Made by a program: the position numbers and the translations under genes | The notes under the pieces: model-generated | Databases searched by the model: none | What the model saw: only the letters and a program-made list of their open reading frames with translations | What the model was told of the DNA's origin: nothing | Shown: positions 1 through 64,000 of the stretch, piece by piece | Position numbering within the stretch: position 1 is the first letter of the stretch | How the letters are laid out: the number at the start of each line of letters is the position of its first letter | Origin: Capsulimonas corticalis | GTDB taxonomy: Bacteria; Armatimonadota; Armatimonadia; Armatimonadales; Capsulimonadaceae | NCBI RefSeq assembly: GCF_003574315.2 | Contig: NZ_AP025739.1 | Coordinates: forward strand, 6,634,001-6,698,000 | Direction of reading: 5' to 3' | DNA: 64,000 nucleotides

Positions 1-245
1 CCCGCGCCCTGCTCGCCGCGATCCCCAGCATCGACGGCGTCAAGGCCAATACCCCCAAAGTCGAAGGCGACGTCCCCTCACCCATCGACCTCCCGTCCGG
101 CTGCCGCTTCCGCACCCGCTGCCCGTTCGCCGAAGCGATCTGCGCCGAACAAGAGCCCCCGCTCGCGGCGTTCGACGGCGGGGAGGCAGGCCACGCGTCC
201 GCCTGTCACTTCGCGGCGACGCTGCCGGTGCTGGAAGTAGCGTAG
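1..245 (+). CDS. Oligopeptide/dipeptide ABC transporter ATP-binding protein, C-terminal end (partial)
   Basis: The reading frame enters from the left edge and stops with TAG at 243-245; about 80 residues are present. It contains the Cys-rich tail typical of OppD/OppF/DppD-type ATPases (the oligo_HPY extension): GCRFRTRCPFA, then a second Cys in AICAEQEPPL and a third in ASACHF. This tail follows the nucleotide-binding domain, which lies outside the window. The protein would couple ATP hydrolysis to peptide or oligosaccharide uptake at the cytoplasmic face of the inner membrane. The next gene is convergent with a 10-bp gap, so this is the end of its operon. The substrate cannot be deduced. Confidence 0.85.
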   Translation, partial: RALLAAIPSIDGVKANTPKVEGDVPSPIDLPSGCRFRTRCPFAEAICAEQEPPLAAFDGGEAGHASACHFAATLPVLEVA

Positions 246-255
246 GAATCGCCCC

Positions 256-2538
256 TCACTTCGTTATCGAAGGCGGCGCTTCCCCGGATCCTGCTCCCCA
301 CAACTTATTCGGCTCCGGTCCCATTTTCAGCGACAGCGTTCCGCCCCGCGCGATCTCTTCGTGTGTGACCCACGCGCGGGTCAGGGGCTTGCCGTTCAGC
401 GTGGCCGACTGCACGTAGATATTCGCGGCGGAAGTATTGGGGGCGCTGATCGTAAAGCTCTTGCCTTTGGCGTACTTCGGATCCAGGCGCAGCGTGACTT
501 TTGGGAAGATAGGGCTGCCGAGGATATAGACGCCGCTGGCGGGGCTGACCGGATAGAGGCCGGCGGAGGCGAGGACGTACCAGGCGGACATCTGGCCGAC
601 ATCGTCGTTGCCGTCCAGACCGCCGGGGCCGGTCTTGTAGCCGTTGTCGCAGATGAAACGGGACCATTTTTGCGTCAGCCACGGCGCGCCGGCGTAGGTG
701 AACATAAAGGCGCATTGATGGACCGGCTCATTGGAGTGATTGTAGAAGTTGTTCCAGCGCATGATCTGATCGGGCGGAGTGTGCACGAAGAAATCATTGA
801 GACGGGCGACGAACTTGTCGCGGCCGCCGACAAGGCCGATCAGGCCGGCGATGTCTTGCGGGACAAACCACCCCTGCTGGGTCGGGATGCTTTCGACGCA
901 TCCCGCGTCCGCCGCCATCCAGCCGCCGTCGGGATTACGCCCCCGGAACCAGTGATCGCCGCTGTTGAAGAGATTCCGATAGTTCTGTGCGGTTTTGAGA
1001 AGTTGCGCGGCGGCGTCCGTCTTCCCAAGCGCCGTCGCGAAACGGGCGAGGGCGTAATCCGAGTAGGAATTTTCCAATGTCTCGGATAGAGAGGACCCGT
1101 CGGCGCAGTAGCCGAGCTTGGTCCAGTGGTCGAAGTCGTTGCGGTTCGATTTGTCCGCCGGTCCCAGCCCGACGCCGCGCGCCATGGCGTACGCTTTTTG
1201 GGCGTCGTATCCGCGAATTCCCTTGAGATACGCCTCGCAGATCACGTTGAGGCCGGGATCGCCCACCATCGTTCCCGCGTCGGTCCCCATCAGCTCCCAG
1301 CGCGCCAATCCGCGCGCGCCGCCAAGCTCAGTGATCTGGATCAGGGAATTGACTTCATCGTTGATCAGCGACGGGTTCACAATCGTTTGCAAAGGGAAAT
1401 CGGCCCGGAATACGTCCCAGCCGCTGAAGATGCTGCGATAGACAAAGCCCTTCGCCTTGTGCTCCTGATGGTCGGCGCCGATATAGGAACCGTCCACGTC
1501 CGAAACACTGCGCGGATCGAGCATCGTATGATACAGCGCCGTGTTAAAGATTCGGCGCTGGGTGGGCGCGCCGCCTTCGGCGCCGGCGCGGCTGAGAGCC
1601 GCAGCCCAGAGGCTGCGGGCCTGATCGCGCACGGCGTCGAAGCTCCAGCCGGGGATATCATGGGCAAGGTTGGCGCGCGCGCCGTCGATGCTCACGAATG
1701 AGATTCCCGATTTCACCGTCACCTGCTCGCCGGCCTTGGTTGGGAATTCGACAAAGAAGCCCGTATGGGACCCGGAGCGCTGCTTGAGCGCGCGAGAGAT
1801 ATCGCCGCCGTCCCATGTCCCGAAGGCTTTGATGGGTTTGGCGAACTGCATGGAGAAGTACACCGTGTAGGTGGGACCGGGGCCGCAGCCCCAACCGCCC
1901 CCGCTAGGATCGCAGCGCATCCAGCCCTCCACCGTATGATCGTCCGTCTGGCGCGCCCATTGCGCCGACGAATGCGAATCGCTGCTCGCGCCGATGCGGC
2001 GCGTGAGATCCACTTTGATGCGGCTGTTCGGCGAGGCGGGGAATGTAAAGCGCAGCATTCCCGCGTGCGGAGCCGCCGTCAATTCCGCCTTCACATGGTA
2101 TCGATCGAGCTGCACGCCATAGTAACCGGCCTTGGCGACTTCGGTTTCCTTGCGATAGGGGCTTTTGGCCTCATCGCGTCCAATGACCAAAGAGCCGGTT
2201 TCAGGCATCACTTGCAGATTGCCCAGATCCCCATAACAGCCGACGCCGCTCATATGCAGAAAGCTGAAGCCTTCGATCGTCGTCATCTCGGCCGAATAGC
2301 CGCTGCCGTTATCGCCGCCGGTGATCGTGTCAGGGCTGAGCTGCACCAGTCCAAAAGGCGTCGCCGGACCGGGAAACGTCTTGCCGCAGGCTCCATCGGC
2401 GCTCGTCGTGATCGTACCGATCGTCGGATCGATCTCATCCACGGGCGCCAGCGCATGGACGGATCCGCCGCCCATCAGCATCGCCGCCGCGAGACCGGCG
2501 GCCCATTGTGCTTGTTTATCAAAGAAGCGCATTTCCAT
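256..2538 (-). CDS. GH92 family exo-alpha-mannosidase, secreted
   Basis: A 760-residue protein with a signal peptide of about 29 residues ending near SVHALA. GH92 hallmarks are visible: HMSGVGC at 95-101 and GNDDVGQMSAWYV from 643. In GH92 the Asp pair of the GNDD region supports the Ca-dependent inverting mechanism. The family trims alpha-1,2/1,3/1,4/1,6-mannosyl residues from mannan or N-glycans. The length fits a core GH92 without an extra C-terminal domain, unlike the second GH92 at 17.8-20.6 kb. A weak GGGAAAG site lies 3 nt before the first ATG and 9 nt before a second ATG at 2532, so the real start may be 2532. Linkage specificity cannot be read from sequence. Confidence 0.93.
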   Translation of the reverse strand: MEMRFFDKQAQWAAGLAAAMLMGGGSVHALAPVDEIDPTIGTITTSADGACGKTFPGPATPFGLVQLSPDTITGGDNGSGYSAEMTTIEGFSFLHMSGVGCYGDLGNLQVMPETGSLVIGRDEAKSPYRKETEVAKAGYYGVQLDRYHVKAELTAAPHAGMLRFTFPASPNSRIKVDLTRRIGASSDSHSSAQWARQTDDHTVEGWMRCDPSGGGWGCGPGPTYTVYFSMQFAKPIKAFGTWDGGDISRALKQRSGSHTGFFVEFPTKAGEQVTVKSGISFVSIDGARANLAHDIPGWSFDAVRDQARSLWAAALSRAGAEGGAPTQRRIFNTALYHTMLDPRSVSDVDGSYIGADHQEHKAKGFVYRSIFSGWDVFRADFPLQTIVNPSLINDEVNSLIQITELGGARGLARWELMGTDAGTMVGDPGLNVICEAYLKGIRGYDAQKAYAMARGVGLGPADKSNRNDFDHWTKLGYCADGSSLSETLENSYSDYALARFATALGKTDAAAQLLKTAQNYRNLFNSGDHWFRGRNPDGGWMAADAGCVESIPTQQGWFVPQDIAGLIGLVGGRDKFVARLNDFFVHTPPDQIMRWNNFYNHSNEPVHQCAFMFTYAGAPWLTQKWSRFICDNGYKTGPGGLDGNDDVGQMSAWYVLASAGLYPVSPASGVYILGSPIFPKVTLRLDPKYAKGKSFTISAPNTSAANIYVQSATLNGKPLTRAWVTHEEIARGGTLSLKMGPEPNKLWGAGSGEAPPSITK

Positions 2539-2655
2539 TCACTTTCCCACGAGAGGCTGTCTGTTATCGATCCTCTCATCCTAATGCAAATGCGAAAAAA
2601 AAGATATCGACAATATCGCGCTTCTTGTATCGAATACAGCGACAGACACAAAAAA

Positions 2656-2685
2656 GACCGGCCGCGCGTCAATGCGCGGCCGGTC
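2656..2685 (-). terminator. Intrinsic terminator of the metallo-hydrolase gene
   Basis: A perfect 12-bp inverted repeat (2656-2667 and 2674-2685) with a 6-nt loop. On the minus strand it is followed by a run of T from the A-run at 2650-2655. It lies 27 bp past the stop of the gene at 2712-3491. Confidence 0.9.
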
Positions 2686-2711
2686 CTCAGGGAAACGGAC
2701 GGATCCTGCAA

Positions 2712-3491
2712 CTAAAGAGAGGACAGCTCGATGGTTTGGCCGTCGAACGCTAGCTCCACGCCGTCCGGGAGCTGGGCGTTGGTGGCGCAGTGGTCGTAGT
2801 CGTGCGAGAGGTGGGTGAGGAGCGTTCGCTTGGGTCGCAGTTTGGCGACGACTTCCAGCGCGGCGTCCAGATGGAAGTGCGTCTCATGCGGCTCGCGACG
2901 CACGGCGTCCAGCATCAGGAGGTCGAGGTCCATGAGATGCGGCCACGTCTCTTCGGGGATTGCGCTGACATCGGTGACGTACGCGAATTTCGCGCCGAAT
3001 TTGTACGCCAGGATCGGCAGGCGGCCGTGAAATACGCGGAGCGGAAGGACGCTCAGGCCGCCCAGGGTCAGCCCCTCCGCCGGCGTCAGCGTGTGCAGCT
3101 CCACCTGCGGCTTCCCGCCCCCGACTGGGGTCATCTTGAAGATGTATTCATAGATGCGCTGAATATCGTCCAGCACCGAGGTCTCCGCGTAGATGGGGAT
3201 CGCCTTGGTCTGACGGTAGTTGAACACCCGGATGTCGTCCAGCCCAAAGATATGGTCCGCATGTGAGTGCGTGTAGAGAATTGCGTCCAGGCGTGACATC
3301 GGGTTCGCCAGCAGCGCGATGCGCATCTCGGGCGGCGTATCCACCAGTAGGTTCTCGCCGGAATCGGTGGCGACGACGATGGACGGCCGCAGCCGCTTGT
3401 TCTTCGGATCCGGGGACGTACAGACAGCGCAATCGCAGCCAATCACGGGTACGCCGTGCGACGTGCCGCTGCCGAGGACGGTGACTCTCAT
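2712..3491 (-). CDS. MBL-fold metallo-hydrolase, PhnP-like phosphodiesterase
   Basis: A 259-residue cytoplasmic protein. The N-terminus GSGTSHGVPVIGC followed by CxxC (Cys19, 21, 24) is characteristic of the PhnP branch of the metallo-beta-lactamase fold. The metal site THSHADH has His75, His77, Asp79 and His80. PhnP cleaves 5-phosphoribosyl 1,2-cyclic phosphate in phosphonate use, but no phn genes are nearby, so a general cyclic-phosphate diesterase is the safer call. It is a monocistronic unit with its own terminator. The divergent neighbour is the GH20 gene. Confidence 0.88.
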   Translation of the reverse strand: MRVTVLGSGTSHGVPVIGCDCAVCTSPDPKNKRLRPSIVVATDSGENLLVDTPPEMRIALLANPMSRLDAILYTHSHADHIFGLDDIRVFNYRQTKAIPIYAETSVLDDIQRIYEYIFKMTPVGGGKPQVELHTLTPAEGLTLGGLSVLPLRVFHGRLPILAYKFGAKFAYVTDVSAIPEETWPHLMDLDLLMLDAVRREPHETHFHLDAALEVVAKLRPKRTLLTHLSHDYDHCATNAQLPDGVELAFDGQTIELSSL

Positions 3492-3533
3492 AAGATTATT
3501 GTACCCGATGGTCGAGGCCGGAGATTTATGGCG

Positions 3534-3575
3534 TATAATCCTTAGCGATCATCCATAAAATCGTAAACGATTACG
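3534..3575 (+). promoter_or_regulatory. Promoter -10 and LacI-type operator of the GH20 gene
   Basis: A perfect TATAAT sits at 3534-3539 with no good -35 at the usual distance. CGTAAACGATTACG at 3562-3575 has half-sites CGTAA and TTACG around a central CG, the geometry of LacI/GalR-family operators. The identical 14-mer is found at 48744-48757 before the GH18 gene. It lies 22 nt after the -10, where a bound repressor would block elongation or initiation. Confidence 0.7.
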
Positions 3576-3590
3576 CAGTAAAGGCTCCCC

Positions 3591-5552
3591 ATGTTCAACC
3601 CTGCTCGACCTTCTCTGATCGCCGCCCTGATCCTCGCCGCCATCGCCACGCCCGTTTGCGCGCAAACGGCGCAGCTGCTACCCGTTCCCTCGGAGACGGT
3701 CTGGAAATCCGGCAGGCTGGCGCTGAGCAGCCAGTTCCATATCTCGCTGCGCGGAGCGCGAGACGCGCGGGTAAGCGCGGCGGCGCGGCGTCTGCTCCTC
3801 ACGTCGGCGCATGAGACAGGTCTGCCGATCTCGCCGGTCGTTTTGGATGCAAAGAGCAATGCGGCTCTGATTATCCAATGCGACAAAATCGGCCCGGCGA
3901 CGCAAACCGCGCAGGATGACGAGTCCTACACGCTGGACGTGACGAAGCGCGGCGCGGCGCTCAGCGCCCCCGGCCCGCTCGGCGTGATGCACGGGCTGGA
4001 AACGTTCCGGCAGCTCATTGCGCGCGACGGCTCACGCTTTTATCTGCCCGCCGTGCATATCTACGACGCGCCCCGTTTTCCGTGGCGCGGATTGATGATC
4101 GATGTGTCGCGGCACTGGATGCCGGTGAGCGCAATCGAGCGCAATCTGGATCAGATGGCGCAGTTCAAGCTGAACGTCTTCCACTGACACCTTTCCGACG
4201 ATCAGGGATTTCGCATGGAGAGCAAAGTCTTCCCGAAGCTTCAGAAGATGGGCGGCGAAGGGCAGTTCTACACGCAGAACGAGGTGAAGGCGATCGTGTC
4301 GTACGCCCGCGACCGGGGAATCCGAGTCGTGCCCGAATTCGATATTCCCGGGCACACCACGGCGCTGCTCGCCGGATATCCGGAACTGGCGAGCGCGCCC
4401 GGTCCTTACGCCGTCAAGCATACGTGGGGAGTTCACGACGCCACTCTCGATCCGACAAACGAGAAGGTCTATGCGTTCCTCGACACGTTCTTCGGCGAAG
4501 TGTCCAAGCTCTTTCCGGACCATTACGTGCATATCGGCGGGGATGAAGTGAACGGCAAGCAGTGGAGCGCAAGCCCCAGGATCCAGGCGTTCATGACGGC
4601 GCGCCGCTTCGCGAATAACGACGCGCTGCAAGCGTACTTCAACCGGCGCGTGATCGAGATTCTGCGCCGTCACGGCAAGGCCATGATCGGGTGGGACGAG
4701 ATCATCGCGCCCGGCATGCCGGCGACCACCGTGGCCCAGTCGTGGCGCGGCAAGGATTCTCTGGCAACGTCGGTCGGCGCGGGATACTTTGCGATCCTCT
4801 CCAAAGGTTACTATCTGGACAACGCCCTTTCGGCGGCGGAGATGTACGCGAACGATCCGACCGCCGGCCCGATCGCCTCGCTGCCGAGCGCGGACCAAGC
4901 CCGGGTGCTCGGCGGCGAAGCGTGCATGTGGACGGAGCATGTGACGCCCAAAACGCTCAATCGGCGCGTCTGGCCGCGCGCCGCCGCCGTCGCCGAACGT
5001 CTCTGGTCTCCCGCAAGCGTCACCGACGCCGGCGATCTCGCCCGTCGTCTGAGCCGATGGTCGCCCATTCGGACCGCGCCGCAAACTCCCTTTCACGGAA
5101 CGCCGTCCGCCATTCCCGGCGTGATCGAATCGGAGGACTACGACAACGGCGGCGAAGGCGTCTCCTATCACGACACGGATGGCGTCGATACCGGCCAGGG
5201 CTACCGGGAAGACGAAGCGGTCGATGTGGAGCCGTTCGGCGACGGGCGCCGCTTCGATGTCGGCTATACTCGCCCGGGCCAGTGGCTAAAATATACCGTC
5301 ACAGTGGCGGCGGCGGGCGCTTACGACCTCAATGTGCGCGTCTCATCTGGGGAAGCAGGCGGCGTGTTTCACGTGGAGGATGGGAGCGGAGCCAACCTCA
5401 CGGGACCGATGACCGCGCCCGCCACGGGCGGCTGGGACACGTGGACGCTGGTCCACGCCTCCGTCCATCTGCAGGCTGGCCGCAGCGTGCTCAAATTCGT
5501 CGAGGATACCGGAGGATATAATCTGGACTCGATGACGTTCACACATCCGTAA
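3591..5552 (+). pseudogene. GH20 beta-N-acetylhexosaminidase with CBM6-like domain, interrupted by in-frame TGA
   Basis: Reading straight through gives 653 residues in a single frame, broken only by TGA at 4185-4187 (codon 199). The break falls inside the GH20 motif that normally reads HWHLSDDQGFR: the sequence gives H-stop-HLSDDQGFR, so TGA stands in for TGG (Trp). Upstream are a signal peptide (to about residue 24, ending VCAQT) and the GH20 N-terminal domain. Downstream are the TIM barrel with catalytic pair Asp318-Glu319 in HIGGDEVNGKQ, and a CBM6-like module at about 510-653. An AAAGG site lies 6 nt before the ATG. The enzyme would release terminal GlcNAc from chitin oligomers. Everything else is well conserved, so this is either a very recent nonsense mutation, a base-calling error or read-through; two separate ORFs (3591-4187 and 4215-5552) are the literal reading. 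Confidence 0.88.
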
Positions 5553-5577
5553 GCCACGTTTGCGAGACGAGAAATTC

Positions 5578-5606
5578 TTGACAATCGCCCCATTCACTGT
5601 TAAAAT
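5578..5606 (+). promoter_or_regulatory. Sigma-70-type promoter for the gene at 5706
   Basis: TTGACA at 5578-5583, a 17-nt spacer and TAAAAT at 5601-5606. It lies just past the GH20 stop and about 95 nt before the next start codon. Confidence 0.75.
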
Positions 5607-5705
5607 TTTCCGGTAACGGGATCCCGTCTCCGTACTTCCCGGACGTTTCCGCGTCCCTTTCGATCCCACGGCGTCCTGCCATCAAGACAAGAAAGGAACG
5701 TGACG

Positions 5706-6245
5706 ATGTCCGAAGATTTCAACGGGCTGGATTTATTGACGAACGATCATATCGTGCTGCCGGAAAACGAGCAGACCGACGAAGCGGCGCGCGCCATGGT
5801 CCACGGACGCGCCGACTTCGCAATCGTGCGCGGCCGCACCGGACACGCGGTCGCCATTGTCTCGCGCGCGCACCTCGCGCAGTATCCGGCGCGACATCTG
5901 TCCGAAATGCTCCGGCAAAACCATTTCGGCCCCATGCCGGTCGCGGACATCTCTTCTCCGGTCTGGAAGGACCGCCGGGCGCTCGCGCTGATGCTGGGGC
6001 AAAATCCCTCCGCGCCGGGAATCGTGGCCATGGACGGCGACACGCCGCTTGGAATCGCTCCCGCGAAAAACATTCACGGCCACCGAGAAGATTTTCTGAC
6101 GCCAAGCCTGGACAGCCTGGGCGGTCAGCCCGATCCCATCATCCGCGTCTTCACCTGTCCCAATAATGATTACTCGGTCGTCGTGGCGACCTACGATCCC
6201 TCTTCTCCCCCAACCTGCCCAAACGACGGGAAAGTCCTCGTCTAA
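5706..6245 (+). CDS. Hypothetical protein with a CBS-like N-terminal region
   Basis: A 179-residue soluble protein. The N-terminal half (IVLPENEQTDEAARAMVH, then FAIVRG and AIVSRAHL) resembles a single degenerate CBS motif, a fold that usually senses adenine nucleotides in pairs. The C-terminus has two CPN motifs (FTCPNNDY and PTCPNDGK) spaced like a small zinc knuckle. ATG 5706 is preferred over GTG 5700 because AAAGGAA lies 7 nt upstream. It is followed 18 bp later by the membrane-protein pair and may be co-transcribed from the promoter at 5578. The function is unknown. Confidence 0.7.
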   Translation: MSEDFNGLDLLTNDHIVLPENEQTDEAARAMVHGRADFAIVRGRTGHAVAIVSRAHLAQYPARHLSEMLRQNHFGPMPVADISSPVWKDRRALALMLGQNPSAPGIVAMDGDTPLGIAPAKNIHGHREDFLTPSLDSLGGQPDPIIRVFTCPNNDYSVVVATYDPSSPPTCPNDGKVLV

Positions 6246-6263
6246 GAAACGGAGCCGGAGATT

Positions 6264-7256
6264 ATGTTCACCACGATCCTTCAGACGGTCGGAGGATATT
6301 TCGACCGGCGCTGGATGCTCGCGGCGTTTCTGCCCAGCGTGGTCTTGTTCGGCGCCTGCTTGTTTCTCTATGGAGCGACACACGATTTTCGCCGCGCCAT
6401 CGACATTTGGAACAAATTCTCCCCGATCCTTCAGGGCGCGCTCATCGTCGCCGGGGTGATCTGGACGGCGTTTGTCGCCGTTCTGTTTAGCTTGACGAAA
6501 GGCGGCATGCTGCGTTTGTTCGAAGGCTACACAGAGCAGACGCCGCTTTTGAGCGCGTTTCACCAATGGCGCCGCCGCTATTACCAGCGCTTGTTTCGGT
6601 ATCTCGCGCACGAACAAACGCGGCTGGAGGCGGAAATCGCCCACCTCCGCCTGGGACCGCTTAAGGATCGCCCGGACGCCAAGGACAAGGAGAAGGTATA
6701 CAAGGAAGAACTGGGAAGGATCCTGGAGGAAAAGATCCTGCGATTTCCTCCCGATGAGTCCCAGGTGATGCCGACCCGTCTTGGGAATATCCTGCGCGCC
6801 GCCGAGGCGTATCCGCGCGTGCATTACAATATGAACGCGGTGGTGCTCTGGTCGCGGCTGGCCTCGGTGCTTCCGGATCCGGCGGCGGCGGGGCTGGAGG
6901 ACGCGCGCATGTTTCTGGATTTCATGCTGGTGCTGTGCGTCTCGTCGTTCCTGTTCGCGGCGACCTCGGCCGTCTATCTGGCCGCGGCGCACGCCGCGTC
7001 CATCCTGACCTGGTTTGTCCTGATCAGCCTCGGCGTGTCGTGGCTCTGCTACCATGGAATGCTGAACGCCGCCATTGTCTATGGCGAAGCCGTCAAAACC
7101 GCGTTCGACCTGCACCGCTGGGCGCTGCTGGAGGCCGTCCATTTGGCGGCGCCGGCGAACAACGCGGAGGAGCGGGTTCTGTGGGACGACTACGGGGGAT
7201 TTGTTTATGGCGGCTTTCCCTTGAAAGCGGCGTATGAGGCGAAGAAACCGGAATGA
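6264..7256 (+). CDS. Hypothetical integral membrane protein
   Basis: A 330-residue protein with about four transmembrane segments: near 18-38 and 55-77, then two more near 220-268. Between them is a charged cytoplasmic-looking stretch of about 130 residues rich in Arg, Lys and Glu. I recognise no catalytic motif. Its stop overlaps the next start (ATGA at 7253-7256), so it is translationally coupled to the following membrane protein. The two likely act together. Confidence 0.7.
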   Translation: MFTTILQTVGGYFDRRWMLAAFLPSVVLFGACLFLYGATHDFRRAIDIWNKFSPILQGALIVAGVIWTAFVAVLFSLTKGGMLRLFEGYTEQTPLLSAFHQWRRRYYQRLFRYLAHEQTRLEAEIAHLRLGPLKDRPDAKDKEKVYKEELGRILEEKILRFPPDESQVMPTRLGNILRAAEAYPRVHYNMNAVVLWSRLASVLPDPAAAGLEDARMFLDFMLVLCVSSFLFAATSAVYLAAAHAASILTWFVLISLGVSWLCYHGMLNAAIVYGEAVKTAFDLHRWALLEAVHLAAPANNAEERVLWDDYGGFVYGGFPLKAAYEAKKPE

Positions 7257-7882
7257 AACGACCGGATTTGCCTGAGACGCCTTCGATGGTTTCCAGCGCC
7301 CATGCGAGCGCTCCCGCCGAGCGCCGGTGGACTGTGGCGATGACGGCGTTCTTCGTGCTCTGGCTCGGCTTTCGCATCGCGGCCATGGCGCGCGAGTCCG
7401 CCGCTTCCAAGCCGCCCGTCGCCCCTCCAGCGCCGCCCGCGCTAAAACTTCCAATCCCGGAGGCCAAAGCACAGCGGCCCCGTTCGTATTTGGGCGCATT
7501 TTGCCTGATCGCATTGCTCGTCGCCGGAGCGGTGGCGTTATATGGGTCTACTCGACCTGGAAAGCCGAATGCCGTGACGGCGCCTGCGCGTGTCGTTGTC
7601 GGGCTGGCGGCCACGCCGACAATGACGATGGGCGATACGCTCCAAGCCGGCGATCGGGTGACGCTGATCGTCGAAAAGCCCGAACCGGCGGAGCCGGCCG
7701 GCCATACCGCCACGACCATTCCCAATATCCAGATCGTCCGTGTCTCTGCGCTCAAGATCAAGCCCGATACCATCACGCCCACAACCCCAGCGTCGGTGCT
7801 GTCTCTCAATGTCACGCCGGCGGAGGCGCAATTGCTCTCAAGCAAGGAAGCGACCGTGTCCGTGGCGCGCCAAACCCCATAG
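7253..7882 (+). CDS. Hypothetical membrane protein with an RcpC/SAF-like C-terminal domain
   Basis: A 209-residue protein overlapping the previous gene by 4 bp. There are hydrophobic segments at about 26-44 and 82-99, separated by a Pro/Ala-rich linker. The periplasmic C-terminus (LQAGDRVTLIV, then IQIVRVSALKI, then LNVTPAEAQLL) resembles the repeat pattern of RcpC/CpaB-type Flp pilus assembly domains. The similarity is weak and the role unknown. The gene ends 7 bp from the convergent regulator. Confidence 0.65.
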   Translation: MKRPDLPETPSMVSSAHASAPAERRWTVAMTAFFVLWLGFRIAAMARESAASKPPVAPPAPPALKLPIPEAKAQRPRSYLGAFCLIALLVAGAVALYGSTRPGKPNAVTAPARVVVGLAATPTMTMGDTLQAGDRVTLIVEKPEPAEPAGHTATTIPNIQIVRVSALKIKPDTITPTTPASVLSLNVTPAEAQLLSSKEATVSVARQTP

Positions 7883-7888
7883 CAGGGA

Positions 7889-9076
7889 TTACGGAATGAG
7901 GCTGCGGCAGGAAGTCCGCATCACCAAGGGGGCGGGCAGAATGACCTGCTGGTAGCTTCGGGGCGCATCGGGACCGGCTTCGAGACGGCGGAGCATGAGT
8001 TTGGCGGCGGCGCGGCCGATCATTTCAAACGGCTGCTCGACGCTGGTCAGGAAGCCGCGCGGGGTGTAACGGTCGATGTTGCCATGGCCGACGACGCTCA
8101 GGTCTTCGGTCACGCGAACTCCGTTCGCTTCGGCGACCTGTATGAACTCATGCGCGATGAAGTCGTTGCTCGTGAAGAGCGCCGTGGGCGGGTCCGGCTG
8201 CGAATAGAGATGTTCAAAGGCTCGCTCCATCCGGCGCTCGTCCCAGTCCAGATGCACGATCAGCTCCTCCGCCACCGGCAGGCCGCGCGCTTGGTGCGCC
8301 GCCCGGTACCCCTGCGCGCGTTCGAGGATCGTCGAGTAGTTGCCGGGATCCATCAGATGGGCGATGCGGGTATGCCCCATATCGATCAAATAGTCCACCG
8401 CCATACGCGAGCTTTCGACGTCGTCGATCCCCACAAAGTCACAGTGCATCCCCTGCGGGTAACGGTCGATAAAAACGATCGGCGTGTGGGGGTACTCGCG
8501 CACGATCTCCTGAATGGCGTCGTCGCCGCAGTACGTCCACCAGATCAGGCCGACCACACCGCTCTCCAGCGCCGACTGAACCGCCTGCGCCTCGCGGCGC
8601 AGCACTTCCGGCCGATCCTTATGAAACGTGTCCAGAAAAGTCAAACGGTGCGGGCTTTCCGTATCCGCGAGCACTTTATGGATTCCTGAGACAATGGATA
8701 GACCGCCGGGAAACACGGGATTGGACGGCAGCAGAGCCGCGATCGTCTGGACCGCCCGGGACGGCTCGGCGACGGGCGCTTCTATCCCGCGCTCCACGGA
8801 AATCCCCTTGGTCGGAAACGCCACGAATGGCGTTCGGTAATGAGACTTCTCCAATAACCCCTGTTCGATCAGCCGGGCGTACGCCATGCGAGCAAAGCGT
8901 CGGCTGACGCCGAACTCTTCCGCCAGGGCTCGCTCGGCCGGCATCCGCCCGCCAGGAACGTAAATTCCGGTCTTGATTCTTTCCTCGATAATCGCCGCCA
9001 CGGCGGACTCGGCCAATTCAGCTGTTGCTCTCATAAGTGGTCCAATAAGTGATTGATATGACGATTCGCGCGGCAT
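7889..9076 (-). CDS. GntR-type winged-helix regulator with LacI-type sugar-sensing domain
   Basis: A 395-residue protein. The N-terminal winged helix (about 20-90, with PGGRMPAERALAEEFGVSRR) is GntR-like. Residues of about 110-395 form a periplasmic-binding-protein-like sensor of the LacI/GalR type, the architecture of AraR. It probably represses until a sugar binds. It is divergent from the pseudopilin at 9298, and the GGTCCA hexamers between them are candidate binding sites. No clear ribosome site supports 9076; an internal ATG at 9034 (MRATAELAES) is possible and would keep the whole DNA-binding domain. Confidence 0.85.
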   Translation of the reverse strand: MPRESSYQSLIGPLMRATAELAESAVAAIIEERIKTGIYVPGGRMPAERALAEEFGVSRRFARMAYARLIEQGLLEKSHYRTPFVAFPTKGISVERGIEAPVAEPSRAVQTIAALLPSNPVFPGGLSIVSGIHKVLADTESPHRLTFLDTFHKDRPEVLRREAQAVQSALESGVVGLIWWTYCGDDAIQEIVREYPHTPIVFIDRYPQGMHCDFVGIDDVESSRMAVDYLIDMGHTRIAHLMDPGNYSTILERAQGYRAAHQARGLPVAEELIVHLDWDERRMERAFEHLYSQPDPPTALFTSNDFIAHEFIQVAEANGVRVTEDLSVVGHGNIDRYTPRGFLTSVEQPFEMIGRAAAKLMLRRLEAGPDAPRSYQQVILPAPLVMRTSCRSLIP

Positions 9077-9205
9077 GGATACGGACGCCGTACCACTTCC
9101 AGGAATATACTAACTCAAATGGTCCAAATTGTCAATACCAAGTTATTCTTTCCAGGATCGAGCCGACAGTCTAGAAAATCGCAAAAAATCCCTTAGGAAA
9201 AGTTC

Positions 9206-9269
9206 TTGACAGCTCCCAAGGTCCATGTTATAATACGATCAAATAGGCCCAGATATACCATATGGACCA
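9206..9269 (+). promoter_or_regulatory. Consensus promoter with GGTCCA elements before the pseudopilin
   Basis: TTGACA at 9206-9211, a 17-nt spacer and TATAAT at 9229-9234. A GGTCCA hexamer lies inside the spacer (9220-9225), and the inverse TGGACCA is at 9263-9269 just after the expected start site. Two further TGGTCCA copies lie at 9038-9044 and 9120-9126 nearer the divergent regulator. These look like operator half-sites. Confidence 0.7.
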
Positions 9270-9297
9270 TTTTCGTAATCATCGAAGGAGAGAACCG

Positions 9298-10161
9298 TTG
9301 AAAAAGACATTCCAAAAAGGTTTCACGCTGATCGAACTGCTCGTAGTTATTGCCATCATTGCGATTCTCGCCGCAATCCTCTTCCCAGTCTTTGCCCAGG
9401 CAAGGGAGAAGGCGCGCGCTATTGCGTGCTTGTCGAACATGAAGCAGTTGGCGCTCGGCACCATGCAGTATTCGCAAGACAATGATGAGAAATGCGCCGA
9501 CGGCACCGAGGTTAACGGCCTGGGATCAGGATGGGCTTGGCAGATCTATCCTTATGTCAAGAGCGCAGGAGTTTTCAAGTGTCCTGACGAATCCTCCCCG
9601 CAATCGCAGAAGGGGCGTCCTAGTTCTTACGGATACAACCGGAACTGCGCTGTCTATACACAAGGCGGCCCGCCGGATGGCCGTAGCCTCGCGGGATTCA
9701 CCTCACCGGCCAAGACGGTTCTGCTTTTCGAAGTGACTCAGAGCGGCTATTATGATATCACCGTCACCACTTCGCCGGGCGCGGATGGTATGAACAGCGA
9801 TAATAATATTTACGGCGGCTCGATGGCTGGATGCGGACTTGGCGGTCAGTGGGACATGGTCGGCTACAACACCCACTTTTCTACAACAGCTACAGCCGAC
9901 AATGTTAAGTACGCAACCGGCTATCTTCGCAATTCCGATCCATCTGCCGCCGGCAAGGCCGACTTCACCGGCGTAACGGGACGTCACACTGGCGGCTCCA
10001 ACTACTGCATGGCCGATGGACACGCTAAGTTCTTCCTCGGCGCGCATGTGTCCGGGGGATATCCTAACGGCGTTTCCGGCGACTGCGGAACTCCCGGGAA
10101 TACCGCTTCTACCGTAGATTGCGCGGACGGCACAATTGCCGCCACGTTCAATATCAACTAG
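9298..10161 (+). CDS. DUF1559-type pseudopilin (type II/IV prepilin-like)
   Basis: A 287-residue protein. The start is TTG 9298 because AAGGAG lies 7 nt upstream. The N-terminus has the prepilin peptidase site [14 protein letters not shown], with cleavage expected after Gly and the Glu at +5, followed by a hydrophobic helix and [12 protein letters not shown]. The C-terminal domain ends with the DUF1559 pattern [10 protein letters not shown] (usually a DGHV/DGHAK motif). Such proteins are exported and probably assembled by a type II secretion/pilus machine. A hairpin separates it from the downstream amylase. The function of individual members is unknown. Confidence 0.92.
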
Positions 10162-10173
10162 ATTCTCTTCCAT

Positions 10174-10201
10174 GCGCTCGCGGCGATACCGCCGCGAGCG
10201 C
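10174..10201 (+). terminator. Strong hairpin between pseudopilin and amylase genes
   Basis: An 11-bp perfect stem (10174-10184 and 10191-10201) with loop GATACC. There is no T-tract, so it may be an attenuator or an mRNA-stabilising 3' end letting part of the transcription continue into the amylase gene. Confidence 0.6.
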
Positions 10202-10229
10202 CCATATCGCCGGAAAGTTTACTGAATTT

Positions 10230-11684
10230 ATGAATCGACGGTTTCGGAGCGCGGCGACCGCGCTGCTAGCGCTGACGACCGCCGCCTGTCTGACATTTCC
10301 CGCAAACGCCGCGACGGATACGCCGCCCTGGCCGGCGGAATCGGTCGTTTACTGTGTCTTCCCGCGCATCTTTTCCTCACATGGCGATTTCAACGGCGTC
10401 ACCGCGCAACTGCCCCGGCTGAAAAAACTCGGCGTCTCCGTCATCTGGCTGATGCCCGTCACCACGCCTGGAAAGTCGATCCCCGGACATCCCACGGTGG
10501 ACAGCTCTTATTGCGTCCACGATTATTACTCCTTAAATCCCAGTTATGGAACCGAGGCCGATTTTCAAAAATTGGTGTCGAGGGCGCACAAATTAGGGCT
10601 CAAAGTGATTTTGGATGAGGTTCTGAACCATACATCCTGGGACAGCCCGCTGATTACGGAGCATCCGGAGTTTTACGTTCACAGCGATGGCGACTTGAAG
10701 AACCCCGCCACGATCAAGCAGGCGTTCAACTATACCGATGTGGCGCAGCTCAACTACGCGAGTTCTGGTCTGCACGAATACATGATCGATATGCAGAAGT
10801 TCTGGCTCACGCGCTACCATGTCGACGGCTTCCGATACGATTCGGCGAGCAATCCGGGCGGACCTGGGCGTATGATTTCGGCCGATTTCTGGAGAGAGAC
10901 GGGCCGCGCGCTGCGCGCGCTAAAGCCGGATGTTCTGCTGCTTGGAGAAAGCGAGGATGCGGAGCTGGGGATGAATCCCTTCACACTCGATTACGGCTGG
11001 TGGCTGCATGATGCGTTAGTGGATGCTTCCAAAGACGGGGGCGACGCCGCAAACGTGCAAAAGGTCTGGCAAAAACAGACGGATGAATTTCCGGCCCAGA
11101 TGAAGCACCTTTCGCTGCAGGACAACTGGGACACCATCCGTGATGTCGCCGCCTACGGCGGAACTCCGGACGGCGCGTTGGCGGCGGCGGCGTTCAACCT
11201 CACCAATACCGGCGTTCCGCTGATCTATAACGGCATGGAGATCGGCAACGCGGCGGGCGAGGTCAATCCGCATGCGCCCATCGACTGGGCAAGCGGCGAT
11301 TCGCGCTTCCCGGCCTTCTATCATCAAGCGATCGCGTTGCGCAGGGTTAATCCCGCGTTCACGCGGGGAAGAATGAAATGGCTGTCCAATTCCATTCCTT
11401 CGCAGGTCGTTACCTACGAGCGGTTGGACGGAGACGCGGAATTCCTGGTCGAGATCAACCTTTCCTCCAAACCGGCCAGCGGCCGGGTGGATGCGCCGGA
11501 CGGCGCGGGTTGGACGCGCGTTCCGCTGGGGAAATCCCCCGCTATGGCGAGCGTCCCTGCCCCGTCCAAGATCTCCCTGGGAGCGAAGGGATTCGCAATC
11601 TTTCGCCGCCGCGCGGCTCACGGAATCGGTGACATGCGCTCGGGAAAACCCAATAAGGAACGCGCGCGCTCGGAAATAAAATAA
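10230..11684 (+). CDS. GH13 alpha-amylase family enzyme, secreted
   Basis: A 484-residue protein with a signal peptide of about 27 residues ending NAA. The GH13 conserved regions are recognisable: DEVLNH (129-134), GFRYD with nucleophile Asp204, and acid/base Glu240 in LLGES. Region IV reads QDNWD with Asp301, so the usual His of NHD is replaced by Trp. It should hydrolyse or transfer alpha-1,4-glucosidic bonds of starch-like glucans. ATG 10230 is chosen because it begins the signal peptide; GGAAAG lies 12 nt upstream. The gene sits behind the regulator/pseudopilin pair, suggesting sugar-dependent expression. Confidence 0.88.
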   Translation: MNRRFRSAATALLALTTAACLTFPANAATDTPPWPAESVVYCVFPRIFSSHGDFNGVTAQLPRLKKLGVSVIWLMPVTTPGKSIPGHPTVDSSYCVHDYYSLNPSYGTEADFQKLVSRAHKLGLKVILDEVLNHTSWDSPLITEHPEFYVHSDGDLKNPATIKQAFNYTDVAQLNYASSGLHEYMIDMQKFWLTRYHVDGFRYDSASNPGGPGRMISADFWRETGRALRALKPDVLLLGESEDAELGMNPFTLDYGWWLHDALVDASKDGGDAANVQKVWQKQTDEFPAQMKHLSLQDNWDTIRDVAAYGGTPDGALAAAAFNLTNTGVPLIYNGMEIGNAAGEVNPHAPIDWASGDSRFPAFYHQAIALRRVNPAFTRGRMKWLSNSIPSQVVTYERLDGDAEFLVEINLSSKPASGRVDAPDGAGWTRVPLGKSPAMASVPAPSKISLGAKGFAIFRRRAAHGIGDMRSGKPNKERARSEIK

Positions 11685-11806
11685 ATATCTCGTAAGCGTC
11701 CATGCTCTTAGTTTCTTGGTAGACGTGGTATGATGAAAATGAGCCTTCAACCAACAGAACGTAGAGTTGATTCGTTTTTCTTCGCAAGCGCGTCTACCAG
11801 ATCCTT

Positions 11807-13054
11807 ATGCTTGATGTCGATCATATCGCAGTCCCTCATCGAGCGTCGCTCGACGCCTCTGGACGCCGGCGACGCATCGCGTTCGTCACGGAGAGTTATG
11901 CTCTGGGCGGGGTTGAGCGCTGGCTCGACATGCTCATCTCCGGTCTGGACCGCTCCCGCTTCGACCCCGTTCTGATCTGCTCGGATGTCTCGGCGATCGA
12001 CCCCTTTGTCGCCGATGTCGAGGAATGCGGCGTCGATGTGATTCGCACCGATTACCTCACTCCCTTTTCATCCAGCTCCAGCCCCTCCGCCATACTGCGC
12101 CTCGCGCGCCTGCTGCGCGCGCAAGGCGCGGAAGCGGTTCACGCGCAGGTGCTCGGCGGCGCCGGCGCCCGCTCCATCGCGCTCGCCGCCGCCCTCGCGG
12201 GTGTGCGCGCGGTGGTTGTCACCATCCACGGCTCGCTGCTTCAGCCCCTGAGCGCGCTGAAAAGCGCGCTCAGCCGCGTGTTCGACCGCGTCTTTGTCAC
12301 CGCCTATACGACTTCCTCCCAGAGCAGCCGCGCATCGCAGATCGCAATGGCGGGGCGCAGCCCGAAGCGGATCCGGGTCATTCCGCACGCCATCGAATGT
12401 GAAGGGTTCGACCCGGATATCAACTCCATGCTGGCGCGCCATGCGCTCGGACTTCCCAAGGATGGGCCGGTGATCGGACTGGTCGGCCGAATGGAGGAGC
12501 AGAAGGGTGTGGAGGATTTCCTTCGTATGGCGCGGCTCGTCTCAGACTCCGAAGCCGGCGCGCATTTTCTGGTGGTCGGCGACGGACAGGAGCTTCCGAA
12601 GTACCGGATGCTGGCCGAAGACCTGGGGATCGCGGACCGCGTTCACTTCACCGGACGCCGCACCGATATTGCGCGCTGTCTGGCGGCGATGGATGTCTTT
12701 GTGCTGGCGTCGCTGTTCGAGCCCTTTGGCCTGGTCCTCGCCGAAGCGATGGCGATGAAGACGCCGGTAGTCGCCACCGATGTCGGCGGCGTTTCCGAAG
12801 TGATTTCCGACGGCGTCACCGGTATGCTGGTCCCCGCCGCCGATCCGGCCGCGATGGCCAAATCCGCGCTGGAATATGTGCGCCGACCGGAACTGGCGCG
12901 CCGGCACGGCGAAGACGGACGCAAGCGCGTCCTGGAGAAGTTCACCGCCTCCCGCATGGTCGCCGATATGGAGCGACTTTACGAACGCTGCCTGATGGCG
13001 GAGCAGGCGCATCCGAAAATGGCCCGAGTTTGGCGCTCGGCCCTTTCCGACTGA
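11807..13054 (+). CDS. Glycosyltransferase family 4 (GT-B fold)
   Basis: A 415-residue cytoplasmic protein. The N-terminal half has the GT4 acceptor-side signature RIAFVTESYALGGVERWL. The C-terminal donor domain shows GLVGRMEEQKGVEDFL and the E-x7-E motif in FEPFGLVLAEAMAMKTPV, which binds the nucleotide sugar. It probably adds a sugar to a surface polysaccharide or glycolipid. The neighbouring GT2 gene 34 bp downstream suggests a two-gene polysaccharide unit. No clear ribosome site is seen, so the start may lie at a nearby codon. Confidence 0.88.
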   Translation: MLDVDHIAVPHRASLDASGRRRRIAFVTESYALGGVERWLDMLISGLDRSRFDPVLICSDVSAIDPFVADVEECGVDVIRTDYLTPFSSSSSPSAILRLARLLRAQGAEAVHAQVLGGAGARSIALAAALAGVRAVVVTIHGSLLQPLSALKSALSRVFDRVFVTAYTTSSQSSRASQIAMAGRSPKRIRVIPHAIECEGFDPDINSMLARHALGLPKDGPVIGLVGRMEEQKGVEDFLRMARLVSDSEAGAHFLVVGDGQELPKYRMLAEDLGIADRVHFTGRRTDIARCLAAMDVFVLASLFEPFGLVLAEAMAMKTPVVATDVGGVSEVISDGVTGMLVPAADPAAMAKSALEYVRRPELARRHGEDGRKRVLEKFTASRMVADMERLYERCLMAEQAHPKMARVWRSALSD

Positions 13055-13088
13055 GTCGAAGCACGCCGCCGACAGGAGAACGCAAACC

Positions 13089-13970
13089 GTGAAGATCAGC
13101 GTCATCATCCCCACGCGCAACCGAAAGGACATGCTGCGCCAGGCGCTCGACAGCGTCCGCGACCAGAATGCCCCCGGCGTCCATTTCGAAACAATCGTCG
13201 TCGATAACGGCTCGACGGACGGCACCCTCGAAATGCTCGCCGCCGACTACCCGGAAGTCCATCGTCTTTCCTGCATGGAGCGCGGCTCGTCGACGGCCCG
13301 CAATGCGGCGATGCGCGCCTCGACCGGCGAGTGGATCGCCTTTTTGGACGACGACGACATCTGGCTCCCCAATAAAATCGCGCGCTGCCAGGCGCTGGCG
13401 GGGGAGCATCCGGACGCCCGCTTCCTCTATACCGCCGCCACGGTCTGCGATCACGAAATGACGCCCCTGCGGCGCTGGAGCGGTCCGGATATTGCGACGG
13501 AGCCGATGACGTGCGCCTCGTTTCTTCGCGACAGCATCACTCCCTCCGCGATCCTCATCCATCGCGAGGTGATCGCGGCCGTCGGCGAATTCGACGCTAC
13601 GCTGCTGCGCGGACAAGACCTGGACTACTTCTGCCGTGTGCTGCTCGCCGGCTTCACCTGCGCGGCCGCCCCGGAGCAGCTCGTACTCTACCGGCTTCCC
13701 GAACGGCCGGATCCAAATCTGCTTTACCGATCGTACTTTCACATTGCGCCGCTCACCGCCCGTTATATGCGGGCCGACGCGCCCGGCCGCCCTTCCGATG
13801 ACGAGCGCAACGCGCTCCTGCGCCACGTGCGCGGCTACTACGCCAATCAGCTAACCCAGGCGTTTCAGTTTTACCGCCAATGCGGCGACGCCCCCACCTC
13901 GCGCCTCGCCCTCGGCCTCGCCTTACGCGTCTCCCCGCTGCATGCCCTCAAGAGCCTCGTCACCGGGTAA
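13089..13970 (+). CDS. Glycosyltransferase family 2 (GT-A fold)
   Basis: A 293-residue protein starting at GTG with GGAG 10 nt upstream. The N-terminus KISVIIPTRNRKDMLRQALDS is the nucleotide-sugar binding start of GT2 enzymes. WIAFLDDDDIW carries the DxD-type metal-binding motif near residue 83, and the RGQDLDYFCR region fits the catalytic-base segment. No transmembrane helix follows, so it is a soluble or peripheral transferase, not a polysaccharide synthase. It pairs with the upstream GT4. The acceptor is unknown. Confidence 0.88.
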   Translation: MKISVIIPTRNRKDMLRQALDSVRDQNAPGVHFETIVVDNGSTDGTLEMLAADYPEVHRLSCMERGSSTARNAAMRASTGEWIAFLDDDDIWLPNKIARCQALAGEHPDARFLYTAATVCDHEMTPLRRWSGPDIATEPMTCASFLRDSITPSAILIHREVIAAVGEFDATLLRGQDLDYFCRVLLAGFTCAAAPEQLVLYRLPERPDPNLLYRSYFHIAPLTARYMRADAPGRPSDDERNALLRHVRGYYANQLTQAFQFYRQCGDAPTSRLALGLALRVSPLHALKSLVTG

Positions 13971-13986
13971 CAAACCCCGACTCATG

Positions 13987-14020
13987 AAAAAAGCGCCTGT
14001 CCCCTCGTCGGGTCAGGCGC
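13987..14020 (-). terminator. Intrinsic terminator (minus strand)
   Basis: Stem GCGCCTG (13993-13999) with CAGGCGC (14014-14020). On the minus strand it is followed by six T residues. It terminates the small membrane-protein gene at 14037-14156. Confidence 0.85.
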
Positions 14021-14036
14021 CTTCAAAAAATTTCAA

Positions 14037-14156
14037 TTAACCGAACATCAGACTGATATAATGTCCAATGGACAGTCCCAAAATGAGGAGCGCAAGTCCC
14101 GCTCCGAGTATAATCGAGCCCGCGACCGTAATACTTTCGAATAAATTGTCACCCAT
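14037..14156 (-). CDS. Small single-pass membrane protein (39 aa)
   Basis: A 39-residue reading frame with a charged N-terminus (MGDNLFESI), one hydrophobic helix rich in Gly, Ala, Ile and Leu (GAGLALLILGLSI), and a short HYISLMFG tail. GGGAG lies 9 nt before the chosen ATG, and a clean intrinsic terminator follows 17 bp after the stop, which supports a real gene. Two in-frame ATGs upstream lie too close to the ribosome site. The function is unknown; it could be a small membrane regulator or a hydrophobic toxin-like peptide. Confidence 0.65.
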   Translation of the reverse strand: MGDNLFESITVAGSIILGAGLALLILGLSIGHYISLMFG

Positions 14157-14347
14157 CGTCATCATCTCCCGCCAAACGACCGAGGTTCCCCCAGCCGTCC
14201 GTCCAAAAATCAATCCATTACCTTGTCAATACCGAGCGGCTCCGCCGCTCCCGTCCCTGTTCATATCTATAACCAACCGCTCCGCGAAAGAGTTCCGGAA
14301 CGATCGGTATTTATTTCGCGGAACCTTAAAAAAGGTTCATTCCTTTT

Positions 14348-14743
14348 TTAAAGTCCCGCCAGCAGGACGCCCCGGATCTCACCGTCGGAAAACATGCCGT
14401 CCGTGCGCAACGCGTACGCGCAGCGCATTTCCAGCATGCCCTCCGCGAACGCAATATGCATCTCCGACTTGTTTGTAACGTTCTTAAGCAAAATCCGCGC
14501 CAACTTGGCGCGTACCGCTTCTTTACCCAGTTCGTCCGCGCAGATAACCCTCAGCGCCATGTTCGTCCGATGGCAGGAAAGATTGTCGAGAAAGGTCAAT
14601 CCGTCCAGATCATTCTCAAAACTGGCCCAATCCACCTCATAAGCGATCGCCCCGCCGCCGCAGATCTCCGCCAGCTCCGCCGTCCGCTCCGGAAACGTCA
14701 CATCCTGCAACTCCTTCATCTTCCGCCGCTCCATCAACCCCAT
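14348..14743 (-). CDS. Hypothetical protein (131 aa)
   Basis: A soluble 131-residue protein with GGGGAGGGG 6 nt before the ATG. The pattern is alternating alpha/beta with Cys pairs (EICGGG, NLSCHRTN, VICADE, MRCAYA). I recognise no family. The promoter upstream has four 11-bp-spaced repeats and a -10 TATTCT (minus strand 14781-14776), the same arrangement as the ankyrin gene at 21 kb. That suggests shared response-regulator control. A short T-rich hairpin at about 14330-14350 follows the stop. Confidence 0.7.
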   Translation of the reverse strand: MGLMERRKMKELQDVTFPERTAELAEICGGGAIAYEVDWASFENDLDGLTFLDNLSCHRTNMALRVICADELGKEAVRAKLARILLKNVTNKSEMHIAFAEGMLEMRCAYALRTDGMFSDGEIRGVLLAGL

Positions 14744-14775
14744 GTCGCGCCCCTCCCCGTCGTTGTGTTGGAGAC

Positions 14776-14830
14776 AGAATACACCGCGATGGTGAGACGA
14801 ACGTGAGAAAGGCGTGAGGTCTGCGTGAAT
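14776..14830 (-). promoter_or_regulatory. Four 11-bp-spaced direct repeats plus -10 element
   Basis: On the plus strand GGTGAGA, CGTGAGA, CGTGAGG and CGTGAAT start at 14791, 14802, 14813 and 14824, exactly 11 bp apart. On the minus strand they read as TCTCACG-type heptamers. The last is followed after 9 nt by TATTCT (14781-14776), the likely -10 of the gene at 14348-14743. This is the layout of PhoB/OmpR-type activator boxes. Confidence 0.75.
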
Positions 14831-14837
14831 ATTCGGA

Positions 14838-14843
14838 TATAAT
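14838..14843 (+). promoter_or_regulatory. -10 element for the gene at 14909
   Basis: A perfect TATAAT lies 7 nt after the last direct repeat, facing the plus-strand gene. The same repeat array may therefore influence both divergent genes. Confidence 0.5.
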
Positions 14844-14908
14844 GCATGGACCTAAGCATCAACTCAGTATTTGCGGGCCATACATGTGCGGCGGAGCGGG
14901 AAGACAGA

Positions 14909-15457
14909 ATGACAAATGACTTGAAAAAGGAGGCGAAGGCGCTGCGGGCGCGAATCGAGTCGGCGTTCGCCGATGTTCCCTACCCCAGCGACGAACACCT
15001 GGGCGAGCGTACGCAGATGGACGACGACTACAATGATGTCATCGCGCACTTCACCGGCAAAAATTGGCGTGATCTCATCCCAGTACGGAAGCCGCCTCGG
15101 GGCCGCGCGAACCCGCTTGAGACCGACATGTGTTTCTGTACTGCCGAGGCATGGCGTTACTTTCTGCCAGCATACCTTATCACCGCCGTCAAAATGGAAA
15201 GCGTTGGCAGTTTCACGCTTAACCCCGGCCGTTCGGAACATCTCAGCGACCACATTGAGCGCCGATTTCGCCTGCTGAGCGCCGAGCAATGCGCTGTCGT
15301 TGCCGCCTTCTTAAAATACGGCGAGTTATTGATTGACGACAAGAAGCAACGGAGCCCGGATCATGCCAGATATTACGAGTACGAGCGGCAAAAACTACTC
15401 CCGGTGATTGAGTACTGGCTCGCCAGGGCGGCAGTCCTGGAGAATTCCAGTTCTTAA
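14909..15457 (+). CDS. Hypothetical protein, DUF6714-like
   Basis: A 182-residue soluble protein. The arrangement FLPAYLITAV followed by a helical LSAEQCAVVAAFLKYG segment resembles the DUF6714 group, often found among immunity-like genes. This assignment comes from memory of the pattern and is tentative. ATG 14909 is preferred over an in-frame ATG at 14846, which would overlap the promoter; GGGAAGA lies upstream. The gene is divergent from the one at 14348. Confidence 0.65.
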   Translation: MTNDLKKEAKALRARIESAFADVPYPSDEHLGERTQMDDDYNDVIAHFTGKNWRDLIPVRKPPRGRANPLETDMCFCTAEAWRYFLPAYLITAVKMESVGSFTLNPGRSEHLSDHIERRFRLLSAEQCAVVAAFLKYGELLIDDKKQRSPDHARYYEYERQKLLPVIEYWLARAAVLENSSS

Positions 15458-15647
15458 GGCAGTGACGATATGATTGGGCAAGAGCAGAAGGCGAAGGGGA
15501 GCGCTATACTCGCTTTGTCAAATCTTCCTCACCATATTTGTGTGAAGATGTCGCGCATTAGGTCAAACTCCTGAATACGGTACATGAAATTATTGATTTT
15601 CTTGGGATCATTATTAAGCGAGAGAGGGCAGCTGTCCTTTATAAAAC

Positions 15648-16040
15648 ATGAAACAGATAATCATCGACTTAATTGCTTATTGTGAGGATTGGCGTCTCCC
15701 CGATGAAGATCGGTATTTCCCAGATGTTGTTTTGTCTGCAATAGGCAGATGGGGCGATGAACGCGTGAATTCCGCAGCGCACGCGGTTGTCATATGTTTG
15801 TCATGGGATAGACGTGGTCATAAAAAGGATCGGTTTGGGAAAATGAGAATTCCTCAGGAGAGTGATTTCAGCAAAATGGTGAGGCAGTGGGTGATAGAAA
15901 CGCCCGAATTGGCTGAATTGTTCGAGGTGCGAGAAGACGATATTTACTTACGTGACGATCTGCCGAGCCAAGAAGTTGATGATATGGCGGCGTGCGCTCA
16001 CGAATCCATGTTGCGAAATGTGCATGTGCGCCCCATGTAA
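15648..16040 (+). CDS. Hypothetical protein (130 aa)
   Basis: An acidic soluble protein of 130 residues (many Asp/Glu in the C-terminal third, for example VREDDIYLRDDLPSQEVDD). There is no signal peptide or recognised motif. The 190 bp before it hold no clear gene, and no ribosome site is obvious before the ATG. GC content here is lower than in neighbouring metabolic genes. Possibly an immunity-type protein, by context only. Confidence 0.5.
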   Translation: MKQIIIDLIAYCEDWRLPDEDRYFPDVVLSAIGRWGDERVNSAAHAVVICLSWDRRGHKKDRFGKMRIPQESDFSKMVRQWVIETPELAELFEVREDDIYLRDDLPSQEVDDMAACAHESMLRNVHVRPM

Positions 16041-16052
16041 GGCGAGAGGCTG

Positions 16053-16538
16053 TCAGCTTCTCCGTGTCGGCGCGGGCGGCCATATTCCGTCGTCGGCGTT
16101 CGCGCCAATATGGATCGTTGTTTGTGGGATATTCGCTCCCCAAATCGCGACAGCAATTTGCCCAACGGCGGCGCCGATTGCGACGCCGAACACCAGACCG
16201 AACGGCGCTTGCTGGAGCATCCGGCCTGGCGTAAGCCAAATTGCCAGCATTTTGGGATCCGTCGATTGGCTGGGAATCAGCACCCAAAGAGCAGCGCCCA
16301 ATATGGCGCCGATCAGCGTGAAGACGCCGAGACGAAGAAGCGCGCGGTTAGACCAATAAACGCGGCCTGAGGAGACGGCTCCAATAGCTCCGCCAATGAG
16401 CGCAGTGAGAGGCATGCTCAGTATCACGAAAAAGAAGCCGTCATCGCCGATAAAATAGCAGCCAAAGAGAAAAGTCGCCGCGAGCGCGCCGACGGCGCCG
16501 ATAAGAAAACCGAGCACATACTTTAATAATCGCTTCAT
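16053..16538 (-). CDS. Hypothetical membrane protein with four predicted helices
   Basis: A 161-residue protein with hydrophobic segments near 5-30, 35-58, 67-90 and 112-135. The third and fourth contain repeated small-residue patterns (GAILGAALW, GVAIGAAVG) typical of tightly packed helices. A short polar tail ends the protein. It is convergent with the gene at 15648 and lies 84 bp downstream of the gene at 16623 in the same direction. The function is unknown. Confidence 0.6.
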   Translation of the reverse strand: MKRLLKYVLGFLIGAVGALAATFLFGCYFIGDDGFFFVILSMPLTALIGGAIGAVSSGRVYWSNRALLRLGVFTLIGAILGAALWVLIPSQSTDPKMLAIWLTPGRMLQQAPFGLVFGVAIGAAVGQIAVAIWGANIPQTTIHIGANADDGIWPPAPTRRS

Positions 16539-16622
16539 TAAGATCCGAGTCAGTTCGTAAACACAATAATGGATTGAAGTAGATTAGTGTCAAAAGTTGC
16601 CGGGCGGCCTCTTGATTGGCTC

Positions 16623-17606
16623 CTACCGTCCTGTCCACTGTACCCACCATTCTTTGGAGAATAGCGGCGGATGATGTTCCACGAGACGCATGTTGTCCGT
16701 AACGACGGCGTTCTCGTCCATGGTCACGGTGATCGTGAACGGCTGCCGCAGAACAACTTTTCCCTGCACGGAGCCGGTGACAGCGAATTGATAGTCAACT
16801 CCATCGGGTATGCCCAGAGGAACGGTCACATGGAGCGTGCTGCTGGGGTGCGCCGCCGTGATCTCATTCGATGTAAATTGGCAGCGCATGTACTTGTGCG
16901 TGGCGCTGGGCGTGAGGATATTGTCGACGGAGCTGGCGCAGACTCCGAGCTTCAGCGCGCCGGTAAAGCCCGGCGCTGGCTTCATCGTCACATGGACATC
17001 GTAAACGCCGCTATGCTCCGTCATGATCGCTTCCGGATCGAGGGAGAGACGGCAATCGCGGGTCAAAACGACCGGTGGGATCGTGACTTCCAGATTGCTG
17101 GCGTGAGCGATCTTTCCCGTGGTCGCGATAAGGCTCACCACAAATGTTCCGGGACAGCGCAGGGCGGCTGCGTTCGCCGATAGCTGGGCGTTGACGAAGA
17201 CGGGCCGGTCTTTTGTCAGAATGAGCCGTCGCGTTGGGAATTTCATCGAGAAACCCGCCGGCAGCGGCGCGGCGGAGCCGTCGCCGCGCCGAGTTCGCGC
17301 CGCCAGCTGGATGGGTCCCGCCAGGCCGCGCAGAGCGTCAATTTGCATGCTCACGGTCTTGATCGCCGGCTTGGTGTCCGTCGGTTTGAGCGTGATCTCC
17401 GACGGCTGACCGAAAATCGCGAAATCGCGCGGCGGATTGTTATCGGGAACCGCAGACGCATATTGAGCGGGGCGCCGGGGGTCGTCGGTGTGCTCCACGC
17501 CCTTCGGGAGAACCTCGCGGTACGGCAGGCTCCACAGAACGACAAAGACGGCGATACCGGCGGCGCCGGCCGCGAGAGTGATTAGCGCTTTGCGTTTGAG
17601 CGACAT
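16623..17606 (-). CDS. Hypothetical exported or membrane-anchored protein (327 aa)
   Basis: An N-terminal hydrophobic helix (about 8-27) is followed by a periplasmic region of beta-rich character with Ig-like spacing. The segments VSMQIDALRGLAGP, GTFVVSLIATTGKI and YDVHVTMKPAPGF look like successive beta-sandwich strands. There is no enzyme motif. It is probably an inner-membrane-anchored periplasmic protein. The function is unknown. Confidence 0.6.
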   Translation of the reverse strand: MSLKRKALITLAAGAAGIAVFVVLWSLPYREVLPKGVEHTDDPRRPAQYASAVPDNNPPRDFAIFGQPSEITLKPTDTKPAIKTVSMQIDALRGLAGPIQLAARTRRGDGSAAPLPAGFSMKFPTRRLILTKDRPVFVNAQLSANAAALRCPGTFVVSLIATTGKIAHASNLEVTIPPVVLTRDCRLSLDPEAIMTEHSGVYDVHVTMKPAPGFTGALKLGVCASSVDNILTPSATHKYMRCQFTSNEITAAHPSSTLHVTVPLGIPDGVDYQFAVTGSVQGKVVLRQPFTITVTMDENAVVTDNMRLVEHHPPLFSKEWWVQWTGR

Positions 17607-17708
17607 CCCATCACACCTTAAGACCAGAATTTGCAGAGCGAGCGGCCTTCATCATATGCGCTCCGGCGCGGAATGTCAAGCGCTTTTTGGCATAAGGCGG
17701 AAGACGAG

Positions 17709-17746
17709 AAAACAGCCCGGACAGATCCATCTGTCCGGGCTGTTTT
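17709..17746 (-). terminator. Intrinsic terminator of the second GH92 gene
   Basis: A near-perfect 18-bp inverted repeat (17709-17726 and 17729-17746) whose arms begin AAAACAGCCC and end GGGCTGTTTT. It works in both directions and lies 25 bp past the GH92 stop. Confidence 0.92.
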
Positions 17747-17770
17747 GCGTCGGGCGTTTTGGCTGCGTGG

Positions 17771-20578
17771 TTACCCGGGCAGGATCTCCAGGCCGCTGAG
17801 TTTGGCGTTCTGGTCGGGGCTGCCGGGGGCGGCGGAGACGCGAATACGGATCTTGCCGTCAGGGCCGGGGGTGATGCCGGAGAACTCTTTGACGATGGCT
17901 TTGTTCATACCGCCTGCGGCTTTGAGGATCTCGAAGTCGGTGAGAGCGGGTTTGCCATTGATCTGGATGTTCTCGATGCGCATGCCGGGGTCGGAGTCGA
18001 AGAGCTCGGCGAAGTGCAGGCGGACGGTGTATGTCTTGCCGACCGGGACGGCGTAGGCGTAGGTCAGGTCGTCGGCGTAGCGCTCGCCCTGGTAGACGCC
18101 GGCGGGGGCGGCGTTCGGGACGCTGGTGTCAATCGCCGCGCCGTTGGAGCTGATGCCGCCGTCCTTGATGTTCGGATCGGCCATGAAGTCGCCGATGTTT
18201 TCATCGGAGCCGGCGGCGACACGGATCGGGACGGTGAACGTGACCAACTTATCAGGCTCGGAAGGCGCGGGCAGCGCCGCGTACTGGTAGCTCGCGGGCA
18301 TGCTAAGCGGCGGGCGCGCGGCAACGGGCTTGCCCCACATCGTGTTCGGCTTCGGCCCCATAGTCAGGCGCAGGACGCCGCCGGCGAGCAGATCTTTGTG
18401 CGTGAACCAGGCGCGGGCCATCGGCTTGCCGTTGAGCGTGGCGGACTGGATATAGATATTCTTCGGCGAGTTGTTCGCGGCGATCAGCGTGAACGTTCGG
18501 CCGCCGAGGCTTTTGTCCAGGTGGATCGTCGCCTTGCTGACAACCGGGCTGCCGAGCACGTAAACGCCGCTCGCCGGGTTGACCGGATAGAAGCCGATGG
18601 CGCTGAAGACATACCAGGCGGACATCTGCCCGCAGTCGTCGTTGCCGCACTGTCCGGCGGGGCTGTCGTCGTAGAACTTGCTCATGACCTCACGGACACG
18701 CGCCTGTGTCTTCCAGGGCGCGCCGGCGTAGTCGTACAGATACGAAACGTGGTGGCACTGCTCGTCGCCCTGCGCGAACTGCCCGATCCGGCCCGTGATG
18801 TCGGGGATACCGGTGTTGATCTTGGAGCTGGCGGCGAACATGGCGTCCATCTTACGGATAAACCCGGCGTCGCCGCCGTAAAGCTGGATCATGCCGGGCA
18901 CGTCCTGCTGCGCGGCGAACGCATACTGCCAGGCGTCGGCTTCCGTGTACTCGTCGCCGACCAGACCGTTGTCCACAAAGTGCGCGCGCCAGGAGCCGTC
19001 GGCCTTGCGGCCGCGCATAAACTGGATGCGCGAATCGAACTGATTGCGGTAGCTGGCCGCGCGCGTCAGGAACATCTGAGCGTCGTCATCATGCCCCAGC
19101 GCCTTCGCCATTCGGGCGAGGCACCAGTCATCGAACGAATATTCCAGCGTCTTGGAGGTTGCCTGCTCGCCAGGCTGCGAAGCCACATAGCCCAGCGTCT
19201 TGTAGGTGGCGAGACCGCTGCGGTCCTGCATCGCGGTGTCGCGCATCGCCTGATACGCCTGTTCGGGATCGAAGCCTTTGAAGCCCTTGAAATAGGCGTC
19301 CACAATCACGGGAACCGAGTGGTAGCCGATCATGCAGAAGGTCTCGCCGCCCCAGAGCGGCCAGATCGGCGTGGAATGCAGACCATTCTCATTGTACTCG
19401 GCGAGCATCGTGCTCACCATGTCATTGACGCGGTTCGGCTCGACAATGGTCAGCAGGGGGTGCTCGGCGCGGTAGGTGTCCCACATCGAGAACTCGGTGT
19501 AGTTCTGAAAGCCGCCCCCGGTGTGGACTTTATGGTCCATGCCCATATAAGCGCCGTCGACATCGTTGAAGAGGATCGGCGCGAGGTGCGACAGATAGAG
19601 GTTGGAGTAGAATGTCCGGCGGATATGCGGATCCGGCGTGTCGATCTGCACGGCGCCGAGGGATTTGCTCCACATCTGCTGCGCGGCGGTGCGGGTGGCG
19701 TCGAAATCGAAGCCCGGGATCTCGGCGGCGAGGTTCTTGCGCGCCCCTTCGATGCTCGTTCCCGAAATACCGACCTTCACCAGCACGGACTCGCCGGCCC
19801 TGGTCGCGTAGTTCACCACGGCCTTCAGGTGGTTCCCCTTGGCCGTCGTGCTGCCTTCCGCGAAACGCTGGTCGTCCTGCGCGAGCGCCACGGTGGAGAA
19901 GGGCTTGGAGAACTCCATGACGAAGAAGATGGACCGGTTGCTCGACCAGCCGTTTGTCTTCTTGTAGCCTGAGATCGTGCGATTGTTCTCGATCGTGATC
20001 CCGCCGTCATACGGGTTGTTGCCGATGCCGTGCGCGAGGTCCAGCACGATGTGCGCGCTGTCCGTCCGCGGGAACGTATACTTATGGAAACCGCAGCGAT
20101 TGGTGGCGGTCAGCTCCACGGCGACCTTCGGATCTTCCAGAAAGACTTTGTAGTCGCCAGGGCTCGCCGTCTCCCTGGCGTGCGAGAAGCGCGAGATGTA
20201 CCCGTTCCCGGGCGTACCCAGGTCAAAGTGAACGTCGCCGACCGTGGGCATCAGCATGATGTCGCCCAGATCGCCGCAGCCGGTGCCTGTCAGGTGCGTG
20301 TGGCTAAAGCCCTGGATCGTACTGTCGGAATAGTGGTATCCCGAACAGCCGTCCCACGATTCGGTGCGCGTGTCCGGGCTCAGCTGCACCATGCCGAAGG
20401 GGACCGTCGCGCCGGGATAAGTGTGCCCATGGCCGTCGGTCCCGACCATCGGGTCCGCGCTCTGGAGCGGCGTCAGCGTCGCGGCCGCCCGCGCGGAGGA
20501 TGCGGCGAATGGCGACACGAGCGCCGAAACGATCAGAGCCTGTGCAAGGCGATGCCGAATGAGGTGAGAGTGCTTCAT
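17771..20578 (-). CDS. GH92 exo-alpha-mannosidase with C-terminal malectin-like domain
   Basis: A 935-residue secreted protein. ATG 20578 is chosen because AAGGA lies 5-6 nt upstream and it begins a good signal peptide (MKHSHL to SSARA). GH92 motifs are present: HLTGTGCGDLG near 95 and GNDDCGQMSAWYV from 645. After the catalytic part, residues of about 785-935 form a malectin-type beta-sandwich (TYTVRLHFAELF and MRIENIQINGKP), a carbohydrate-binding module absent from the first GH92. It should trim alpha-mannosides outside the cytoplasm. It is a monocistronic unit with its own terminator. Confidence 0.93.
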   Translation of the reverse strand: MKHSHLIRHRLAQALIVSALVSPFAASSARAAATLTPLQSADPMVGTDGHGHTYPGATVPFGMVQLSPDTRTESWDGCSGYHYSDSTIQGFSHTHLTGTGCGDLGDIMLMPTVGDVHFDLGTPGNGYISRFSHARETASPGDYKVFLEDPKVAVELTATNRCGFHKYTFPRTDSAHIVLDLAHGIGNNPYDGGITIENNRTISGYKKTNGWSSNRSIFFVMEFSKPFSTVALAQDDQRFAEGSTTAKGNHLKAVVNYATRAGESVLVKVGISGTSIEGARKNLAAEIPGFDFDATRTAAQQMWSKSLGAVQIDTPDPHIRRTFYSNLYLSHLAPILFNDVDGAYMGMDHKVHTGGGFQNYTEFSMWDTYRAEHPLLTIVEPNRVNDMVSTMLAEYNENGLHSTPIWPLWGGETFCMIGYHSVPVIVDAYFKGFKGFDPEQAYQAMRDTAMQDRSGLATYKTLGYVASQPGEQATSKTLEYSFDDWCLARMAKALGHDDDAQMFLTRAASYRNQFDSRIQFMRGRKADGSWRAHFVDNGLVGDEYTEADAWQYAFAAQQDVPGMIQLYGGDAGFIRKMDAMFAASSKINTGIPDITGRIGQFAQGDEQCHHVSYLYDYAGAPWKTQARVREVMSKFYDDSPAGQCGNDDCGQMSAWYVFSAIGFYPVNPASGVYVLGSPVVSKATIHLDKSLGGRTFTLIAANNSPKNIYIQSATLNGKPMARAWFTHKDLLAGGVLRLTMGPKPNTMWGKPVAARPPLSMPASYQYAALPAPSEPDKLVTFTVPIRVAAGSDENIGDFMADPNIKDGGISSNGAAIDTSVPNAAPAGVYQGERYADDLTYAYAVPVGKTYTVRLHFAELFDSDPGMRIENIQINGKPALTDFEILKAAGGMNKAIVKEFSGITPGPDGKIRIRVSAAPGSPDQNAKLSGLEILPG

Positions 20579-20920
20579 CAGATTCCTTTGGCGCAAAAAG
20601 AGCGTAAGCCGACATATCGGTTCAAAACGGCGGAGATACTCTTAGGATACGACAAACAAGGAAAAAGATCAAGAAGGCATTTGTGACGCAGTGTGTCTTT
20701 ATGTGACCTATAACGCCCAAGATTTCTCTTCTCCCTTCTCTGCGCGCGGCCTGCCCACAATTGGAAGCTTGTGGGCAATCCGGGCGTAAAGTCAGCAAAA
20801 GCCGACGAAATAGCCTGCAAGCTTCCACTTGCGGGACTTTGGCGCTGGGCCGATGCGTTTCGCTCCATGCGCTGGGAGCACGAACGGCTTGATCGCAAAC
20901 GTGTCAAATGCTAGACTTTC
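20579..20920. other. Intergenic region between GH92 and ankyrin genes
   Basis: 342 bases without a convincing gene. It holds the leader of the GH92 gene on the right and the 3' end of the ankyrin gene on the left. TGGAAGCTTG (20761-20770) recurs inverted as CAAGCTTCCA (20819-20828), flanked by small hairpins such as CCCACAA/TTGTGGG. I see no clear consensus promoter. Confidence 0.5.
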
Positions 20921-21781
20921 TCAAACCGGCGCGGCTGTCCTGAGCGTCCCCAAAACCCTGCGGCGCGGGGTGATTCGCGCGGCGCGCGGCGCCGGAGCGA
21001 TCGCGCGGGCGGGTTTAGAAAGTATGGGAAGGAGCGCGGTGTTTTTCATGCGCTCCGCCCACATGGCGGCGGTCCTGCCGCCCTTATCCCGTACGGACAC
21101 CGGCGCGCCGATCGCGATGAGCGCGCGCGCCGCGGCGAGGGTCTCCTCCGTCATGCGCCGGCGCACCGGAGGCGTATTGCATTCGGCGTGCAGATTGATA
21201 TCGCGCATCGCCGCATGGATCAAAGCCGTTCGCCCCCGGTCGTCCACCGCCTCCACGTCGGCGCCCGCCGCGCGCAGCACCGGGATCAGATCCGCCAGTC
21301 CCCCTTCCGCCGCCGCCATCAGCACCGTGCGCCCGGCATTGTCGCGCACATTCGGGTCGGCGCCGTGCTTGAGCAAAATGCGAACGATCGGAATGCTGTC
21401 CACGCTGACCGCCCGCGCCAGCGGCGTCACTCCATACTCATTGCAGACATTGACCCGCGCGCCCTTCGCCAGCAAAATCCCGACCGTCGCGGCGTCGCCC
21501 GACGACGACGCCCACGCCAGCGGCGTATTCCTCGCCGGGTCGCGCGCCTCGACATCGGCGCCGCGCGCCAGCAGCGCCCGGACTCCTTCCGAGTCCCCCC
21601 GCAGCGCCGCCGCCAAAAGCTCCTTGTCCAGCGGCGCTACAGTCGCCGCCAGCATCACCCGATTCACCGGCTCCGCGCTCGCCGCCCTTGGCGCACCGCA
21701 AACACCCGCGCTCCACACCACCAGCGCCGCCGCCATCAGCGCCGCCCGCTCCTGTCCGCCGCCCGTATAGTTTCCGTTCAT
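20921..21781 (-). CDS. Ankyrin-repeat protein, probably exported
   Basis: A 286-residue protein with an N-terminal hydrophobic signal-like segment (about 13-36). About six ankyrin repeats follow between 55 and 245, with typical GADVEARDPARNTPLAWA and GADPNVRDNAGRTVLMAA units. Ankyrin repeats mediate protein-protein binding and have no activity of their own. A basic tail (ITPRRRVLG) ends the protein. The promoter carries four 11-bp-spaced repeats and -10 TATACT at minus-strand 21824-21819. The neighbours are a divergent Sel1 gene and other repeat proteins. Confidence 0.88.
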   Translation of the reverse strand: MNGNYTGGGQERAALMAAALVVWSAGVCGAPRAASAEPVNRVMLAATVAPLDKELLAAALRGDSEGVRALLARGADVEARDPARNTPLAWASSSGDAATVGILLAKGARVNVCNEYGVTPLARAVSVDSIPIVRILLKHGADPNVRDNAGRTVLMAAAEGGLADLIPVLRAAGADVEAVDDRGRTALIHAAMRDINLHAECNTPPVRRRMTEETLAAARALIAIGAPVSVRDKGGRTAAMWAERMKNTALLPILSKPARAIAPAPRAARITPRRRVLGTLRTAAPV

Positions 21782-21818
21782 TGCTCCCCTCCATCCGCTT
21801 CAAAGTTGTGATGGAGGG

Positions 21819-21873
21819 AGTATATTGCGCAAGGGTGAGAAGTCCGTGAGACGGGCGTGAGAATTGCGTGAAG
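21819..21873 (-). promoter_or_regulatory. Four 11-bp-spaced direct repeats plus -10 element
   Basis: GGTGAGA, CGTGAGA, CGTGAGA and CGTGAAG start at 21834, 21845, 21856 and 21867 on the plus strand. On the minus strand they read CTTCACG, TCTCACG, TCTCACG, TCTCACC, then 9 nt, then TATACT. The array is nearly identical in order, spacing and distance to the one at 14791-14830. Confidence 0.78.
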
Positions 21874-21902
21874 TTTTTCCGGCTCCAGCAGTGGCTTTGA
21901 GT

Positions 21903-21908
21903 TATAAT
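21903..21908 (+). promoter_or_regulatory. Probable -10 for the Sel1 gene
   Basis: A perfect TATAAT lies 30 nt after the direct-repeat array and faces the Sel1 gene. The -35 region is poor, so activation may be needed. Confidence 0.45.
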
Positions 21909-22052
21909 ACTTATCGAGTAGACAAGCCAATCTCTTCGCGATTTACTTGAAGAGTCTTTTCATTTTTGCGGCGCCCAGGCGACATTGATCTTTGAGAACG
22001 TCCCTAAAAATGGGGATCGACGCTCAGGCGGCCGTTCGGCAGGTAAACAAGG

Positions 22053-22691
22053 ATGAACAGATTACAGAGAAAGCGGGCTGACGCAGCCGCGGAGATTGGA
22101 CAGAACTTCTTCTACGGCGAGGGCGTTCGCAAGAACTATCACAAAGCTTTTCCGTACTTGCTGGAGGCGGCGGAAGCGGGTCACATCCATTGCATGAACC
22201 TTGTCGGCTTCTGCTACAGCGAAGGACGGGGCGTCGCCAAGGATGACACGCGTGCGATGACGTGGTACGAAAAGGCTGCGGAGTACGATCATCAGATCGC
22301 CCTGTGCAATCTGGCGATCTATTACGATCAGGGGAAGCACGTTCCCATGGACAAGGAAAGGGCGTTTGCGCTCTATTTACGCGCGGCCGAACTTCGCGAC
22401 GACTGGGCGGCCTGCAATCTGGGCGTAATGTATCTGGACGGCGAAGGGACGACGCAAAATCTCGCGGAAGGCATTCGATGGATGCGGCGCGCGGCCCAGT
22501 ACGGGGAGGACGCAATAGCGCAGTACAATCTCGGCAAGGCGTATCTGGAAGGCGAAGGCGTGCGGACAAATCGCAGATTAGCGCGGAAATGGCTTGCCCG
22601 GGCGGCGGAGCAGGGACATAAAACGGCGGCGAAGACGCTGCTGTCAATGCAGGAAGGTAAAGGCGGAACGCATGCTGCGTACGGTGGATAA
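22053..22691 (+). CDS. Sel1-repeat (TPR-like) protein
   Basis: A 212-residue protein composed of about five Sel1 repeats. Units such as AEAGHIHCMNLVGFCYSEG and YDHQIALCNLAIYYDQGK show the helix-turn-helix solenoid with conserved A, L, G and Y positions. There is no signal peptide, so it is probably cytoplasmic. Sel1 proteins act as adaptors in signalling or are encoded near toxin/immunity genes. It overlaps the next gene by 20 bp, so the two are coupled. It starts an all-plus run of genes to 27.0 kb. Confidence 0.87.
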   Translation: MNRLQRKRADAAAEIGQNFFYGEGVRKNYHKAFPYLLEAAEAGHIHCMNLVGFCYSEGRGVAKDDTRAMTWYEKAAEYDHQIALCNLAIYYDQGKHVPMDKERAFALYLRAAELRDDWAACNLGVMYLDGEGTTQNLAEGIRWMRRAAQYGEDAIAQYNLGKAYLEGEGVRTNRRLARKWLARAAEQGHKTAAKTLLSMQEGKGGTHAAYGG

Positions 22692-23076
22692 CGGGAAATT
22701 TCAGCGCGGACAAGTTTGGAAGTATCACGCGCGGCCTTATGAAGACGGCTCGACACTGACCGTCGTCAAGACGGAAGTCCATGACCGGCTCGGGGCGATT
22801 GTCCATATTCACCTTCAGGGCCTGCGCATTCGAACGCCAAGGCATTCGATAGGGATGACGTCCGTGATCGGGCATCTTCCATGCTCCGAGGAATCCATTA
22901 CGCAAAGCGTGACACAGCTTGTACAAGAGAATGCTCCCTTGCCCGACTTTGAAGAAGGATATCAGCAATGGCGAGACGCCTTCGACGCCGGCGGAGCGGG
23001 AATTTGGACGGTTCCCATCGCGGAAATGGTGAGCGCATTGGAGAGTATCATTAGCGCCCAGGATCAGGAGAAATAA
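22672..23076 (+). CDS. Hypothetical protein (134 aa)
   Basis: A soluble 134-residue protein overlapping the Sel1 gene by 20 bp; the GGCGG just upstream can serve as its ribosome site. The N-terminus (FQRGQVWKYHARPYEDGSTLTVVKTE) looks like a small beta-barrel, followed by VHIHLQGLRI and helices near the end. I recognise it only as resembling small proteins found beside immunity genes. No catalytic motif is seen. Confidence 0.6.
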   Translation: MLRTVDNGKFQRGQVWKYHARPYEDGSTLTVVKTEVHDRLGAIVHIHLQGLRIRTPRHSIGMTSVIGHLPCSEESITQSVTQLVQENAPLPDFEEGYQQWRDAFDAGGAGIWTVPIAEMVSALESIISAQDQEK

Positions 23077-23101
23077 GCGGCCGCCGAACGGAGTAATGCA
23101 A

Positions 23102-23593
23102 ATGATGGGGAAACGAATTCCCAAAGCGTTCTTAGTAGTCCCTCTTATCGCAATAGGCGCGACCGCGCTCGTGCTGCTGCTGTGGCGGCATCCGTTGAAC
23201 GCCGACACGCCCGCCAAACGAAACGCCATCTATACGGCGGTTTTTCAGAAGATGTTGGCCCGCCGCGCGCGGCCCTACTCCGGCCTTTCGGTGGACGGCA
23301 ACGATCCGGACACGGCGGTGATGAACCAATTTCGAAATGACAAGAGAGTCATTCTCGGCTCTCGGATCACGGTCGGCCCCACTCGCGCATTCGAGGACAG
23401 GAAGACAGGCGCCAGCGCGGAGGCCCTCTCGGTGGATTCGAACACGCTCCGATGGTACGGGCCGGCTTCGGTTTCCATTGAGGTGGACGCCCACGGCAGC
23501 GGCTCGGACGGATCCCATGGGACATATTATCTTGTCTGCAAAAGCGGTCGATGGGCAGTGAATGACTATCGCGACTCGGGGATCATGTTCTAG
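23102..23593 (+). CDS. Hypothetical membrane-anchored protein (163 aa)
   Basis: The N-terminal helix (AFLVVPLIAIGATALVLLLW) anchors the protein, with the rest outside the cytoplasm. The C-terminal half ends in a strand pattern like a small NTF2/lipocalin-type domain (HGTYYLVCKSGRWAVND). ATG 23102 is preferred over 23096 because GGAG lies 8 nt upstream. It follows the 22672 gene by 25 bp, likely in the same operon. The function is unknown. Confidence 0.6.
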   Translation: MMGKRIPKAFLVVPLIAIGATALVLLLWRHPLNADTPAKRNAIYTAVFQKMLARRARPYSGLSVDGNDPDTAVMNQFRNDKRVILGSRITVGPTRAFEDRKTGASAEALSVDSNTLRWYGPASVSIEVDAHGSGSDGSHGTYYLVCKSGRWAVNDYRDSGIMF

Positions 23594-23627
23594 AGTATCT
23601 CGAATCTCCAGGGCAGAGAGTGCAATC

Positions 23628-24677
23628 ATGAATGACTTCTCTGAAATCGAATGGCTGATCGCACTGTCTCGGACCGGCAATACGCCGCGAGCGCGCGACG
23701 CCCGCATTGAGCTTTCCGAGCGCGGCGACGAGGCGTTGCCGTTTCTGGTCGACGCCGTGCTTGACGAAACCTTGCCGGGCGGAGCCGCCCTGGTGGAGAT
23801 CATCGGTGAGATTGGCGCCGATGAAGCGTCAAAACGCGCACAGGCATATGTGTTTAACCGTGAGGACTTTGCGCTGAAGCGATATCTCGCTGGCGGCGAC
23901 AACGCCGCGAACGCCCTCATCGAACTTCTGGGCGCACCCCATCTCAGACACTTGCGAGCGGCGGTTTGTCAGGCGCTAAGCGCGACTTGGTCGGCGCTGG
24001 CGCGCGACGCCCTCATCGCAGTGATGACCGAAGAAGATCCCCATCCCGTGGCGTGTATCGCGGCCAAAGCGCTGGGAGTGCTTGGACGACTGGACGCGGA
24101 GGAAGCGCTGCTCGCGGCGGCCAAATCGCCTCATCCTTACACGCGGTCGGCGGCGCTGATCGCACTTGCGCAAACGCAAAACGGCGCGTTCGCACCGCTC
24201 ACTGCCGGATTAAGCGATCCCGACAATTATGTGCGCTTGACGGCAATAAAACTGCTGTCAGATCCCGAGGGACCACGCTACGATGAATGGGCGATAGCCC
24301 CGCTGCGCGACGCCATCGCGGATCTCACGAAAGACTTGCAATCGTCCGATCCCAAAATCGCCGCCCTCGCGGCGGTCACACTCGCGCAGTCGCGTTCACC
24401 AGAATCGGAGGAGCCATTGATCGAGTTTCTCTGCTTTGGGTCAGTCCCAGAGGTCAAACGCGTCGCCGCCGTCGCGCTGGGGCATGTGGGAACCGACGAT
24501 TCCGTACCGGAGCTGCTCCGAGTGCTGACGACGGAAACGAACGAAGGCGTGCAGCGCGCCGCCGCCGAGGCGCTGTACCGGATCGGAACATATCGCGCAC
24601 GCACGGCGCTCATCGACGCCAAATCGTCGGTGAACGATCCTCTTCGAAAAATGATCATGGATCTGCTAAAGAATTAA
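23628..24677 (+). CDS. HEAT-repeat protein (PBS-lyase type)
   Basis: A 349-residue protein of tandem HEAT repeats of about 30 residues, for example LRAAVCQALSATWS, ACIAAKALGVLGRLDAEEA and VKRVAAVALGHVG. The fold is an alpha-solenoid scaffold. The PBS-lyase subtype is used for chromophore or protein binding, but nothing here points to phycobilins. The gene lies 34 bp after the previous gene in the same direction. It is probably a binding protein in the immunity-like gene run. Confidence 0.85.
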   Translation: MNDFSEIEWLIALSRTGNTPRARDARIELSERGDEALPFLVDAVLDETLPGGAALVEIIGEIGADEASKRAQAYVFNREDFALKRYLAGGDNAANALIELLGAPHLRHLRAAVCQALSATWSALARDALIAVMTEEDPHPVACIAAKALGVLGRLDAEEALLAAAKSPHPYTRSAALIALAQTQNGAFAPLTAGLSDPDNYVRLTAIKLLSDPEGPRYDEWAIAPLRDAIADLTKDLQSSDPKIAALAAVTLAQSRSPESEEPLIEFLCFGSVPEVKRVAAVALGHVGTDDSVPELLRVLTTETNEGVQRAAAEALYRIGTYRARTALIDAKSSVNDPLRKMIMDLLKN

Positions 24678-24723
24678 AGGCGCGACGTTGTTCACTTCTC
24701 AGTTATTTCGACCAGGCGTGGTA

Positions 24724-25059
24724 ATGCCAAAGAATGCAGATGCAGACGTATTGCTGCGTACGATAGCGAACTTACCGGATCAGTTCGAGAATGAATGTGA
24801 GATAATTTCTCTCAATGATATCTTTGATATCGTTTGGTACTCGAAATTCTTTTTCGATCTCGGAGAGATTTGTCAGACAGACATCAGCGACCATGAAGAT
24901 TACACCATACATCCACGCTATTTGAGCGACATATTGGCGTTGATCGAGCGAAAATATTCTCGCAGCCCTAACAGAAAGCTTTCGGATTTCTTTTTATCGC
25001 TTAAGGCAATGTGCGAGAAAGCGCAACAACTCAACTTTTCGTTGCATTTGGAATTATAG
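24724..25059 (+). CDS. Hypothetical small protein, AT-richer than its neighbours
   Basis: A 111-residue acidic helical protein (MPKNADADVLLRTIANLPDQ onwards). It has several Phe/Tyr-Asp clusters and no signal peptide. Codon use is visibly AT-richer than the flanking genes, a hint of later acquisition. There is no recognised domain. The gene lies 46 bp after the HEAT gene. Confidence 0.55.
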   Translation: MPKNADADVLLRTIANLPDQFENECEIISLNDIFDIVWYSKFFFDLGEICQTDISDHEDYTIHPRYLSDILALIERKYSRSPNRKLSDFFLSLKAMCEKAQQLNFSLHLEL

Positions 25060-25110
25060 GCGCTCTGAGATACTCCACAGAGAAGATTAACGATGCTTCA
25101 GGAAAAATAC

Positions 25111-26010
25111 ATGACGGAACATCACTACAATATTTTCGCGGATTACCACCAGTTTTATCTACAAGATGAAAAAGCTGACGGCGACCTATCCGACTGCTGG
25201 ACGCACGAGGCCACCGAACAAATGCTGGCGCTCGCGCCTGGAACAATAGGTGTAGGCACGGTGCGTAATATGACAGTCCCAGTCACCGTACGAGTTCTGG
25301 ACGCCGCCCCCGCCGACGACTACGACCAATGGGACCAAGTCAACGAGTGCAGTCTTGACATTCCATCAGGCAGCCTTGTGATTGCCGGTTGCACTGACTA
25401 TTTTCCTGACGCCGCACGAATTCCCGTCGTTCCTGGATCTTACCGAGCGCGCTTGTTTTATGGCGGACTGGAGACTCTCAACGATGACGGGTTAGAGGGC
25501 GGTGACCACTATGAGATTGCCCTATGGCCCGCGCCGCCTTTAAAGGCATCCATACTGAAATCGCGTCCGACGCTCCCACTCAATCCTATTGTATACGACA
25601 AGGCTAGGTATCACATCAACGAGAGTTTTCCTAAACGTCTCTCCACAGACCAGGTGCTTGTTCCGACCGGGATGTATCTAGGCTGGATAATCGACCACAA
25701 TCTGCACAACCCCGCATTTTTTGAAGAATGCAAAGAACTGATTGACAAGTTCACGCGACGCGAGATCCAAGCCTCCAATATCTACGAATACTTCGATGGC
25801 TGTTTCGACAGTGAGATGCTGAGCCCGGAAGGCAACGCTTTTACCCAATTTTATTTCGGTGTCGAATCGGGTGAATATTTAAAGGACTACGAAGTCCATC
25901 TTGTCGCGGATCGACCGTCGCTATTCCATGTCCGAGAAAACGCGAAGAATTACGCGATTCTGACAACGTTCATCGATCAACGGTATCAAGATTGGGTTTC
26001 TCAAAAGTGA
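25111..26010 (+). CDS. Two-domain immunity-like protein (ComJ-like plus DUF7832-like)
   Basis: A 299-residue soluble protein. ATG 25111 is chosen because AGGAA lies 7 nt upstream. The N-terminal part (YNIFADYHQFYLQD, then IPVVPGSYRARLFYGGLE) resembles ComJ, the inhibitor of nuclease NucA. The C-terminal part (YDKARYHINESFPK, then VPTGMYLGWIIDHNL, then AFTQFYFG) resembles DUF7832, a domain seen in immunity proteins. If correct, it would neutralise a nuclease toxin, but no toxin gene is next to it. The domain names are from pattern memory. Confidence 0.65.
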   Translation: MTEHHYNIFADYHQFYLQDEKADGDLSDCWTHEATEQMLALAPGTIGVGTVRNMTVPVTVRVLDAAPADDYDQWDQVNECSLDIPSGSLVIAGCTDYFPDAARIPVVPGSYRARLFYGGLETLNDDGLEGGDHYEIALWPAPPLKASILKSRPTLPLNPIVYDKARYHINESFPKRLSTDQVLVPTGMYLGWIIDHNLHNPAFFEECKELIDKFTRREIQASNIYEYFDGCFDSEMLSPEGNAFTQFYFGVESGEYLKDYEVHLVADRPSLFHVRENAKNYAILTTFIDQRYQDWVSQK

Positions 26011-26135
26011 CTAATATGAAATTTATCGAAGACTAACTTAATTATCTTTCGCAGAACTGATACATACAAGACCGCAAAGACGCTGCTAGATTACTTGAAA
26101 GATTGAGACGGAGAGGGCGCTCAAGGAGGACAGAC

Positions 26136-26603
26136 TTGCTGAACAAGCTCAAGGCGCTATTCCAACGAAGCAAGGCTGCGGAAGATTTGCCTGATGGATT
26201 TTGGGTATTGCTGAACATGGCGAATAATACTGCGGACATTAAGCCGCTTTCGCCGGAGCAGATGATAGACACGCTGGATGGTTATGCGCGGCAGGCGCAG
26301 GCGGCGGATACGCTGATGATTGTTGATTCGGAATCGGGACCGGAGATCTGGTTGTTTTCGTCGCAGGAGAGCGCTCAGGAGTTTGTGCAGCAGATCATGC
26401 GGCAGACGATCGCGGAAAATCCGGAGGCGACGATGGGCGCGTTTACGATGGTGTCGATGCAGCGGGCTGTGCTCTTTCCCAAACTGGCGCGGGTTCCCAG
26501 CCTACACGCCATCCTGGATCCGGCGACGCCCGCCGAGCGGGTAATTCCCGCCGCCGAGATTCGCGCGTCCGTTGGTCTTACAGGAGAAGCTGGATGGATG
26601 TGA
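26136..26603 (+). CDS. Hypothetical SseB-like or DUF-type protein (155 aa)
   Basis: The start is TTG 26136, fixed by AAGGAGG 6 nt upstream. It is a 155-residue soluble protein. The central part DTLMIVDSESGPEIWLFSSQESAQEF looks like a small alpha/beta fold in which a value is compared with a stored one, loosely like SseB. It overlaps the next gene by 10 bp, so the two are translated together. The function is unknown; the coupling to an MGMT-like protein is the best clue. Confidence 0.6.
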   Translation: MLNKLKALFQRSKAAEDLPDGFWVLLNMANNTADIKPLSPEQMIDTLDGYARQAQAADTLMIVDSESGPEIWLFSSQESAQEFVQQIMRQTIAENPEATMGAFTMVSMQRAVLFPKLARVPSLHAILDPATPAERVIPAAEIRASVGLTGEAGWM

Positions 26604-27010
26604 CACAAGATGCCGTGGTCGATATCTCAGAAGCGCTGGAGCGGTTCTTTGGCTGCTCGGGCAAAATGCTGAAGCCGTCGCGGGCGACCGTCGAGGCGCT
26701 GGTGCGATCCATTCCCGAAAACCAGATCCTGACGACGGACCTCCTGCGCGCGGAGCTTGCGCGACGGTCCCAGGTCCAGGTCACCTGCCCTTACTGCGCC
26801 AAACAGGCGCTGAAAGCCATCGGCAAGGCGGCGCCGGACGGCGCGCCGTTTTGGCGCGTCGTTAAGGCGAACGGGGAATTGATCTCGTACTTCCCTGGCG
26901 GCGTGGAAGGCCACGCCGCGCTATTGAAAGACGAAGGGTTTGTGATCGACGACAGGCCAAAGACGCCGCGCGTTCAGGGGTTCAAGGATCATCTCGTTCG
27001 ATTGGAATGA
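26594..27010 (+). CDS. MGMT/alkyltransferase-like protein lacking the acceptor Cys
   Basis: A 138-residue protein. The pattern TTDLLRAELARR, then VTCPYCAKQALKAIGKA, then PFWRVVKANGELISYFPGG, then GHAALLKDEGFVI matches the DNA-binding half of O6-methylguanine methyltransferases. In true enzymes the centre is PCHRV; here the equivalent is PFWRVV with no reactive Cys. It resembles the alkyltransferase-like branch that binds damaged DNA without repairing it. It overlaps the previous gene by 10 bp. The role is unproven. Confidence 0.7.
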   Translation: MDVTQDAVVDISEALERFFGCSGKMLKPSRATVEALVRSIPENQILTTDLLRAELARRSQVQVTCPYCAKQALKAIGKAAPDGAPFWRVVKANGELISYFPGGVEGHAALLKDEGFVIDDRPKTPRVQGFKDHLVRLE

Positions 27011-27043
27011 GACTGGATCGGGCGCCGAGTAATGGGTTAACCA

Positions 27044-28903
27044 TTACCCATGGTATCCCAGTCCAAAACCATAAGGAAACAGCGGATCGGCGGCCTTGTC
27101 GTCGTAATGCAGCGGGATCTGCGACATCGCGCGCGGCCACGGAAATGAGAGCTTGCCGGTCGGTTTGTAGTCGCCGAAGAGGACATCGGTGACGCCCTGC
27201 CCTTCCGTGCCGGGGAGCCAGGCGGCGACGACGGCGTCCGATTGCGCGAGGATGTCGCCGAGGATCATCGGCCGGCCGGAGAGTAGGACAACCACGATGG
27301 GGATATTCGCCTTTTTGAGATTGGCGATGGCGTCCCGATCTTCCTGGGGCAGCGCGAGGTCGGTGCGGTCGCCCACCCCTTCGGCGTAGGGAATTTCGCC
27401 GACCACCACAATCCCCAGGCTCGCGCCCTCGGCGCCGGTTCCGTCTTTGGAGTAAGTGACGGCCGTCGCCGGCGACACGCTCTTTTTGATCGCGTTCAAG
27501 ATGCTGGTCCCGCCAGGGACATCGCCCATCTGTCCTTGCCAGGTGATTGTCCACCCGCCGCACTGCATGCCGACATCATCGCCGCCACGCCCGCAAACAT
27601 GGATCCGTTTGATGGTTTTGGCGATCGGGAGAGTCTGGCGGTCATTCTTCAAGAGCACGAGCGATTCACGGACGGCCTGGCGAGCGATCTGTCGGTGAGC
27701 GGCGCTTCCAAAGGTCTTTTGCACGGCCGGACTGACCGCAACGGTGTACTTCTTCTCCATCATGCCCATCGCGAGCTTGACGCGCAAAATGCGCAGTACG
27801 GCGTCGTCAATGCGGGACTGCGGCACGGCGCCTTCGGCGACGAGCGCTTTGACGTTGTCGAAAAACTGCTGGTACTTGTCCGTGATCATGAACATGTCCA
27901 TGCCGGCGTTCAGCGAAATCTCGGCGTCCTTCTTGTAATCTCCGCCCAGCTCATCGATGGCGTTCCAGTCGGAGATCAAAAATCCCTCGAACCCCATGTC
28001 CTTCTTGAGAATATCGGTGAGAAGATGCTTATGGCCGGAGCACTTCACCCCGTTCCAGCTGCTGAAAGAGGGCATGATCGTGCCGGCGCCCGCCTGGATC
28101 GCGGCGGCAAATCCGGGGAGGTGGACGCGGCGCAGGGTCGCCTCGTCGATCTTCGCGTCACCCTGATCGTGTCCGCCGTCCGTCCCGCCGTCGGCCGCGA
28201 AGTGCTTGACGCAGGCAAGCACGGAGGTCTCGCCGGCCAGGTTATTTCCCTGCAATCCCTCTACCGCCGCCGCGCCCATTTGAGCCACGAGCGCGGGGTC
28301 CTGCCCGTAGCCCTCGTAAACGCGCCCCCAATGGTAATCCTGCGGGACCGTGACGCACGGCGCGAAGCTCCAATTGATCCCCGTCGCCCGGACTTCCTCG
28401 GCGGTCGCACGCGCCACTTTGCGCACCAGCGCCGGATCGCGCGTCGCGCCCAGACCGATATTGTGCGGAAAGATGGTCGCGCCGGGGACGTTGTTGTTGC
28501 CGTGCAATGCGTCGGTGCCGTAGACAATCGGAACGCCCAGACGCGTGCCGATCGATGTCGTCGCGAAGCCCTGCGCCATCTCGGTCCAGCCCTTCAGGGT
28601 GTAATCGCGCGGCCCGGAGCCGCCGCCGCCAAACACCGATCCGACATGGTACTTATCCACATCCTTGGAATCCTTCAAGGAGCCGTGCTCGACCTGGATC
28701 AATTGCCCGATCTTCTCATCCAGCGTCATCTTCGCCAGGATCGCCTTCGCCCGCGCGGTCTCGCGCGTAAACTTATCCTGACCCGAACGCGCCTGCGCCG
28801 CGCCCGCCAGCGAAAGAAGCGCCAGAGCGGACAGAACGGCAACAGGCGCGTTGAGACAATATAACGGATGGATGGGCCGTCGAAGATGCTTGCGGGCGAT
28901 CAT
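27044..28903 (-). CDS. GH3 beta-glucosidase, secreted (copy 1)
   Basis: A 619-residue protein. The signal peptide ends near AGAAQA at about 38. The GH3 N-terminal TIM barrel has KHFAADGG (233-240) and the nucleophile Asp312 in [11 protein letters not shown]. The second domain contains [10 protein letters not shown]-like elements ([13 protein letters not shown]) and ends with PYGFGLGY. It should cleave terminal beta-1,3/1,4/1,6-glucose from glucans or cello-oligomers. AAGGAA lies 9 nt before the ATG. It is a close paralogue of the next gene and shares a 19-bp upstream element with it. Confidence 0.93.
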
Positions 28904-28969
28904 TGCGGGAATTTCCTTACGATGGGAGTGATGGGTCTCGCGGCGAGTGAGCAGGCGAGCGCTCCATAC

Positions 28970-28988
28970 CGACAGAGTACCCGAAACG
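28970..28988 (-). promoter_or_regulatory. Shared 19-bp element upstream of GH3 copy 1
   Basis: A 19-mer beginning CGACAGAGTACCC on the plus strand recurs at 30920-30938 with one mismatch. It lies about 70 bp upstream of this gene. It could be a common regulatory site or a remnant of the duplication. Confidence 0.5.
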
Positions 28989-29045
28989 ACGCGGTATTTT
29001 GGATACGTATACGCACGTGGCTTCGAGAAGTTTTTTCACGCGGAA

Positions 29046-30917
29046 TTAGCCGCCGTAACCCAGCCCAAATCCATAGGGAAACAGCGGGGCGACTGTCTTG
29101 TCGTCGTAATGCAAGGGAATCTGATCCATGGAGCGCGGCCATGGAAATGAGAGCTTGCCGGTGGGTTTGTAGTCGCCGAAGAGGACATCGGCGATCCCCT
29201 GCCCTTCCGTGCCGGGAAGCCAGGCCGCAACCAGGGCGTCGGCTTGGTTCACGACGTCGCCGAGGATGATCGGCCGGCCGGAGAGCACGACAACCACGAC
29301 GGGGATATTCGCCTTTTTGAGATTGGCGACGGCGTCGCTGTCTTCCTGAGACAGCGTCAGATCGGCGCGGTCGCCGAACCATTCCGCGTAGGGGCTCTCG
29401 CCAATGACCACGACGCCCAGGCTCGCGCCTTCGGCGCCTGTCCCATCTTTGGAGTAGGTCACAACGGCGTCTTTGGATACCGTGCTTTTGACGGCGCTCA
29501 AGATGCTGGTTCCCCCAGGGACATCGCCCATCTGTCCCTGCCAGTTCAACGTCCAGCCGCCGCACTGCATGCCGATGTTATCCCCGCCGCGCCCGCAGAT
29601 ATGAATGTGCTTAATCGTTTTCGCGATAGGAAGCGTCTGGCGCTCGTTCTTCAGCAGCACGAGCGATTCGCGCACGGCCTGGCGGGCGATCTTGCGATGC
29701 TCGACGCCGCCGAAGGCCGCCTGGAGCTTTTCGTTCGCCGCCGCCGTGAACTTCTTGTCCATCAATCCCATCGCGAGCTTGACGCGCAGGATACGCAGCG
29801 CGGCGTCGTCGATCCGCGACGGCGTCACTTTGCCTTCTCCCACCAGCGCCTTCAAATCGTCAAAGAACGTCTGATATCGGTCCGTGATCATGAACATATC
29901 CATGCCGGCGTTCACGGAGGTCGCGATATCTTGCTTGTAGTCCGGGCCAAGCAGGTTGATGGCGTCCCAGTCCGAGATCAGGAAGCCTTCGAAACCCATT
30001 TCTTTTTTGAGGATGTCGGTCAGCAGATGCGCGTTCGCCGAGCACGGGACGCCGTTCCAGCTGCTGAACGACGGCATGATCGTCCCCACCCCCGCCTGGA
30101 TCGCGCCGGCGTATCCGGGGAGGTGGACACGGCGCAGAGTCGCCTCATCGATCCGCGCGTCGCCCCGGTCCAGCCCATGTCCGTCCTTGGCGTAGCCGCT
30201 TCCATAAGCCGTTCCTCCGTCCGCGGCGAAGTGCTTGGCGCACGCCAGCGTGGACGCGGCGTCGGAAAGCCTGCCGCCCTGCAGCCCCTCGACCGCCGCC
30301 GCGCCCAGCAGCGACGCCAGCGCCGGATCCTGCCCGTAGCCTTCGTAAGTGCGGCCCCAGCGCTCATCCTGCGGAACGGCGACACACGGCGCGAAGCTCC
30401 AGTTAATCCCCGTCGCGCGCACTTCCTCGGCGGTCGCCCGCGCCGCCTGGCGCACGATGTTTGGATCGCGGGAGGCGCCCAGGCCGATGTTGTGGGGAAA
30501 CACAACCGCGCCCGGAACGTTGCCGTTGCCATGCAGCGCATCCTCGCCATAGAGGATCGGAATGGCGAGGCGCGTGCTCAGGGCGCTCGTTTGAAAGCCC
30601 TGCACCATCGCCGTCCAGCCCTTGAGATTGTGGTCTTCGGGATTGCGTGGACCGGAGCCGCCGCCGCTCAGAATGGAGCCCAGATGATACTTCACGATAT
30701 CATTCGGATCCTTGAGCGAGCCGTGCTCGACCTGCATCATCTGTCCGATCTTCTCATCCAGCGTCATCGTCGCCAGCAGCGCGCGCGCCCGCCGGTCCTG
30801 ATCCAAAAACTGCTTCTGTCCGGGCCGCGCCTCGGCGCTTACGCCGGCGAGGGAAAACAAGATCAGAGAAGCAAGAAACGCAAGCGGCGTTTTGGCGCCG
30901 GGAATGAGGATTTTCAC
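29046..30917 (-). CDS. GH3 beta-glucosidase, secreted (copy 2)
   Basis: A 623-residue protein. GTG 30917 is chosen because it directly begins the signal peptide ([20 protein letters not shown] to SAEA); longer starts run through an unrelated frame of the next gene. GH3 motifs: KHFAADGG at 228-235 and nucleophile Asp316 in [10 protein letters not shown], ending [10 protein letters not shown]. It is highly similar to copy 1 along its length, with an extra loop around 237-250. No ribosome site is visible before the GTG, so translation may be leaderless-like. It should attack beta-glucans. Confidence 0.9.
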
Positions 30918-30919
30918 GA

Positions 30920-30938
30920 CGACAGAGTACCCCAAACG
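30920..30938 (-). promoter_or_regulatory. Shared 19-bp element upstream of GH3 copy 2
   Basis: Matches the 19-mer at 28970-28988 with one mismatch. Here it sits immediately before the GTG start, unlike copy 1, where it is about 70 bp away. Confidence 0.5.
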
Positions 30939-30964
30939 GCAGGATAATCTTAAATCGGCGCCCG

Positions 30965-31321
30965 CTAATCTTCTACCCGGTGAACGGTGTTCGGCGCGAA
31001 CGCGGGAAGGCAGACGGCGATGTATTCGGCGCCGCTGTCGGCGGGGGTGCTGTACTGCACCCACTCACCGCCCGGAACGATCACGGCCTGGCCGGCCCCG
31101 ACATCCAGGTGGGATCCATCGGAGGAAGTGACGCGCAGCACGACGGTGTATTCGGCGAACTCCGGCGTCTGGGCGGGCTCCGTCCAGCCGCCGGGGCTGG
31201 TCATCCGGGCGACGCTCAGATCCGGCGTTCCGGAGTTGACGCGGCCAATGAACTCTTCGATCAATTTGGGCTTGTTGCCCGCCGCTTCGATGACGGCGGG
31301 CGCGGCGATCAATTTCGGCAT
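30965..31321 (-). CDS. Cupin-fold protein (118 aa)
   Basis: A 118-residue beta-barrel protein with cupin-like spacing: [35 protein letters not shown] and [11 protein letters not shown]. The usual metal-binding His residues of motif 1 are not evident, so it may be a ligand-binding rather than catalytic cupin. ATG 31321 is chosen because GAGG lies about 9 nt upstream. Divergent from the PepSY gene, sharing a 200-bp intergenic region. The substrate is unknown. Confidence 0.72.
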
Positions 31322-31421
31322 GGTGATGATCCTCGTGTATCGCAAAGAATTCGCCCCTTAGGACGCTGCGCTATTGTGGCATATGGAGACCCGAAAACAC
31401 GCGAAAGATTCGCCCAACCGT

Positions 31422-31476
31422 TCTCAGAATCATCTAATCTTCCTCTAACGCCGTTCTAATCGCCGCAGGTAATAAT
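31422..31476 (+). promoter_or_regulatory. 11-bp-spaced direct repeats and -10 of the PepSY gene
   Basis: TCTCAGA, TCTAATC, TCTAACG and TCTAATC begin at 31422, 31433, 31444 and 31455, exactly 11 bp apart. The last is followed by 9 nt and AATAAT (31471-31476). The layout equals those at 14.8, 21.8 and 31.95 kb and suits an OmpR/PhoB-type activator replacing the -35. Confidence 0.72.
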
Positions 31477-31521
31477 ACCGGGTGACCGTGAACGACCAGA
31501 TCCACTGAAAAGAGGAATGAA

Positions 31522-31869
31522 ATGGAAACTTCCAAGATGATCCGAGGGCTTCAAGCCGCCGTCGCTCTCGCCGCGTTCGGACTGTCGGCCGCCGGCGCCG
31601 CTACGCCTCCCAAGCCGAAGATTACTTCGGCGCAGGCGGAAGCCGCCGCCGTGCGCAAGGTTCCCGGGAAAGCGATGTCGTCGAAGTATGAGTTCGAGGA
31701 CGGCCGCTGGCAATACGCCGTGATCGTCAAGGGCAAAGACGGCCTCTACGAAGTCGAAGTCAGCTCATCCACCGGCAAGGTTCTCGACCAGGAAAAGACC
31801 AGCGCGGCGGAGGAAAGCAAGGAAGCCGCCGCGGACAAAGCGGCCGCCGCGAAGCATCCCGTCAAGTAG
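31522..31869 (+). CDS. PepSY-domain exported protein
   Basis: A 115-residue protein with a signal peptide ending AAGAA at about 26. The PepSY-like core (ITSAQAEAAAVRKVPGKAMSSK, WQYAVIVKGKDG and YEVEVSSSTGKVLD, quoted in parts) is followed by an Ala/Lys/Glu-rich tail. PepSY domains inhibit proteases or bind metals at the cell surface and often accompany two-component systems. AAGAGGA precedes the ATG. A strong hairpin follows the stop. Confidence 0.82.
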   Translation: METSKMIRGLQAAVALAAFGLSAAGAATPPKPKITSAQAEAAAVRKVPGKAMSSKYEFEDGRWQYAVIVKGKDGLYEVEVSSSTGKVLDQEKTSAAEESKEAAADKAAAAKHPVK

Positions 31870-31871
31870 CC

Positions 31872-31902
31872 CCATGCCCACGGCGAAAAGCCGTGGGCAT
31901 GG
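31872..31902 (+). terminator. Strong hairpin after the PepSY gene
   Basis: A 13-bp perfect stem (31872-31884 and 31890-31902) with loop GAAAA. No clear T-run follows, so it may be a weak terminator or a 3'-stabilising hairpin. Confidence 0.7.
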
Positions 31903-31938
31903 CCTCCTCTTCCCAAACGCGCCTTTCCATAAGTATTT

Positions 31939-31982
31939 TCTAATGTAATCTTAACGACCCTCTAATTCTGGCCTATTACAAT
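31939..31982 (+). promoter_or_regulatory. 11-bp-spaced direct repeats and -10 of the PAP2 gene
   Basis: TCTAATG, CTTAACG and TCTAATT start at 31939, 31950 and 31961, 11 bp apart, then 9 nt and TACAAT at 31977-31982. TTACCGGG just downstream resembles the ATACCGGG after the PepSY -10, so the two promoters share more than the boxes. Confidence 0.72.
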
Positions 31983-32023
31983 TACCGGGAAATCACGCAC
32001 ACCGGACAGGCGGCGCCCGATCC

Positions 32024-32512
32024 ATGCACCTCGCAACTCTCTTCTGCGCGAAGTACTTATTCGCTCTTCCGATCGCGCTGCTCCTTTGGGGATGGATCTC
32101 GGCGAACGCCCGCGATCGGCGCGCGCTGCTCATCCGTGGAGTGGTCGCGTTGATCGTCGGCGTTGCGCTGGCGAAGGGCGGCGGCGCGCTTTACGACGAT
32201 CCACGGCCATTTGTCGTCGGCCATTTCCCCCCGATGATCGCCCATGCGCCCGACAACGGCTTTCCCTCCGACCATTCTCTGCTCGTATTTTCCTGCGCGC
32301 TCCTGCTCTGGCCGTTCGACCGGCGGCTCTGCGCCGCCGCATTCGTCTGCGCGGCCCTGGTCGGCGCGGGCCGGGTGGCGAGCGGGCTGCATCATCCGAT
32401 CGATGTCCTTGCGAGCCTCGCGTTCGCGGGGATCGGATGCGCGGCGGGAGTAGCCATATCCAGAATTCGAGATCAAAATCATCACGCACTGCAGAAAGGC
32501 GACATACATTGA
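32024..32512 (+). CDS. PAP2-family membrane phosphatase (undecaprenyl-diphosphatase-like)
   Basis: A 162-residue protein with about five transmembrane segments. The three phosphatase motifs are present: KGGGALYDDPRP (K-x6-RP type), PSDHS, and GRVASGLHHPID (SR-x5-H-x3-D type, with G in place of S). BcrC-like enzymes of this size dephosphorylate undecaprenyl diphosphate for peptidoglycan recycling. It overlaps the next gene (ATTGA), so the two are coupled. Its promoter carries the 11-bp repeats described above. Confidence 0.85.
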   Translation: MHLATLFCAKYLFALPIALLLWGWISANARDRRALLIRGVVALIVGVALAKGGGALYDDPRPFVVGHFPPMIAHAPDNGFPSDHSLLVFSCALLLWPFDRRLCAAAFVCAALVGAGRVASGLHHPIDVLASLAFAGIGCAAGVAISRIRDQNHHALQKGDIH

Positions 32513-33558
32513 AGAAGAATAAAACACTCTCCCCCCTGCTCACCCTAGGGGCTTTCGGATTACTGCTCGGCGCGGCGGGGATGCCGGCGCACGCCGCGGA
32601 CCCCGACTATCACGTAGTCCGTAAAATTTCGCTGGAAGGCGACGGCGGCTGGGATTACCTCACGGTGGACAGCGCCAACCGCCGCATCTATGTCTCGCGC
32701 TCGACGCATGTCAATGTCGTGGACGCGGACAGCGGCAAGACGGTCGGCGATATCACGGGACTCAGCGGCGTGCATGGGATCGCCATCGACGACAAGGGCG
32801 GCAAGGGCTACATCAGCAACGGCCGCTCGAACAGCGTCACGGTCTTCGATCTGAAGACGCTGGCGAAGCTCCAGGAGATTTCGGTCGGCGAAGGGCCGGA
32901 CGCGATTATCTTTGATGCGGCGTCGGATCGGATTTTCACATTCAATGGAAAAGGAAACTCCGCCACGGCGATCGACGCCAAGGACGGCAAAGTCGCGGGA
33001 ACGATCGCTCTGGGCGGACGCCCGGAGTTCGCCGCCCCGGACGGCAAAGGAAAGATTTACGACAACCTGGAGGATAAGGGAGCGGTCATTGCGATCAACA
33101 GCAAAGCGCTGACCTTGATCGGCCAGCCCTGGCCCCTGGGCGCGGAATCGCCGTCGGGCCTCGCGATCGACGCGAAGAACCGCCGGATCTTCAGCGTGTG
33201 CGACGGCAGCAAAATGGTCGTTCTAAACGCGGACACCGGCGCCGTCGTCGCGACGCCCGCAATCGGCGACGGTCCGGACGCCGCCACGTATGATTCCAAG
33301 CTCAAGCTCGCCTTCAGCCCGAACGGCCAGGACGGCACTCTGACCGTCATCCGGCAGGTCACGCCGGACAAATACGAAGTCGCCTCCACCGTCACGACCC
33401 AGGCCGGAGCGCGAACCATGGCGCTGGACGCCAAGACCCACCACGTCTTCCTGATGACGGCCAAGCAGCTCCCCGCCGACCCGCCCGCCGCCGGCGAAAC
33501 CCGCCCGCGACGCCACTACGAACCGGGCTCGTTCACCCTTCTGGAACTGGCTCCGTAA
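32509..33558 (+). CDS. Secreted YVTN-type beta-propeller protein
   Basis: A 349-residue protein. The start is TTG 32509 (AGAAAGG 9 nt upstream), giving a signal peptide ending AHAA. Repeated strands such as RRIYVSRSTHVNVVDADSGK and RIFTFNGKGNSATAIDAKDG show the seven-bladed YVTN/NHL pattern. Such proteins bind partners or substrates in the periplasm or at the surface. Its first codon overlaps the PAP2 stop. A terminator hairpin follows. Confidence 0.85.
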   Translation: MKKNKTLSPLLTLGAFGLLLGAAGMPAHAADPDYHVVRKISLEGDGGWDYLTVDSANRRIYVSRSTHVNVVDADSGKTVGDITGLSGVHGIAIDDKGGKGYISNGRSNSVTVFDLKTLAKLQEISVGEGPDAIIFDAASDRIFTFNGKGNSATAIDAKDGKVAGTIALGGRPEFAAPDGKGKIYDNLEDKGAVIAINSKALTLIGQPWPLGAESPSGLAIDAKNRRIFSVCDGSKMVVLNADTGAVVATPAIGDGPDAATYDSKLKLAFSPNGQDGTLTVIRQVTPDKYEVASTVTTQAGARTMALDAKTHHVFLMTAKQLPADPPAAGETRPRRHYEPGSFTLLELAP

Positions 33559-33569
33559 GAACGCAGAAA

Positions 33570-33595
33570 CGCCGGGGTGAATACTCACCCCGGCG
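33570..33595 (+). terminator. Terminator hairpin after the beta-propeller gene
   Basis: An 11-bp perfect stem CGCCGGGGTGA (33570-33580) and its complement (33585-33595), loop ATAC, followed by a pyrimidine-rich CTTCTTCCT. Confidence 0.75.
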
Positions 33596-33630
33596 CTTCT
33601 TCCTAATCCTACTAGATTCTACCTACCACC

Positions 33631-33740
33631 GCGCTTCGGCTGCCCGGCCCCCCTTGGCATACCCACCCCGGCGCTTCGGTCGCCCCTTGGCAAACCCACC
33701 CCGGCCCTGCGGGCCACCCCTCCCGCCGACGGGAAGGGTT
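33631..33740. repeat. Left arm of a long GC-rich inverted repeat, two tandem units
   Basis: Two tandem units of about 40 and 34 nt, each starting GCGCTTCGG and ending ACCCACCCCGG, then CCCTGCGGGCC and a CCCGCCGACGGG segment. 33694-33740 (47 nt) is an exact inverted copy of 33791-33837. 33631-33671 (41 nt) is exactly the inverse of 33827-33867. Confidence 0.88.
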
Positions 33741-33790
33741 ATTTCAGAGTGTGTTATCGCAGGCGGTCTTCGTAAGAGACAATCCTAAAA

Positions 33791-33960
33791 AACCCTTCCC
33801 GTCGGCGGGAGGGGTGGCCCGCAGGGCCGGGGTGGGTATGCCAAGGGGGGCCGGGCAGCCGAAGCGCCGGGGGGACCGGACAGCCGAGGCGCGAGGTGGG
33901 TTTGCCGGCAGCCGAAGCGCGAGGGTAGGTCACTCGGGCGGCCGAAGACCGCGGCGGGAG
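33791..33960. repeat. Right arm of the inverted repeat with degenerate extra units
   Basis: 33791-33867 is the exact arm; the 50-nt loop is 33741-33790. Beyond it, GGCAGCCGAAGCGC-like units recur imperfectly to about 33960. The structure could fold into a large cruciform. No transposase is encoded within it. Confidence 0.82.
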
Positions 33961-34022
33961 CTGTCACCCAATGCGGGCAATCGGTGTTGCGCGAGGGCAG
34001 CCACAGGTTTGGTTTACCTGGA

Positions 34023-34244
34023 CTACACGCGGCGCTTCATAAACCATTTGCGCAGGGCCGCCTGGGATTCGGCGAACTTGCCTTCGGCCTCAAAGCCGTT
34101 CATCTCGTCCTGCAGGGTCTTCAGTTCGGGATCGTTGGGCTTTTCGGTGCGGGCTTGCTCTAACGTCTGGCGCAGCACTTCGGTAAATTCGGCGGCGGAC
34201 TTGTATGATGGCTGTTTGGGCGCGGCTGGTCTGGTCTCTCTCAT
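34023..34244 (-). CDS. Small hypothetical protein (73 aa)
   Basis: A 73-residue charged helical protein (SYKSAAEFTEVLRQTLEQAR, then LQDEMNGFEAEGKFAESQ) with no Cys. AAGGGG lies 9-10 nt before the ATG, which supports translation. No motif is recognised. It lies between the inverted repeat and the RRM-gene terminator. Confidence 0.55.
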   Translation of the reverse strand: MRETRPAAPKQPSYKSAAEFTEVLRQTLEQARTEKPNDPELKTLQDEMNGFEAEGKFAESQAALRKWFMKRRV

Positions 34245-34339
34245 TTAGAATTTCCCCTTTACTGAAATGATCGAATCGAGGTCTCGCCGGGCGAGGCCTG
34301 AAGTCCGGGCGGAATGCCGGAAATAAAAAAACGAAATAA

Positions 34340-34374
34340 AAAAGGCGTGGCTGAAAATATCAGCCACGCCTTTT
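34340..34374 (-). terminator. Intrinsic terminator of the RRM gene
   Basis: Arms at 34340-34354 and 34360-34374 (AAAAGGCGTGGCTGA and inverse) form a 15-bp stem. T-rich ends on both sides make it bidirectional. It follows the RRM stop by 9 bp. Confidence 0.9.
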
Positions 34375-34383
34375 CGCGATTGC

Positions 34384-34755
34384 TTAGTAGCGGTTGCCGC
34401 CACCGCCGCCATAACCACCGCCGCTGCCGCCGCTGCTGCGACCACCGCCGCCGCCATAACCACCGCCGCTGCCGCCGCGGCTTCCGCCGCCGCTGCCGCC
34501 ACGATCTTCGCGGGGCTTGGACTCATTGACGGTCAGGGAGCGGCCGTCAACGCTGCGGCCGTTCATGGACGCGATCGCCTGCTGCGCTTCGTCCTCGGTC
34601 GCCATCTCCACGAAGCCGAAGCCACGGGATTCGCCGGTGTAGCGGTCAGTGATGACCTGCGCGCTTGCAACGTTGCCGACTTCGGCGAAGAGCTGGTTCA
34701 GGTCCTGGTCTTTTGTCTGGTAGCTGAGGTTACCAACATACAGTTTGGTCGTCAT
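34384..34755 (-). CDS. RRM-type RNA-binding protein with Gly-rich tail
   Basis: A 123-residue protein. One RRM has RNP2 (KLYVGNLS, 4-11) and RNP1 (RGFGFVEM, 44-51), followed by a tail of GGYGGGGG and SSGG repeats from about residue 86. Such proteins in bacteria act as RNA chaperones, often in cold or stress conditions. The leader of about 250 bp is long and AT-rich, as in cold-inducible genes; this is inference. The Gly-rich repeats make the DNA here low-complexity. Confidence 0.92.
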   Translation of the reverse strand: MTTKLYVGNLSYQTKDQDLNQLFAEVGNVASAQVITDRYTGESRGFGFVEMATEDEAQQAIASMNGRSVDGRSLTVNESKPREDRGGSGGGSRGGSGGGYGGGGGRSSGGSGGGYGGGGGNRY

Positions 34756-34900
34756 TGTGATAGGGTTCCATTCAAGTGAAGCCTTTATTTTTAGGGAACA
34801 GTTAGGCGACTGATGTGGAATCGGATGGACGACGGCAAAACCGAAGGAATCCAACAGGACACAGGAGAGGGCACAGAACCGATTACCAAAAACAAATAGC

Positions 34901-34919
34901 CGCCGAGCGTTTCTCGGCG
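34901..34919 (-). terminator. Terminator downstream of the serpin gene
   Basis: Stem CGCCGAG (34901-34907) and CTCGGCG (34913-34919). On the minus strand it is followed by a T-rich stretch. Confidence 0.78.
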
Positions 34920-35010
34920 TTAAATAAATTATACCCCGTGTTTGTCAATTACAAACAATTATTTTCAAAGAATATTACGATTGCACAGATCCCCACCCTG
35001 CTTTCTACCC

Positions 35011-36261
35011 TCACATCGCTTCCGGATCGCGGATTGCTCCGGCAAAGAGCAGAGTCCCAGTGGCGTTGTCCCGAATGGCGCAGAAAAAAGGGCGATCAAC
35101 ACGCATGACGTTCACTGGCGGCATTTTGACTGATGCAGTCATGTAAATTTCCGTAGAGGCGGCGGCGATCGTCCCCTCTTCATCCACCTCCAGGATCGCC
35201 TTATGCCTCGCGGCGCTGATTAAGCCGTCCCTCAACCCCATCGGAGAAAAGTTCGCCCCAGGCTGGAATGCTGCTCCCATACCGAGCGAGGCAAGCGCGT
35301 CATTGAGACGCGCTTCGTATGAAACATGGAACCGGGGCATGATCATCGTCATTGACGCAGGTCTCATATTCTGGAGCAAATCGTTCCAGTCCGACGGATG
35401 AAACGTGCTCAGAAACGCATTCAGGCCGCCAGAATCCTTGGGAGCGATAATATACAGACTAATCCGTCCATCGCCATAGGGCAAACTGACCGCTTGCAGA
35501 GTCTTTGAGTCCAGATAGTTGAACGTTGCGTCCTGACTCATAAACGGAAGTGTCTTCACCCGCGCACTCGCCAGATGGAAAAGGCCGTTACGGGTCAATG
35601 GTTTCTCGAATGCGCTGCCCCACTTTCCATGAAAGTAGACGGCGTTCGTCAGCACCATTTGAGAATCGGCGATGTCGCTGGGCGAAACGATTTTGTCGAT
35701 CTTGCCATTTGTTTTGTTATCAACCCATGAATTGATTGTGTCAGCGGCGGAGGGCGACGAAAAATCCAGCGCTGCCGCCTGCGCGTCATAGGATTGGACG
35801 CAAATCTGCTGAAATGCGGCGCTGGGCGTGATTCCTTTTCCTACCCAAATCGAGTTGGCGACGCTGAGATCGACTTGCGGATCGGCGCTCTCCAGGGACG
35901 GCAGCAGCAAAGTGTTCGCGCTGTTAATATCCTTGATCGCGATTCCTTGCAGACCAAGTGTCTGCGAGATCGTCGCCTGCGTCGATCCATCGGCGCCGTT
36001 CATCGCCACCGTGAGCGCCTGCGTGACGCCGAAAGGCGAGAAGAATACATTCGCGTCGGTTTTCTCCAGCGCCAGTCGCCGGAGCAAGCGAAAGCCGAAA
36101 TCGGTATTCGCCGCCGCAACCTGCCGGACATGCGCATCCGCCGCCACGACCTTGACGTCCCGAGCGGGCGGCGCCCCCTGCCCACAGCCTGCGAGAAGCG
36201 ACACCGCTCCGAAAACACAAACGCAGGAGGGCATGCCCCAAAATCGTCCGGCTGTCGGCAT
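35011..36261 (-). CDS. Serpin-family protease inhibitor, lipoprotein
   Basis: A 416-residue protein. ATG 36261 is fixed by AAGGGAG 6-7 nt upstream. The N-terminus ends in the lipobox LLAGC, so it is probably a lipid-anchored surface protein. The serpin fold is clear: FFSPFGVTQALTVAMNGADG, LTNAVYFHGKW and MIMPRFHVSYEARLNDALASLGM (quoted in pieces). The hinge EVDEEGTIAAAST precedes the reactive-centre loop, and RPFFCAIRDNATGTLLFAG ends the fold. The loop scissile bond cannot be assigned with certainty. It should inhibit serine or cysteine proteases. Confidence 0.9.
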   Translation of the reverse strand: MPTAGRFWGMPSCVCVFGAVSLLAGCGQGAPPARDVKVVAADAHVRQVAAANTDFGFRLLRRLALEKTDANVFFSPFGVTQALTVAMNGADGSTQATISQTLGLQGIAIKDINSANTLLLPSLESADPQVDLSVANSIWVGKGITPSAAFQQICVQSYDAQAAALDFSSPSAADTINSWVDNKTNGKIDKIVSPSDIADSQMVLTNAVYFHGKWGSAFEKPLTRNGLFHLASARVKTLPFMSQDATFNYLDSKTLQAVSLPYGDGRISLYIIAPKDSGGLNAFLSTFHPSDWNDLLQNMRPASMTMIMPRFHVSYEARLNDALASLGMGAAFQPGANFSPMGLRDGLISAARHKAILEVDEEGTIAAASTEIYMTASVKMPPVNVMRVDRPFFCAIRDNATGTLLFAGAIRDPEAM

Positions 36262-36398
36262 ATGAAACTCCCTTTCGATGCGTAACGTATTTCGCATCAC
36301 GAAATAAGAAGTTTCAAGACGAAGGAAGCTAGCTAAAAGTTCCGCGAACCGAGATCGTAAATGCTCGGACGATGCAGGAGAGCGCTCTCAAGAGAACG

Positions 36399-37490
36399 TT
36401 AAGGACACACCTGCATAATCGTCGCCGCCGGCGAGCATTCCCAGGAGTAAAGGGCGCTGTCCTTCGGCTCGGGGGCGCGCAGCCAGAACTTGGACCAGGT
36501 GATCCCTTCGGAGTTTCGCTGATCCCAGGCGGCGTTCGCATTCGTTTGCAGCCATGCGTTGAATGAGGTGTCGCCGGATTTCGCCGCGTAGTATCCGGCC
36601 CAGCGGCAGAGGATGCCTTTGAAACCGGGAAGATCGGTGTTCGGGCCGCCCCCGTACTCCTCGTTGAAGATATTGGGCGCGTGCTGGCCGCAAAGATCGT
36701 CCTTCGCGGTTTGGAGCGCGAGCTTGGCGTCGGCGTATCGCCCGAGCATGGCCGCGCCGCCGGCGAAGGTGCCTTGATTGTAGGTGGAGACCCAGTGATT
36801 GATCTTGCCTTTGGTATCGATGGAGTCGGATACGGCGTTCTTGGACAGATCGCACATGATCGGATTCTTCTCGTAGTTCTCAAACAGGGTAACGGCGCGC
36901 TCTTTATACACGTCCCCCTGACCGGCGTTGAACAGCAGCATCGCGGCGATCACGCCGGGGCCGTTCACGCAGCCGTTCTTGCAGGTCTTGTCGGTGGTCC
37001 ACCACAGCCCGGGGATCAGCTCGGTGTCGTAGGCGCGGGACCATACCAGGTCGAAGTTCTCTTTGGCGTACTTCAAAAAGGTGGTGTTGCCGGTGAGGTT
37101 GTAGGCGCGCGTGAACGCCATGCTGGCCCACAAAATATCGTCGTTGTAGATATTGCTCGCCCAGCTGCGGCCGTGTTCGAGCACAAACCCGTTGCACAGT
37201 TCGGTGACCTGCTGCTTGTACTTCGGGTTTCTCTCGGCGGCGTCTTCCACGGTTTCGATCTGCTCGGCGTACTGCCAGAAGTTACTCTGATGTCCGCCGG
37301 CGCTGGTCATCCGAAACGACCCCATGCCTTTGTCCACCTTGTAAAAGGCTTTGTTGTAGGCGTCCATCGCCAGATCGCGCGTCGCCGAATCCGGCGACTT
37401 CGCCTGCGCGGCGACACTGCCGCCCAGCACTGCGGCCACGGACGCCGCCAGCAAAACACCGCCGGTCGCCATCAACTGCGTTACGAACAT
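36399..37490 (-). CDS. GH76 endo-alpha-1,6-mannanase, secreted
   Basis: A 363-residue protein with a signal peptide ending VAAQA at about 30. The catalytic Asp pair of GH76 is YNDDILW (Asp117 and Asp118). Further family features are QAEQIET-like SNFWQYAEQIET, IPGLWWTTDK and STYNQGTFAGGAAML. The enzyme cuts alpha-1,6-mannan backbones of fungal cell walls. GGAG lies 7 nt before the ATG. It complements the two GH92 mannosidases. Confidence 0.92.
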   Translation of the reverse strand: MFVTQLMATGGVLLAASVAAVLGGSVAAQAKSPDSATRDLAMDAYNKAFYKVDKGMGSFRMTSAGGHQSNFWQYAEQIETVEDAAERNPKYKQQVTELCNGFVLEHGRSWASNIYNDDILWASMAFTRAYNLTGNTTFLKYAKENFDLVWSRAYDTELIPGLWWTTDKTCKNGCVNGPGVIAAMLLFNAGQGDVYKERAVTLFENYEKNPIMCDLSKNAVSDSIDTKGKINHWVSTYNQGTFAGGAAMLGRYADAKLALQTAKDDLCGQHAPNIFNEEYGGGPNTDLPGFKGILCRWAGYYAAKSGDTSFNAWLQTNANAAWDQRNSEGITWSKFWLRAPEPKDSALYSWECSPAATIMQVCP

Positions 37491-37687
37491 ACCGTCTCCA
37501 ATCTTTCACACACGAACAGGACCAAAACGCGCCATTTCATAAGTATTGTATCACTGTGAGACCGAGGCGTCAAGAGTCCATTTCTGGCCAAACACGATGC
37601 GTGCTCGGGTGCGTTTGATTGGCGGCCTTGGCGGGTACGAACCGGACAGGCTGCAAATAGGCCGCAGCGGAAAATTGGAGGCGCGCA

Positions 37688-38578
37688 ATGGATTCCCTGG
37701 CGATCACAAAGGCGATCGAAGATCAAGAATGGCTGGCCCCGGTGGCGGACGGGCTGCAAAAGGCCGTGGAGACGACATACGCGGCGGGCGGCGACGCGGG
37801 TCGCAAAGTCGAGGACGCCCTGCACGGCGTTTGGCTGGGGCATCCGCTGCACGCCGTCCTCACGGATATTCCCCTCGGCGCGTGGTCGGTGGCGGCGGCG
37901 CTGGACACCCTGGAGGCGATCGGCGACGACAAATACGCGGCCGGAGCCGACGCCGCCGTGGGGATCGGTCTGCTCGGCGCGCTCGGCTCGGCCGTCACCG
38001 GGCTGACGGACTGGTATCGGCTCAGCGGAAAAACCACCAAGCGCCTCGGCGGCGCGCATGCGCTGATCAACATCTCGGCCACCGCGCTTTACGGCGCTTC
38101 CTATGTGATGCGCAAGCGCAGCAACCGCGGAGCCGGCCGCGCGCTCGCGCTGCTTGGCTTCGGCGCCGTGAGCGCCGGGGCGTTTCTGGGCGGCATGCTC
38201 GTTTACTATCAGAAGATCGGCGTGGATCATTCCAAGCGCGAAGAACTGGCCGATGAGTTCGTGGATGTCCTCGACTGGGACGATCTGGAAGAAAACACCC
38301 CCAAGCGCGTCGAAGCGAACGGCCAGCCCGTCGTGCTCGTCCGCCAGGGCGAGAAAATCTACGCCCTCGCCGACGCCTGCGCCCACCTGGGCGGTCCCCT
38401 CTCCGAAGGCAAAGTGTGCGACGGCGGCATCGTCTGTCCCTGGCACGAATCCCGCTTCGCCCTCAAAGACGGCAAAGTGCTGGACGGCCCTTCAACCTTC
38501 GCCCAGCCGCACTACGAGACGCGGGTGCAAGACGGCAAAGTTCAAGTCAAATACGGCGATCCGGTGCTGGAAGTGTGA
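37688..38578 (+). CDS. DUF2231 membrane protein fused to a Rieske [2Fe-2S] domain
   Basis: A 296-residue protein. The DUF2231 part (about 40-180) holds four hydrophobic segments and GHPLHAVLTDIPLG. The C-terminal Rieske-type domain (about 205-296) has Cys231-x-His233 and Cys250-x-x-His253 in CAHLGG and CPWH, enough to bind a [2Fe-2S] cluster. It could pass electrons at the inner membrane; DUF2231 is a ubiquitous membrane domain without a known reaction. TTGGAGG precedes the ATG. Confidence 0.88.
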   Translation: MDSLAITKAIEDQEWLAPVADGLQKAVETTYAAGGDAGRKVEDALHGVWLGHPLHAVLTDIPLGAWSVAAALDTLEAIGDDKYAAGADAAVGIGLLGALGSAVTGLTDWYRLSGKTTKRLGGAHALINISATALYGASYVMRKRSNRGAGRALALLGFGAVSAGAFLGGMLVYYQKIGVDHSKREELADEFVDVLDWDDLEENTPKRVEANGQPVVLVRQGEKIYALADACAHLGGPLSEGKVCDGGIVCPWHESRFALKDGKVLDGPSTFAQPHYETRVQDGKVQVKYGDPVLEV

Positions 38579-38672
38579 ATAAGGATTTGGTATGGCGCCA
38601 AGAAAGGCCGCCGGAGACAGCGCAAAGACGCTGCTTCCGGCGGCCTTAAATTCGACGCGCCGCAAGGAACGC

Positions 38673-39227
38673 TTACGGAATGATTTTCACCTGGTCCGGG
38701 CTGGCCAGCTCGATTTGGGGAGCGCCGTGTGGGTTCGCGCTGAATACGCCGGTGATCAGGACATGCTTGCCGGCAAGCTGGCTTGTATCGGGGAACTTGG
38801 CGTAATCGTCGGGCTTCATTGAGGCCGTGAGTGCGTCCCGGTAGTGCGGAGCAAAATCCAGAATGACGATATTATGGTTATGTGGCGAGTAGACCTGGCT
38901 GACAACGCCTTGAAACGCGCCAGGTTTGCCGATCATCTTCCGCGCGTCCGCAAGTGCTTTGGCGTCAAGCGCCTGCCCAACGGATTTGTCCGAGGCGTCG
39001 ATCGTGGCGAACGCCGCCTTGGCGGCCACTGAGGACTGAGCCGGAAGAACTTTCTCCTCAGTCTCCGCATCTAACGATGCGGAGGATCCGCCGCCGATAT
39101 TTTCCGACAGCACGAACGGCTTGGCGGCGGCTGACTTGCGCGGAGTCGATATCTCAGCATGGGACACGGTCGTCAAGGCCGCAGCCGACGTCAAAAGCAA
39201 CAAGGCGCTGTAAAATCGCATGGTCAT
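38673..39227 (-). CDS. Exported hypothetical protein with OB-like C-terminal domain
   Basis: A 184-residue protein with a signal peptide ending VSHA (about 24). The C-terminal half (GAFQGVVSQVYSPHNHNIVI, then LAGKHVLITGVFSANPHG, then APQIELASPDQVKII) has the five-strand pattern of an OB fold, like BOF or tRNA_anti-type domains. AGGA lies 5-6 nt before the ATG. It is probably periplasmic. The ligand is unknown. It lies 20 bp downstream of a pseudopilin gene on the same strand. Confidence 0.65.
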   Translation of the reverse strand: MTMRFYSALLLLTSAAALTTVSHAEISTPRKSAAAKPFVLSENIGGGSSASLDAETEEKVLPAQSSVAAKAAFATIDASDKSVGQALDAKALADARKMIGKPGAFQGVVSQVYSPHNHNIVILDFAPHYRDALTASMKPDDYAKFPDTSQLAGKHVLITGVFSANPHGAPQIELASPDQVKIIP

Positions 39228-39247
39228 GCACTTCCTATCGATGTCGC

Positions 39248-40138
39248 TTACGACGGGTTGGACGGGAATGGGACGTTATCACGACCATCCTGTAGAGTCC
39301 AAATTTGGTTGGGATCCTGCGTGATGTCGTAGCCCTGCTTCTCCGGAACACGGGATTTGACGTGACCGTCACAGAACAGATAGTTGTTGCGTGTTCCGTG
39401 ATAAGGCTTGTCGGGAGACTGAGCGGTATACCAGAACTTTTGCTCGGCGGTAAGGCTGTTCCAGAACCCCTTGACTCGGAACCACGAGCCATACCCCTGA
39501 GACGATCCGGTGTACTGGTTGTTTGCGGGACCGTCTTCCGTCATGCCTTCATACAGCAGATCCGTATTGGCCGGCGAGTTGATGCGGGAAAGCGTGATGG
39601 GATAGTCCAGGTCGCCCAGCGGTTTGTCCGTGCCGTTTTTAACTACCTCATCGGAGACGCGCGGATAATATGAGTCGGGGTCCGTGATATTCTTGCAGCC
39701 TGCGCTCCCGCTGGCGCACTGGTAAGTTGAGCCCGGGTTCGTCAAAAACTCATTCATGCCGTACGTGCGTGGGTAGCTGCGAAAATTGATGACGCTGCTC
39801 TGGTAGTGATTAGTGAGGTCAGGGCAAGTCCAGACGGAAGCGATGCTATTGGCCGAATGGTTCTTGATATACGGCTCCAACGGGGACGAACCGTTGTTGT
39901 CGTAGTAAGCGTACTGATACTTGGAGACGAGGGCGTCGTCATTGTCCACGGAGTACTGAAGGAACGCAAGTCCCAGCTGCTTCATGTTGGAGACACACAT
40001 CGTTTGCCGCGCTTTTTCGCGGGCCTGAGCGAAGACAGGGAAAAGGATGGCGGCAAGAATCGCAATAATTGCGATAACCACGAGCAATTCAATCAGCGTA
40101 AAGCCGATGCGACCGTCGTGTTTGTTCGGCAGCGACAT
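39248..40138 (-). CDS. DUF1559-type pseudopilin
   Basis: A 296-residue protein with prepilin site [16 protein letters not shown] and [16 protein letters not shown]. The C-terminus has the conserved [11 protein letters not shown]. Like the other four in the window it is expected to be processed by a prepilin peptidase and exported. GGAG lies 9 nt before the ATG. It may be co-transcribed with the OB-like gene 20 bp downstream. Confidence 0.92.
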
Positions 40139-40258
40139 ATCTATTACTCCTCGCGCAGGGCGTCAATTGAGTAAACTTAATGAAGAAATCTCAACTGCGC
40201 TGGAGTTATGTTACCAGTGGTAAGCCCAGGATCGTGTTAAGGGAAGATTAAATTTAGA

Positions 40259-40289
40259 CAGGGCGGGCGCAATCGTTGCGCCCGCCCTG
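40259..40289 (-). terminator. Terminator of the gene at 40347
   Basis: A 14-bp perfect stem (40259-40272 and 40276-40289) with a 3-nt loop TCG. It follows the minus-strand gene by about 57 bp. Confidence 0.8.
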
Positions 40290-40346
40290 CTTTGCTTCCC
40301 GATATTCGATTGTTAGCCTTCGAAACGGCCGGAATCGCCGCGTGGG

Positions 40347-40895
40347 TTACGCGGAGAACGAACCGCCGTACTGGCTCAGGATCTGGCGGACCTGAGCGGC
40401 GTCCGCGCCGCTGGTGGTGTCGACGGCGACCAGGACGTGGCCGCTCTCGACGGCGCCGCCGTAGTAGCGCGCTTCGTCATCGTTGTATCCAGCTTTGGCG
40501 AACGCGCCGGCGACCGCGCCGGACGTTGCGCCGACGACCGCGCCGGAGGCGATCGCGCCGCCGGTCACGCCGAGGGCGTGGGCCAGGAAGCCTGCCGTGA
40601 CGAACGGTCCCACGCCCGGGATGGCGAGCGCCGCGAGACCGAAGAGAGCGCCGACGCCGGCGCCGGCCGCGAGGCCCTTGCCGACACGGCTGCCGTCGCC
40701 GTCATTGGCCGCGACAGCGGCCGAGCCGTCGCCGGTGCTGATCGTATGGCCGTCATGCTGCGCGACAACGGCGAGTTGATCGTCGTTGACGCCGCTCTGG
40801 CGCAAAGCGCTCACGGCCTGCTCGGCCTGCGCGCGGTCCGCGAAGACTGCGGTAACACGGTTCGTGGTTGTCGGAAGTGTGGTCGTCATGGTCAT
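40347..40895 (-). CDS. General stress protein-like, glycine-zipper membrane protein
   Basis: A 182-residue protein. The N-terminal NRVTAVFADRAQAEQAVSALR and C-terminal YYGGAVESGHVLVAVD resemble the general stress protein 17M/YflT pattern. The middle part (GLAAGAGVGALFGLAALAIP and GAIASGAVVGATSGAVAGAF) is a Gly/Ala zipper typical of membrane-inserted stress proteins. The start is 40895 (AAGG 5 nt upstream), or possibly 40889. It is probably stress-induced. Confidence 0.75.
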   Translation of the reverse strand: MTMTTTLPTTTNRVTAVFADRAQAEQAVSALRQSGVNDDQLAVVAQHDGHTISTGDGSAAVAANDGDGSRVGKGLAAGAGVGALFGLAALAIPGVGPFVTAGFLAHALGVTGGAIASGAVVGATSGAVAGAFAKAGYNDDEARYYGGAVESGHVLVAVDTTSGADAAQVRQILSQYGGSFSA

Positions 40896-41043
40896 CCTAA
40901 CCTTCTGCACTGAAGTGCGGCTTTGCTAATCAAGATTGAAACGTAGTTTGTATTCCCACGCACAGCCTTATTACCCTCCGCATCTCACGCGCAAACCGAG
41001 CAGGCGGACCAATATCACGATCTCATAGACGATTTCGGGGAAG

Positions 41044-42780
41044 TTATGCCCAGGCGGGCTCGGGGCGAGAGCGATGCTGCTCGATGACGACAGTGGTGCC
41101 GCCGGGGCCGGTCAGCACGTAAACAAAATCGGCGAAGCTGATGATCAGCTTGAAGCCGTGCCCCAGCGTGCCGGCGGAGGAATAGCCCTTGCGGAACATC
41201 GCGTCCGGAAGGCGGCTATAGTCGATGCCTTTGCCGCGATCGACGATCCAGACCTGGATGACGCCGCACTCCCCGTCGGTCCGCACGCGGACATCGCCGC
41301 CGCCCGCGTGCACATACGCGTTCATGCACGCTTCGGACACGGCTGTCAGCAGGTCATCCGTCCTCTCATCGGCGAAACCGCACCTCACGGCCGTAGCCAG
41401 CGCCGCTTGACGAAGGCGGAAGATATCGTCCGCCTCCTGGATCGTCGCCTCCATCTCCAGTCTTGGCGCCGGGGACGGCAAGTCGCCGGGGCTTTCACAG
41501 AGAATCAGCCGCCCGTCCGTCATCGACGAAAGCATGTTGACCTGAAACTCGCGCTGCTGGCGCGAGGCTTCCACCGCCTCGGTCATCAAACGGGCGTTCT
41601 CGATCAGCGCGTCCTCCCGCTGCCGGACCGCCCTCTCTCGCGCCGCTTCCGCGATCTTGCGCTCGGAGATCTCCCGCTCCGCGTCTTGATACAGACGCGC
41701 ATTGTCGATCGCCATCGCCGCGCGCCGAGACAGCTCCTGCAAAAAGGAGATCAGCGAAGGACGAAATGATCGCCCGGACTCCGACGACATCGCGAAAGTC
41801 ATTGCCCCGAGAGTGCGGCCCCTCGCCGACAGCGGAATCGTCAGCGTATCGGTCAGCGCCAGCTGGCGCAGCAGCGAAAGATGATGCTCGTCCACGGCGG
41901 CCTTCACGAAGATCTCATCAGTCAAGCCGGTCATGTGCTGGACCTCGCCCGTCCGGATGGCGGAGCCGACGCTGTTGGGGTGCGTCGGATCGGGCGGATA
42001 AAGCGTGTAAAGCTCCCGAATAACCGCCTCGCGCTCCGGCAGTTCATGCGCGACGGCGATCCGATCGATCGCGCCGCCGTCGACAATCGCAACCTGGGCG
42101 TAATCGGACAGCTCGGGAACCACGAGATGGGCCAGTTGATGCAGCGTTTTCGAATAGTCCAGCGACTCCGTTAAGACCTCGCTGGCCCGCACGAGAAACT
42201 CCATGCGCCGCCGGGCGTCGTCCGCCTGCTGTCGCGCCAGCGCCCGGCCCATCGCCAGCGAACACTGTTGGACAAGCTCGTCGAGGAATTCCCGGTCGGC
42301 GTCATCGAAAACACGTTCGTCGCGGAACGAAAGGTGAAGCGCGCCCAGCACGCGTCCATGCTCGATCAGCGGCAGGTCCGCCGTGGCGTTCGTGTCCTGG
42401 TTCCGCTCCGTCAGATGGGGAAAAATCGCCGCCCACTCGGCGCGCGACGAAGTAAAAAGCGGAGCCATCTGCCGAACGGCGTTGGAAAGCGGGAGATTCG
42501 CGTCGATCGGAAAGCTGCGCCAGCGCACCTGCACATCCGCGGGATATCCCTGAGACTGCACGATCTCCAGCAGCCGCCCGTCTTCGCTCACCAGCGCCAG
42601 CAGCCCGGCGGTCGCTCCCAGCACGGCGGCGCCGCGATCGACGATCACGCGCGCGACATCACGCGCCGTCACGCACTCCAGTAAACCGGCCGTGAGGGGC
42701 TGTAGCCCCGGCGAAGGCGTCATCTCCGTCGGCGGCTCTTCTGAAGGCGGCGTCAATTCCGTCGGTCGTTCTGTATCCAT
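41044..42780 (-). CDS. GAF-GAF-HATPase (anti-sigma/RsbW-type) sensor
   Basis: A 578-residue cytoplasmic protein. ATG 42780 is chosen because AAGGA lies close upstream. Two GAF domains (about 35-195 and 205-375), a coiled linker to about 420, and a GHKL ATPase at about 440-575 with N-box SEACMNAYVH, DRGKGID and GTLGHGFKLI. It has no phospho-accepting His domain, so it is probably a serine kinase/anti-sigma-type switch rather than a histidine kinase. It would pair with the SpoIIE phosphatase at 47 kb. Confidence 0.85.
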   Translation of the reverse strand: MDTERPTELTPPSEEPPTEMTPSPGLQPLTAGLLECVTARDVARVIVDRGAAVLGATAGLLALVSEDGRLLEIVQSQGYPADVQVRWRSFPIDANLPLSNAVRQMAPLFTSSRAEWAAIFPHLTERNQDTNATADLPLIEHGRVLGALHLSFRDERVFDDADREFLDELVQQCSLAMGRALARQQADDARRRMEFLVRASEVLTESLDYSKTLHQLAHLVVPELSDYAQVAIVDGGAIDRIAVAHELPEREAVIRELYTLYPPDPTHPNSVGSAIRTGEVQHMTGLTDEIFVKAAVDEHHLSLLRQLALTDTLTIPLSARGRTLGAMTFAMSSESGRSFRPSLISFLQELSRRAAMAIDNARLYQDAEREISERKIAEAARERAVRQREDALIENARLMTEAVEASRQQREFQVNMLSSMTDGRLILCESPGDLPSPAPRLEMEATIQEADDIFRLRQAALATAVRCGFADERTDDLLTAVSEACMNAYVHAGGGDVRVRTDGECGVIQVWIVDRGKGIDYSRLPDAMFRKGYSSAGTLGHGFKLIISFADFVYVLTGPGGTTVVIEQHRSRPEPAWA

Positions 42781-42981
42781 TGCTTCCTTGCGTATTTCAC
42801 TCTTGCCTGCATTTATAATACCAGCCGCAAGCAGTAATAGCGAAGATCGCATTCAGAAAATGCGCTTCCGAATACGCCCGATGAGGAGCAAACCGGCGCC
42901 CAGCCGAAGAATTTTCCGTCAAAAACGTATTCCAGCGATATTTTCGCAGGTTCGGCCTCCCTTCTCGCGGAAATAATGTGA

Positions 42982-43019
42982 TATAATCGTCGGGTTGGAT
43001 GCGCGCGGAGACCGCGCGC
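42982..43019 (+). promoter_or_regulatory. -10 element and leader hairpin of the 65-aa gene
   Basis: A perfect TATAAT at 42982-42987, then an 8-bp perfect hairpin GCGCGCGG/CCGCGCGC (43001-43008 and 43012-43019) near the start of the transcript. The hairpin may stabilise the mRNA or control translation. Confidence 0.6.
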
Positions 43020-43041
43020 CGCGAAAGGACATTGGAATACT

Positions 43042-43239
43042 ATGGCGTACTCGGCAAAGAGCAAAAAGAGCGGCACCGAATATTTTCTGCACGCTCGCAC
43101 TGCTGCAAACGGCAAGACAAAGCTTTACTTTTTCGGCAAGGAAGTGAAGGAAGGCGCCGTGGATGAACTTCCCGAAGGCTATGAGGTCTCCGAGAACAGC
43201 GCCACGGGATTGCCGATCCTGAAGAAGAAGCAAGCGTAA
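43042..43239 (+). CDS. Small conserved-looking protein (65 aa)
   Basis: A 65-residue basic protein: MAYSAKSKKSGTEYFLHART, then KLYFFGKEVKEGAVDELPEGYEV and a KKK tail (quoted in pieces). The pattern of one small beta-sheet with Lys-rich ends resembles small proteins found in Deinococcus- and Armatimonas-type genomes. AAAGGA lies upstream, a -10 and leader hairpin precede it, and a strong terminator follows. It is probably an abundant transcript. The function is unknown. Confidence 0.75.
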   Translation: MAYSAKSKKSGTEYFLHARTAANGKTKLYFFGKEVKEGAVDELPEGYEVSENSATGLPILKKKQA

Positions 43240-43290
43240 GAATCGATCTTCCTGGCTCACGGAACTGCGCGGCGACGCCAATTCTCGCCC

Positions 43291-43324
43291 GGCGGCGCGG
43301 ACAATTTGTCCGCGCCGCCTTTTT
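43291..43324 (+). terminator. Strong intrinsic terminator
   Basis: A 14-bp perfect stem (43291-43304 and 43306-43319) followed by TTTTT at 43320-43324. It ends the transcript of the 65-aa gene. Confidence 0.95.
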
Positions 43325-43547
43325 ATGAGCCGCTGCACATGTGCAACCGCTTACATAATGACAAAATCTCTCAGAGACACGGCAATATTCATTCATGCCA
43401 TGCAGCCATAACGTGGTATGAAAGAATATGGGAGAGCGTTCCGGCGCGGCCAATACGGCCTCTTGATTTCGGAGCGATTCGCCAACAATCCCCTTAGGAA
43501 TAGATACACCCGGCCACGCTCCGGCCGGGAAGGATTGAAAATCGACC
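43325..43547. other. Intergenic region before the GGDEF/HD-GYP gene
   Basis: No gene is visible. A hairpin with arms CCGGCC and GGCCGG near 43510 and AAGGA about 14 nt before the ATG are the only marked elements. I see no match to the known c-di-GMP riboswitch core. Confidence 0.4.
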
Positions 43548-46424
43548 ATGACCGTTGATCTGTCCAAGGACGAAAGCGCGCGGCTCGCGGCTCTGCGAGA
43601 ATATCGTATCCTGGACACGGACGCCGAGGAAACGTACGACGCGATCACACGCCTTGCCGCTTTTATCTGCGACGCGCCAATCGCGGCCGTGACGCTGGTG
43701 GACGCCGAGCGCCAATGGTTCAAGTCCATCCTGGGCGTGGCCGTGAAGGAAACGCCGCGCAGCATCGCGTTTTGCTCGCACACGATCCAGCAGTCGGATG
43801 TCATGGTCGTTTGCAGCGCGACGGATGACGTTCGCTTTGAGAATAACCCCCTCGTGACCGGAGATCCCAAGATCCGGTTTTACGCCGGCGCGCCTCTGAT
43901 GACCGCCGACGGGCACGCGCTCGGCACGTTGTGCGTCATGGATTACGAGCCGCGCACCCTCACGCAAGGCCAGACGGAGGCGCTGCAAACGCTCGCCGGG
44001 CATGTGGTCGCCCAGCTTGAGCTTTCACGGCGTTTCGCCGATCAGGAACGCCTGAGCATGATCATGGAGGCGACCGAGGACGGAGTCTGGGAGTGGCGTC
44101 CGGACACCGGCGAATCCTTCTTCTCCCCCCAGTGGAAGCGAATGCTCGGCTATGAAGACCATGAGATGCCCAGCCGCAGCGAAGAGTGGAGCAGCCGCGT
44201 CCACCCGGATGACGTGGAAGCCGCCACTGAGGCGTTCGTCGCACACTTTGAACAACCCAACTCCACGCATCACATTCAATACCGAATGCGCCATCGCGAC
44301 GGCTCCTGGCGCTGGTGGCATAGCCGGGGACGCGCCAGCCACGACCGCCACGGAAACCTCATGCGGGCCGTCGGCACGAACACGGATATCACGGCGCACA
44401 TGCAGGCCCGCGAGCGCACCGACCATCTGCTCGCCGTCGGAGCCGCGCTGGGCAGCGCGCTGACGACCGGAGACGTGGCGGAATCGATTCTGACGGCGGC
44501 CATGCCGATCTTCCAGGCGACCGCCGCGACGGTCGCTTTGCTGGACGCCGGCGCGCGGACTCTGTGCACGATCCGCCTGAAGGGGATCGACGGCGAGCAA
44601 ACCGAATCCTACGCCGAATTTTCCATCGACACCCCTTCCCCGCTCGCGGACGCCGTGCGCGAGCAGCGGCTGGTGATCGTTCCGTCGAAAAGCGACCCGG
44701 CCGAATACCTGGTCGCCGTACCGCTGCTCGCCGGCGGGCGCAGCCTCGGCGGACTTTCCCTCAAGTGTCCGGCCGAACGGTGCCGCGACGACGACCAGGC
44801 GACGTTCCTATGGACCCTGGCGAACCAATGCTCCTTGGCGCTGGAGCGCGCCCGTCTTTACGACAACGCGCTGCATGAGGCAAAGATTCGCCGGCAGGCG
44901 CAGGACGCCCTTCAGGAAAGCGACGCCCGCAAAAGCGCCATGCTGGAAGCCGCCCTGGACTGCATCATCACGATCGACGCGGATGAGCTGGTGCTGGAGT
45001 GGAACCCCGCCTGCGAGCGCACCTTCGGCTACTCCCGCGCGGAGACGATTGGCCGCCCGCTGTCCGACCTGATCATCCCGCCCTATATGCGTTCGGGACA
45101 CGAGCACGGCATCGCGCACTATCACGCCACAGGGGAAGGCCCCGTGCTCAACAAGCGCGTCGAAGTGATGGGAATGCGCAAGGACGGAAGCGAACTGCCG
45201 CTCGAACTGACGGCGGTGCCGATCAAAGTGGGCGGACGGACGATGTTCACGGCATACCTGCGCGATCTCACCGAACGCAAGCAGCTGGAGGAGGAGCGCG
45301 AGCGAGCGCTGCGCGCGGCGGAGGAGCGAGCCGACCGAGACCCGCTGACCGGCCTGCTCAACCATCGCGCCTTCCATAAGCGTCTGGAAGAAGAAGCGGC
45401 CCGGGTCGAGCGCGAAGGATCGTCGCTTACCATCGTCATGATGGACCTGGACAACTTCAAGTTCTTCAACGATGTGTACGGCCACACCGTCGGCGACGAC
45501 GTGCTTCGCCAGGTGGCGAAGCGTCTTCAGTCGATCTGCCGCTCTTACGATTCCATTGCCCGCTTCGGCGGCGACGAATTCGCGCTGCTGATGCCCAGCG
45601 CCAGCGGCACGCCCACATCGGAGCTCGAAGCGCGGCTGCGCACGGATCTGGACGACATTGTCTTTTGCCCGGACGGCCATACGATGAATATCCCCATCAC
45701 CGTATCGTTCGGGGTCGCCGCGCTCAGCCAGCTCGATATGAACTGGCACGAAACCGTGCGCCTCGCGGACGAGCGCCTGCGCCGGGCGAAGACCGGCGGC
45801 GCCGCGGAGACCGAAGCCGACCACGTGCGCGCGCTGATGTCGGGCCGCGTGGACGGCTTCTCCATGCTCGATGCGCTGGTGAACGCCGTGGACAACAAAG
45901 ACCGCTACACGCGCCGCCACTCCGAGGACGTCATGCTTTACAGCGTCATGATCGCCGAGGAGCTGGGTTTGAGCGACGTTGAAAAGCATACCGTCGCGGT
46001 CTCCGCGCTTCTCCACGATGTCGGCAAGATCGGCGTTCCGGACGCCGTCCTGCGCAAACCCGGAAAGCTCACCGACGCCGAATTCGAGACGATACGGCAG
46101 CACCCCATGATGGGCGCCATCATGGTCAGCGCCGCGCACGGCCTGGAAGACACGCTCGACGCCGTCCGGCACCACCACGAACGGTGGGACGGCCTGGGCT
46201 ACCCCTTCGGTCTGAAGGGCGAGGATTGCCCCCTGATCGCGCGGCTGATGGCCGTCGCGGACGCCTACAGCGCCATGACCACCGACCGCCCCTACCGAAA
46301 GGGCATGCCTCGCGTGATCGCGGAGGATATCCTCGCGGCGGGAGCCGGGACACAGTGGGACCCCAAATGCGTTCAGGCGTTCCTCCGCGCGCTCAAGCGC
46401 GACGAGGCTTGCGTCGCGGTCTGA
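43548..46424 (+). CDS. GAF-PAS-GAF-PAS-GGDEF-HD-GYP c-di-GMP signalling protein
   Basis: A 958-residue cytoplasmic protein. Domain order: GAF (about 20-160), PAS (168-290), GAF (295-440), PAS (460-580), GGDEF (595-750) with GGDEF at 674-678, and HD-GYP (765-950) with HD at 823-824 and GYP at 884-886. The GGDEF half could make c-di-GMP and the HD-GYP half degrade it, so it is a two-way enzyme controlled by four sensory domains. The GGDEF signature is intact. There is no signal peptide or transmembrane segment. Confidence 0.93.
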   Translation: MTVDLSKDESARLAALREYRILDTDAEETYDAITRLAAFICDAPIAAVTLVDAERQWFKSILGVAVKETPRSIAFCSHTIQQSDVMVVCSATDDVRFENNPLVTGDPKIRFYAGAPLMTADGHALGTLCVMDYEPRTLTQGQTEALQTLAGHVVAQLELSRRFADQERLSMIMEATEDGVWEWRPDTGESFFSPQWKRMLGYEDHEMPSRSEEWSSRVHPDDVEAATEAFVAHFEQPNSTHHIQYRMRHRDGSWRWWHSRGRASHDRHGNLMRAVGTNTDITAHMQARERTDHLLAVGAALGSALTTGDVAESILTAAMPIFQATAATVALLDAGARTLCTIRLKGIDGEQTESYAEFSIDTPSPLADAVREQRLVIVPSKSDPAEYLVAVPLLAGGRSLGGLSLKCPAERCRDDDQATFLWTLANQCSLALERARLYDNALHEAKIRRQAQDALQESDARKSAMLEAALDCIITIDADELVLEWNPACERTFGYSRAETIGRPLSDLIIPPYMRSGHEHGIAHYHATGEGPVLNKRVEVMGMRKDGSELPLELTAVPIKVGGRTMFTAYLRDLTERKQLEEERERALRAAEERADRDPLTGLLNHRAFHKRLEEEAARVEREGSSLTIVMMDLDNFKFFNDVYGHTVGDDVLRQVAKRLQSICRSYDSIARFGGDEFALLMPSASGTPTSELEARLRTDLDDIVFCPDGHTMNIPITVSFGVAALSQLDMNWHETVRLADERLRRAKTGGAAETEADHVRALMSGRVDGFSMLDALVNAVDNKDRYTRRHSEDVMLYSVMIAEELGLSDVEKHTVAVSALLHDVGKIGVPDAVLRKPGKLTDAEFETIRQHPMMGAIMVSAAHGLEDTLDAVRHHHERWDGLGYPFGLKGEDCPLIARLMAVADAYSAMTTDRPYRKGMPRVIAEDILAAGAGTQWDPKCVQAFLRALKRDEACVAV

Positions 46425-46508
46425 TGAAGCTTCTGTGTCGCGATACTCACCTCACGCATCTTTCGGGTATCCTAATGTCCTATTTCACGGAGAGAAAGGT
46501 CGCCTCCC

Positions 46509-46835
46509 ATGTCGCGTCACTCAGGATTTTTCCACCATGTTTACTTTTGGCTTCGCGAGGGCGGCGGGGCTGAGGACGCCCGGGCGCTCGCCGACGGCTG
46601 CCGCAAGCACCTCTCGGACATTCCCGGCGTGCAAAGCATCACGGTCGCCACGCCCGCCGGCACCCCGCGCGCCGTCGTGGACAACACCTACGCCGTAGCG
46701 CTGCTGATGGAGTTCGCGGATCAAGCGGCGCATGACGGATACCAGGAACATCCCGACCATCTGAAATTTATCGACGAATGCAAACACTTATGGAGCCGCG
46801 TGCAGATCTACGATGCCGTGCCTGACGGCGCATAA
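46509..46835 (+). CDS. Dabb (stress-responsive A/B barrel) domain protein
   Basis: A 108-residue protein with the Dabb pattern: FFHHVYFWLREGGG, then PGVQSITVATPAG, then YAVALLMEFADQAAHDGYQ, then PDHLKFIDECKHLW. These small dimeric barrels occur in plants and bacteria as stress-related or ligand-binding proteins. AAAGG lies about 10 nt before the ATG. A hairpin follows. Confidence 0.85.
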   Translation: MSRHSGFFHHVYFWLREGGGAEDARALADGCRKHLSDIPGVQSITVATPAGTPRAVVDNTYAVALLMEFADQAAHDGYQEHPDHLKFIDECKHLWSRVQIYDAVPDGA

Positions 46836-46898
46836 TCGCACGATCGGCCGGGGTGTCCTCACGGCTGTGAGAAGGCCCGTAACCAAAATCAATCGCCC

Positions 46899-46919
46899 CC
46901 TGCCGGCGGCGCCGGCAGG
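46899..46919. terminator. Possible terminator hairpin after the Dabb gene
   Basis: A 9-bp perfect stem CCTGCCGGC/GCCGGCAGG with a 3-nt loop, without a strong T-run. It lies about 64 bp after the Dabb stop. Confidence 0.45.
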
Positions 46920-46974
46920 AATTTCCGCTTGTTCCGCATAATCAGCCCAAATCGCAACCGGCGCTTCAGAGTCA

Positions 46975-48660
46975 ATGACTATGTCGGCTTTTCCCAATAG
47001 CTCTGACCGAAAAAAGCTGATCCCTCCGAAGTTCTTCGAAAACAGCGATCAAGCGTGGGGGCCGCCGGCCGTCAAGATCGCAGCGCTCGTCGCTGCGGCG
47101 GCCGCCTTTCGCATTGCGCTCAATCCCGTGCTGGACGACCGCGTTCCCTTTATCACCTTCTTCCCCGCCATCGTCTATGGAGCCTGGCTGCTTGGCTGGC
47201 GCGGCGGGATGCTCGCGACGGCGCTAGCGGCGCTTGTGGGCTCGCTCTTCATCATGAAGACAGATCCCAATGTTCCGGGCGATGAGTTCGCCGACCAGTT
47301 CTCCCTGCTGATGTTTCTGTTCTCCGGGACCGCCGTGTCGGCGCTGGGCCAGGCGCAGTCGGCCGCGCGGCGCCAGGGGCTGAAGCGCGAGGACGAACTG
47401 CGCGTCAAGGCCGAGCGGGAAGCGCTGCTCAACGAGATCGGTCAGGCGATCCGCGCGACGATCGATCCGCAAGAGATCCAGCAGGCGGCCGTGCAGGCGC
47501 TCGGCGCGGCGCTCCAGGCGGACCGCTGCTATTTCGCAACCTATGACTATACGCGAGACACGATCTTTGTCGGCTCGGATTGGAGCCGCACGAACCTGCC
47601 GGCGGTCGCCGGCCAGTATCGTCTGACGGATTACCTGCCATGCCTGGATGCGCTGTTCGCCTCCCGGACGACCTGTATTGCCGAGGACACGGCGGCGTGC
47701 GGTTTCCCATCGGCGGCGGAGGAGATTTTGGCGCGCGGCCGCCTGCGCGCCCTGATCGCCGTACCATTCTACGACGAAGGGCGATTGTCGGCGGCGCTGA
47801 TCGCGGGAATGGCGGACGGACCGCGCGCCTGGACGCCGGACGAAGCGGCTCTGATGGAGGCGGCGGCGGAGCAGACACGCACGGCGCTTGCGACGGCGCT
47901 GATCGCCCAGCGTGAGCACGCCATCGCGACCAAGCTTCAGGATGCTCTACAGCCGTCGCTGCCGGACGACATTCCTGGTCTGGCGCTGGCGGAGTACTAT
48001 AAGCCGGCGCTATCCGAAGCCGCGATCGGCGGCGACTTTTATGACGTCTTCGCGCTGAACCCCACCTGCGCCGCCCTGGTCGTCGCGGACCTGTCCGGCA
48101 AGGGACTGGCGGCGGCCGCGCAGGTCGCCATCGTCCGCAATATGCTTCGGTATGTGCTTTACACCGACAGCACGCTCGCGCAATCGATCGCCGCGCTCAA
48201 CCAGACCCTCGCCGGCCGGGGATTGCTGCCGGGATTCGCCACACTCTTCGCCGGCTGCTACGACCACGCCGCGCGGGAGATCCGCTACGTCAACTGCGGC
48301 CAGGAGCCCGCGCTGCTCTGGCGGTCGGCGACGGGATGTATCGAAGAGCTTCCGGCCACCGGCCCGGTCGTCGGCATGAACCCCGGCGGTCAGTTCGCCG
48401 AGCAGTCCACATCGTTTGCGCCGGGAGACGTCTTCGTCATATTCACCGACGGCCTCACCGAAGCCGGCCCGCGACGATTGCGGCTTCTCGGTGTCGCGGG
48501 CGTCACCGCGATCCTGCGGGAAATTATGGGAGCATCGCTTCCAGAATCCCCTCAGGAGAAGGCGGCCGCCATCGTAGCGCGTCTCATCGCCAGCGTGGAC
48601 GCCTTCGCCGAAAGCGGCGCCCGCGACGATGTCTGTCTGCTGGTCGCCGTCGCGAAATGA
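46975..48660 (+). CDS. DUF4118-GAF-SpoIIE (RsbU-like) protein phosphatase
   Basis: A 561-residue protein. N-terminal transmembrane DUF4118-type part (about 24-125, with ITFFPAIVYGAWLLGWRGG), a GAF domain (145-305), and a PP2C/SpoIIE domain (325-558) with GGDFYDVF, VADLSGKG, FIFTDGLTE-like VIFTDGLTE and GARDDVCLLV holding the metal-binding Asp residues. It would dephosphorylate an anti-anti-sigma partner at the membrane. It fits the HATPase at 41 kb. An ATG at 46981 is an alternative start. Confidence 0.9.
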   Translation: MTMSAFPNSSDRKKLIPPKFFENSDQAWGPPAVKIAALVAAAAAFRIALNPVLDDRVPFITFFPAIVYGAWLLGWRGGMLATALAALVGSLFIMKTDPNVPGDEFADQFSLLMFLFSGTAVSALGQAQSAARRQGLKREDELRVKAEREALLNEIGQAIRATIDPQEIQQAAVQALGAALQADRCYFATYDYTRDTIFVGSDWSRTNLPAVAGQYRLTDYLPCLDALFASRTTCIAEDTAACGFPSAAEEILARGRLRALIAVPFYDEGRLSAALIAGMADGPRAWTPDEAALMEAAAEQTRTALATALIAQREHAIATKLQDALQPSLPDDIPGLALAEYYKPALSEAAIGGDFYDVFALNPTCAALVVADLSGKGLAAAAQVAIVRNMLRYVLYTDSTLAQSIAALNQTLAGRGLLPGFATLFAGCYDHAAREIRYVNCGQEPALLWRSATGCIEELPATGPVVGMNPGGQFAEQSTSFAPGDVFVIFTDGLTEAGPRRLRLLGVAGVTAILREIMGASLPESPQEKAAAIVARLIASVDAFAESGARDDVCLLVAVAK

Positions 48661-48706
48661 CGGATCTCCCCGGCCACGATGGAATCGCTCCTCCTTCCTG
48701 CGGTCA

Positions 48707-48758
48707 TTGACAGAAGAGACAGGGCGCCCTATAATGCCATTACCGTAAACGATTACGG
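48707..48758 (+). promoter_or_regulatory. Promoter and LacI-type operator of the GH18 gene
   Basis: TTGACA (48707-48712), 17 nt, TATAAT (48730-48735), then CGTAAACGATTACG at 48744-48757 flanked by C and G. The operator lies 8 nt after the -10, over the likely start site, an ideal repressor position. The 14-mer is identical to that before GH20. Confidence 0.85.
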
Positions 48759-48802
48759 CAATAAAAGAGAGCCCTTCCCTTCGGATTTCGCGCAGGAGTT
48801 TT

Positions 48803-50179
48803 ATGAAGCCGCTTTGTTGCCTTTGTTTGTTCTTTCTCGCAGTTGTGTCCGGTCACGCGCAAAAAATCGCTGGCGGTCACCCCTCCGCGCCCAAATTTCG
48901 GATCGCCGCTTATGTGCCCGAATATCGAATTCTCGCGCTGAATCCGGACTTCGTCTCTCACATCACCGATTTGATATTCTTCTCCCTGGAGCCAACGCCG
49001 GACGGCGGCATTGACCGTTCGCGGCTGACTCCGGCGATGGAGGCGAAACTCGCAGCGATCAAGCGGCGTTACCCCGTGCGAATGATCGCCGCCTTCGGCG
49101 GCGCGGACCGCTCGCAGTCGTTCGCGGCGATGGCGACCGACGCCGGGCGCCGCCGGCGTTTTATCACGAATCTCACCCGATTTCTGACCGACCATGGATT
49201 TGAAGGGGTCGATTATGACTGGGAGTTCCCCGACAACCCGGCGGAGAAAAACGGGCTGACGGCGCTGGTCGTCGAAACAAAGCGAGCCCTGTCGCCGCTT
49301 GGCTTGCAGGTCAGCGTCGCCACCGCGCCGGGAGATTGGTTCGACAGGAAGCTCATCGCCGCCGTCGATCAGTTCAACCTGATGTCCTACTATGACGACG
49401 CGCACCGGGGCGGTCTGGCCGTTTCTCAGTCCGACGTCGATCATTTGATTCGTAACGGCGCGAAGCCCGGCCAGATTTCTCTCGGCCTTCCCTTCTTCGC
49501 CGAAAGCCTCATGACGGGCAGTGACGAAGAAACGTTTTACGCCAAGCTTGCCGAGAAATATCATCCCAAGCCAAAAGAAGACGCCGCTGGCGATTACGTG
49601 TTCAACGGAGTGCAGACCGTCATGGACAAGACCCAGTACGCGCTCGACCGCCGCCTGGGCGGCGTCATGATCTTCGAGCTCGCGCAGGACACACCAGACG
49701 GCGCGCTCTCCAAAGCCATCCACAAAACGGTCGATCCCTCCCCCGACCTGCTGAGTCCCGAAGCCGACGGAACGTATCTCTTGACAGCGGACAACGCCGC
49801 GCTCGACGGCCCGGCGGCGCGCGTCGAGACCTCGGACGGCGTCTCCGACATCGGCTACTGGACCAGCATCGACGACCGCACCCGCTGGAAGATCGACGTT
49901 CCCCCCACCCGCGCCGGCATCTACGCCATGTCCCTGGAATACGCCTGCGCCCCACGCTACGCCGGCAGCGCTCTCACCCTGACCTTCAACGGGGCCCAGC
50001 GTCAAACATTCACTCTGACCGTCACCGCGACCAAAGACTGGGACACATTCCAAACCATCCCGCTTCCAGGCCATGTCACGCTCAAAGCCGGCCAGACGAC
50101 CATCCAGATGCAGGCAAAAACGCTTCCCAGCGGCGACCTCATCAACTTACGCCACGTGATACTCACGCCGATGCCTTAA
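48803..50179 (+). CDS. GH18 chitinase-like enzyme with C-terminal carbohydrate-binding-like domain
   Basis: A 458-residue protein with a signal peptide ending GHAQ. The GH18 catalytic motif is GVDYDWE (first position Glu134 in place of the usual Asp; Asp137, Asp139, Glu141). The barrel ends near 320; from about 330 a beta-sandwich (LTLTFNGAQRQTFTLTVTATK, quoted in pieces) resembles a carbohydrate-binding module. AGGAG precedes the ATG. It should cleave chitin or GlcNAc-containing glycans. Confidence 0.88.
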   Translation: MKPLCCLCLFFLAVVSGHAQKIAGGHPSAPKFRIAAYVPEYRILALNPDFVSHITDLIFFSLEPTPDGGIDRSRLTPAMEAKLAAIKRRYPVRMIAAFGGADRSQSFAAMATDAGRRRRFITNLTRFLTDHGFEGVDYDWEFPDNPAEKNGLTALVVETKRALSPLGLQVSVATAPGDWFDRKLIAAVDQFNLMSYYDDAHRGGLAVSQSDVDHLIRNGAKPGQISLGLPFFAESLMTGSDEETFYAKLAEKYHPKPKEDAAGDYVFNGVQTVMDKTQYALDRRLGGVMIFELAQDTPDGALSKAIHKTVDPSPDLLSPEADGTYLLTADNAALDGPAARVETSDGVSDIGYWTSIDDRTRWKIDVPPTRAGIYAMSLEYACAPRYAGSALTLTFNGAQRQTFTLTVTATKDWDTFQTIPLPGHVTLKAGQTTIQMQAKTLPSGDLINLRHVILTPMP

Positions 50180-50285
50180 AGCCAACGCCAAAACTAATCC
50201 TGCAAGAAAAGCCGCAACTTTCTTGCGTTCGACGTGTCTCAGTCACAAAGCGGCTTTGTTGTGACGGTAGAAAGGCGGTGGCAGG

Positions 50286-51392
50286 ATGAACGCACATTGG
50301 CTGATTGTTCTCGCGCAGATCGTCGCGCTCACGGGATTGGTTGTGCTGTTCGCGTTTTATACAATCACGCCTGCCCGCGCGCAGGCGAGCGCGGGTGGCG
50401 GCGGCGTTATGCCCGCGCCGCCGGCTTACGCCATCGCCGTCCGGCTTTTGGCGCAGGGGCGGGACACCGAGGCGATTGACCGGCTGCGCGACGTGGAATC
50501 GAGCGCCGCCTATCGTCATACGGCGTACGCGCCGGAAGCTGTTTATATTATTGCGCACATTTATCGGGATCGGCTTCGCGACAATGGACAAGCGATGGCC
50601 GCGTATAACTCCCTCGTAACCACCTACGGACTCGCCGCGTTTCCCCACAAGCAGGCGGCGGCGGCTGAGCGCCAGGCTCTCGGCCGTGTGATGGACGCGG
50701 CGAACAGCCGCCATCCCTTGTATCGGATTCTGGACTACTTCGTCAAAATTACCGGCCGCCGTTCGTATTCCTTCGCGTCGGCCCTTCTGCTGATCTCCAC
50801 GTTGGTCCGCCTCGCCATGGCGCCGCTCTCGGCCAAGCAGCAGCGGAGCGCGCGGGAAATGCAGGCGCTCCAGCCGGAGATAAAGAAATTGCAGGCGACG
50901 CACAAGGACGACCCGATGCAGCTCTATGAAGCTACGAAAATGCTTCAGGCCGAGCATGGGGTAAACCCGCATCTCGGCTGGATCATGGCCCTGCTGCAAG
51001 CGCCGGTCTTCCTGGCAATGTATCAGGCGGTCCAGCTGTACCAATATCACGTCAGCGCCGCGGGATTCCTATGGATCGGCAGCCCGATTGCCGCCGCGCA
51101 CCCGCAGATCCTGGCGCTCGACCTGGGACTTCCCGACATCCCCCTTTTGATCCTGTACGCCCTCAGCATGGTCATGACCCAGCGCCTGGTTTCGAACGAT
51201 GATCCCGCCCAAGCGAAAACGATGCAGGCGATGGCGTGGATAACGCCAATCATCTCCTGCCTATGGATCGGCGCACACCACATTGCCTCCGCGTTCGTGC
51301 TCTACTGGCTGATCTCCAATATCCTCTCGGCCGCAATCGCTCTGTACTTCTCGCGTAACGGCGCGAGACAAACCGTTAGCGCGAGCCTTTGA
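50286..51392 (+). CDS. YidC/Oxa1-family membrane insertase with TPR-like N-terminal domain
   Basis: A 368-residue protein. TM1 lies at about 7-26; a helical 50-135 segment (AVRLLAQGRDTEAIDRLRDV and AAYNSLVTTYG) looks like TPR-type repeats. The YidC core starts near 160: FASALLLISTLVRLAMAPLS with the groove Arg175, then LQPEIKKLQATHKDDP and further TMs to 355. The usual large periplasmic P1 domain is missing. It lies apart from rnpA/rpmH/mnm genes, so it is a second-type YidC. Confidence 0.82.
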   Translation: MNAHWLIVLAQIVALTGLVVLFAFYTITPARAQASAGGGGVMPAPPAYAIAVRLLAQGRDTEAIDRLRDVESSAAYRHTAYAPEAVYIIAHIYRDRLRDNGQAMAAYNSLVTTYGLAAFPHKQAAAAERQALGRVMDAANSRHPLYRILDYFVKITGRRSYSFASALLLISTLVRLAMAPLSAKQQRSAREMQALQPEIKKLQATHKDDPMQLYEATKMLQAEHGVNPHLGWIMALLQAPVFLAMYQAVQLYQYHVSAAGFLWIGSPIAAAHPQILALDLGLPDIPLLILYALSMVMTQRLVSNDDPAQAKTMQAMAWITPIISCLWIGAHHIASAFVLYWLISNILSAAIALYFSRNGARQTVSASL

Positions 51393-51483
51393 GGAAAGAT
51401 GGGCGTTTGTATCTGGTAGAATAACGTTCTGGGCCGGGATACCATGGGGTATTGTCTTTGAGGGCCGGAAAGGATCGTTCTGG

Positions 51484-52374
51484 ATGATCTCGATGCAAAG
51501 TTGGGGCCGCCGCGCCGCCGCTGTGTGCGCTGTTTTGGCGCTTGCGCCGGCATTGCGGGCGGAGACGCCCGCCGCGGTGGTGAGCGTTCCGTATACGGCG
51601 TCCGGGCCGCAGGAGATGATTGATATTTATACGCCGGCAAACGCGGCGGGCGCGCTGCCGGTCGTGGTGTATATCCATGGTGGAGCGTGGCTGGGCGGGA
51701 GCCGATCGAGCGGGCAAGGCGCGAGCGGGCACTTCAACCAGCAGGGATATGTCTTCTGCTCCCTCGATTACCGGTTCTCCAATGAAGCCAAGTACCCGGC
51801 GCAGATTGAAGACTGCAAGTGCGCCATCCGGTTTCTGCGCGCGAACGCCGCGAAGTACCATATCGATCCCAAGCGCATCGGGGTATGGGGAGACTCGGCC
51901 GGCGGGCATTTGGTCTCGCTGCTGGGACTGACGCCGAAGGTAAAGCATCTGGAAGGCGATGGAGGATGGCGGAAGCAGTCGAGCGCCGTGCAGGCGGTGG
52001 TGGATTGGTATGGTCCCTCGGATATCGTTCCCTCCAGCATGAAGACCTATACGAATCCGGCGGGCATCGACGCGATTACGAAGCTGCTGGGCGATCCGAT
52101 CGATCCCAAGCTCGCCGCCGACGCCAGCCCGATCACGTTTGTCTCCAAAAGCGCGCCGCCATTCTTGATCATGCATGGGGACAAAGATAGCCTCGTGCCC
52201 GTCGCGCAAAGCCAGGAGCTTTACGACGCGCTCAAGGCCGACGGCGCGGATGTGACGCTCAAAATCGTCGCCGGCGCGGAGCACGGCGGTTCGCAGTTCA
52301 TGCTGCCCGAGAATACGGGACTGGTGGATTCGTTCTTTGCGCGCGTGCTCAAGCCGGAGAACGTCAAAAAGTAA
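51484..52374 (+). CDS. Secreted alpha/beta-hydrolase (carboxylesterase / xylan esterase-like)
   Basis: A 296-residue protein with a signal peptide ending ALRA. Oxyanion-hole HGGAW at 65-69, nucleophile Ser138 in GDSAG, acidic residue in HGDKDSLVPV and His in GAEHGG. This is the BD-FAE/esterase type that deacetylates or de-esterifies polysaccharides. It lies next to a chitinase-like gene. AAAGGA is upstream. The start could be the ATG a few codons later. Confidence 0.88.
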   Translation: MISMQSWGRRAAAVCAVLALAPALRAETPAAVVSVPYTASGPQEMIDIYTPANAAGALPVVVYIHGGAWLGGSRSSGQGASGHFNQQGYVFCSLDYRFSNEAKYPAQIEDCKCAIRFLRANAAKYHIDPKRIGVWGDSAGGHLVSLLGLTPKVKHLEGDGGWRKQSSAVQAVVDWYGPSDIVPSSMKTYTNPAGIDAITKLLGDPIDPKLAADASPITFVSKSAPPFLIMHGDKDSLVPVAQSQELYDALKADGADVTLKIVAGAEHGGSQFMLPENTGLVDSFFARVLKPENVKK

Positions 52375-52385
52375 GGATCGACGCG

Positions 52386-53459
52386 ATGACGACGCCCAAC
52401 ACCTCGTCCTGGCGCGGCGGAGACGCCGACGGCGAAATGAGAAGCTGGTGCTGCGGGATGCCGCTCGCCGAGGAGCGCCGTCTGACGCCGGAAGAAGCGG
52501 CGGACGTGCGCTCGGAGGCGGCGCGCCTTAAAAAGCAAAGCGCCTCCGCATTTCTTGGGATTTTCGGGGGGCTGATCGTGCTGGCGTCCCTGTCGCGCGC
52601 GCTAGGCCGGGGTTCGCATGCGGTGGGGCTGGAGATTGCGCTGGAGTTCTTTGCGGGGTTTGCGGGCGTTTCGTGGCTGCTGCTTTCGGCGGAAAGCCCG
52701 CTGCGCCGCTCCGAAAAGCTGATCCGAGATCTGAAGCAAGGCGCGATCCGCGTCTTTCGCGGCGAAGTCAAAGGGAAGGACGCCTTCGATTCCGCGCAGA
52801 CGGCGCTGATCAAATTGCACGCGCTCCAGCCCGCCGAGGGACGCGCGCAGACGATGCTGGTGCTGCCGGAGGCAAGGCGTGTGTGGAGCGTCAACGGCCG
52901 CCGCGTCGCGCGCTGGGTAAGCGCCCGCTCGTCCGAAGTCGCCCAGCAGCCGCCGTTCGCGGCCATGGCCGCGCAGTGGCTCGCGCCGACGGGGCGGGCA
53001 GACGCCGGCGAGCTGATCAGCACCGGCCAGCGCGAGCTGTCCCGCGCCGAGCGGACCGAAATTCGGCGCTGTATCCGCCGCCACTGGACGCGTCCTCTGC
53101 CGGCCGCCGTCGTGCTCACCGCCTGGCTGCTCTGGCCGGTGGCGGCGGCGTGGTGGACCGGAGGCGCGGTGCGCGCCTCCGATTGGTCCAGCGGCGTTCT
53201 CACCCACCTCTGGGCCGTAATGGCGGATATCGCGATGGGATACGGACTGCTGCAAGCGTACAAGCTGACGCAGGACCTGCGCGACGGCTCGGTCCAGATC
53301 GTGAAGCTGACGCCGCAGGAACGCAGCGCGAATGACGCCGAGGCGGCCGGCGCGCCGAAAAAGGCGCAGGTCGAAACGCTTGTGGAGTATCTCCCCGTCT
53401 CGCTGCGGCTGTGGACGGAAGACGGCGCGCCGACCGCCTGGCGGCGATTGGCCGGTTAG
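52386..53459 (+). CDS. Hypothetical membrane protein (357 aa)
   Basis: The N-terminus has a CCG motif (MRSWCCGMP) and hydrophobic segments near 53-72 and 78-100; two more follow at about 240-262 and 275-297. The rest is charged and cytoplasmic-like. No domain is recognised. It lies 11 bp after the esterase stop, so the two form an operon. Confidence 0.6.
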   Translation: MTTPNTSSWRGGDADGEMRSWCCGMPLAEERRLTPEEAADVRSEAARLKKQSASAFLGIFGGLIVLASLSRALGRGSHAVGLEIALEFFAGFAGVSWLLLSAESPLRRSEKLIRDLKQGAIRVFRGEVKGKDAFDSAQTALIKLHALQPAEGRAQTMLVLPEARRVWSVNGRRVARWVSARSSEVAQQPPFAAMAAQWLAPTGRADAGELISTGQRELSRAERTEIRRCIRRHWTRPLPAAVVLTAWLLWPVAAAWWTGGAVRASDWSSGVLTHLWAVMADIAMGYGLLQAYKLTQDLRDGSVQIVKLTPQERSANDAEAAGAPKKAQVETLVEYLPVSLRLWTEDGAPTAWRRLAG

Positions 53460-53806
53460 CGCCGCTCCCGCGCGGCCGTTTTCAGCAGGAAAGATCCGTC
53501 GGGCGGGCGCCGCCCCGGCTGCGCCCGCGCGGCATGCGCAGGGCGTCGCGCCACAGCACTACCGCCGTGATCGGCGTCCGGCTGGGAATGCGGCGGGCAA
53601 AGCAGATCGCTCCCGGCTCCCAGTCCGTTCGGGACCGCATCGCCTGCGATGCGCGATCGTACTTGGCGGAATGGGAAGATGTCACTATCGTCCTCAACAA
53701 CTCCAGTCTCCTCACTGCGGCTTCTATGCCGCGTCCCGCAAATTCGTGATATTCTTTTATCGGGAGAATTTCAGAATTTGATTAGCGCCTCCAGACCATG
53801 GCCCGA
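53460..53806. other. Intergenic region, no convincing gene
   Basis: 347 bases between convergent genes. A short minus-strand frame (53482-53715) exists but has no ribosome site and an Arg/Ser-rich random-looking sequence. I see no clear terminator. Confidence 0.5.
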
Positions 53807-54706
53807 TTACTGCCAGGCGTCGCAGGCGTTCGGGCCGGAGCTGGTGATCGCGCCGGACGCGTAGGGGTACCAGTTAGAGACTCCGTAGGGCGAGTTATCC
53901 TGAGCCGGCCCAAAGATATATTTGCACCAGCCGGCCGCGCCGGCGAGCGACGCCATGCGGATCGCCTTGACATGTCCGTCGGCGAAGACCATATTACAGG
54001 AGCCGTTGTGGCGGAAGCGCGGCATCTGCGCCGAGAACGGTCCGGAAGCGAACGATCCATTGTCGCTGTCGGCCTTCCTGGCCTGGCGCAGGTCGAACCC
54101 ACCGTCCGCCCACGCCCACTCCACCGAGGCGAACCGCACGTCGGACCAGTCCTTCTGGGATCCGTTGGCGCCCATATATCCCTTCTCGGCGATCAAGATC
54201 TTGTCGGAAGGATTGACGATCTGCGCCATCGTCGCCGACGGGTACTGCACCCCGATATTCCCGCTCCAGGCGTAACTGCTTTCGTCGCCGCCGATCCCCT
54301 CATTGATGCCGTACTGCCGCGAGGCGTTCTGCACCGGAAAGTCCGGACAGTTCCAAACGCCGCCGGTCAGCTCAAAGTGGCCGGTGTTGGCGCTCGATGT
54401 CGCGCCGCCGTTTTTGACATAAGGATTGACCGCCCACTGCCAGGAGATCGGATCGCTTGCGCTGGACCCAGGCACAGCGGCCCAATCGCCCGCGTCCGAG
54501 GCGCGCTGCACGAGAGGATACGTTTCATCATAATCCTGGCAGTACTGCATGACCGCCAGCCCCAGCTGCTTCTCATTCGACAGGCACGCGATCGCGCGCG
54601 CCTTGGCGCGCACGCTCGCAAACACTGGAAACAAGATTGCCGCCAGAACACAGATAATTGCAATGACAACTAACAGCTCAATGAGTGTAAATCCCTTATT
54701 CTTCAT
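53807..54706 (-). CDS. DUF1559-type pseudopilin
   Basis: A 299-residue protein with prepilin site [32 protein letters not shown], and the C-terminal MVFADGHVKAIRM. GAGG lies 6-7 nt before ATG 54706. It lies 102 bp downstream of the LacI-fusion gene on the same strand, so it may be controlled by it. The N-terminal helix has a Cys where the others have Ala. Confidence 0.92.
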   Translation of the reverse strand: MKNKGFTLIELLVVIAIICVLAAILFPVFASVRAKARAIACLSNEKQLGLAVMQYCQDYDETYPLVQRASDAGDWAAVPGSSASDPISWQWAVNPYVKNGGATSSANTGHFELTGGVWNCPDFPVQNASRQYGINEGIGGDESSYAWSGNIGVQYPSATMAQIVNPSDKILIAEKGYMGANGSQKDWSDVRFASVEWAWADGGFDLRQARKADSDNGSFASGPFSAQMPRFRHNGSCNMVFADGHVKAIRMASLAGAAGWCKYIFGPAQDNSPYGVSNWYPYASGAITSSGPNACDAWQ

Positions 54707-54807
54707 TCGCTCGCCTCTTTTCGCTCGCCACAACAGGAGTAGTGCGCTTGGTAATTCCATACGCTATTCTTGATTGTTGGCTGCTTCGGGACGATCTGGA
54801 TACCAGT

Positions 54808-56154
54808 TTATTGGAGGCCGAAAAAGGGCGGCGCCGTCGTCGCGCGGACGATGAGCGTCGTCTCAACCGTCCGGCGACAATCATCGACGGGCGCTCCTCC
54901 GATCATGGCGATCAGACGCTCGGCGCCCTGTTCGCCGATTTTAAGAAACGGCTGCTGGATTGTGGTCAATCCGCCGCCGATACGGATGGCGTCGGGCACG
55001 TCGTTGAAGCCCGTGATGACGACGTCCTCGGGAACTCGGATATGACGCGCCCGCAGAAATTCAATGATAATCCGCGCAAACCCATCGTCCTGGGTGATGA
55101 TGGCTGTCGGCGGCGAGTTTGCAAACCACCGGTCCAGCATCTGTTCGTAATACGCATGGGACCAGATATCCTTGGTCGGGCTCGCCTCCAGACTCTTATC
55201 CCATGGGATCCCATGGGTTCGCAGGGACTGCCGATAGCCATCCCGCCGGTCCATGAAGTTGGAAGAATGGGCCGGGCCGACGAATGCGATACGCCGATGT
55301 CCCAGCGCTGCGAGGTGACTGACAAGCGCATGCATGGCGGCGTGGTTGTCGGTGTTGATATACCCGACGCCATCCGGAACGTGGCGCGTCAGCAAGGCCA
55401 TGGTGGGCAGTCCAGCGGCGGCGAGATGCCCCAGAATCGGTTCTCGGAGCGCGGGCGCAACCCAAATCAAGCCATCGATATTGCCATTTAGAAAAGCCGC
55501 CGCGTTATGGCGATGGGGCTGACCTTCCTCTCCGGTGTAGAGGAGGACATCGTAGCGCGCCCGGTCGGCGGCGCGATTGACGCCGCGCAGAATCGGCAAG
55601 GAGATATTTTCACCGGTATCTTCGACGCCCAATCCAAACGAAACGATCCCGATGATATGCGTGCGACGCTGGCGGATCGCGCGAACCAGAGCGCTGGGCG
55701 TAAAGTGCAGCGCCTCAATGGCGGTTTCGATCCGCTGGCGCGTCCCCTCGCCCATGCGTCCTTTATCGTTAAGATAATTGGAAATCGTCGCCGTGGAAAC
55801 GGCGGCCCGCTCCGCCACATCGTGAATAGTGGCTCTGCGCTTTCCCAATCCCTCCAACTCAGCGGCGGGGGCCTCGGCTTGCGCGTCAGGCGGCAGCGAT
55901 GCGTCGTCGCGCGAAGACAGCCAGTTAGCCACGGTGCGAGCGCTGACATTCAGATCTTCCGCAATTTGAGCCAGAGTCTTCCCCTCTCGCCGCATGCGCC
56001 CGGCGCTCTCCCGATGCTCATCCGAATATCCGCGCTCGCGGGGCTGCGGGGTATAGCGGCGACGGCATGCCTGGCACAAAAAACGCTGATTGCCGCCATT
56101 CAATCCGGCTTTCACCTGACCGTCCGTTCGACCGCAATGGGGACAAGAAATCAT
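54808..56154 (-). CDS. LacI-family regulator fused to an InsA-like zinc ribbon and extra HTH
   Basis: A 448-residue protein. Residues 1-40 form a transposase-type zinc ribbon (Cys4, Cys7, Cys27, Cys30 with GNQRFLCQAC). 48-82 is a second helix-turn-helix (LAQIAEDLNVSARTVANWL). 108-128 is a regular LacI HTH (TIHDVAERAAVSTATISNYL), and from about 166 a LacI sugar sensor (THIIGIVSFGL to LTTIQQPFLKIGEQGAERL). Thus it carries three DNA-binding modules. It is divergent from the pseudopilin at 56399 and upstream of the one at 53807. It is likely a sugar-responsive regulator. Confidence 0.9.
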   Translation of the reverse strand: MISCPHCGRTDGQVKAGLNGGNQRFLCQACRRRYTPQPRERGYSDEHRESAGRMRREGKTLAQIAEDLNVSARTVANWLSSRDDASLPPDAQAEAPAAELEGLGKRRATIHDVAERAAVSTATISNYLNDKGRMGEGTRQRIETAIEALHFTPSALVRAIRQRRTHIIGIVSFGLGVEDTGENISLPILRGVNRAADRARYDVLLYTGEEGQPHRHNAAAFLNGNIDGLIWVAPALREPILGHLAAAGLPTMALLTRHVPDGVGYINTDNHAAMHALVSHLAALGHRRIAFVGPAHSSNFMDRRDGYRQSLRTHGIPWDKSLEASPTKDIWSHAYYEQMLDRWFANSPPTAIITQDDGFARIIIEFLRARHIRVPEDVVITGFNDVPDAIRIGGGLTTIQQPFLKIGEQGAERLIAMIGGAPVDDCRRTVETTLIVRATTAPPFFGLQ

Positions 56155-56288
56155 AAGTTTATCATACCTTGCAGACCATCATTCGGATTGCGCCGATATC
56201 CTAAACATTGCTATTTCAGCAGAAATATATCCTATTTTATTCATAATTACATATAAAAACTTTCCATTACAAGGCGATATCTTTGGAA

Positions 56289-56336
56289 ATATTTTGCGAA
56301 ATATCACTTGACTATCCCGAAATGCCGTGTTACAAT
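56289..56336 (+). promoter_or_regulatory. Promoter and dyad before the pseudopilin at 56399
   Basis: TTGACT (56308-56313), 17 nt, TACAAT (56331-56336). Upstream, ATATTT-TGCG-AAATAT (56289-56304) is a dyad that could be the binding site of the divergent LacI-fusion regulator. Confidence 0.68.
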
Positions 56337-56398
56337 GACGATGCCATTGATGAACTTGGTACATCTAACTAATCGTGACTTGGAAGGGAGACGGATCC

Positions 56399-57232
56399 AT
56401 GAAAAAGAGTGTGAAGAGTAAACTTGGCTTCACGTTGATCGAATTACTAGTTGTTATCGCTATCATTGCAATACTCGCGGCGATTTTGTTCCCGGTTTTT
56501 GCTCAGGCTCGCGAAAAAGCGCGCCAAACTTCCTGCTCGTCCAATATGCGGCAAATTGGGTTAGCGGTAATGCAATATTTGCAGGACTATGACGGCAACT
56601 ATCCCATGGTGTACGCCGCCTACTCCTCGGATAACGGCGCATTCGGCGCCACCGGCGCGGATGTCCAGCTGCAGCCGTACATCAAGAATGGCGCCCAGGT
56701 CGCCAATAACAATGGGAATCTCTATGGTGGGGTCTGGAGCTGCCCTTCGGCGGCCATTCCGAACCAGACATCGCACTACCACTTCCGCCAGGACCTGTTC
56801 AGCGCTTCCTGGACGATTGGGAACTCCGGATTCGCCAGCGGCAATGAAACCATGGTGGGCGCGCCCGCCAATAAGATCATGATGATCGAGGGCGGCATGC
56901 AGGGCAAGACGGCGACACAAAATAGTGTCGGTATTCAGTTTTACACGGATATCTGGGCCGGCTGGGATGACTTCGGCAAGGCCCACTCGGACGGAAGCGA
57001 CATCAACCCTGGACGCCATGACTGCGACATTCAAGGCGCTCCGGCCGGCGGATGGGACTCCTGCGAACTGTTCCCACGATATCGGCATACCAGCATGGCG
57101 AACTTCCTGTTTCTGGATGGTCATGTCAAAGCCAAACGAAAAGGCAGTCTGAACTGGTATCGCGACATCTTTATCGGACGGATGGACGAAGGAACCGCCT
57201 CGCCCGGCTGGATGGGGCCAGCCGATTCCTAG
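56399..57232 (+). CDS. DUF1559-type pseudopilin
   Basis: A 277-residue protein with AAGGGAG 8 nt before ATG 56399. Prepilin site [35 protein letters not shown], and the C-terminal [14 protein letters not shown]. It is the first gene of a plus-strand unit that continues with a small lipoprotein 70 bp downstream. Its promoter faces the LacI-fusion gene. Confidence 0.93.
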
Positions 57233-57302
57233 GATACGATAAACGACGCATTGGAACCTGCGGCTTGAGCGCCGCAGGTCCTCAGGAGATTTGATACCGA
57301 TC

Positions 57303-57599
57303 ATGACAGGGAAGAGATTACCGAAAGCGGGATGGCGATTGCTGTGCGTGTGCACGGCGCTAGGCGCGCCGGCATTCGCCCTCGCCGGATGCGCAAGTCA
57401 GGCGGACACATCGGGATCCAAGGCGCCGACGCCCATGCCAAACTCCGAGATTGAGAAACAGATCGCGGAGACCCAGAATAATCCCAATATGCCGGCCCAG
57501 GAAAAGGCGATGGTCATCAGCAACCTGAAGAGCATGGAGAACGGCAGTCAAGGCGGGCGTCCTCCGGCAACAGCGGCGAATCCGTCCGCCGTTCATTGA
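57303..57599 (+). CDS. Small lipoprotein (98 aa)
   Basis: A 98-residue protein with the lipobox FALAGC at about 30, then a polar helical tail (PNSEIEKQIAETQNNPNMPA, then QEKAMVISNLKSM). It is probably anchored to a membrane as a lipid-modified protein. ATG 57303 is chosen (a TTG at 57291 lies too close to AGGAG). It probably shares the transcript of the pseudopilin. The function is unknown. Confidence 0.72.
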   Translation: MTGKRLPKAGWRLLCVCTALGAPAFALAGCASQADTSGSKAPTPMPNSEIEKQIAETQNNPNMPAQEKAMVISNLKSMENGSQGGRPPATAANPSAVH

Positions 57600-57623
57600 T
57601 CCTCTCGCCTTCGATCTACTCAT

Positions 57624-57655
57624 TCAGCCGCCGGCATCTGCTGGCGGCTGATTTT
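57624..57655 (+). terminator. Terminator after the lipoprotein gene
   Basis: A 9-bp stem TCAGCCGCC (57624-57632) with GGCGGCTGA (57643-57651), then TTTT. It sits in the convergent region with the BlaR1 gene. Confidence 0.85.
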
Positions 57656-60419
57656 ATGTTGGGTTCGGTCGGAGATGGATATCTCGAAACTCAACTTTAT
57701 AGTAGGGACGCGTTTCCACATGGATCTCTCGAATATCGGAGGGAGCAATTTTGGGAACCTGAAACCAGGAAGTCGCCGTTTTTTCGTCCCACATGCTGCC
57801 GGACGTCTCCAGCGTCGTCATGCGTCCCGAGCGATCTACGACGATCAGACTGCGCTCCATTTCGCCCAAATGATCTGTCAGAGCCCAAATCTTTTTGTTA
57901 TCCGGCCCATGGGGAGCCGTCTTCGGGCCGGCGAAATCGACGACGCAGCCGTTCGCCTCCACTTCTTCCGCGCCCGGTTTTGGCGCTGGTATCACCGCCG
58001 CTGTAGACCAGGGGCCGCTCAGCACGGAGAATCGAAAGTTCGTGCGTTCAGGGATGGTGAGCAGGCGCGTCTCGCCATACCATTCTTCTTTGGGATTCCC
58101 GGTGGAAGACGCCCATGTTCCGATGACTTCGGATGACGAACTGCCCATCATGATCGGACTGCGACGCGTATCGGCCTGCCCGGTGACACGCAGCAAGTAG
58201 CCGATACTGTTGGGGGAAGCGATAAAGCCGTCGTCGCCCTTTGACTCCGCCGGGAGCCGCGTCCCGTCCGGCAGCCAGCGAGGCCCGTGCGGACTGGTCG
58301 CGACTTTAAGCAGCTCGATGGTGACGCCGCCCGGCGCATGCACGATCCCATCCGTTGGAATATGTGTTCCGGGCGCCGATGGATTCAGCGGTGGATTGCG
58401 CGCTTCGATGAGCTGCTTAGCTTCCTGGGATTCAGGAAAGCGGCGAATCAGTTCATCAGCGGCGGCGTTCGCCTTGACCTGATCGCCCGTCTGTGAAACC
58501 AGGCGAATATAGCTCATGCCGGCGTTCGGACTGGAGTTCTTGTCGTTCAGATCGAATACGTGTCGATAGATCGGAATCGCTTTTTGCGAATTGCCGCTCT
58601 GTTCATAAGCGGATCCCAGGTTAGCAATGATATTCGCATCGTTCGCCGCGCTAGGATACCGGGCCATGATCTTCGCAATCGCATCGGGAGAGACGCTATT
58701 CACGGCAAACAGCTTCTGCATCGCCGTGTTCGCCGCATTGGGAGCATTGGGGTAACGGTTCAAAAGATCGGCGTACACAATGGCCGCCTGCGCGTTCATG
58801 GAGGCCATGCTCAAATCATTCGCAAGCAACACCAAATCGTCGTAATTCAAGGCGCCCGTAGGATCCGTTTTCTTCGCCGCATGGTAGGCGCGGTATCGTT
58901 TGAGAGCATCCGACGCGCCACCGTCTTGTTTTATGGCTTCCTGACGGCGATACGTCTTCGCATCTCGCCGGGCTTCGAGGACATCGCCGACCGTTACGCC
59001 AGGCATTTGCGCGAGCTGTTCGGAAGCGTCCGCAGCCTCCGCGTATCGATTCAGCGCGAGGAGGACGGACACACGCTGACGCTGGGCGTCCAAATGAAGA
59101 TCATGAGTCCCATTTTCGGGCAGCCGCAGCGCGGCGTCGTAATCGATGAGCGCTTCCATATTGCGTCCGTCACTCGCTTCCCAGCCGCCGAGCAGGCTGT
59201 GCGCCAGGGCGGCTCGCGGATTCCCGTCTCCGGATTGGCGCAGGGCGGCGCTCAAACGCCGGATCGCGGCGTCGCGTTCGGCCGGAGTATTCTCAGTCCA
59301 GTTGATATGCTTGATGATATAATCCAGATTGTTCCTCGGCTTGCTGATGGCGGAAAGTGGAACGACGACGGCGAAGAAGACAAGCACTATAACGCCGGTA
59401 ACCTGGAATGAGGCGGGCGCGCGATTGACGGTCGCGCTGAGGATCGCCCGCAATCGACTTTCGATATGCGAGCGCCGCACCATGGAGACAGCGCCCGAAA
59501 CCTGACGATGGCGCAGGTTACGGACAATGGCGACGAGTTCGCCGGCATAGTCCGTGGGCGCGATTCCCGCCGCGATCACCCGATCATCGCAGGCGCGCTC
59601 GCTTTCATGAACCATCTGACGCAGCGCCCACCAGACGAGCGGGTTCGGCCAGTATAAAATGGCGACACAAGACGCCATCGACTGGCGTATCCAGTCGCGA
59701 CGGTCAACATGCGCCAGTTCATGAGCCAGAACGGCCCGCAGACGCTCCTGCGTCCAATCCTGCGCGCCGAACGGCAGTAAGATCACTCGGCGCTTGAACC
59801 CCCAGGTCATCGGCGACAAATCGGCCGTCTGTTCCGCCCCTTGCAGTACAACAACCGAGGCCTTCGTCATCGCCTCAACTTGCGCCCGAATACTGGCGTC
59901 GGAAACTGTGCGCGCGTCACGAGCGAGACTGCGCAGGCTCCGCCGGGCCGCAACGAAGCGCGCAATGCCCAGCAGCACGCCGGCCGCCCAGATTGCAAGG
60001 AGCGCGAACGCGCCGATGAGACCGGGCGCGGGATGGGCGAGCGGAGGAACGTTTGGGATGGCGGCGACGGGACTGATGGGACCGGCGGGAACATTTTCCA
60101 CAGACGAGTGCTGGGCGCCGGCGGTCGCCGCCCAATGCGGCGCCTGAGGAATGAAAACAACCCCATGGGAGGCGGGCGGAGGATTCGAAACAGTCGGCGC
60201 GGCGGTGAATTTTGGCCAGCCCTCAAACTCATTGGGCGGCAGCCCGATCGCCAAAATGGGCAGGTAAGCGAGCGCAACGAAAGTAACCGCCCAGACGAAG
60301 TGCCGCACCGCCGCCGACGCGCGGGTCAGGCAAAAGGCAAGAACGGAGGCGATCAGGATGATAATCGCGCTCTTCAGCAGCAGATCCCCCAGCAAGAAAG
60401 GCAAGTGACTAGTCGCCAT
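57654..60419 (-). CDS. BlaR1-type M56 membrane metallopeptidase with TPR-like region
   Basis: A 921-residue protein. Transmembrane helices near 13-31, 38-60, 132-153 and 325-345; zinc site HELAH at 233-237 and Glu273 in HESERACDD. The middle (about 370-680) is a TPR-like helical array (AALAHSLLGGWEASDGRNME, then GSAYEQSGNSQKAIPIYRHV). No penicillin-binding sensor domain follows; the end is a beta-rich region (about 690-921). It would cleave the BlaI repressor on an unknown signal. It overlaps the blaI gene by 11 bp. Confidence 0.87.
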   Translation of the reverse strand: MATSHLPFLLGDLLLKSAIIILIASVLAFCLTRASAAVRHFVWAVTFVALAYLPILAIGLPPNEFEGWPKFTAAPTVSNPPPASHGVVFIPQAPHWAATAGAQHSSVENVPAGPISPVAAIPNVPPLAHPAPGLIGAFALLAIWAAGVLLGIARFVAARRSLRSLARDARTVSDASIRAQVEAMTKASVVVLQGAEQTADLSPMTWGFKRRVILLPFGAQDWTQERLRAVLAHELAHVDRRDWIRQSMASCVAILYWPNPLVWWALRQMVHESERACDDRVIAAGIAPTDYAGELVAIVRNLRHRQVSGAVSMVRRSHIESRLRAILSATVNRAPASFQVTGVIVLVFFAVVVPLSAISKPRNNLDYIIKHINWTENTPAERDAAIRRLSAALRQSGDGNPRAALAHSLLGGWEASDGRNMEALIDYDAALRLPENGTHDLHLDAQRQRVSVLLALNRYAEAADASEQLAQMPGVTVGDVLEARRDAKTYRRQEAIKQDGGASDALKRYRAYHAAKKTDPTGALNYDDLVLLANDLSMASMNAQAAIVYADLLNRYPNAPNAANTAMQKLFAVNSVSPDAIAKIMARYPSAANDANIIANLGSAYEQSGNSQKAIPIYRHVFDLNDKNSSPNAGMSYIRLVSQTGDQVKANAAADELIRRFPESQEAKQLIEARNPPLNPSAPGTHIPTDGIVHAPGGVTIELLKVATSPHGPRWLPDGTRLPAESKGDDGFIASPNSIGYLLRVTGQADTRRSPIMMGSSSSEVIGTWASSTGNPKEEWYGETRLLTIPERTNFRFSVLSGPWSTAAVIPAPKPGAEEVEANGCVVDFAGPKTAPHGPDNKKIWALTDHLGEMERSLIVVDRSGRMTTLETSGSMWDEKTATSWFQVPKIAPSDIREIHVETRPYYKVEFRDIHLRPNPT

Positions 60420-60810
60420 CGGTCCGTTCCCCCTGTTTCGCGTCCTCGATCAATCGCGTCAATCGATCCAGGTCTTCGTCGCTGATATCGCTTTCATCGT
60501 CCGCAATCAGAGTGGTGACGGCCCGAGCCGCATTGCCGCCGAAAAACGTGCGCACGATTTGGCGCAGCGCCGAACGAGCGGCCGCCTGACGGGGCTGAGT
60601 CGGGCGGAACAGATACTTTTTGCCCTGCTCGACATGCGTCACATGCCCCTTCTCCTCCAGAATCCGCAGCAGCGCCCGGACCGCCGAATAGCTCGGCGCG
60701 TCGGGCAGCGCCTCCACGACATCCGCCGCCGAGACCTCGCCCCGCTCGTACACAATATCCATGATCTGCCGCTCACGCCGGCTCAGCGTAACCGCATTTG
60801 GCTTTGGCAT
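60409..60810 (-). CDS. BlaI/MecI-family transcriptional repressor
   Basis: A 133-residue protein. The winged-helix part (LSRRERQIMDIVYERGEVSA, AVRALLRILEEKGHVTH) and the C-terminal dimerisation helices (ALRQIVRTFFGGNAARAV) match BlaI/MecI. GGAGGG lies 4-5 nt before the ATG. It would repress itself and the peptidase by the TGCTA-type sites upstream; the BlaR1-like peptidase would remove it. Confidence 0.92.
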   Translation of the reverse strand: MPKPNAVTLSRRERQIMDIVYERGEVSAADVVEALPDAPSYSAVRALLRILEEKGHVTHVEQGKKYLFRPTQPRQAAARSALRQIVRTFFGGNAARAVTTLIADDESDISDEDLDRLTRLIEDAKQGERTDGD

Positions 60811-60826
60811 AATCCCTCCAACGATC

Positions 60827-60884
60827 TGCTAAAATTATAGCACTTCAGCGATCCGGCGTCAAGGCTTTTGGCTAAATTTTTAGC
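60827..60884. promoter_or_regulatory. Two candidate BlaI operators
   Basis: TGCTAAAATTATAGCA (60827-60842) and GCTAAATTTTTAGC (60871-60884) are palindromes built from the TGCTA/TAGCA half-sites. On opposite strands both read ATCTGCTAAAA. They flank the blaI promoter region, so the repressor would bind both. Confidence 0.75.
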
Positions 60885-60917
60885 AGATTGTTCAATGAGA
60901 TAATTTTAGATAAAGGC

Positions 60918-60946
60918 TTGACATATATAAAAATTTTATATATACT
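60918..60946 (+). promoter_or_regulatory. PadR-gene promoter with a perfect dyad in its spacer
   Basis: TTGACA (60918-60923), 17 nt, TATACT (60941-60946). The spacer contains a 21-nt dyad (60923-60943) centred on 60933 with TATATAAAA and TTTTATATA arms, a likely auto-repression site for PadR. Confidence 0.8.
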
Positions 60947-60974
60947 TGTTTTCAATGCAATCGGAGGAATATTT

Positions 60975-61310
60975 ATGGCGTTTCGCAGTGACCTGGACGC
61001 ACTGGTCTTAAGCGTTCTGCAATCAGAAGCACTCCACGGATATGAGATCGCCAAGCGCATTAATGCGAAGGGCGAAACGGCGTTTCACGCCAAGGAGGGG
61101 CAGCTCTACCCAATCCTGCACCGTCTGGAGAATGAGGGCAAGATTCAGGCGGACTGGATCCCCCAGGAAGGCAAGCCGGCGCGCAAGGTCTACCGTTTGA
61201 CCGAGACGGGAAAAGGCGAGCTCGCGCGGCTGATTGAAACCTGGCGCGAATTCTCTCAGGCCGTCAACAGCCTGATGACGCCGTCGAAACAGGAGGTCTC
61301 CATTGGATAA
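60975..61310 (+). CDS. PadR-family transcriptional regulator
   Basis: A 111-residue protein with the PadR winged helix: LDALVLSVLQSEALHGYEIAK, EGQLYPILHRLENEGKI and RKVYRLTETGKGELARL (quoted in pieces). GGAGG lies 7-8 nt before ATG 60975. It overlaps the next gene by 8 bp, the typical pair of PadR regulator and membrane target. It is probably autoregulated by the dyad in its promoter. Confidence 0.92.
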   Translation: MAFRSDLDALVLSVLQSEALHGYEIAKRINAKGETAFHAKEGQLYPILHRLENEGKIQADWIPQEGKPARKVYRLTETGKGELARLIETWREFSQAVNSLMTPSKQEVSIG

Positions 61311-62349
61311 TGGATCGATACTGGACCCCATCGAACAGTTCCTCGCCCAGGCAGAGAAGAGACTACGCGGCCAACTGTCGCCGGAAAAGCTCGCTTCAAC
61401 GCTTGCGGAGGCGCACGAACACCTGACCTGTCGCGCGGAGGAGCTGACGGCCGGCGGCCTGGCGCCGGACGCCGCCGCCGCCACGGCGGTCGCCTCCTTC
61501 GGCAAACCACGCGAATGGGCCCGTGAAATCCTGGTCTCCGAGCATATGACACCCTATTTACGGGTGGCGAACAATATCTCGATTGGCGGATTTACGCTTT
61601 TTCTTCTGGCGACGCCGCTCGCCATACCAGCGCTGGCGATTGTCGAACGGGATCAATTTGCGCCGATCATCGCACTTATCGCCGGCGCGGCCCTTGCTTT
61701 TGCGGTGGCGAATCTCGGCGCGCTCGTGGCCCGGCGCTGCGCGGCCAAGACACTCATCGGCGTCGTGGCGGCGGCGGCGGTCGTCAGCTATCTCGTCATC
61801 GGCCTCTCCGCCAACCCGCTGGCGAAGATTCTCATGCAGCGAAGGATCGTGGCGCAGGCCCAGGATTCCATCCGAACGGATGTGAACCTGCTTCAGCAGG
61901 GAATTCAGGTTTACGGCGCCTCCACACTACCGGCCAAGGTTCCCAATTCGCTAAAAATCACCGGTGGATTCCTCGCTCCCGTCGCCCGGACACATCCTGC
62001 GTCCATGAAGGCGCTCTCGGGGGGCTCCACAGAAGCCGTTGCGACCGAAGAATTGGCCGCTCAGCGATGGCGGGATTTCGGCGCCGTACGTCTCGCCGAA
62101 TGCCGGATGGGCCTGGTCGATCTTCAGAATCGCCCCGTGACTCACATGAACACGCTTCAGGTCTTCTCAACATTCCAAGGCGACGATTTTGATTCGGCGA
62201 TTGCCCAGCAGGCGGTGTACTGGGTGCTGATTCAAGGCGCCTTCTGTCTCGCGCTCTGCTTTATCTCCGCTCAGCTCGGACGCCTCATTCACCGCGTCCA
62301 CACGACGCTGAGGGCGCAGAGAAAGATGAGCCGCTCGCTATTCAGTTAA
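61303..62349 (+). CDS. Membrane protein with permease-prefix/HAAS-like N-terminus
   Basis: A 348-residue protein starting at TTG 61303 (AGGAGG 6 nt upstream). The N-terminal helical part (LAEAHEHLTCRAEELTAGGL, then ATAVASFGKPREWAREIL) is the permease-prefix or HAAS-type domain that follows PadR genes. Four transmembrane helices follow (near 87-110, 115-140, 145-170 and 305-325). It is translationally coupled to PadR. It is probably a PadR-controlled envelope stress or transporter-like protein. Confidence 0.78.
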   Translation: MDNGSILDPIEQFLAQAEKRLRGQLSPEKLASTLAEAHEHLTCRAEELTAGGLAPDAAAATAVASFGKPREWAREILVSEHMTPYLRVANNISIGGFTLFLLATPLAIPALAIVERDQFAPIIALIAGAALAFAVANLGALVARRCAAKTLIGVVAAAAVVSYLVIGLSANPLAKILMQRRIVAQAQDSIRTDVNLLQQGIQVYGASTLPAKVPNSLKITGGFLAPVARTHPASMKALSGGSTEAVATEELAAQRWRDFGAVRLAECRMGLVDLQNRPVTHMNTLQVFSTFQGDDFDSAIAQQAVYWVLIQGAFCLALCFISAQLGRLIHRVHTTLRAQRKMSRSLFS

Positions 62350-62378
62350 CCCGGCCAATTTTTCAGAGGGAGTCTTCC

Positions 62379-63209
62379 ATGTCACGCAAGGTCCACCGCA
62401 AGCCACAAGCCTTTACGCTCATTGAACTGCTCGTCGTGATCTCCGTGATCGCGATCATGGCCGCGATCCTCTTCCCAGTGTTCGCGAAGGCGCGGGAAAA
62501 AGGCCGGCAGGCCGCCTGCATCAGCAATGAGAAACAGCTGGGCGTCGCCATTCTCGCCTACACCCAGGATTACGATGAGGTGCTGCCGCTGCGCACGACC
62601 GCCGAGGAGGAATACAGCTGGAAGTACGAGATCTCGCCCTATCTGAAGTCCACGGAAGTCTTCAAATGTCCGTCCAATCCCTCGCGCGGCAAGGATGATT
62701 ACAACACCGCGATGGAATTGCAGCCGCTGGGAATGCCCGTCTTTCCGCCATCGTACGCCGTCAATCGCGGGAGCGGCGCCAACGGCCCGTTTGTCGATGA
62801 GCCCCTGCCCGCCGGAGCTACTCCGACATCACTCCGGGACGCAACATCCGTCGTCCATCTCGCCAGCATCCAATCGCCGTCGCAGGTCATCGGCGTCGTC
62901 GAAACCACCGCGCTCTACACGGACTTCATCGTCACGGACTTGCTCTGGCGCGCCCCAAATCCATCCCTCTTCGAAGAATCGGGAAACCTGTTCGCCGGAC
63001 ACAACGGGCGCGGTAATTTCCTCTTCATGGACGGCCATGTCAAAGCCATGAAACCGCTCACCACGCTCGACCTTGGGGACGGCGGCTCCGGCCCGGTAAA
63101 CCTATGGACCAACGACAATAAACCGTTCCTCGGCGACCCCAATGCGTCCGCCCCCGGCGATACGACGGGGAAAACAGTACTGAGCTATTCGGAGGAGATG
63201 TATCAATAA
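62379..63209 (+). CDS. DUF1559-type pseudopilin
   Basis: A 276-residue protein with prepilin site [19 protein letters not shown], in which the residue before cleavage is Ala rather than Gly, which most prepilin peptidases process poorly. FPVFAKAREKGRQ and the C-terminal LFMDGHVKAMKP follow. AGGGAG lies 6 nt before the ATG. It lies 29 bp after the PadR-linked membrane gene and may belong to that operon. Confidence 0.9.
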   Translation: MSRKVHRKPQAFTLIELLVVISVIAIMAAILFPVFAKAREKGRQAACISNEKQLGVAILAYTQDYDEVLPLRTTAEEEYSWKYEISPYLKSTEVFKCPSNPSRGKDDYNTAMELQPLGMPVFPPSYAVNRGSGANGPFVDEPLPAGATPTSLRDATSVVHLASIQSPSQVIGVVETTALYTDFIVTDLLWRAPNPSLFEESGNLFAGHNGRGNFLFMDGHVKAMKPLTTLDLGDGGSGPVNLWTNDNKPFLGDPNASAPGDTTGKTVLSYSEEMYQ

Positions 63210-63319
63210 ATTTCCGCCGCCTTGCAATTTTCGTGTTTGAGAGAATTTTTTGATAATGTATTTTTACTGAATAGGTATAATCGCACATCAAATCTCACTC
63301 AGACAGGACGTAAGGCATC

Positions 63320-64000
63320 ATGATGAAATCGACCGCGCTGATCCCGCTGGCTCTCCTGAGTTACGTACTGTTCCCCAGCGCCGCCGCGCAGGCGCAGAAA
63401 AAAGTCGCCCCGACAGCGGCGGCCGCCGCCGAGACAAACCGGGCAGAGGGCAAGCCCACGGTGCTCAACGGCATCCGTGAAACGACGCTGCCCAACGGCC
63501 TGACGATCCTGACCAAGGAAGTCCACGCCGCGCCCGTGGTTTATTTCTCGGTGTACTACAGGGTCGGCTCGGTCAACGAGCAGGTCGGCCAGACGGGCAT
63601 GAGCCACCTGATGGAGCATATGATGTTCAAGGGGACCAAGTCGCGCGGCCCCGGCGTCATCAGCTCCACGCTCCAGACCAACGGCGCCGACTTCAACGCG
63701 TCGACCTACTTCGACCGGACCGAGTACCATGAGACGCTCGCGTCGGACCGTCTGGAAACGGCGATGCAGATCGAATCGGACCGCATGGTCAACTCGCTCT
63801 ACGATGAGAAGCAGCATCAGAAAGAGATGAGCGTCGTGCGGTCGGAGTACGAAGCCGGCGAGAATAATCCCGGCGAGGCTTTATATAAGGCCGTACGACT
63901 CGCGGCGTATCAGGTGCATCCATACCGGTGGGAGACGATTGGGTTTCGGTCGGACATCGAGAACTTCACGCGCGACGAGATGTACGCGTATTACAAGAAC
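63320..64000 (+). CDS. M16-family zinc peptidase (pitrilysin-type), N-terminal part
   Basis: The gene runs off the right edge; 227 residues are visible. A signal peptide ends near AQAQ. The inverted zinc motif is HLMEH (96-100), with a further Glu expected in the later SVVRSEYE region. It cleaves peptides in the periplasm. The start is ATG 63320 (TAAGG about 5 nt upstream; a second ATG directly follows). TATAAT at 63276-63281 is the likely -10. Confidence 0.92.
   Translation, partial: MMKSTALIPLALLSYVLFPSAAAQAQKKVAPTAAAAAETNRAEGKPTVLNGIRETTLPNGLTILTKEVHAAPVVYFSVYYRVGSVNEQVGQTGMSHLMEHMMFKGTKSRGPGVISSTLQTNGADFNASTYFDRTEYHETLASDRLETAMQIESDRMVNSLYDEKQHQKEMSVVRSEYEAGENNPGEALYKAVRLAAYQVHPYRWETIGFRSDIENFTRDEMYAYYKN

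Follow-up and report, generated by a model that had tools for sequence, protein, structure and literature searches.

In-frame stop codons are a widespread feature of bacterial genes that remain under purifying selection, and they do not usually persist for long (PMC7918605). Among the three stop codons, UGA is the leakiest in Escherichia coli, where it is mostly read as Trp (PMC11126739). The extent of this misreading depends on the species; at one UGA reporter, read-through has been reported to be about 12% in E. coli, whereas two Pseudomonas species gave 0.08% and 0.04% (PMC9481147). A different way of reading such a codon is the A-to-I editing of the mRNA, which in bacteria requires the motif UACG (PMC12255301). 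Here we describe a single in-frame TGA in a GH20 beta-N-acetylhexosaminidase gene of Capsulimonas corticalis. The gene lies in a window of 64,000 nucleotides (the whole stretch of DNA that was analysed), which corresponds to positions 6634001–6698000 of a single-contig genome of 7,645,051 bases; coordinates are those of the window unless the genome is named.

The gene is located on the forward strand (3591–5552) and was recognized by reading of the frame, by a genome search and by Pfam. It has a signal-peptide-like start and its frame, of 654 codons, runs from an ATG at 3591 to a TAA at 5550–5552, being open except for a TGA at 4185–4187 (codon 199, read directly and by alignment) in the context LNVFH-TGA-HLSDDQGFR. 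This lone break had been noticed in a previous sequence-only reading, and the whole-genome search agrees with it, since the same frame was recorded there with one TGA inside. Three Pfam domains are found in the read-through frame: Glyco_hydro_20b at 3672–4070 (residues 28–160, E 9.9e-12), the GH20 catalytic domain (PF00728, Glyco_hydro_20) at 4077–5012 (residues 163–474, E 8.8e-98), which contains the stop, and a CBM6 domain (CBM_6) at 5202–5546 (residues 538–652, E 3.3e-18). The alignment places the motif GGDE at residues 316–319, and its Asp318–Glu319 (codons at 4542–4547) are the catalytic pair, a role that is established for GH20. With PF00728 and GGDE, the read-through frame belongs to the GH20 beta-N-acetylhexosaminidases, and the catalytic pair, most of the barrel and the CBM6-like domain are indeed present 3′ of the stop, in line with that reading. 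Two adjacent genes were considered and ruled out; Glyco_hydro_20 matches as one stretch across the stop, and this is therefore a single gene. The product of normal termination is 198 amino acids long and ends before the catalytic pair. Because this pair is encoded 119–120 codons downstream of the TGA, the domain layout predicts that the 198-residue product would be inactive as a GH20 enzyme. A mechanical listing of open reading frames also gives a candidate restart ORF of 445 amino acids 3′ of the stop (4215–5552, forward strand), whose product would lack the beginning of the barrel as well as domain 2 and the signal peptide.

Codon 199 is TGG both in the ortholog of a genome of the same genus (G001, 65% identical) and in a homologue from a Gemmatimonadaceae MAG (L026, 48% identical). 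Internal stops are present in none of the homologues listed from 60 relatives, and among them the stop is private to this lineage. The simplest history would be one G-to-A transition from TGG; of the 56 transitions by which a stop could arise in this gene, 15 are TGG-to-TGA changes, which makes this a common route. The Trp had been presented as near-invariant in GH20, which proved overstated. The two other full GH20 paralogs of the same genome have Leu at this column (one encoded by CTG, one by CTC), as do several other relatives, and across the family the column reads as W or L in the sequences aligned.

As far as can be judged from substitution patterns, the codons 3′ of the stop are constrained as much as those 5′ of it. 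In the comparison with G001, dN/dS is 0.277 for residues 25–198, 0.180 for residues 199–489 and 0.156 for residues 490–652, which are rough values with synonymous sites near saturation. When replacements were polarized with L026 as outgroup, the GH20 gene and its G001 ortholog showed 13 versus 15 lineage-specific replacements before the stop, and 16 versus 17 after it. Relaxed selection 3′ of the stop, the mark of a nonsense pseudogene, was not detected by either measure, and the frame has no further stop or frameshift 3′ of the TGA; under a simple model, a second stop would be expected with 95% probability after about 0.05 neutral substitutions per site. Ordinary decay through the loss of more conserved residues downstream, raised earlier as the alternative to a recent change, is not seen. 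Because the post-stop codons are equally constrained and carry no excess of lineage-specific replacements, the stop would have arisen after nearly all of the divergence from the nearest genome had accumulated. The lack of detectable relaxation means therefore that the lesion is young, or is absent from the DNA of the cell, or that the product is still made; selection tests do not tell apart a young lesion, a base error and a continued product. Such a lack dates the lesion rather than excluding a pseudogene, because it is what is expected for a very young lesion.

The region upstream of the gene had been described as carrying an intact promoter and operator. The operator part stands, in the form of a candidate LacI-type palindrome, GTAAACGATTAC, found by pattern search at 3563–3574. 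The promoter part stands only partly: a perfect TATAAT, read directly on the forward strand at 3534–3539, is a possible −10 element with a weak −35 element at the right distance, and the consensus scan called no promoter at this place. An identical GTAAACGATTAC is found at 48745–48756, 46 bases upstream of a GH18 gene (48803–50179) with a sub-threshold CBM6 match, and the pattern GTAANCGNTTAC has 17 matches in the genome versus 7 for the reversed control. These sites suggest a common LacI-type control of chitin/GlcNAc enzymes, which would form one regulon. Separately, it was observed that 8 of the 17 sites of GTAANCGNTTAC cluster at 1278–1300 kb of the genome, near GH20-like and alpha-L-fucosidase ORFs.

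True recoding, either by reassignment of UGA to Trp, by a suppressor or selenocysteine tRNA, or by A-to-I editing that turns UGA into UGI (read as UGG), would place at this codon the very residue found in the nearest relatives; however, the genetic code of this bacterium is standard and nothing supports recoding. None of the marks of a UGA = Trp code (TGA no longer a terminator, RF2 lost, a tRNA-Trp(UCA)) is found: RF2 is present with a profile score above the cut-off, and the terminators of 1,095 well-supported genes in 2.458 Mb are TAA (434), TGA (362) and TAG (299). TGA also ends four neighbouring genes (7256, 13054, 32512, 48660), terminators that are real and from which a changed code had already been considered unlikely, a judgement that these data bear out. 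The genome has 73 tRNA matches, 72 of them with a callable anticodon (ARAGORN), and the suppressor tRNA-Trp (UCA) proposed as a check does not appear, no stop anticodon being found among these 72; the 73rd match is a 3′ fragment. This fragment (genome 6918068–6918126), in which the anticodon loop reads by eye as Val CAC, is perhaps the att-site remnant of an integrated element. A CCA anticodon occurs in two matches, the ordinary tRNA-Trp at genome position 4504837 and a tRNA with a long variable arm, the second of which is a point in favour of recoding. On the other hand, position 24 in the D-arm of the tRNA-Trp is G and not the A of the Hirsh-type suppressor. The long-variable-arm tRNA is found at 1211369–1211453 inside a dense array of about 20 tRNA genes (genome 1204505–1213169), perhaps on a mobile element. 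For selenocysteine, SelB gave no match above the cut-off in the genome and tRNA-Sec(UCA) is likewise missing from the called anticodons. As for editing, the best match to the TadA model reaches 40.8 bits versus a cut-off of 150 bits, the tRNA-Arg anticodon is GCG with none called as ACG, and the organism may be without inosine-34 tRNA editing; moreover, the sequence at the site is UGAC and the UACG motif is absent. A changed code, a suppressor tRNA, selenocysteine and TadA editing were each tested and set aside, and true recoding is very improbable.

Other stop-interrupted genes of the genome help to weigh the remaining explanations. A coding-potential scan of 2.458 Mb (about one third of the genome), which looked for stops flanked on both sides by same-frame coding sequence and counted in-frame stops, not frameshift lesions, gave 16 and then 37 candidates, nearly all of which were, by inspection, tandem or neighbouring genes or antisense shadows. 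Two candidates were left as stop-interrupted genes, the GH20 gene and one amino-acid permease, and these are the candidates on which Pfam was run. The permease (PF13520; genome 7080001–7081839, minus strand) has two in-frame TGAs and is otherwise open; its N-terminal frame looks, by eye, shifted too. An intact paralog (73%) is present at genome positions 209027–210865 and an ortholog in G001, and in both of them the TGAs align with Leu (CTG) and Arg (CGC). Since these TGAs stand at Leu and Arg positions, TGA is not generally acting as Trp, and a genome-wide reading of this kind was ruled out; with its intact paralog and its TGAs at non-Trp positions, the permease gene shows that this genome does acquire lesions of the stop type. 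Nevertheless, internal stops are rare, with none in 76 ABC-transporter matches and none in the SBP_bac_10 matches listed. The SBP_bac_10/DUF1559 family is very large in this bacterium, with more than 150 matches, one of them at 9262–10161. The rarity of internal stops argues against a generally error-prone consensus, although a single wrong base is still compatible with it. A consensus-base error in the assembly, with the gene intact in the cell, would explain why the gene is perfect but for one substitution and shows no relaxed selection, but the genome is one finished-looking contig and the sole other stop-interrupted gene in 2.46 Mb carries two stops; altogether, such an error is unlikely, yet it deserves serious consideration. 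A physiologically useful read-through, in which the ordinary tRNA-Trp decodes UGA-C often enough to yield some enzyme and the remainder of the gene is maintained by selection, finds support in the strong conservation after the stop, in the leakiness of UGA in E. coli, where it exceeds that of the other stops and leads mainly to Trp (PMC11126739), the residue that is ancestral at this codon, and in the wide occurrence of in-frame stops under purifying selection (PMC7918605). It is nonetheless improbable, as the stop is in none of the homologues listed from relatives, the stretches starting at the stop fold no better than shuffles (z-scores 0.99, 0.87, and 0.05), Rfam shows nothing relevant at the locus, the other TGA case of the genome is not at Trp, and UGA read-through rates differ greatly among species (PMC9481147). 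Slightly more doubtful is the idea that the cell tolerates or retains the stop as a kind of dial, the misreading of UGA-C as Trp giving a low, condition-dependent level of a regulated chitin/GlcNAc enzyme. Published rates make some residual full-length enzyme possible, without providing a figure for this organism.

The explanation favoured, with a probability of about 0.64, is a very recent nonsense mutation of the Trp codon TGG to TGA that inactivates the GH20 gene. The sequence-only reading had listed a recent nonsense mutation, a consensus error and programmed read-through as options; all three are supported as such, the first of them ranking highest, whereas programmed read-through, although kept, is lowered by the lack of a recoding element and of any relative sharing the stop. 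According to the nonsense-mutation model, the gene would have coded before the lesion for a functional, regulated and probably secreted GH20 beta-N-acetylhexosaminidase. RF2 would now terminate translation at codon 199, releasing a 198-residue fragment that stops short of the catalytic Asp–Glu and of the greater part of the barrel. Full-length enzyme would arise only where the ordinary tRNA-Trp(CCA) misreads the UGA at a background level, inserting by chance the ancestral Trp. The rest of the gene would still look selected because too little time has passed since the mutation for decay. The stop, the Trp codon of the nearest relatives, the conservation 3′ of the stop and the standard termination machinery are direct observations; a real base, transcription of the gene and a low level of read-through are what we infer. 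The loss may be tolerated, since two other full GH20 genes are kept in the genome. Two observations count against this explanation: a consensus error would account equally well for a gene in which all but one base is intact, and conservation after the stop is also expected if the full-length protein is still made.

The interruption is truly present in the sequence and is of an ordinary kind; it offers no sign of a changed genetic code. Provided that the base is real, the gene is a clean example of one caught just after inactivation, and it could be used to ask whether genes with young UGA lesions retain some function, for which it is well suited because background misreading of UGA inserts the ancestral Trp; if the base is not real, the result is an annotation correction. 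Regarding known systems, TadA A-to-I editing (PMC12255301) resembles this case in that the change of A to I in UGA would restore the reading as Trp, and differs from it in the absence here of UACG at the site, of a TadA above the cut-off and of a called tRNA-Arg(ACG). The read-through of UGA by tRNA-Trp in E. coli (PMC11126739, PMC9481147) is closer, as the codon is the same and Trp is both the expected misreading residue and the ancestral one; however, no enhancing element was found here, and the rates in different species are orders of magnitude apart. With respect to GH20 beta-N-acetylhexosaminidases (best PDB sequence match 6yhh), the gene, when read through, has the same domain order, catalytic Asp–Glu and surrounding motif, whereas the stop ahead of the catalytic pair and the C-terminal CBM6 set it apart. 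Finally, unlike the cases surveyed among young nonsense pseudogenes (PMC7918605), the TGA is known here from one genome only, but the gene shares with them a single in-frame stop with the rest of the sequence under purifying selection and, as a carbohydrate-metabolism gene, falls in a category that is common in that survey.

Follow-up and report, generated by a model that had tools for sequence, protein, structure and literature searches.

A LacI-family repressor of Capsulimonas corticalis with an N-terminal IS1-type zinc ribbon and a second helix-turn-helix

The capture of a transposase DNA-binding domain by a host regulator is a familiar theme in eukaryotes, where it has given rise to host-transposase fusion transcription factors. 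LacI-family repressors such as RbsR, CytR, CcpA and LacI are built from a LacI helix-turn-helix (HTH), a hinge helix and a Peripla_BP_3 core, with the HTH usually, though not as a strictly defining trait, at the very N-terminus, and they act on sugar-use targets from operators near the transcription start. One survey counted 1251 of 1303 LacI operators as even palindromes and odd motifs in about 4% of the regulators (PMC4052901). The IS1 proteins InsA and InsAB' begin with a Cys4 ribbon and an HTH, and InsA is an autorepressor acting on its own promoter (PMC12428005).

Here, we describe a gene of C. corticalis which joins these two architectures. It lies in a window of 64,000 nucleotides, the whole stretch of DNA analysed, and is read as a single unbroken frame with an ATG start (Table 1). 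The product shares the HTH, hinge helix and sensor core of LacI-family repressors and, by prediction, their operator position and sugar-use targets, but carries about 105 additional N-terminal residues with a ribbon and an HTH, so that its LacI HTH starts at residue 109. It shares the N-terminal ribbon and HTH with InsA and InsAB', but lacks a match to the DDE domain and instead continues in frame into a sugar sensor. Like the eukaryotic fusions it holds a captured transposase DNA-binding domain; unlike them it is bacterial, and the partner already possessed its own DNA-binding domain and ligand sensor. Titles and opening lines of abstracts, on topics including bacterial transposase domestication, InsA-like architectures, and xyloglucan and LacI in Armatimonadota, mentioned no bacterial IS1 head on a sugar repressor.

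Table 1. Features of the fusion gene and its surroundings, in window coordinates.
Feature	Position	Strand	Evidence
Fusion gene, IS1-type ribbon + HTH + LacI repressor, 448 aa	54808..56154	-	domain matches; six further full-length copies
Zinc ribbon, residues 1-35 (C4, C7, C27, C30)	56050..56154	-	cysteines invariant 7/7; beta hairpin in model
First HTH, residues 45-82, HTH_23-like	55909..56022	-	PF13384 1.4e-6 over 53-80; three helices, block pLDDT about 79-92
Disordered linker, residues 83-106	55837..55908	-	pLDDT <50; dN ~ dS in L003/L012 pair
LacI HTH, residues 109-154	55693..55830	-	PF00356 2.1e-15
Hinge helix, residues 155-163	55666..55692	-	helix in AlphaFold model
Periplasmic-binding-protein-like sensor core, ~residues 166-441	54832..55659	-	PF13377 7.9e-31, PF00532 7.9e-17
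Predicted operator TGATGAACTTGGTACATCT, one mismatch from consensus	56348..56366	.	motif search upstream of query
-35 TTGACT of divergent prepilin-like gene	56308..56313	+	promoter scan
Extended -10 TACAAT of prepilin-like gene, operator begins 11 nt later	56331..56336	+	promoter scan
Possible -10 TATGAT of fusion gene, 6 nt before ATG, leaderless-like	56161..56166	-	consensus match only
Prepilin-like gene, N-methylation signal, DUF1559-type, presumed target	56399..57232	+	PF07596 match at G000:C1:6690504-6690683
Second prepilin-like gene, downstream of fusion gene, same strand	53807..54706	-	gene call

The open reading frame encodes one protein with a Cys4 ribbon (CPHC, C4/C7; CQAC, C27/C30) and HTH, a disordered linker and a complete LacI repressor; the ribbon, HTH and LacI parts had already been read by the first-pass annotation. 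Residues 4-93 match positions 1-93 of the 199 in the IS1 transposase model NF033558 (E 5.6e-13), with 49.3 bits against a curated whole-family score of 100 bits. Model positions 94-199 are unmatched and the LacI part follows instead. The Zn_ribbon_InsA model PF03811 is weak by itself (18.2 bits, cut-off 26.1), thus the IS1 assignment rests on the longer NF033558 model and on the ribbon tree described below. Profiles of the LacI family match residues 105-442. PF00356 (56.6 bits, cut-off 27) and, at residues 278-440, PF13377 (107.8 bits, cut-off 26.5) score far above their thresholds. An AlphaFold model built with seven sequences (mean pLDDT 76) shows a beta hairpin and three helices (45-56, 61-68 and 72-82) in residues 1-82, then the linker, then a LacI fold with hinge helix and the PF13377 fold. 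A Foldseek search with residues 1-93 returned nothing at or under 0.001. The three DNA-contact modules proposed in the first-pass annotation are all present as potential modules, by homology; the longer or composite operator attached to them did not fare as well, as discussed below.

Seven full-length fusions were found in 3 of 291 Armatimonadota genomes when InsA-ribbon-plus-LacI architectures and their contexts were sought. Four are in the C. corticalis genome (G000, a single contig of 7,645,051 bases), namely the query, L002, L003 and L004; two are in a genome of the same genus (G134; L012 and L028) and one is in a genome of the same family (G129; L011). The phylum search at 1e-18 matched 9 of the 291 genomes, of which three have ribbon and LacI by covered ranges, the remaining rows being LacI-only or ribbon-only. 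A scan of genome contigs with LacI-HTH patterns, which other ribbon-LacI lineages could escape, gave three full-length loci, in agreement with those of G129 and G134. For the search outside Armatimonadota we took the phylum to which G291 belongs, the genome that holds an Anaerolineae locus: among 400 genomes of that phylum none had ribbon plus LacI, and the 13 matching at 1e-20 were all ribbon-only. In 335 matching plasmid records no locus reached 80% coverage of the query, and in four stretches that we examined (three from the phylum of G291, one from G106) every ribbon frame either was of IS1 type or extended such a frame by chance.

The other six fusions are 46-51% identical to the query, and C4, C7, C27, C30, N77 and W78 are among the columns invariant in all seven. 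Since the architecture recurs in six further proteins with invariant columns, both chance and a sequencing join are excluded as its source. The first-pass annotation had itself raised a frameshift or assembly join between the ribbon and LacI parts as an objection. The seven copies, at this divergence and in three assemblies, contradict it, as do the invariant cysteines, and we assign an error of this kind, or a chance open reading frame, a negligible probability. The weld of ribbon to LacI is real, old and selected for.

To examine its origin we compared trees of the two parts. The ribbon-HTHs of the seven fusions form one clade (82/92) adjoining IS1-family elements of the order-level relatives G106 and G139, within a group holding IS1-type elements of G106, G139 and G007; this tree picked up all but 6 of the 20 IS loci supplied (L094, L112, L117, L118, L119 and L122 were missed). 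The sole IS1 element of the C. corticalis genome falls in another group (100/100). That element, at G000:C1:6462139-6462754 (L029, L030), has terminal repeats of about 25 bp and an A-run between its insA and insB frames. The LacI parts belong to a clade of nine (100/100) which includes two ribbonless proteins, L024 from G134 and L013 from the order-level relative G106. The first LacI tree lacked 10 of 28 rows missed by the motif and frame picker (L005, L007, L008, L009, L010, L016, L018, L022, L026 and L027); in the second, L005 was restored and L006 and L023 were dropped for long branches. L024 is sister to L002 (100/100), so its ribbon was probably lost. The prepilin-like gene adjoining L002 is absent beside L024, and the absence of both ribbon and gene suggests one deletion. 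A tree constrained to group the seven fusions with L024, to the exclusion of L013, is worse by 0.60 log units (p-AU 0.47); a single capture is thus compatible with the tree, which neither rejects nor demonstrates it.

The only close orthologous pair, L003 and L012, allowed selection to be compared between segments. Ribbon and HTH (dN 0.0185, dS 0.451) are the most constrained, ahead of the core (0.052, 0.384) and the LacI HTH (0.046, 0.215), while the linker is free (0.130, 0.119). The proposal of a domesticated, mobile-element-derived domain is supported by the IS1-type homology, the clade beside IS1-family elements, this strong purifying selection and the lack of a match to a transposase catalytic domain. 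That the protein might still act on IS1 elements, or be a working transposase, is suggested by its IS1-type end-binding domain and by the one IS1 element in the genome. We consider this very improbable, given the unmatched DDE domain, nearest IS relatives that fall outside the IS1 subgroup of the local element, and predicted operators unlike the local IS1 ends.

Two traces of the source element were pursued. Where a decayed ribbon was sought ahead of the two ribbonless genes, L013 and L024, a scored match with stops in G106 held no ribbon when read. A stretch upstream of L012 (in L106) is similar to the left end of the IS1-type element in G106, with 2 of 500 shuffles as good, and is possibly a remnant of a captured IS promoter; in the eight rows compared, L003 reached 50 of 500 and the other six at least 108, which makes the likeness weak over eight tests.

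Next, we turned to the predicted operator. The upstream regions of the query, L002, L004 and L011 share the motif derived from them, TGATGWACNNNGTWCATCA, and this 19-bp odd palindrome or a variant is found at six of the seven fusion loci. It is the minority form in the family, unlike the even, CG-centred operator which is usual but not defining. L003 and L012 have a variant in common, 3-4 mismatches from the consensus, which in C. corticalis precedes a prepilin-like gene and has a third copy at 7261177; the L028 locus has no such palindrome. The 7.6-Mb C. corticalis genome holds one exact and four one-mismatch sites, against 0.10 expected from base composition up to one mismatch. All five are intergenic; three lie at fusion genes used for the motif and two are independent. 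Allowing up to three mismatches raises the count to 44, compared to 21 for a reversed control pattern, and with only 12 of the 44 intergenic the weaker sites are mostly chance.

The independent site at 1573095 lies 64 bp before a GH2 gene; the product of the next gene along is closest to GH74 xyloglucanases (1.1e-197). The other, at 4790719, lies 89 bp before the gene of a small protein whose sole PDB match is NopAA (3.9e-28), which we take to be a GH12 enzyme. Gene calls around the sites came from a codon-score caller and their starts may be misplaced. In G134 a variant palindrome directly precedes the GH74 orthologue. Of 13 other genomes scanned, only G129 showed a site within one mismatch, a single one ahead of the fusion gene of that genome. 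An operator-like site with two mismatches at G000:C1:3057516-3057534 (L155) stands 54 bp upstream of a prepilin-like gene whose neighbour encodes a GntR-like regulator (named by eye). Palindromes occur in tandem, 21-22 bp apart, at the G129 fusion locus (L104:7064-7103) and at the ribbonless L013 locus (L108:14257-14297). An origin of the operator in IS1 ends was rejected, with 8-10 of 19 positions matching the local ends and shuffles equal or better in 290-980 of 1000.

At the ribbonless L013 locus stands TGGTAAACTCCCTTAACCA, with a weaker site at a distance of 22 bp, and these two are the only matches within one mismatch in its 5-Mb genome to a pattern designed on TGGTAAACTCCCTTAACCA. As L013 has the same class of palindrome, the LacI HTH, rather than the ribbon, probably reads the operator, and the odd form of the palindrome seems to be tied to the LacI clade.

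The sites share a promoter geometry. With the sites oriented towards the presumed target, and L013, which lacks a promoter so placed, set aside, 9 of 10 have the operator 7-12 nt behind a promoter with a TTGAC-type -35, 17 or 18 nt, and TGnTANNNT, the distance being 11 nt in six; L004 is the exception. None of 2000 shuffles reached either count. These are sigma-70-type promoters of the TTGACR-17-TGnTATAAT type. In the window the promoter (56308-56336) and operator (56348-56366) precede the prepilin-like ATG at 56399. A plain consensus scan of the fusion locus gave this one promoter against a shuffle average of 1.4, and none on the minus strand of the fusion gene; the evidence is thus the shared geometry rather than the lone match. 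A protein bound at the predicted operator would cover about +5 to +23, close to the position of the lac operator O1, and act as a roadblock.

The flanks of nine sites (without L012 and L013) are more alike than those of shuffles, of which 0 of 60 reach this likeness, and the only nameable signal beyond the operator is the sigma-70-type promoter. This bears on the idea that ribbon, first HTH and LacI HTH jointly read one long or composite operator. E. coli InsA requires both zinc finger and HTH for specific end binding (PMC12428005), and the alike flanks point the same way; however, the promoter at nine of ten sites may be enough to account for that likeness, the predicted site spans 19 bp, and the sites do not resemble local IS1 ends. 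We regard such joint reading as unlikely, and the longer operator of the first-pass annotation is not supported, the predicted site being 19 bp long and of a class which a ribbonless sister shares.

We propose, with a probability of roughly 0.7, a single capture of an IS1 head by a LacI repressor, followed by roadblock repression at 19-bp palindromes with the ribbon as a second grip. A LacI-family gene would have taken in, in frame, the Cys4 ribbon and HTH of an IS1-family transposase N-terminus, probably in a single event within the lineage of the bacterial family, with later duplication and retention. The LacI part would dimerise on the odd palindrome, a short way behind strong sigma-70-type promoters, and block initiation or early elongation of the neighbouring prepilin-like gene. 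Related paralogues would likewise block xyloglucan-degrading glycoside hydrolase genes, and a sugar from the polymer would presumably bring release. Judging from homology and selection, the flexibly tethered ribbon-HTH probably gives the repressor a second hold on DNA, raising affinity or selecting sites. Several observations weigh against the proposal: the ribbonless L013, with its palindrome of the same class, and L024, a ribbonless relative of L002, indicate that the ribbon is dispensable for this operator type; L028 lacks such a site and L004 the promoter geometry; the L003 and L012 sites diverge from the consensus, as does the query's own site by one base; the palindrome is odd; and the glycoside hydrolase sites are remote from the query gene. 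With a small family, related ribbonless proteins and a promoter carrying a predicted operator, the effect of an extra DNA-binding head on a repressor is directly testable.

The role of the ribbon admits two further readings. It may no longer bind DNA and may be kept for folding, oligomerisation or RNA-polymerase contact in an otherwise ordinary LacI repressor, as the shared operator class of L013, the ribbon loss in L024 and the promoter as sole nameable flank motif would allow. The four cysteines and the HTH positions N77 and W78, invariant in all seven fusions, and the constraint on the ribbon-HTH in the one pair tested speak against it, and we find this reading doubtful while giving it real weight. 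Alternatively, the captured head might still recognise DNA of its own, IS-end-like or other, so that a dimer of the repressor would grip sites of two kinds at once through the flexible tether. Were this so, the protein would be a natural bacterial host-transposase fusion regulator, either bridging or looping DNA or coupling the sugar state to the ends of mobile elements; we think such two-site reading rather improbable.

Returning to the roadblock model, we consider the presumed regulon. Next to L002 are encoded a GH31 of YicI type, a GH3 and a sugar ABC transporter; together with the GH74, GH12-like and GH2 genes these fit xyloglucan use. The related copies appear to switch genes for digestion of plant-wall xyloglucan. 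Which of the four C. corticalis paralogues acts at which site we infer rather than observe: for the query, the direct evidence is its own predicted site, beside the prepilin-like gene, whereas those at glycoside hydrolase genes lie elsewhere in the genome. LacI genes lie within 1.5 kb of prepilin-like genes in 39 of 92 cases, compared to a random mean of 6.7 (92 of 94 LacI rows, the query and a ribbon-only row left out; 150 DUF1559 rows out of a larger number), so that such a neighbour is not special to the fusions. In the genome as a whole, LacI-type genes number about 90 and prepilin-like genes of the DUF1559 type at least 150. Further along the window, at 57654-60810, an M56-type peptidase-like membrane protein has a BlaI-type repressor gene directly upstream, and by eye the two resemble a BlaR/BlaI pair.
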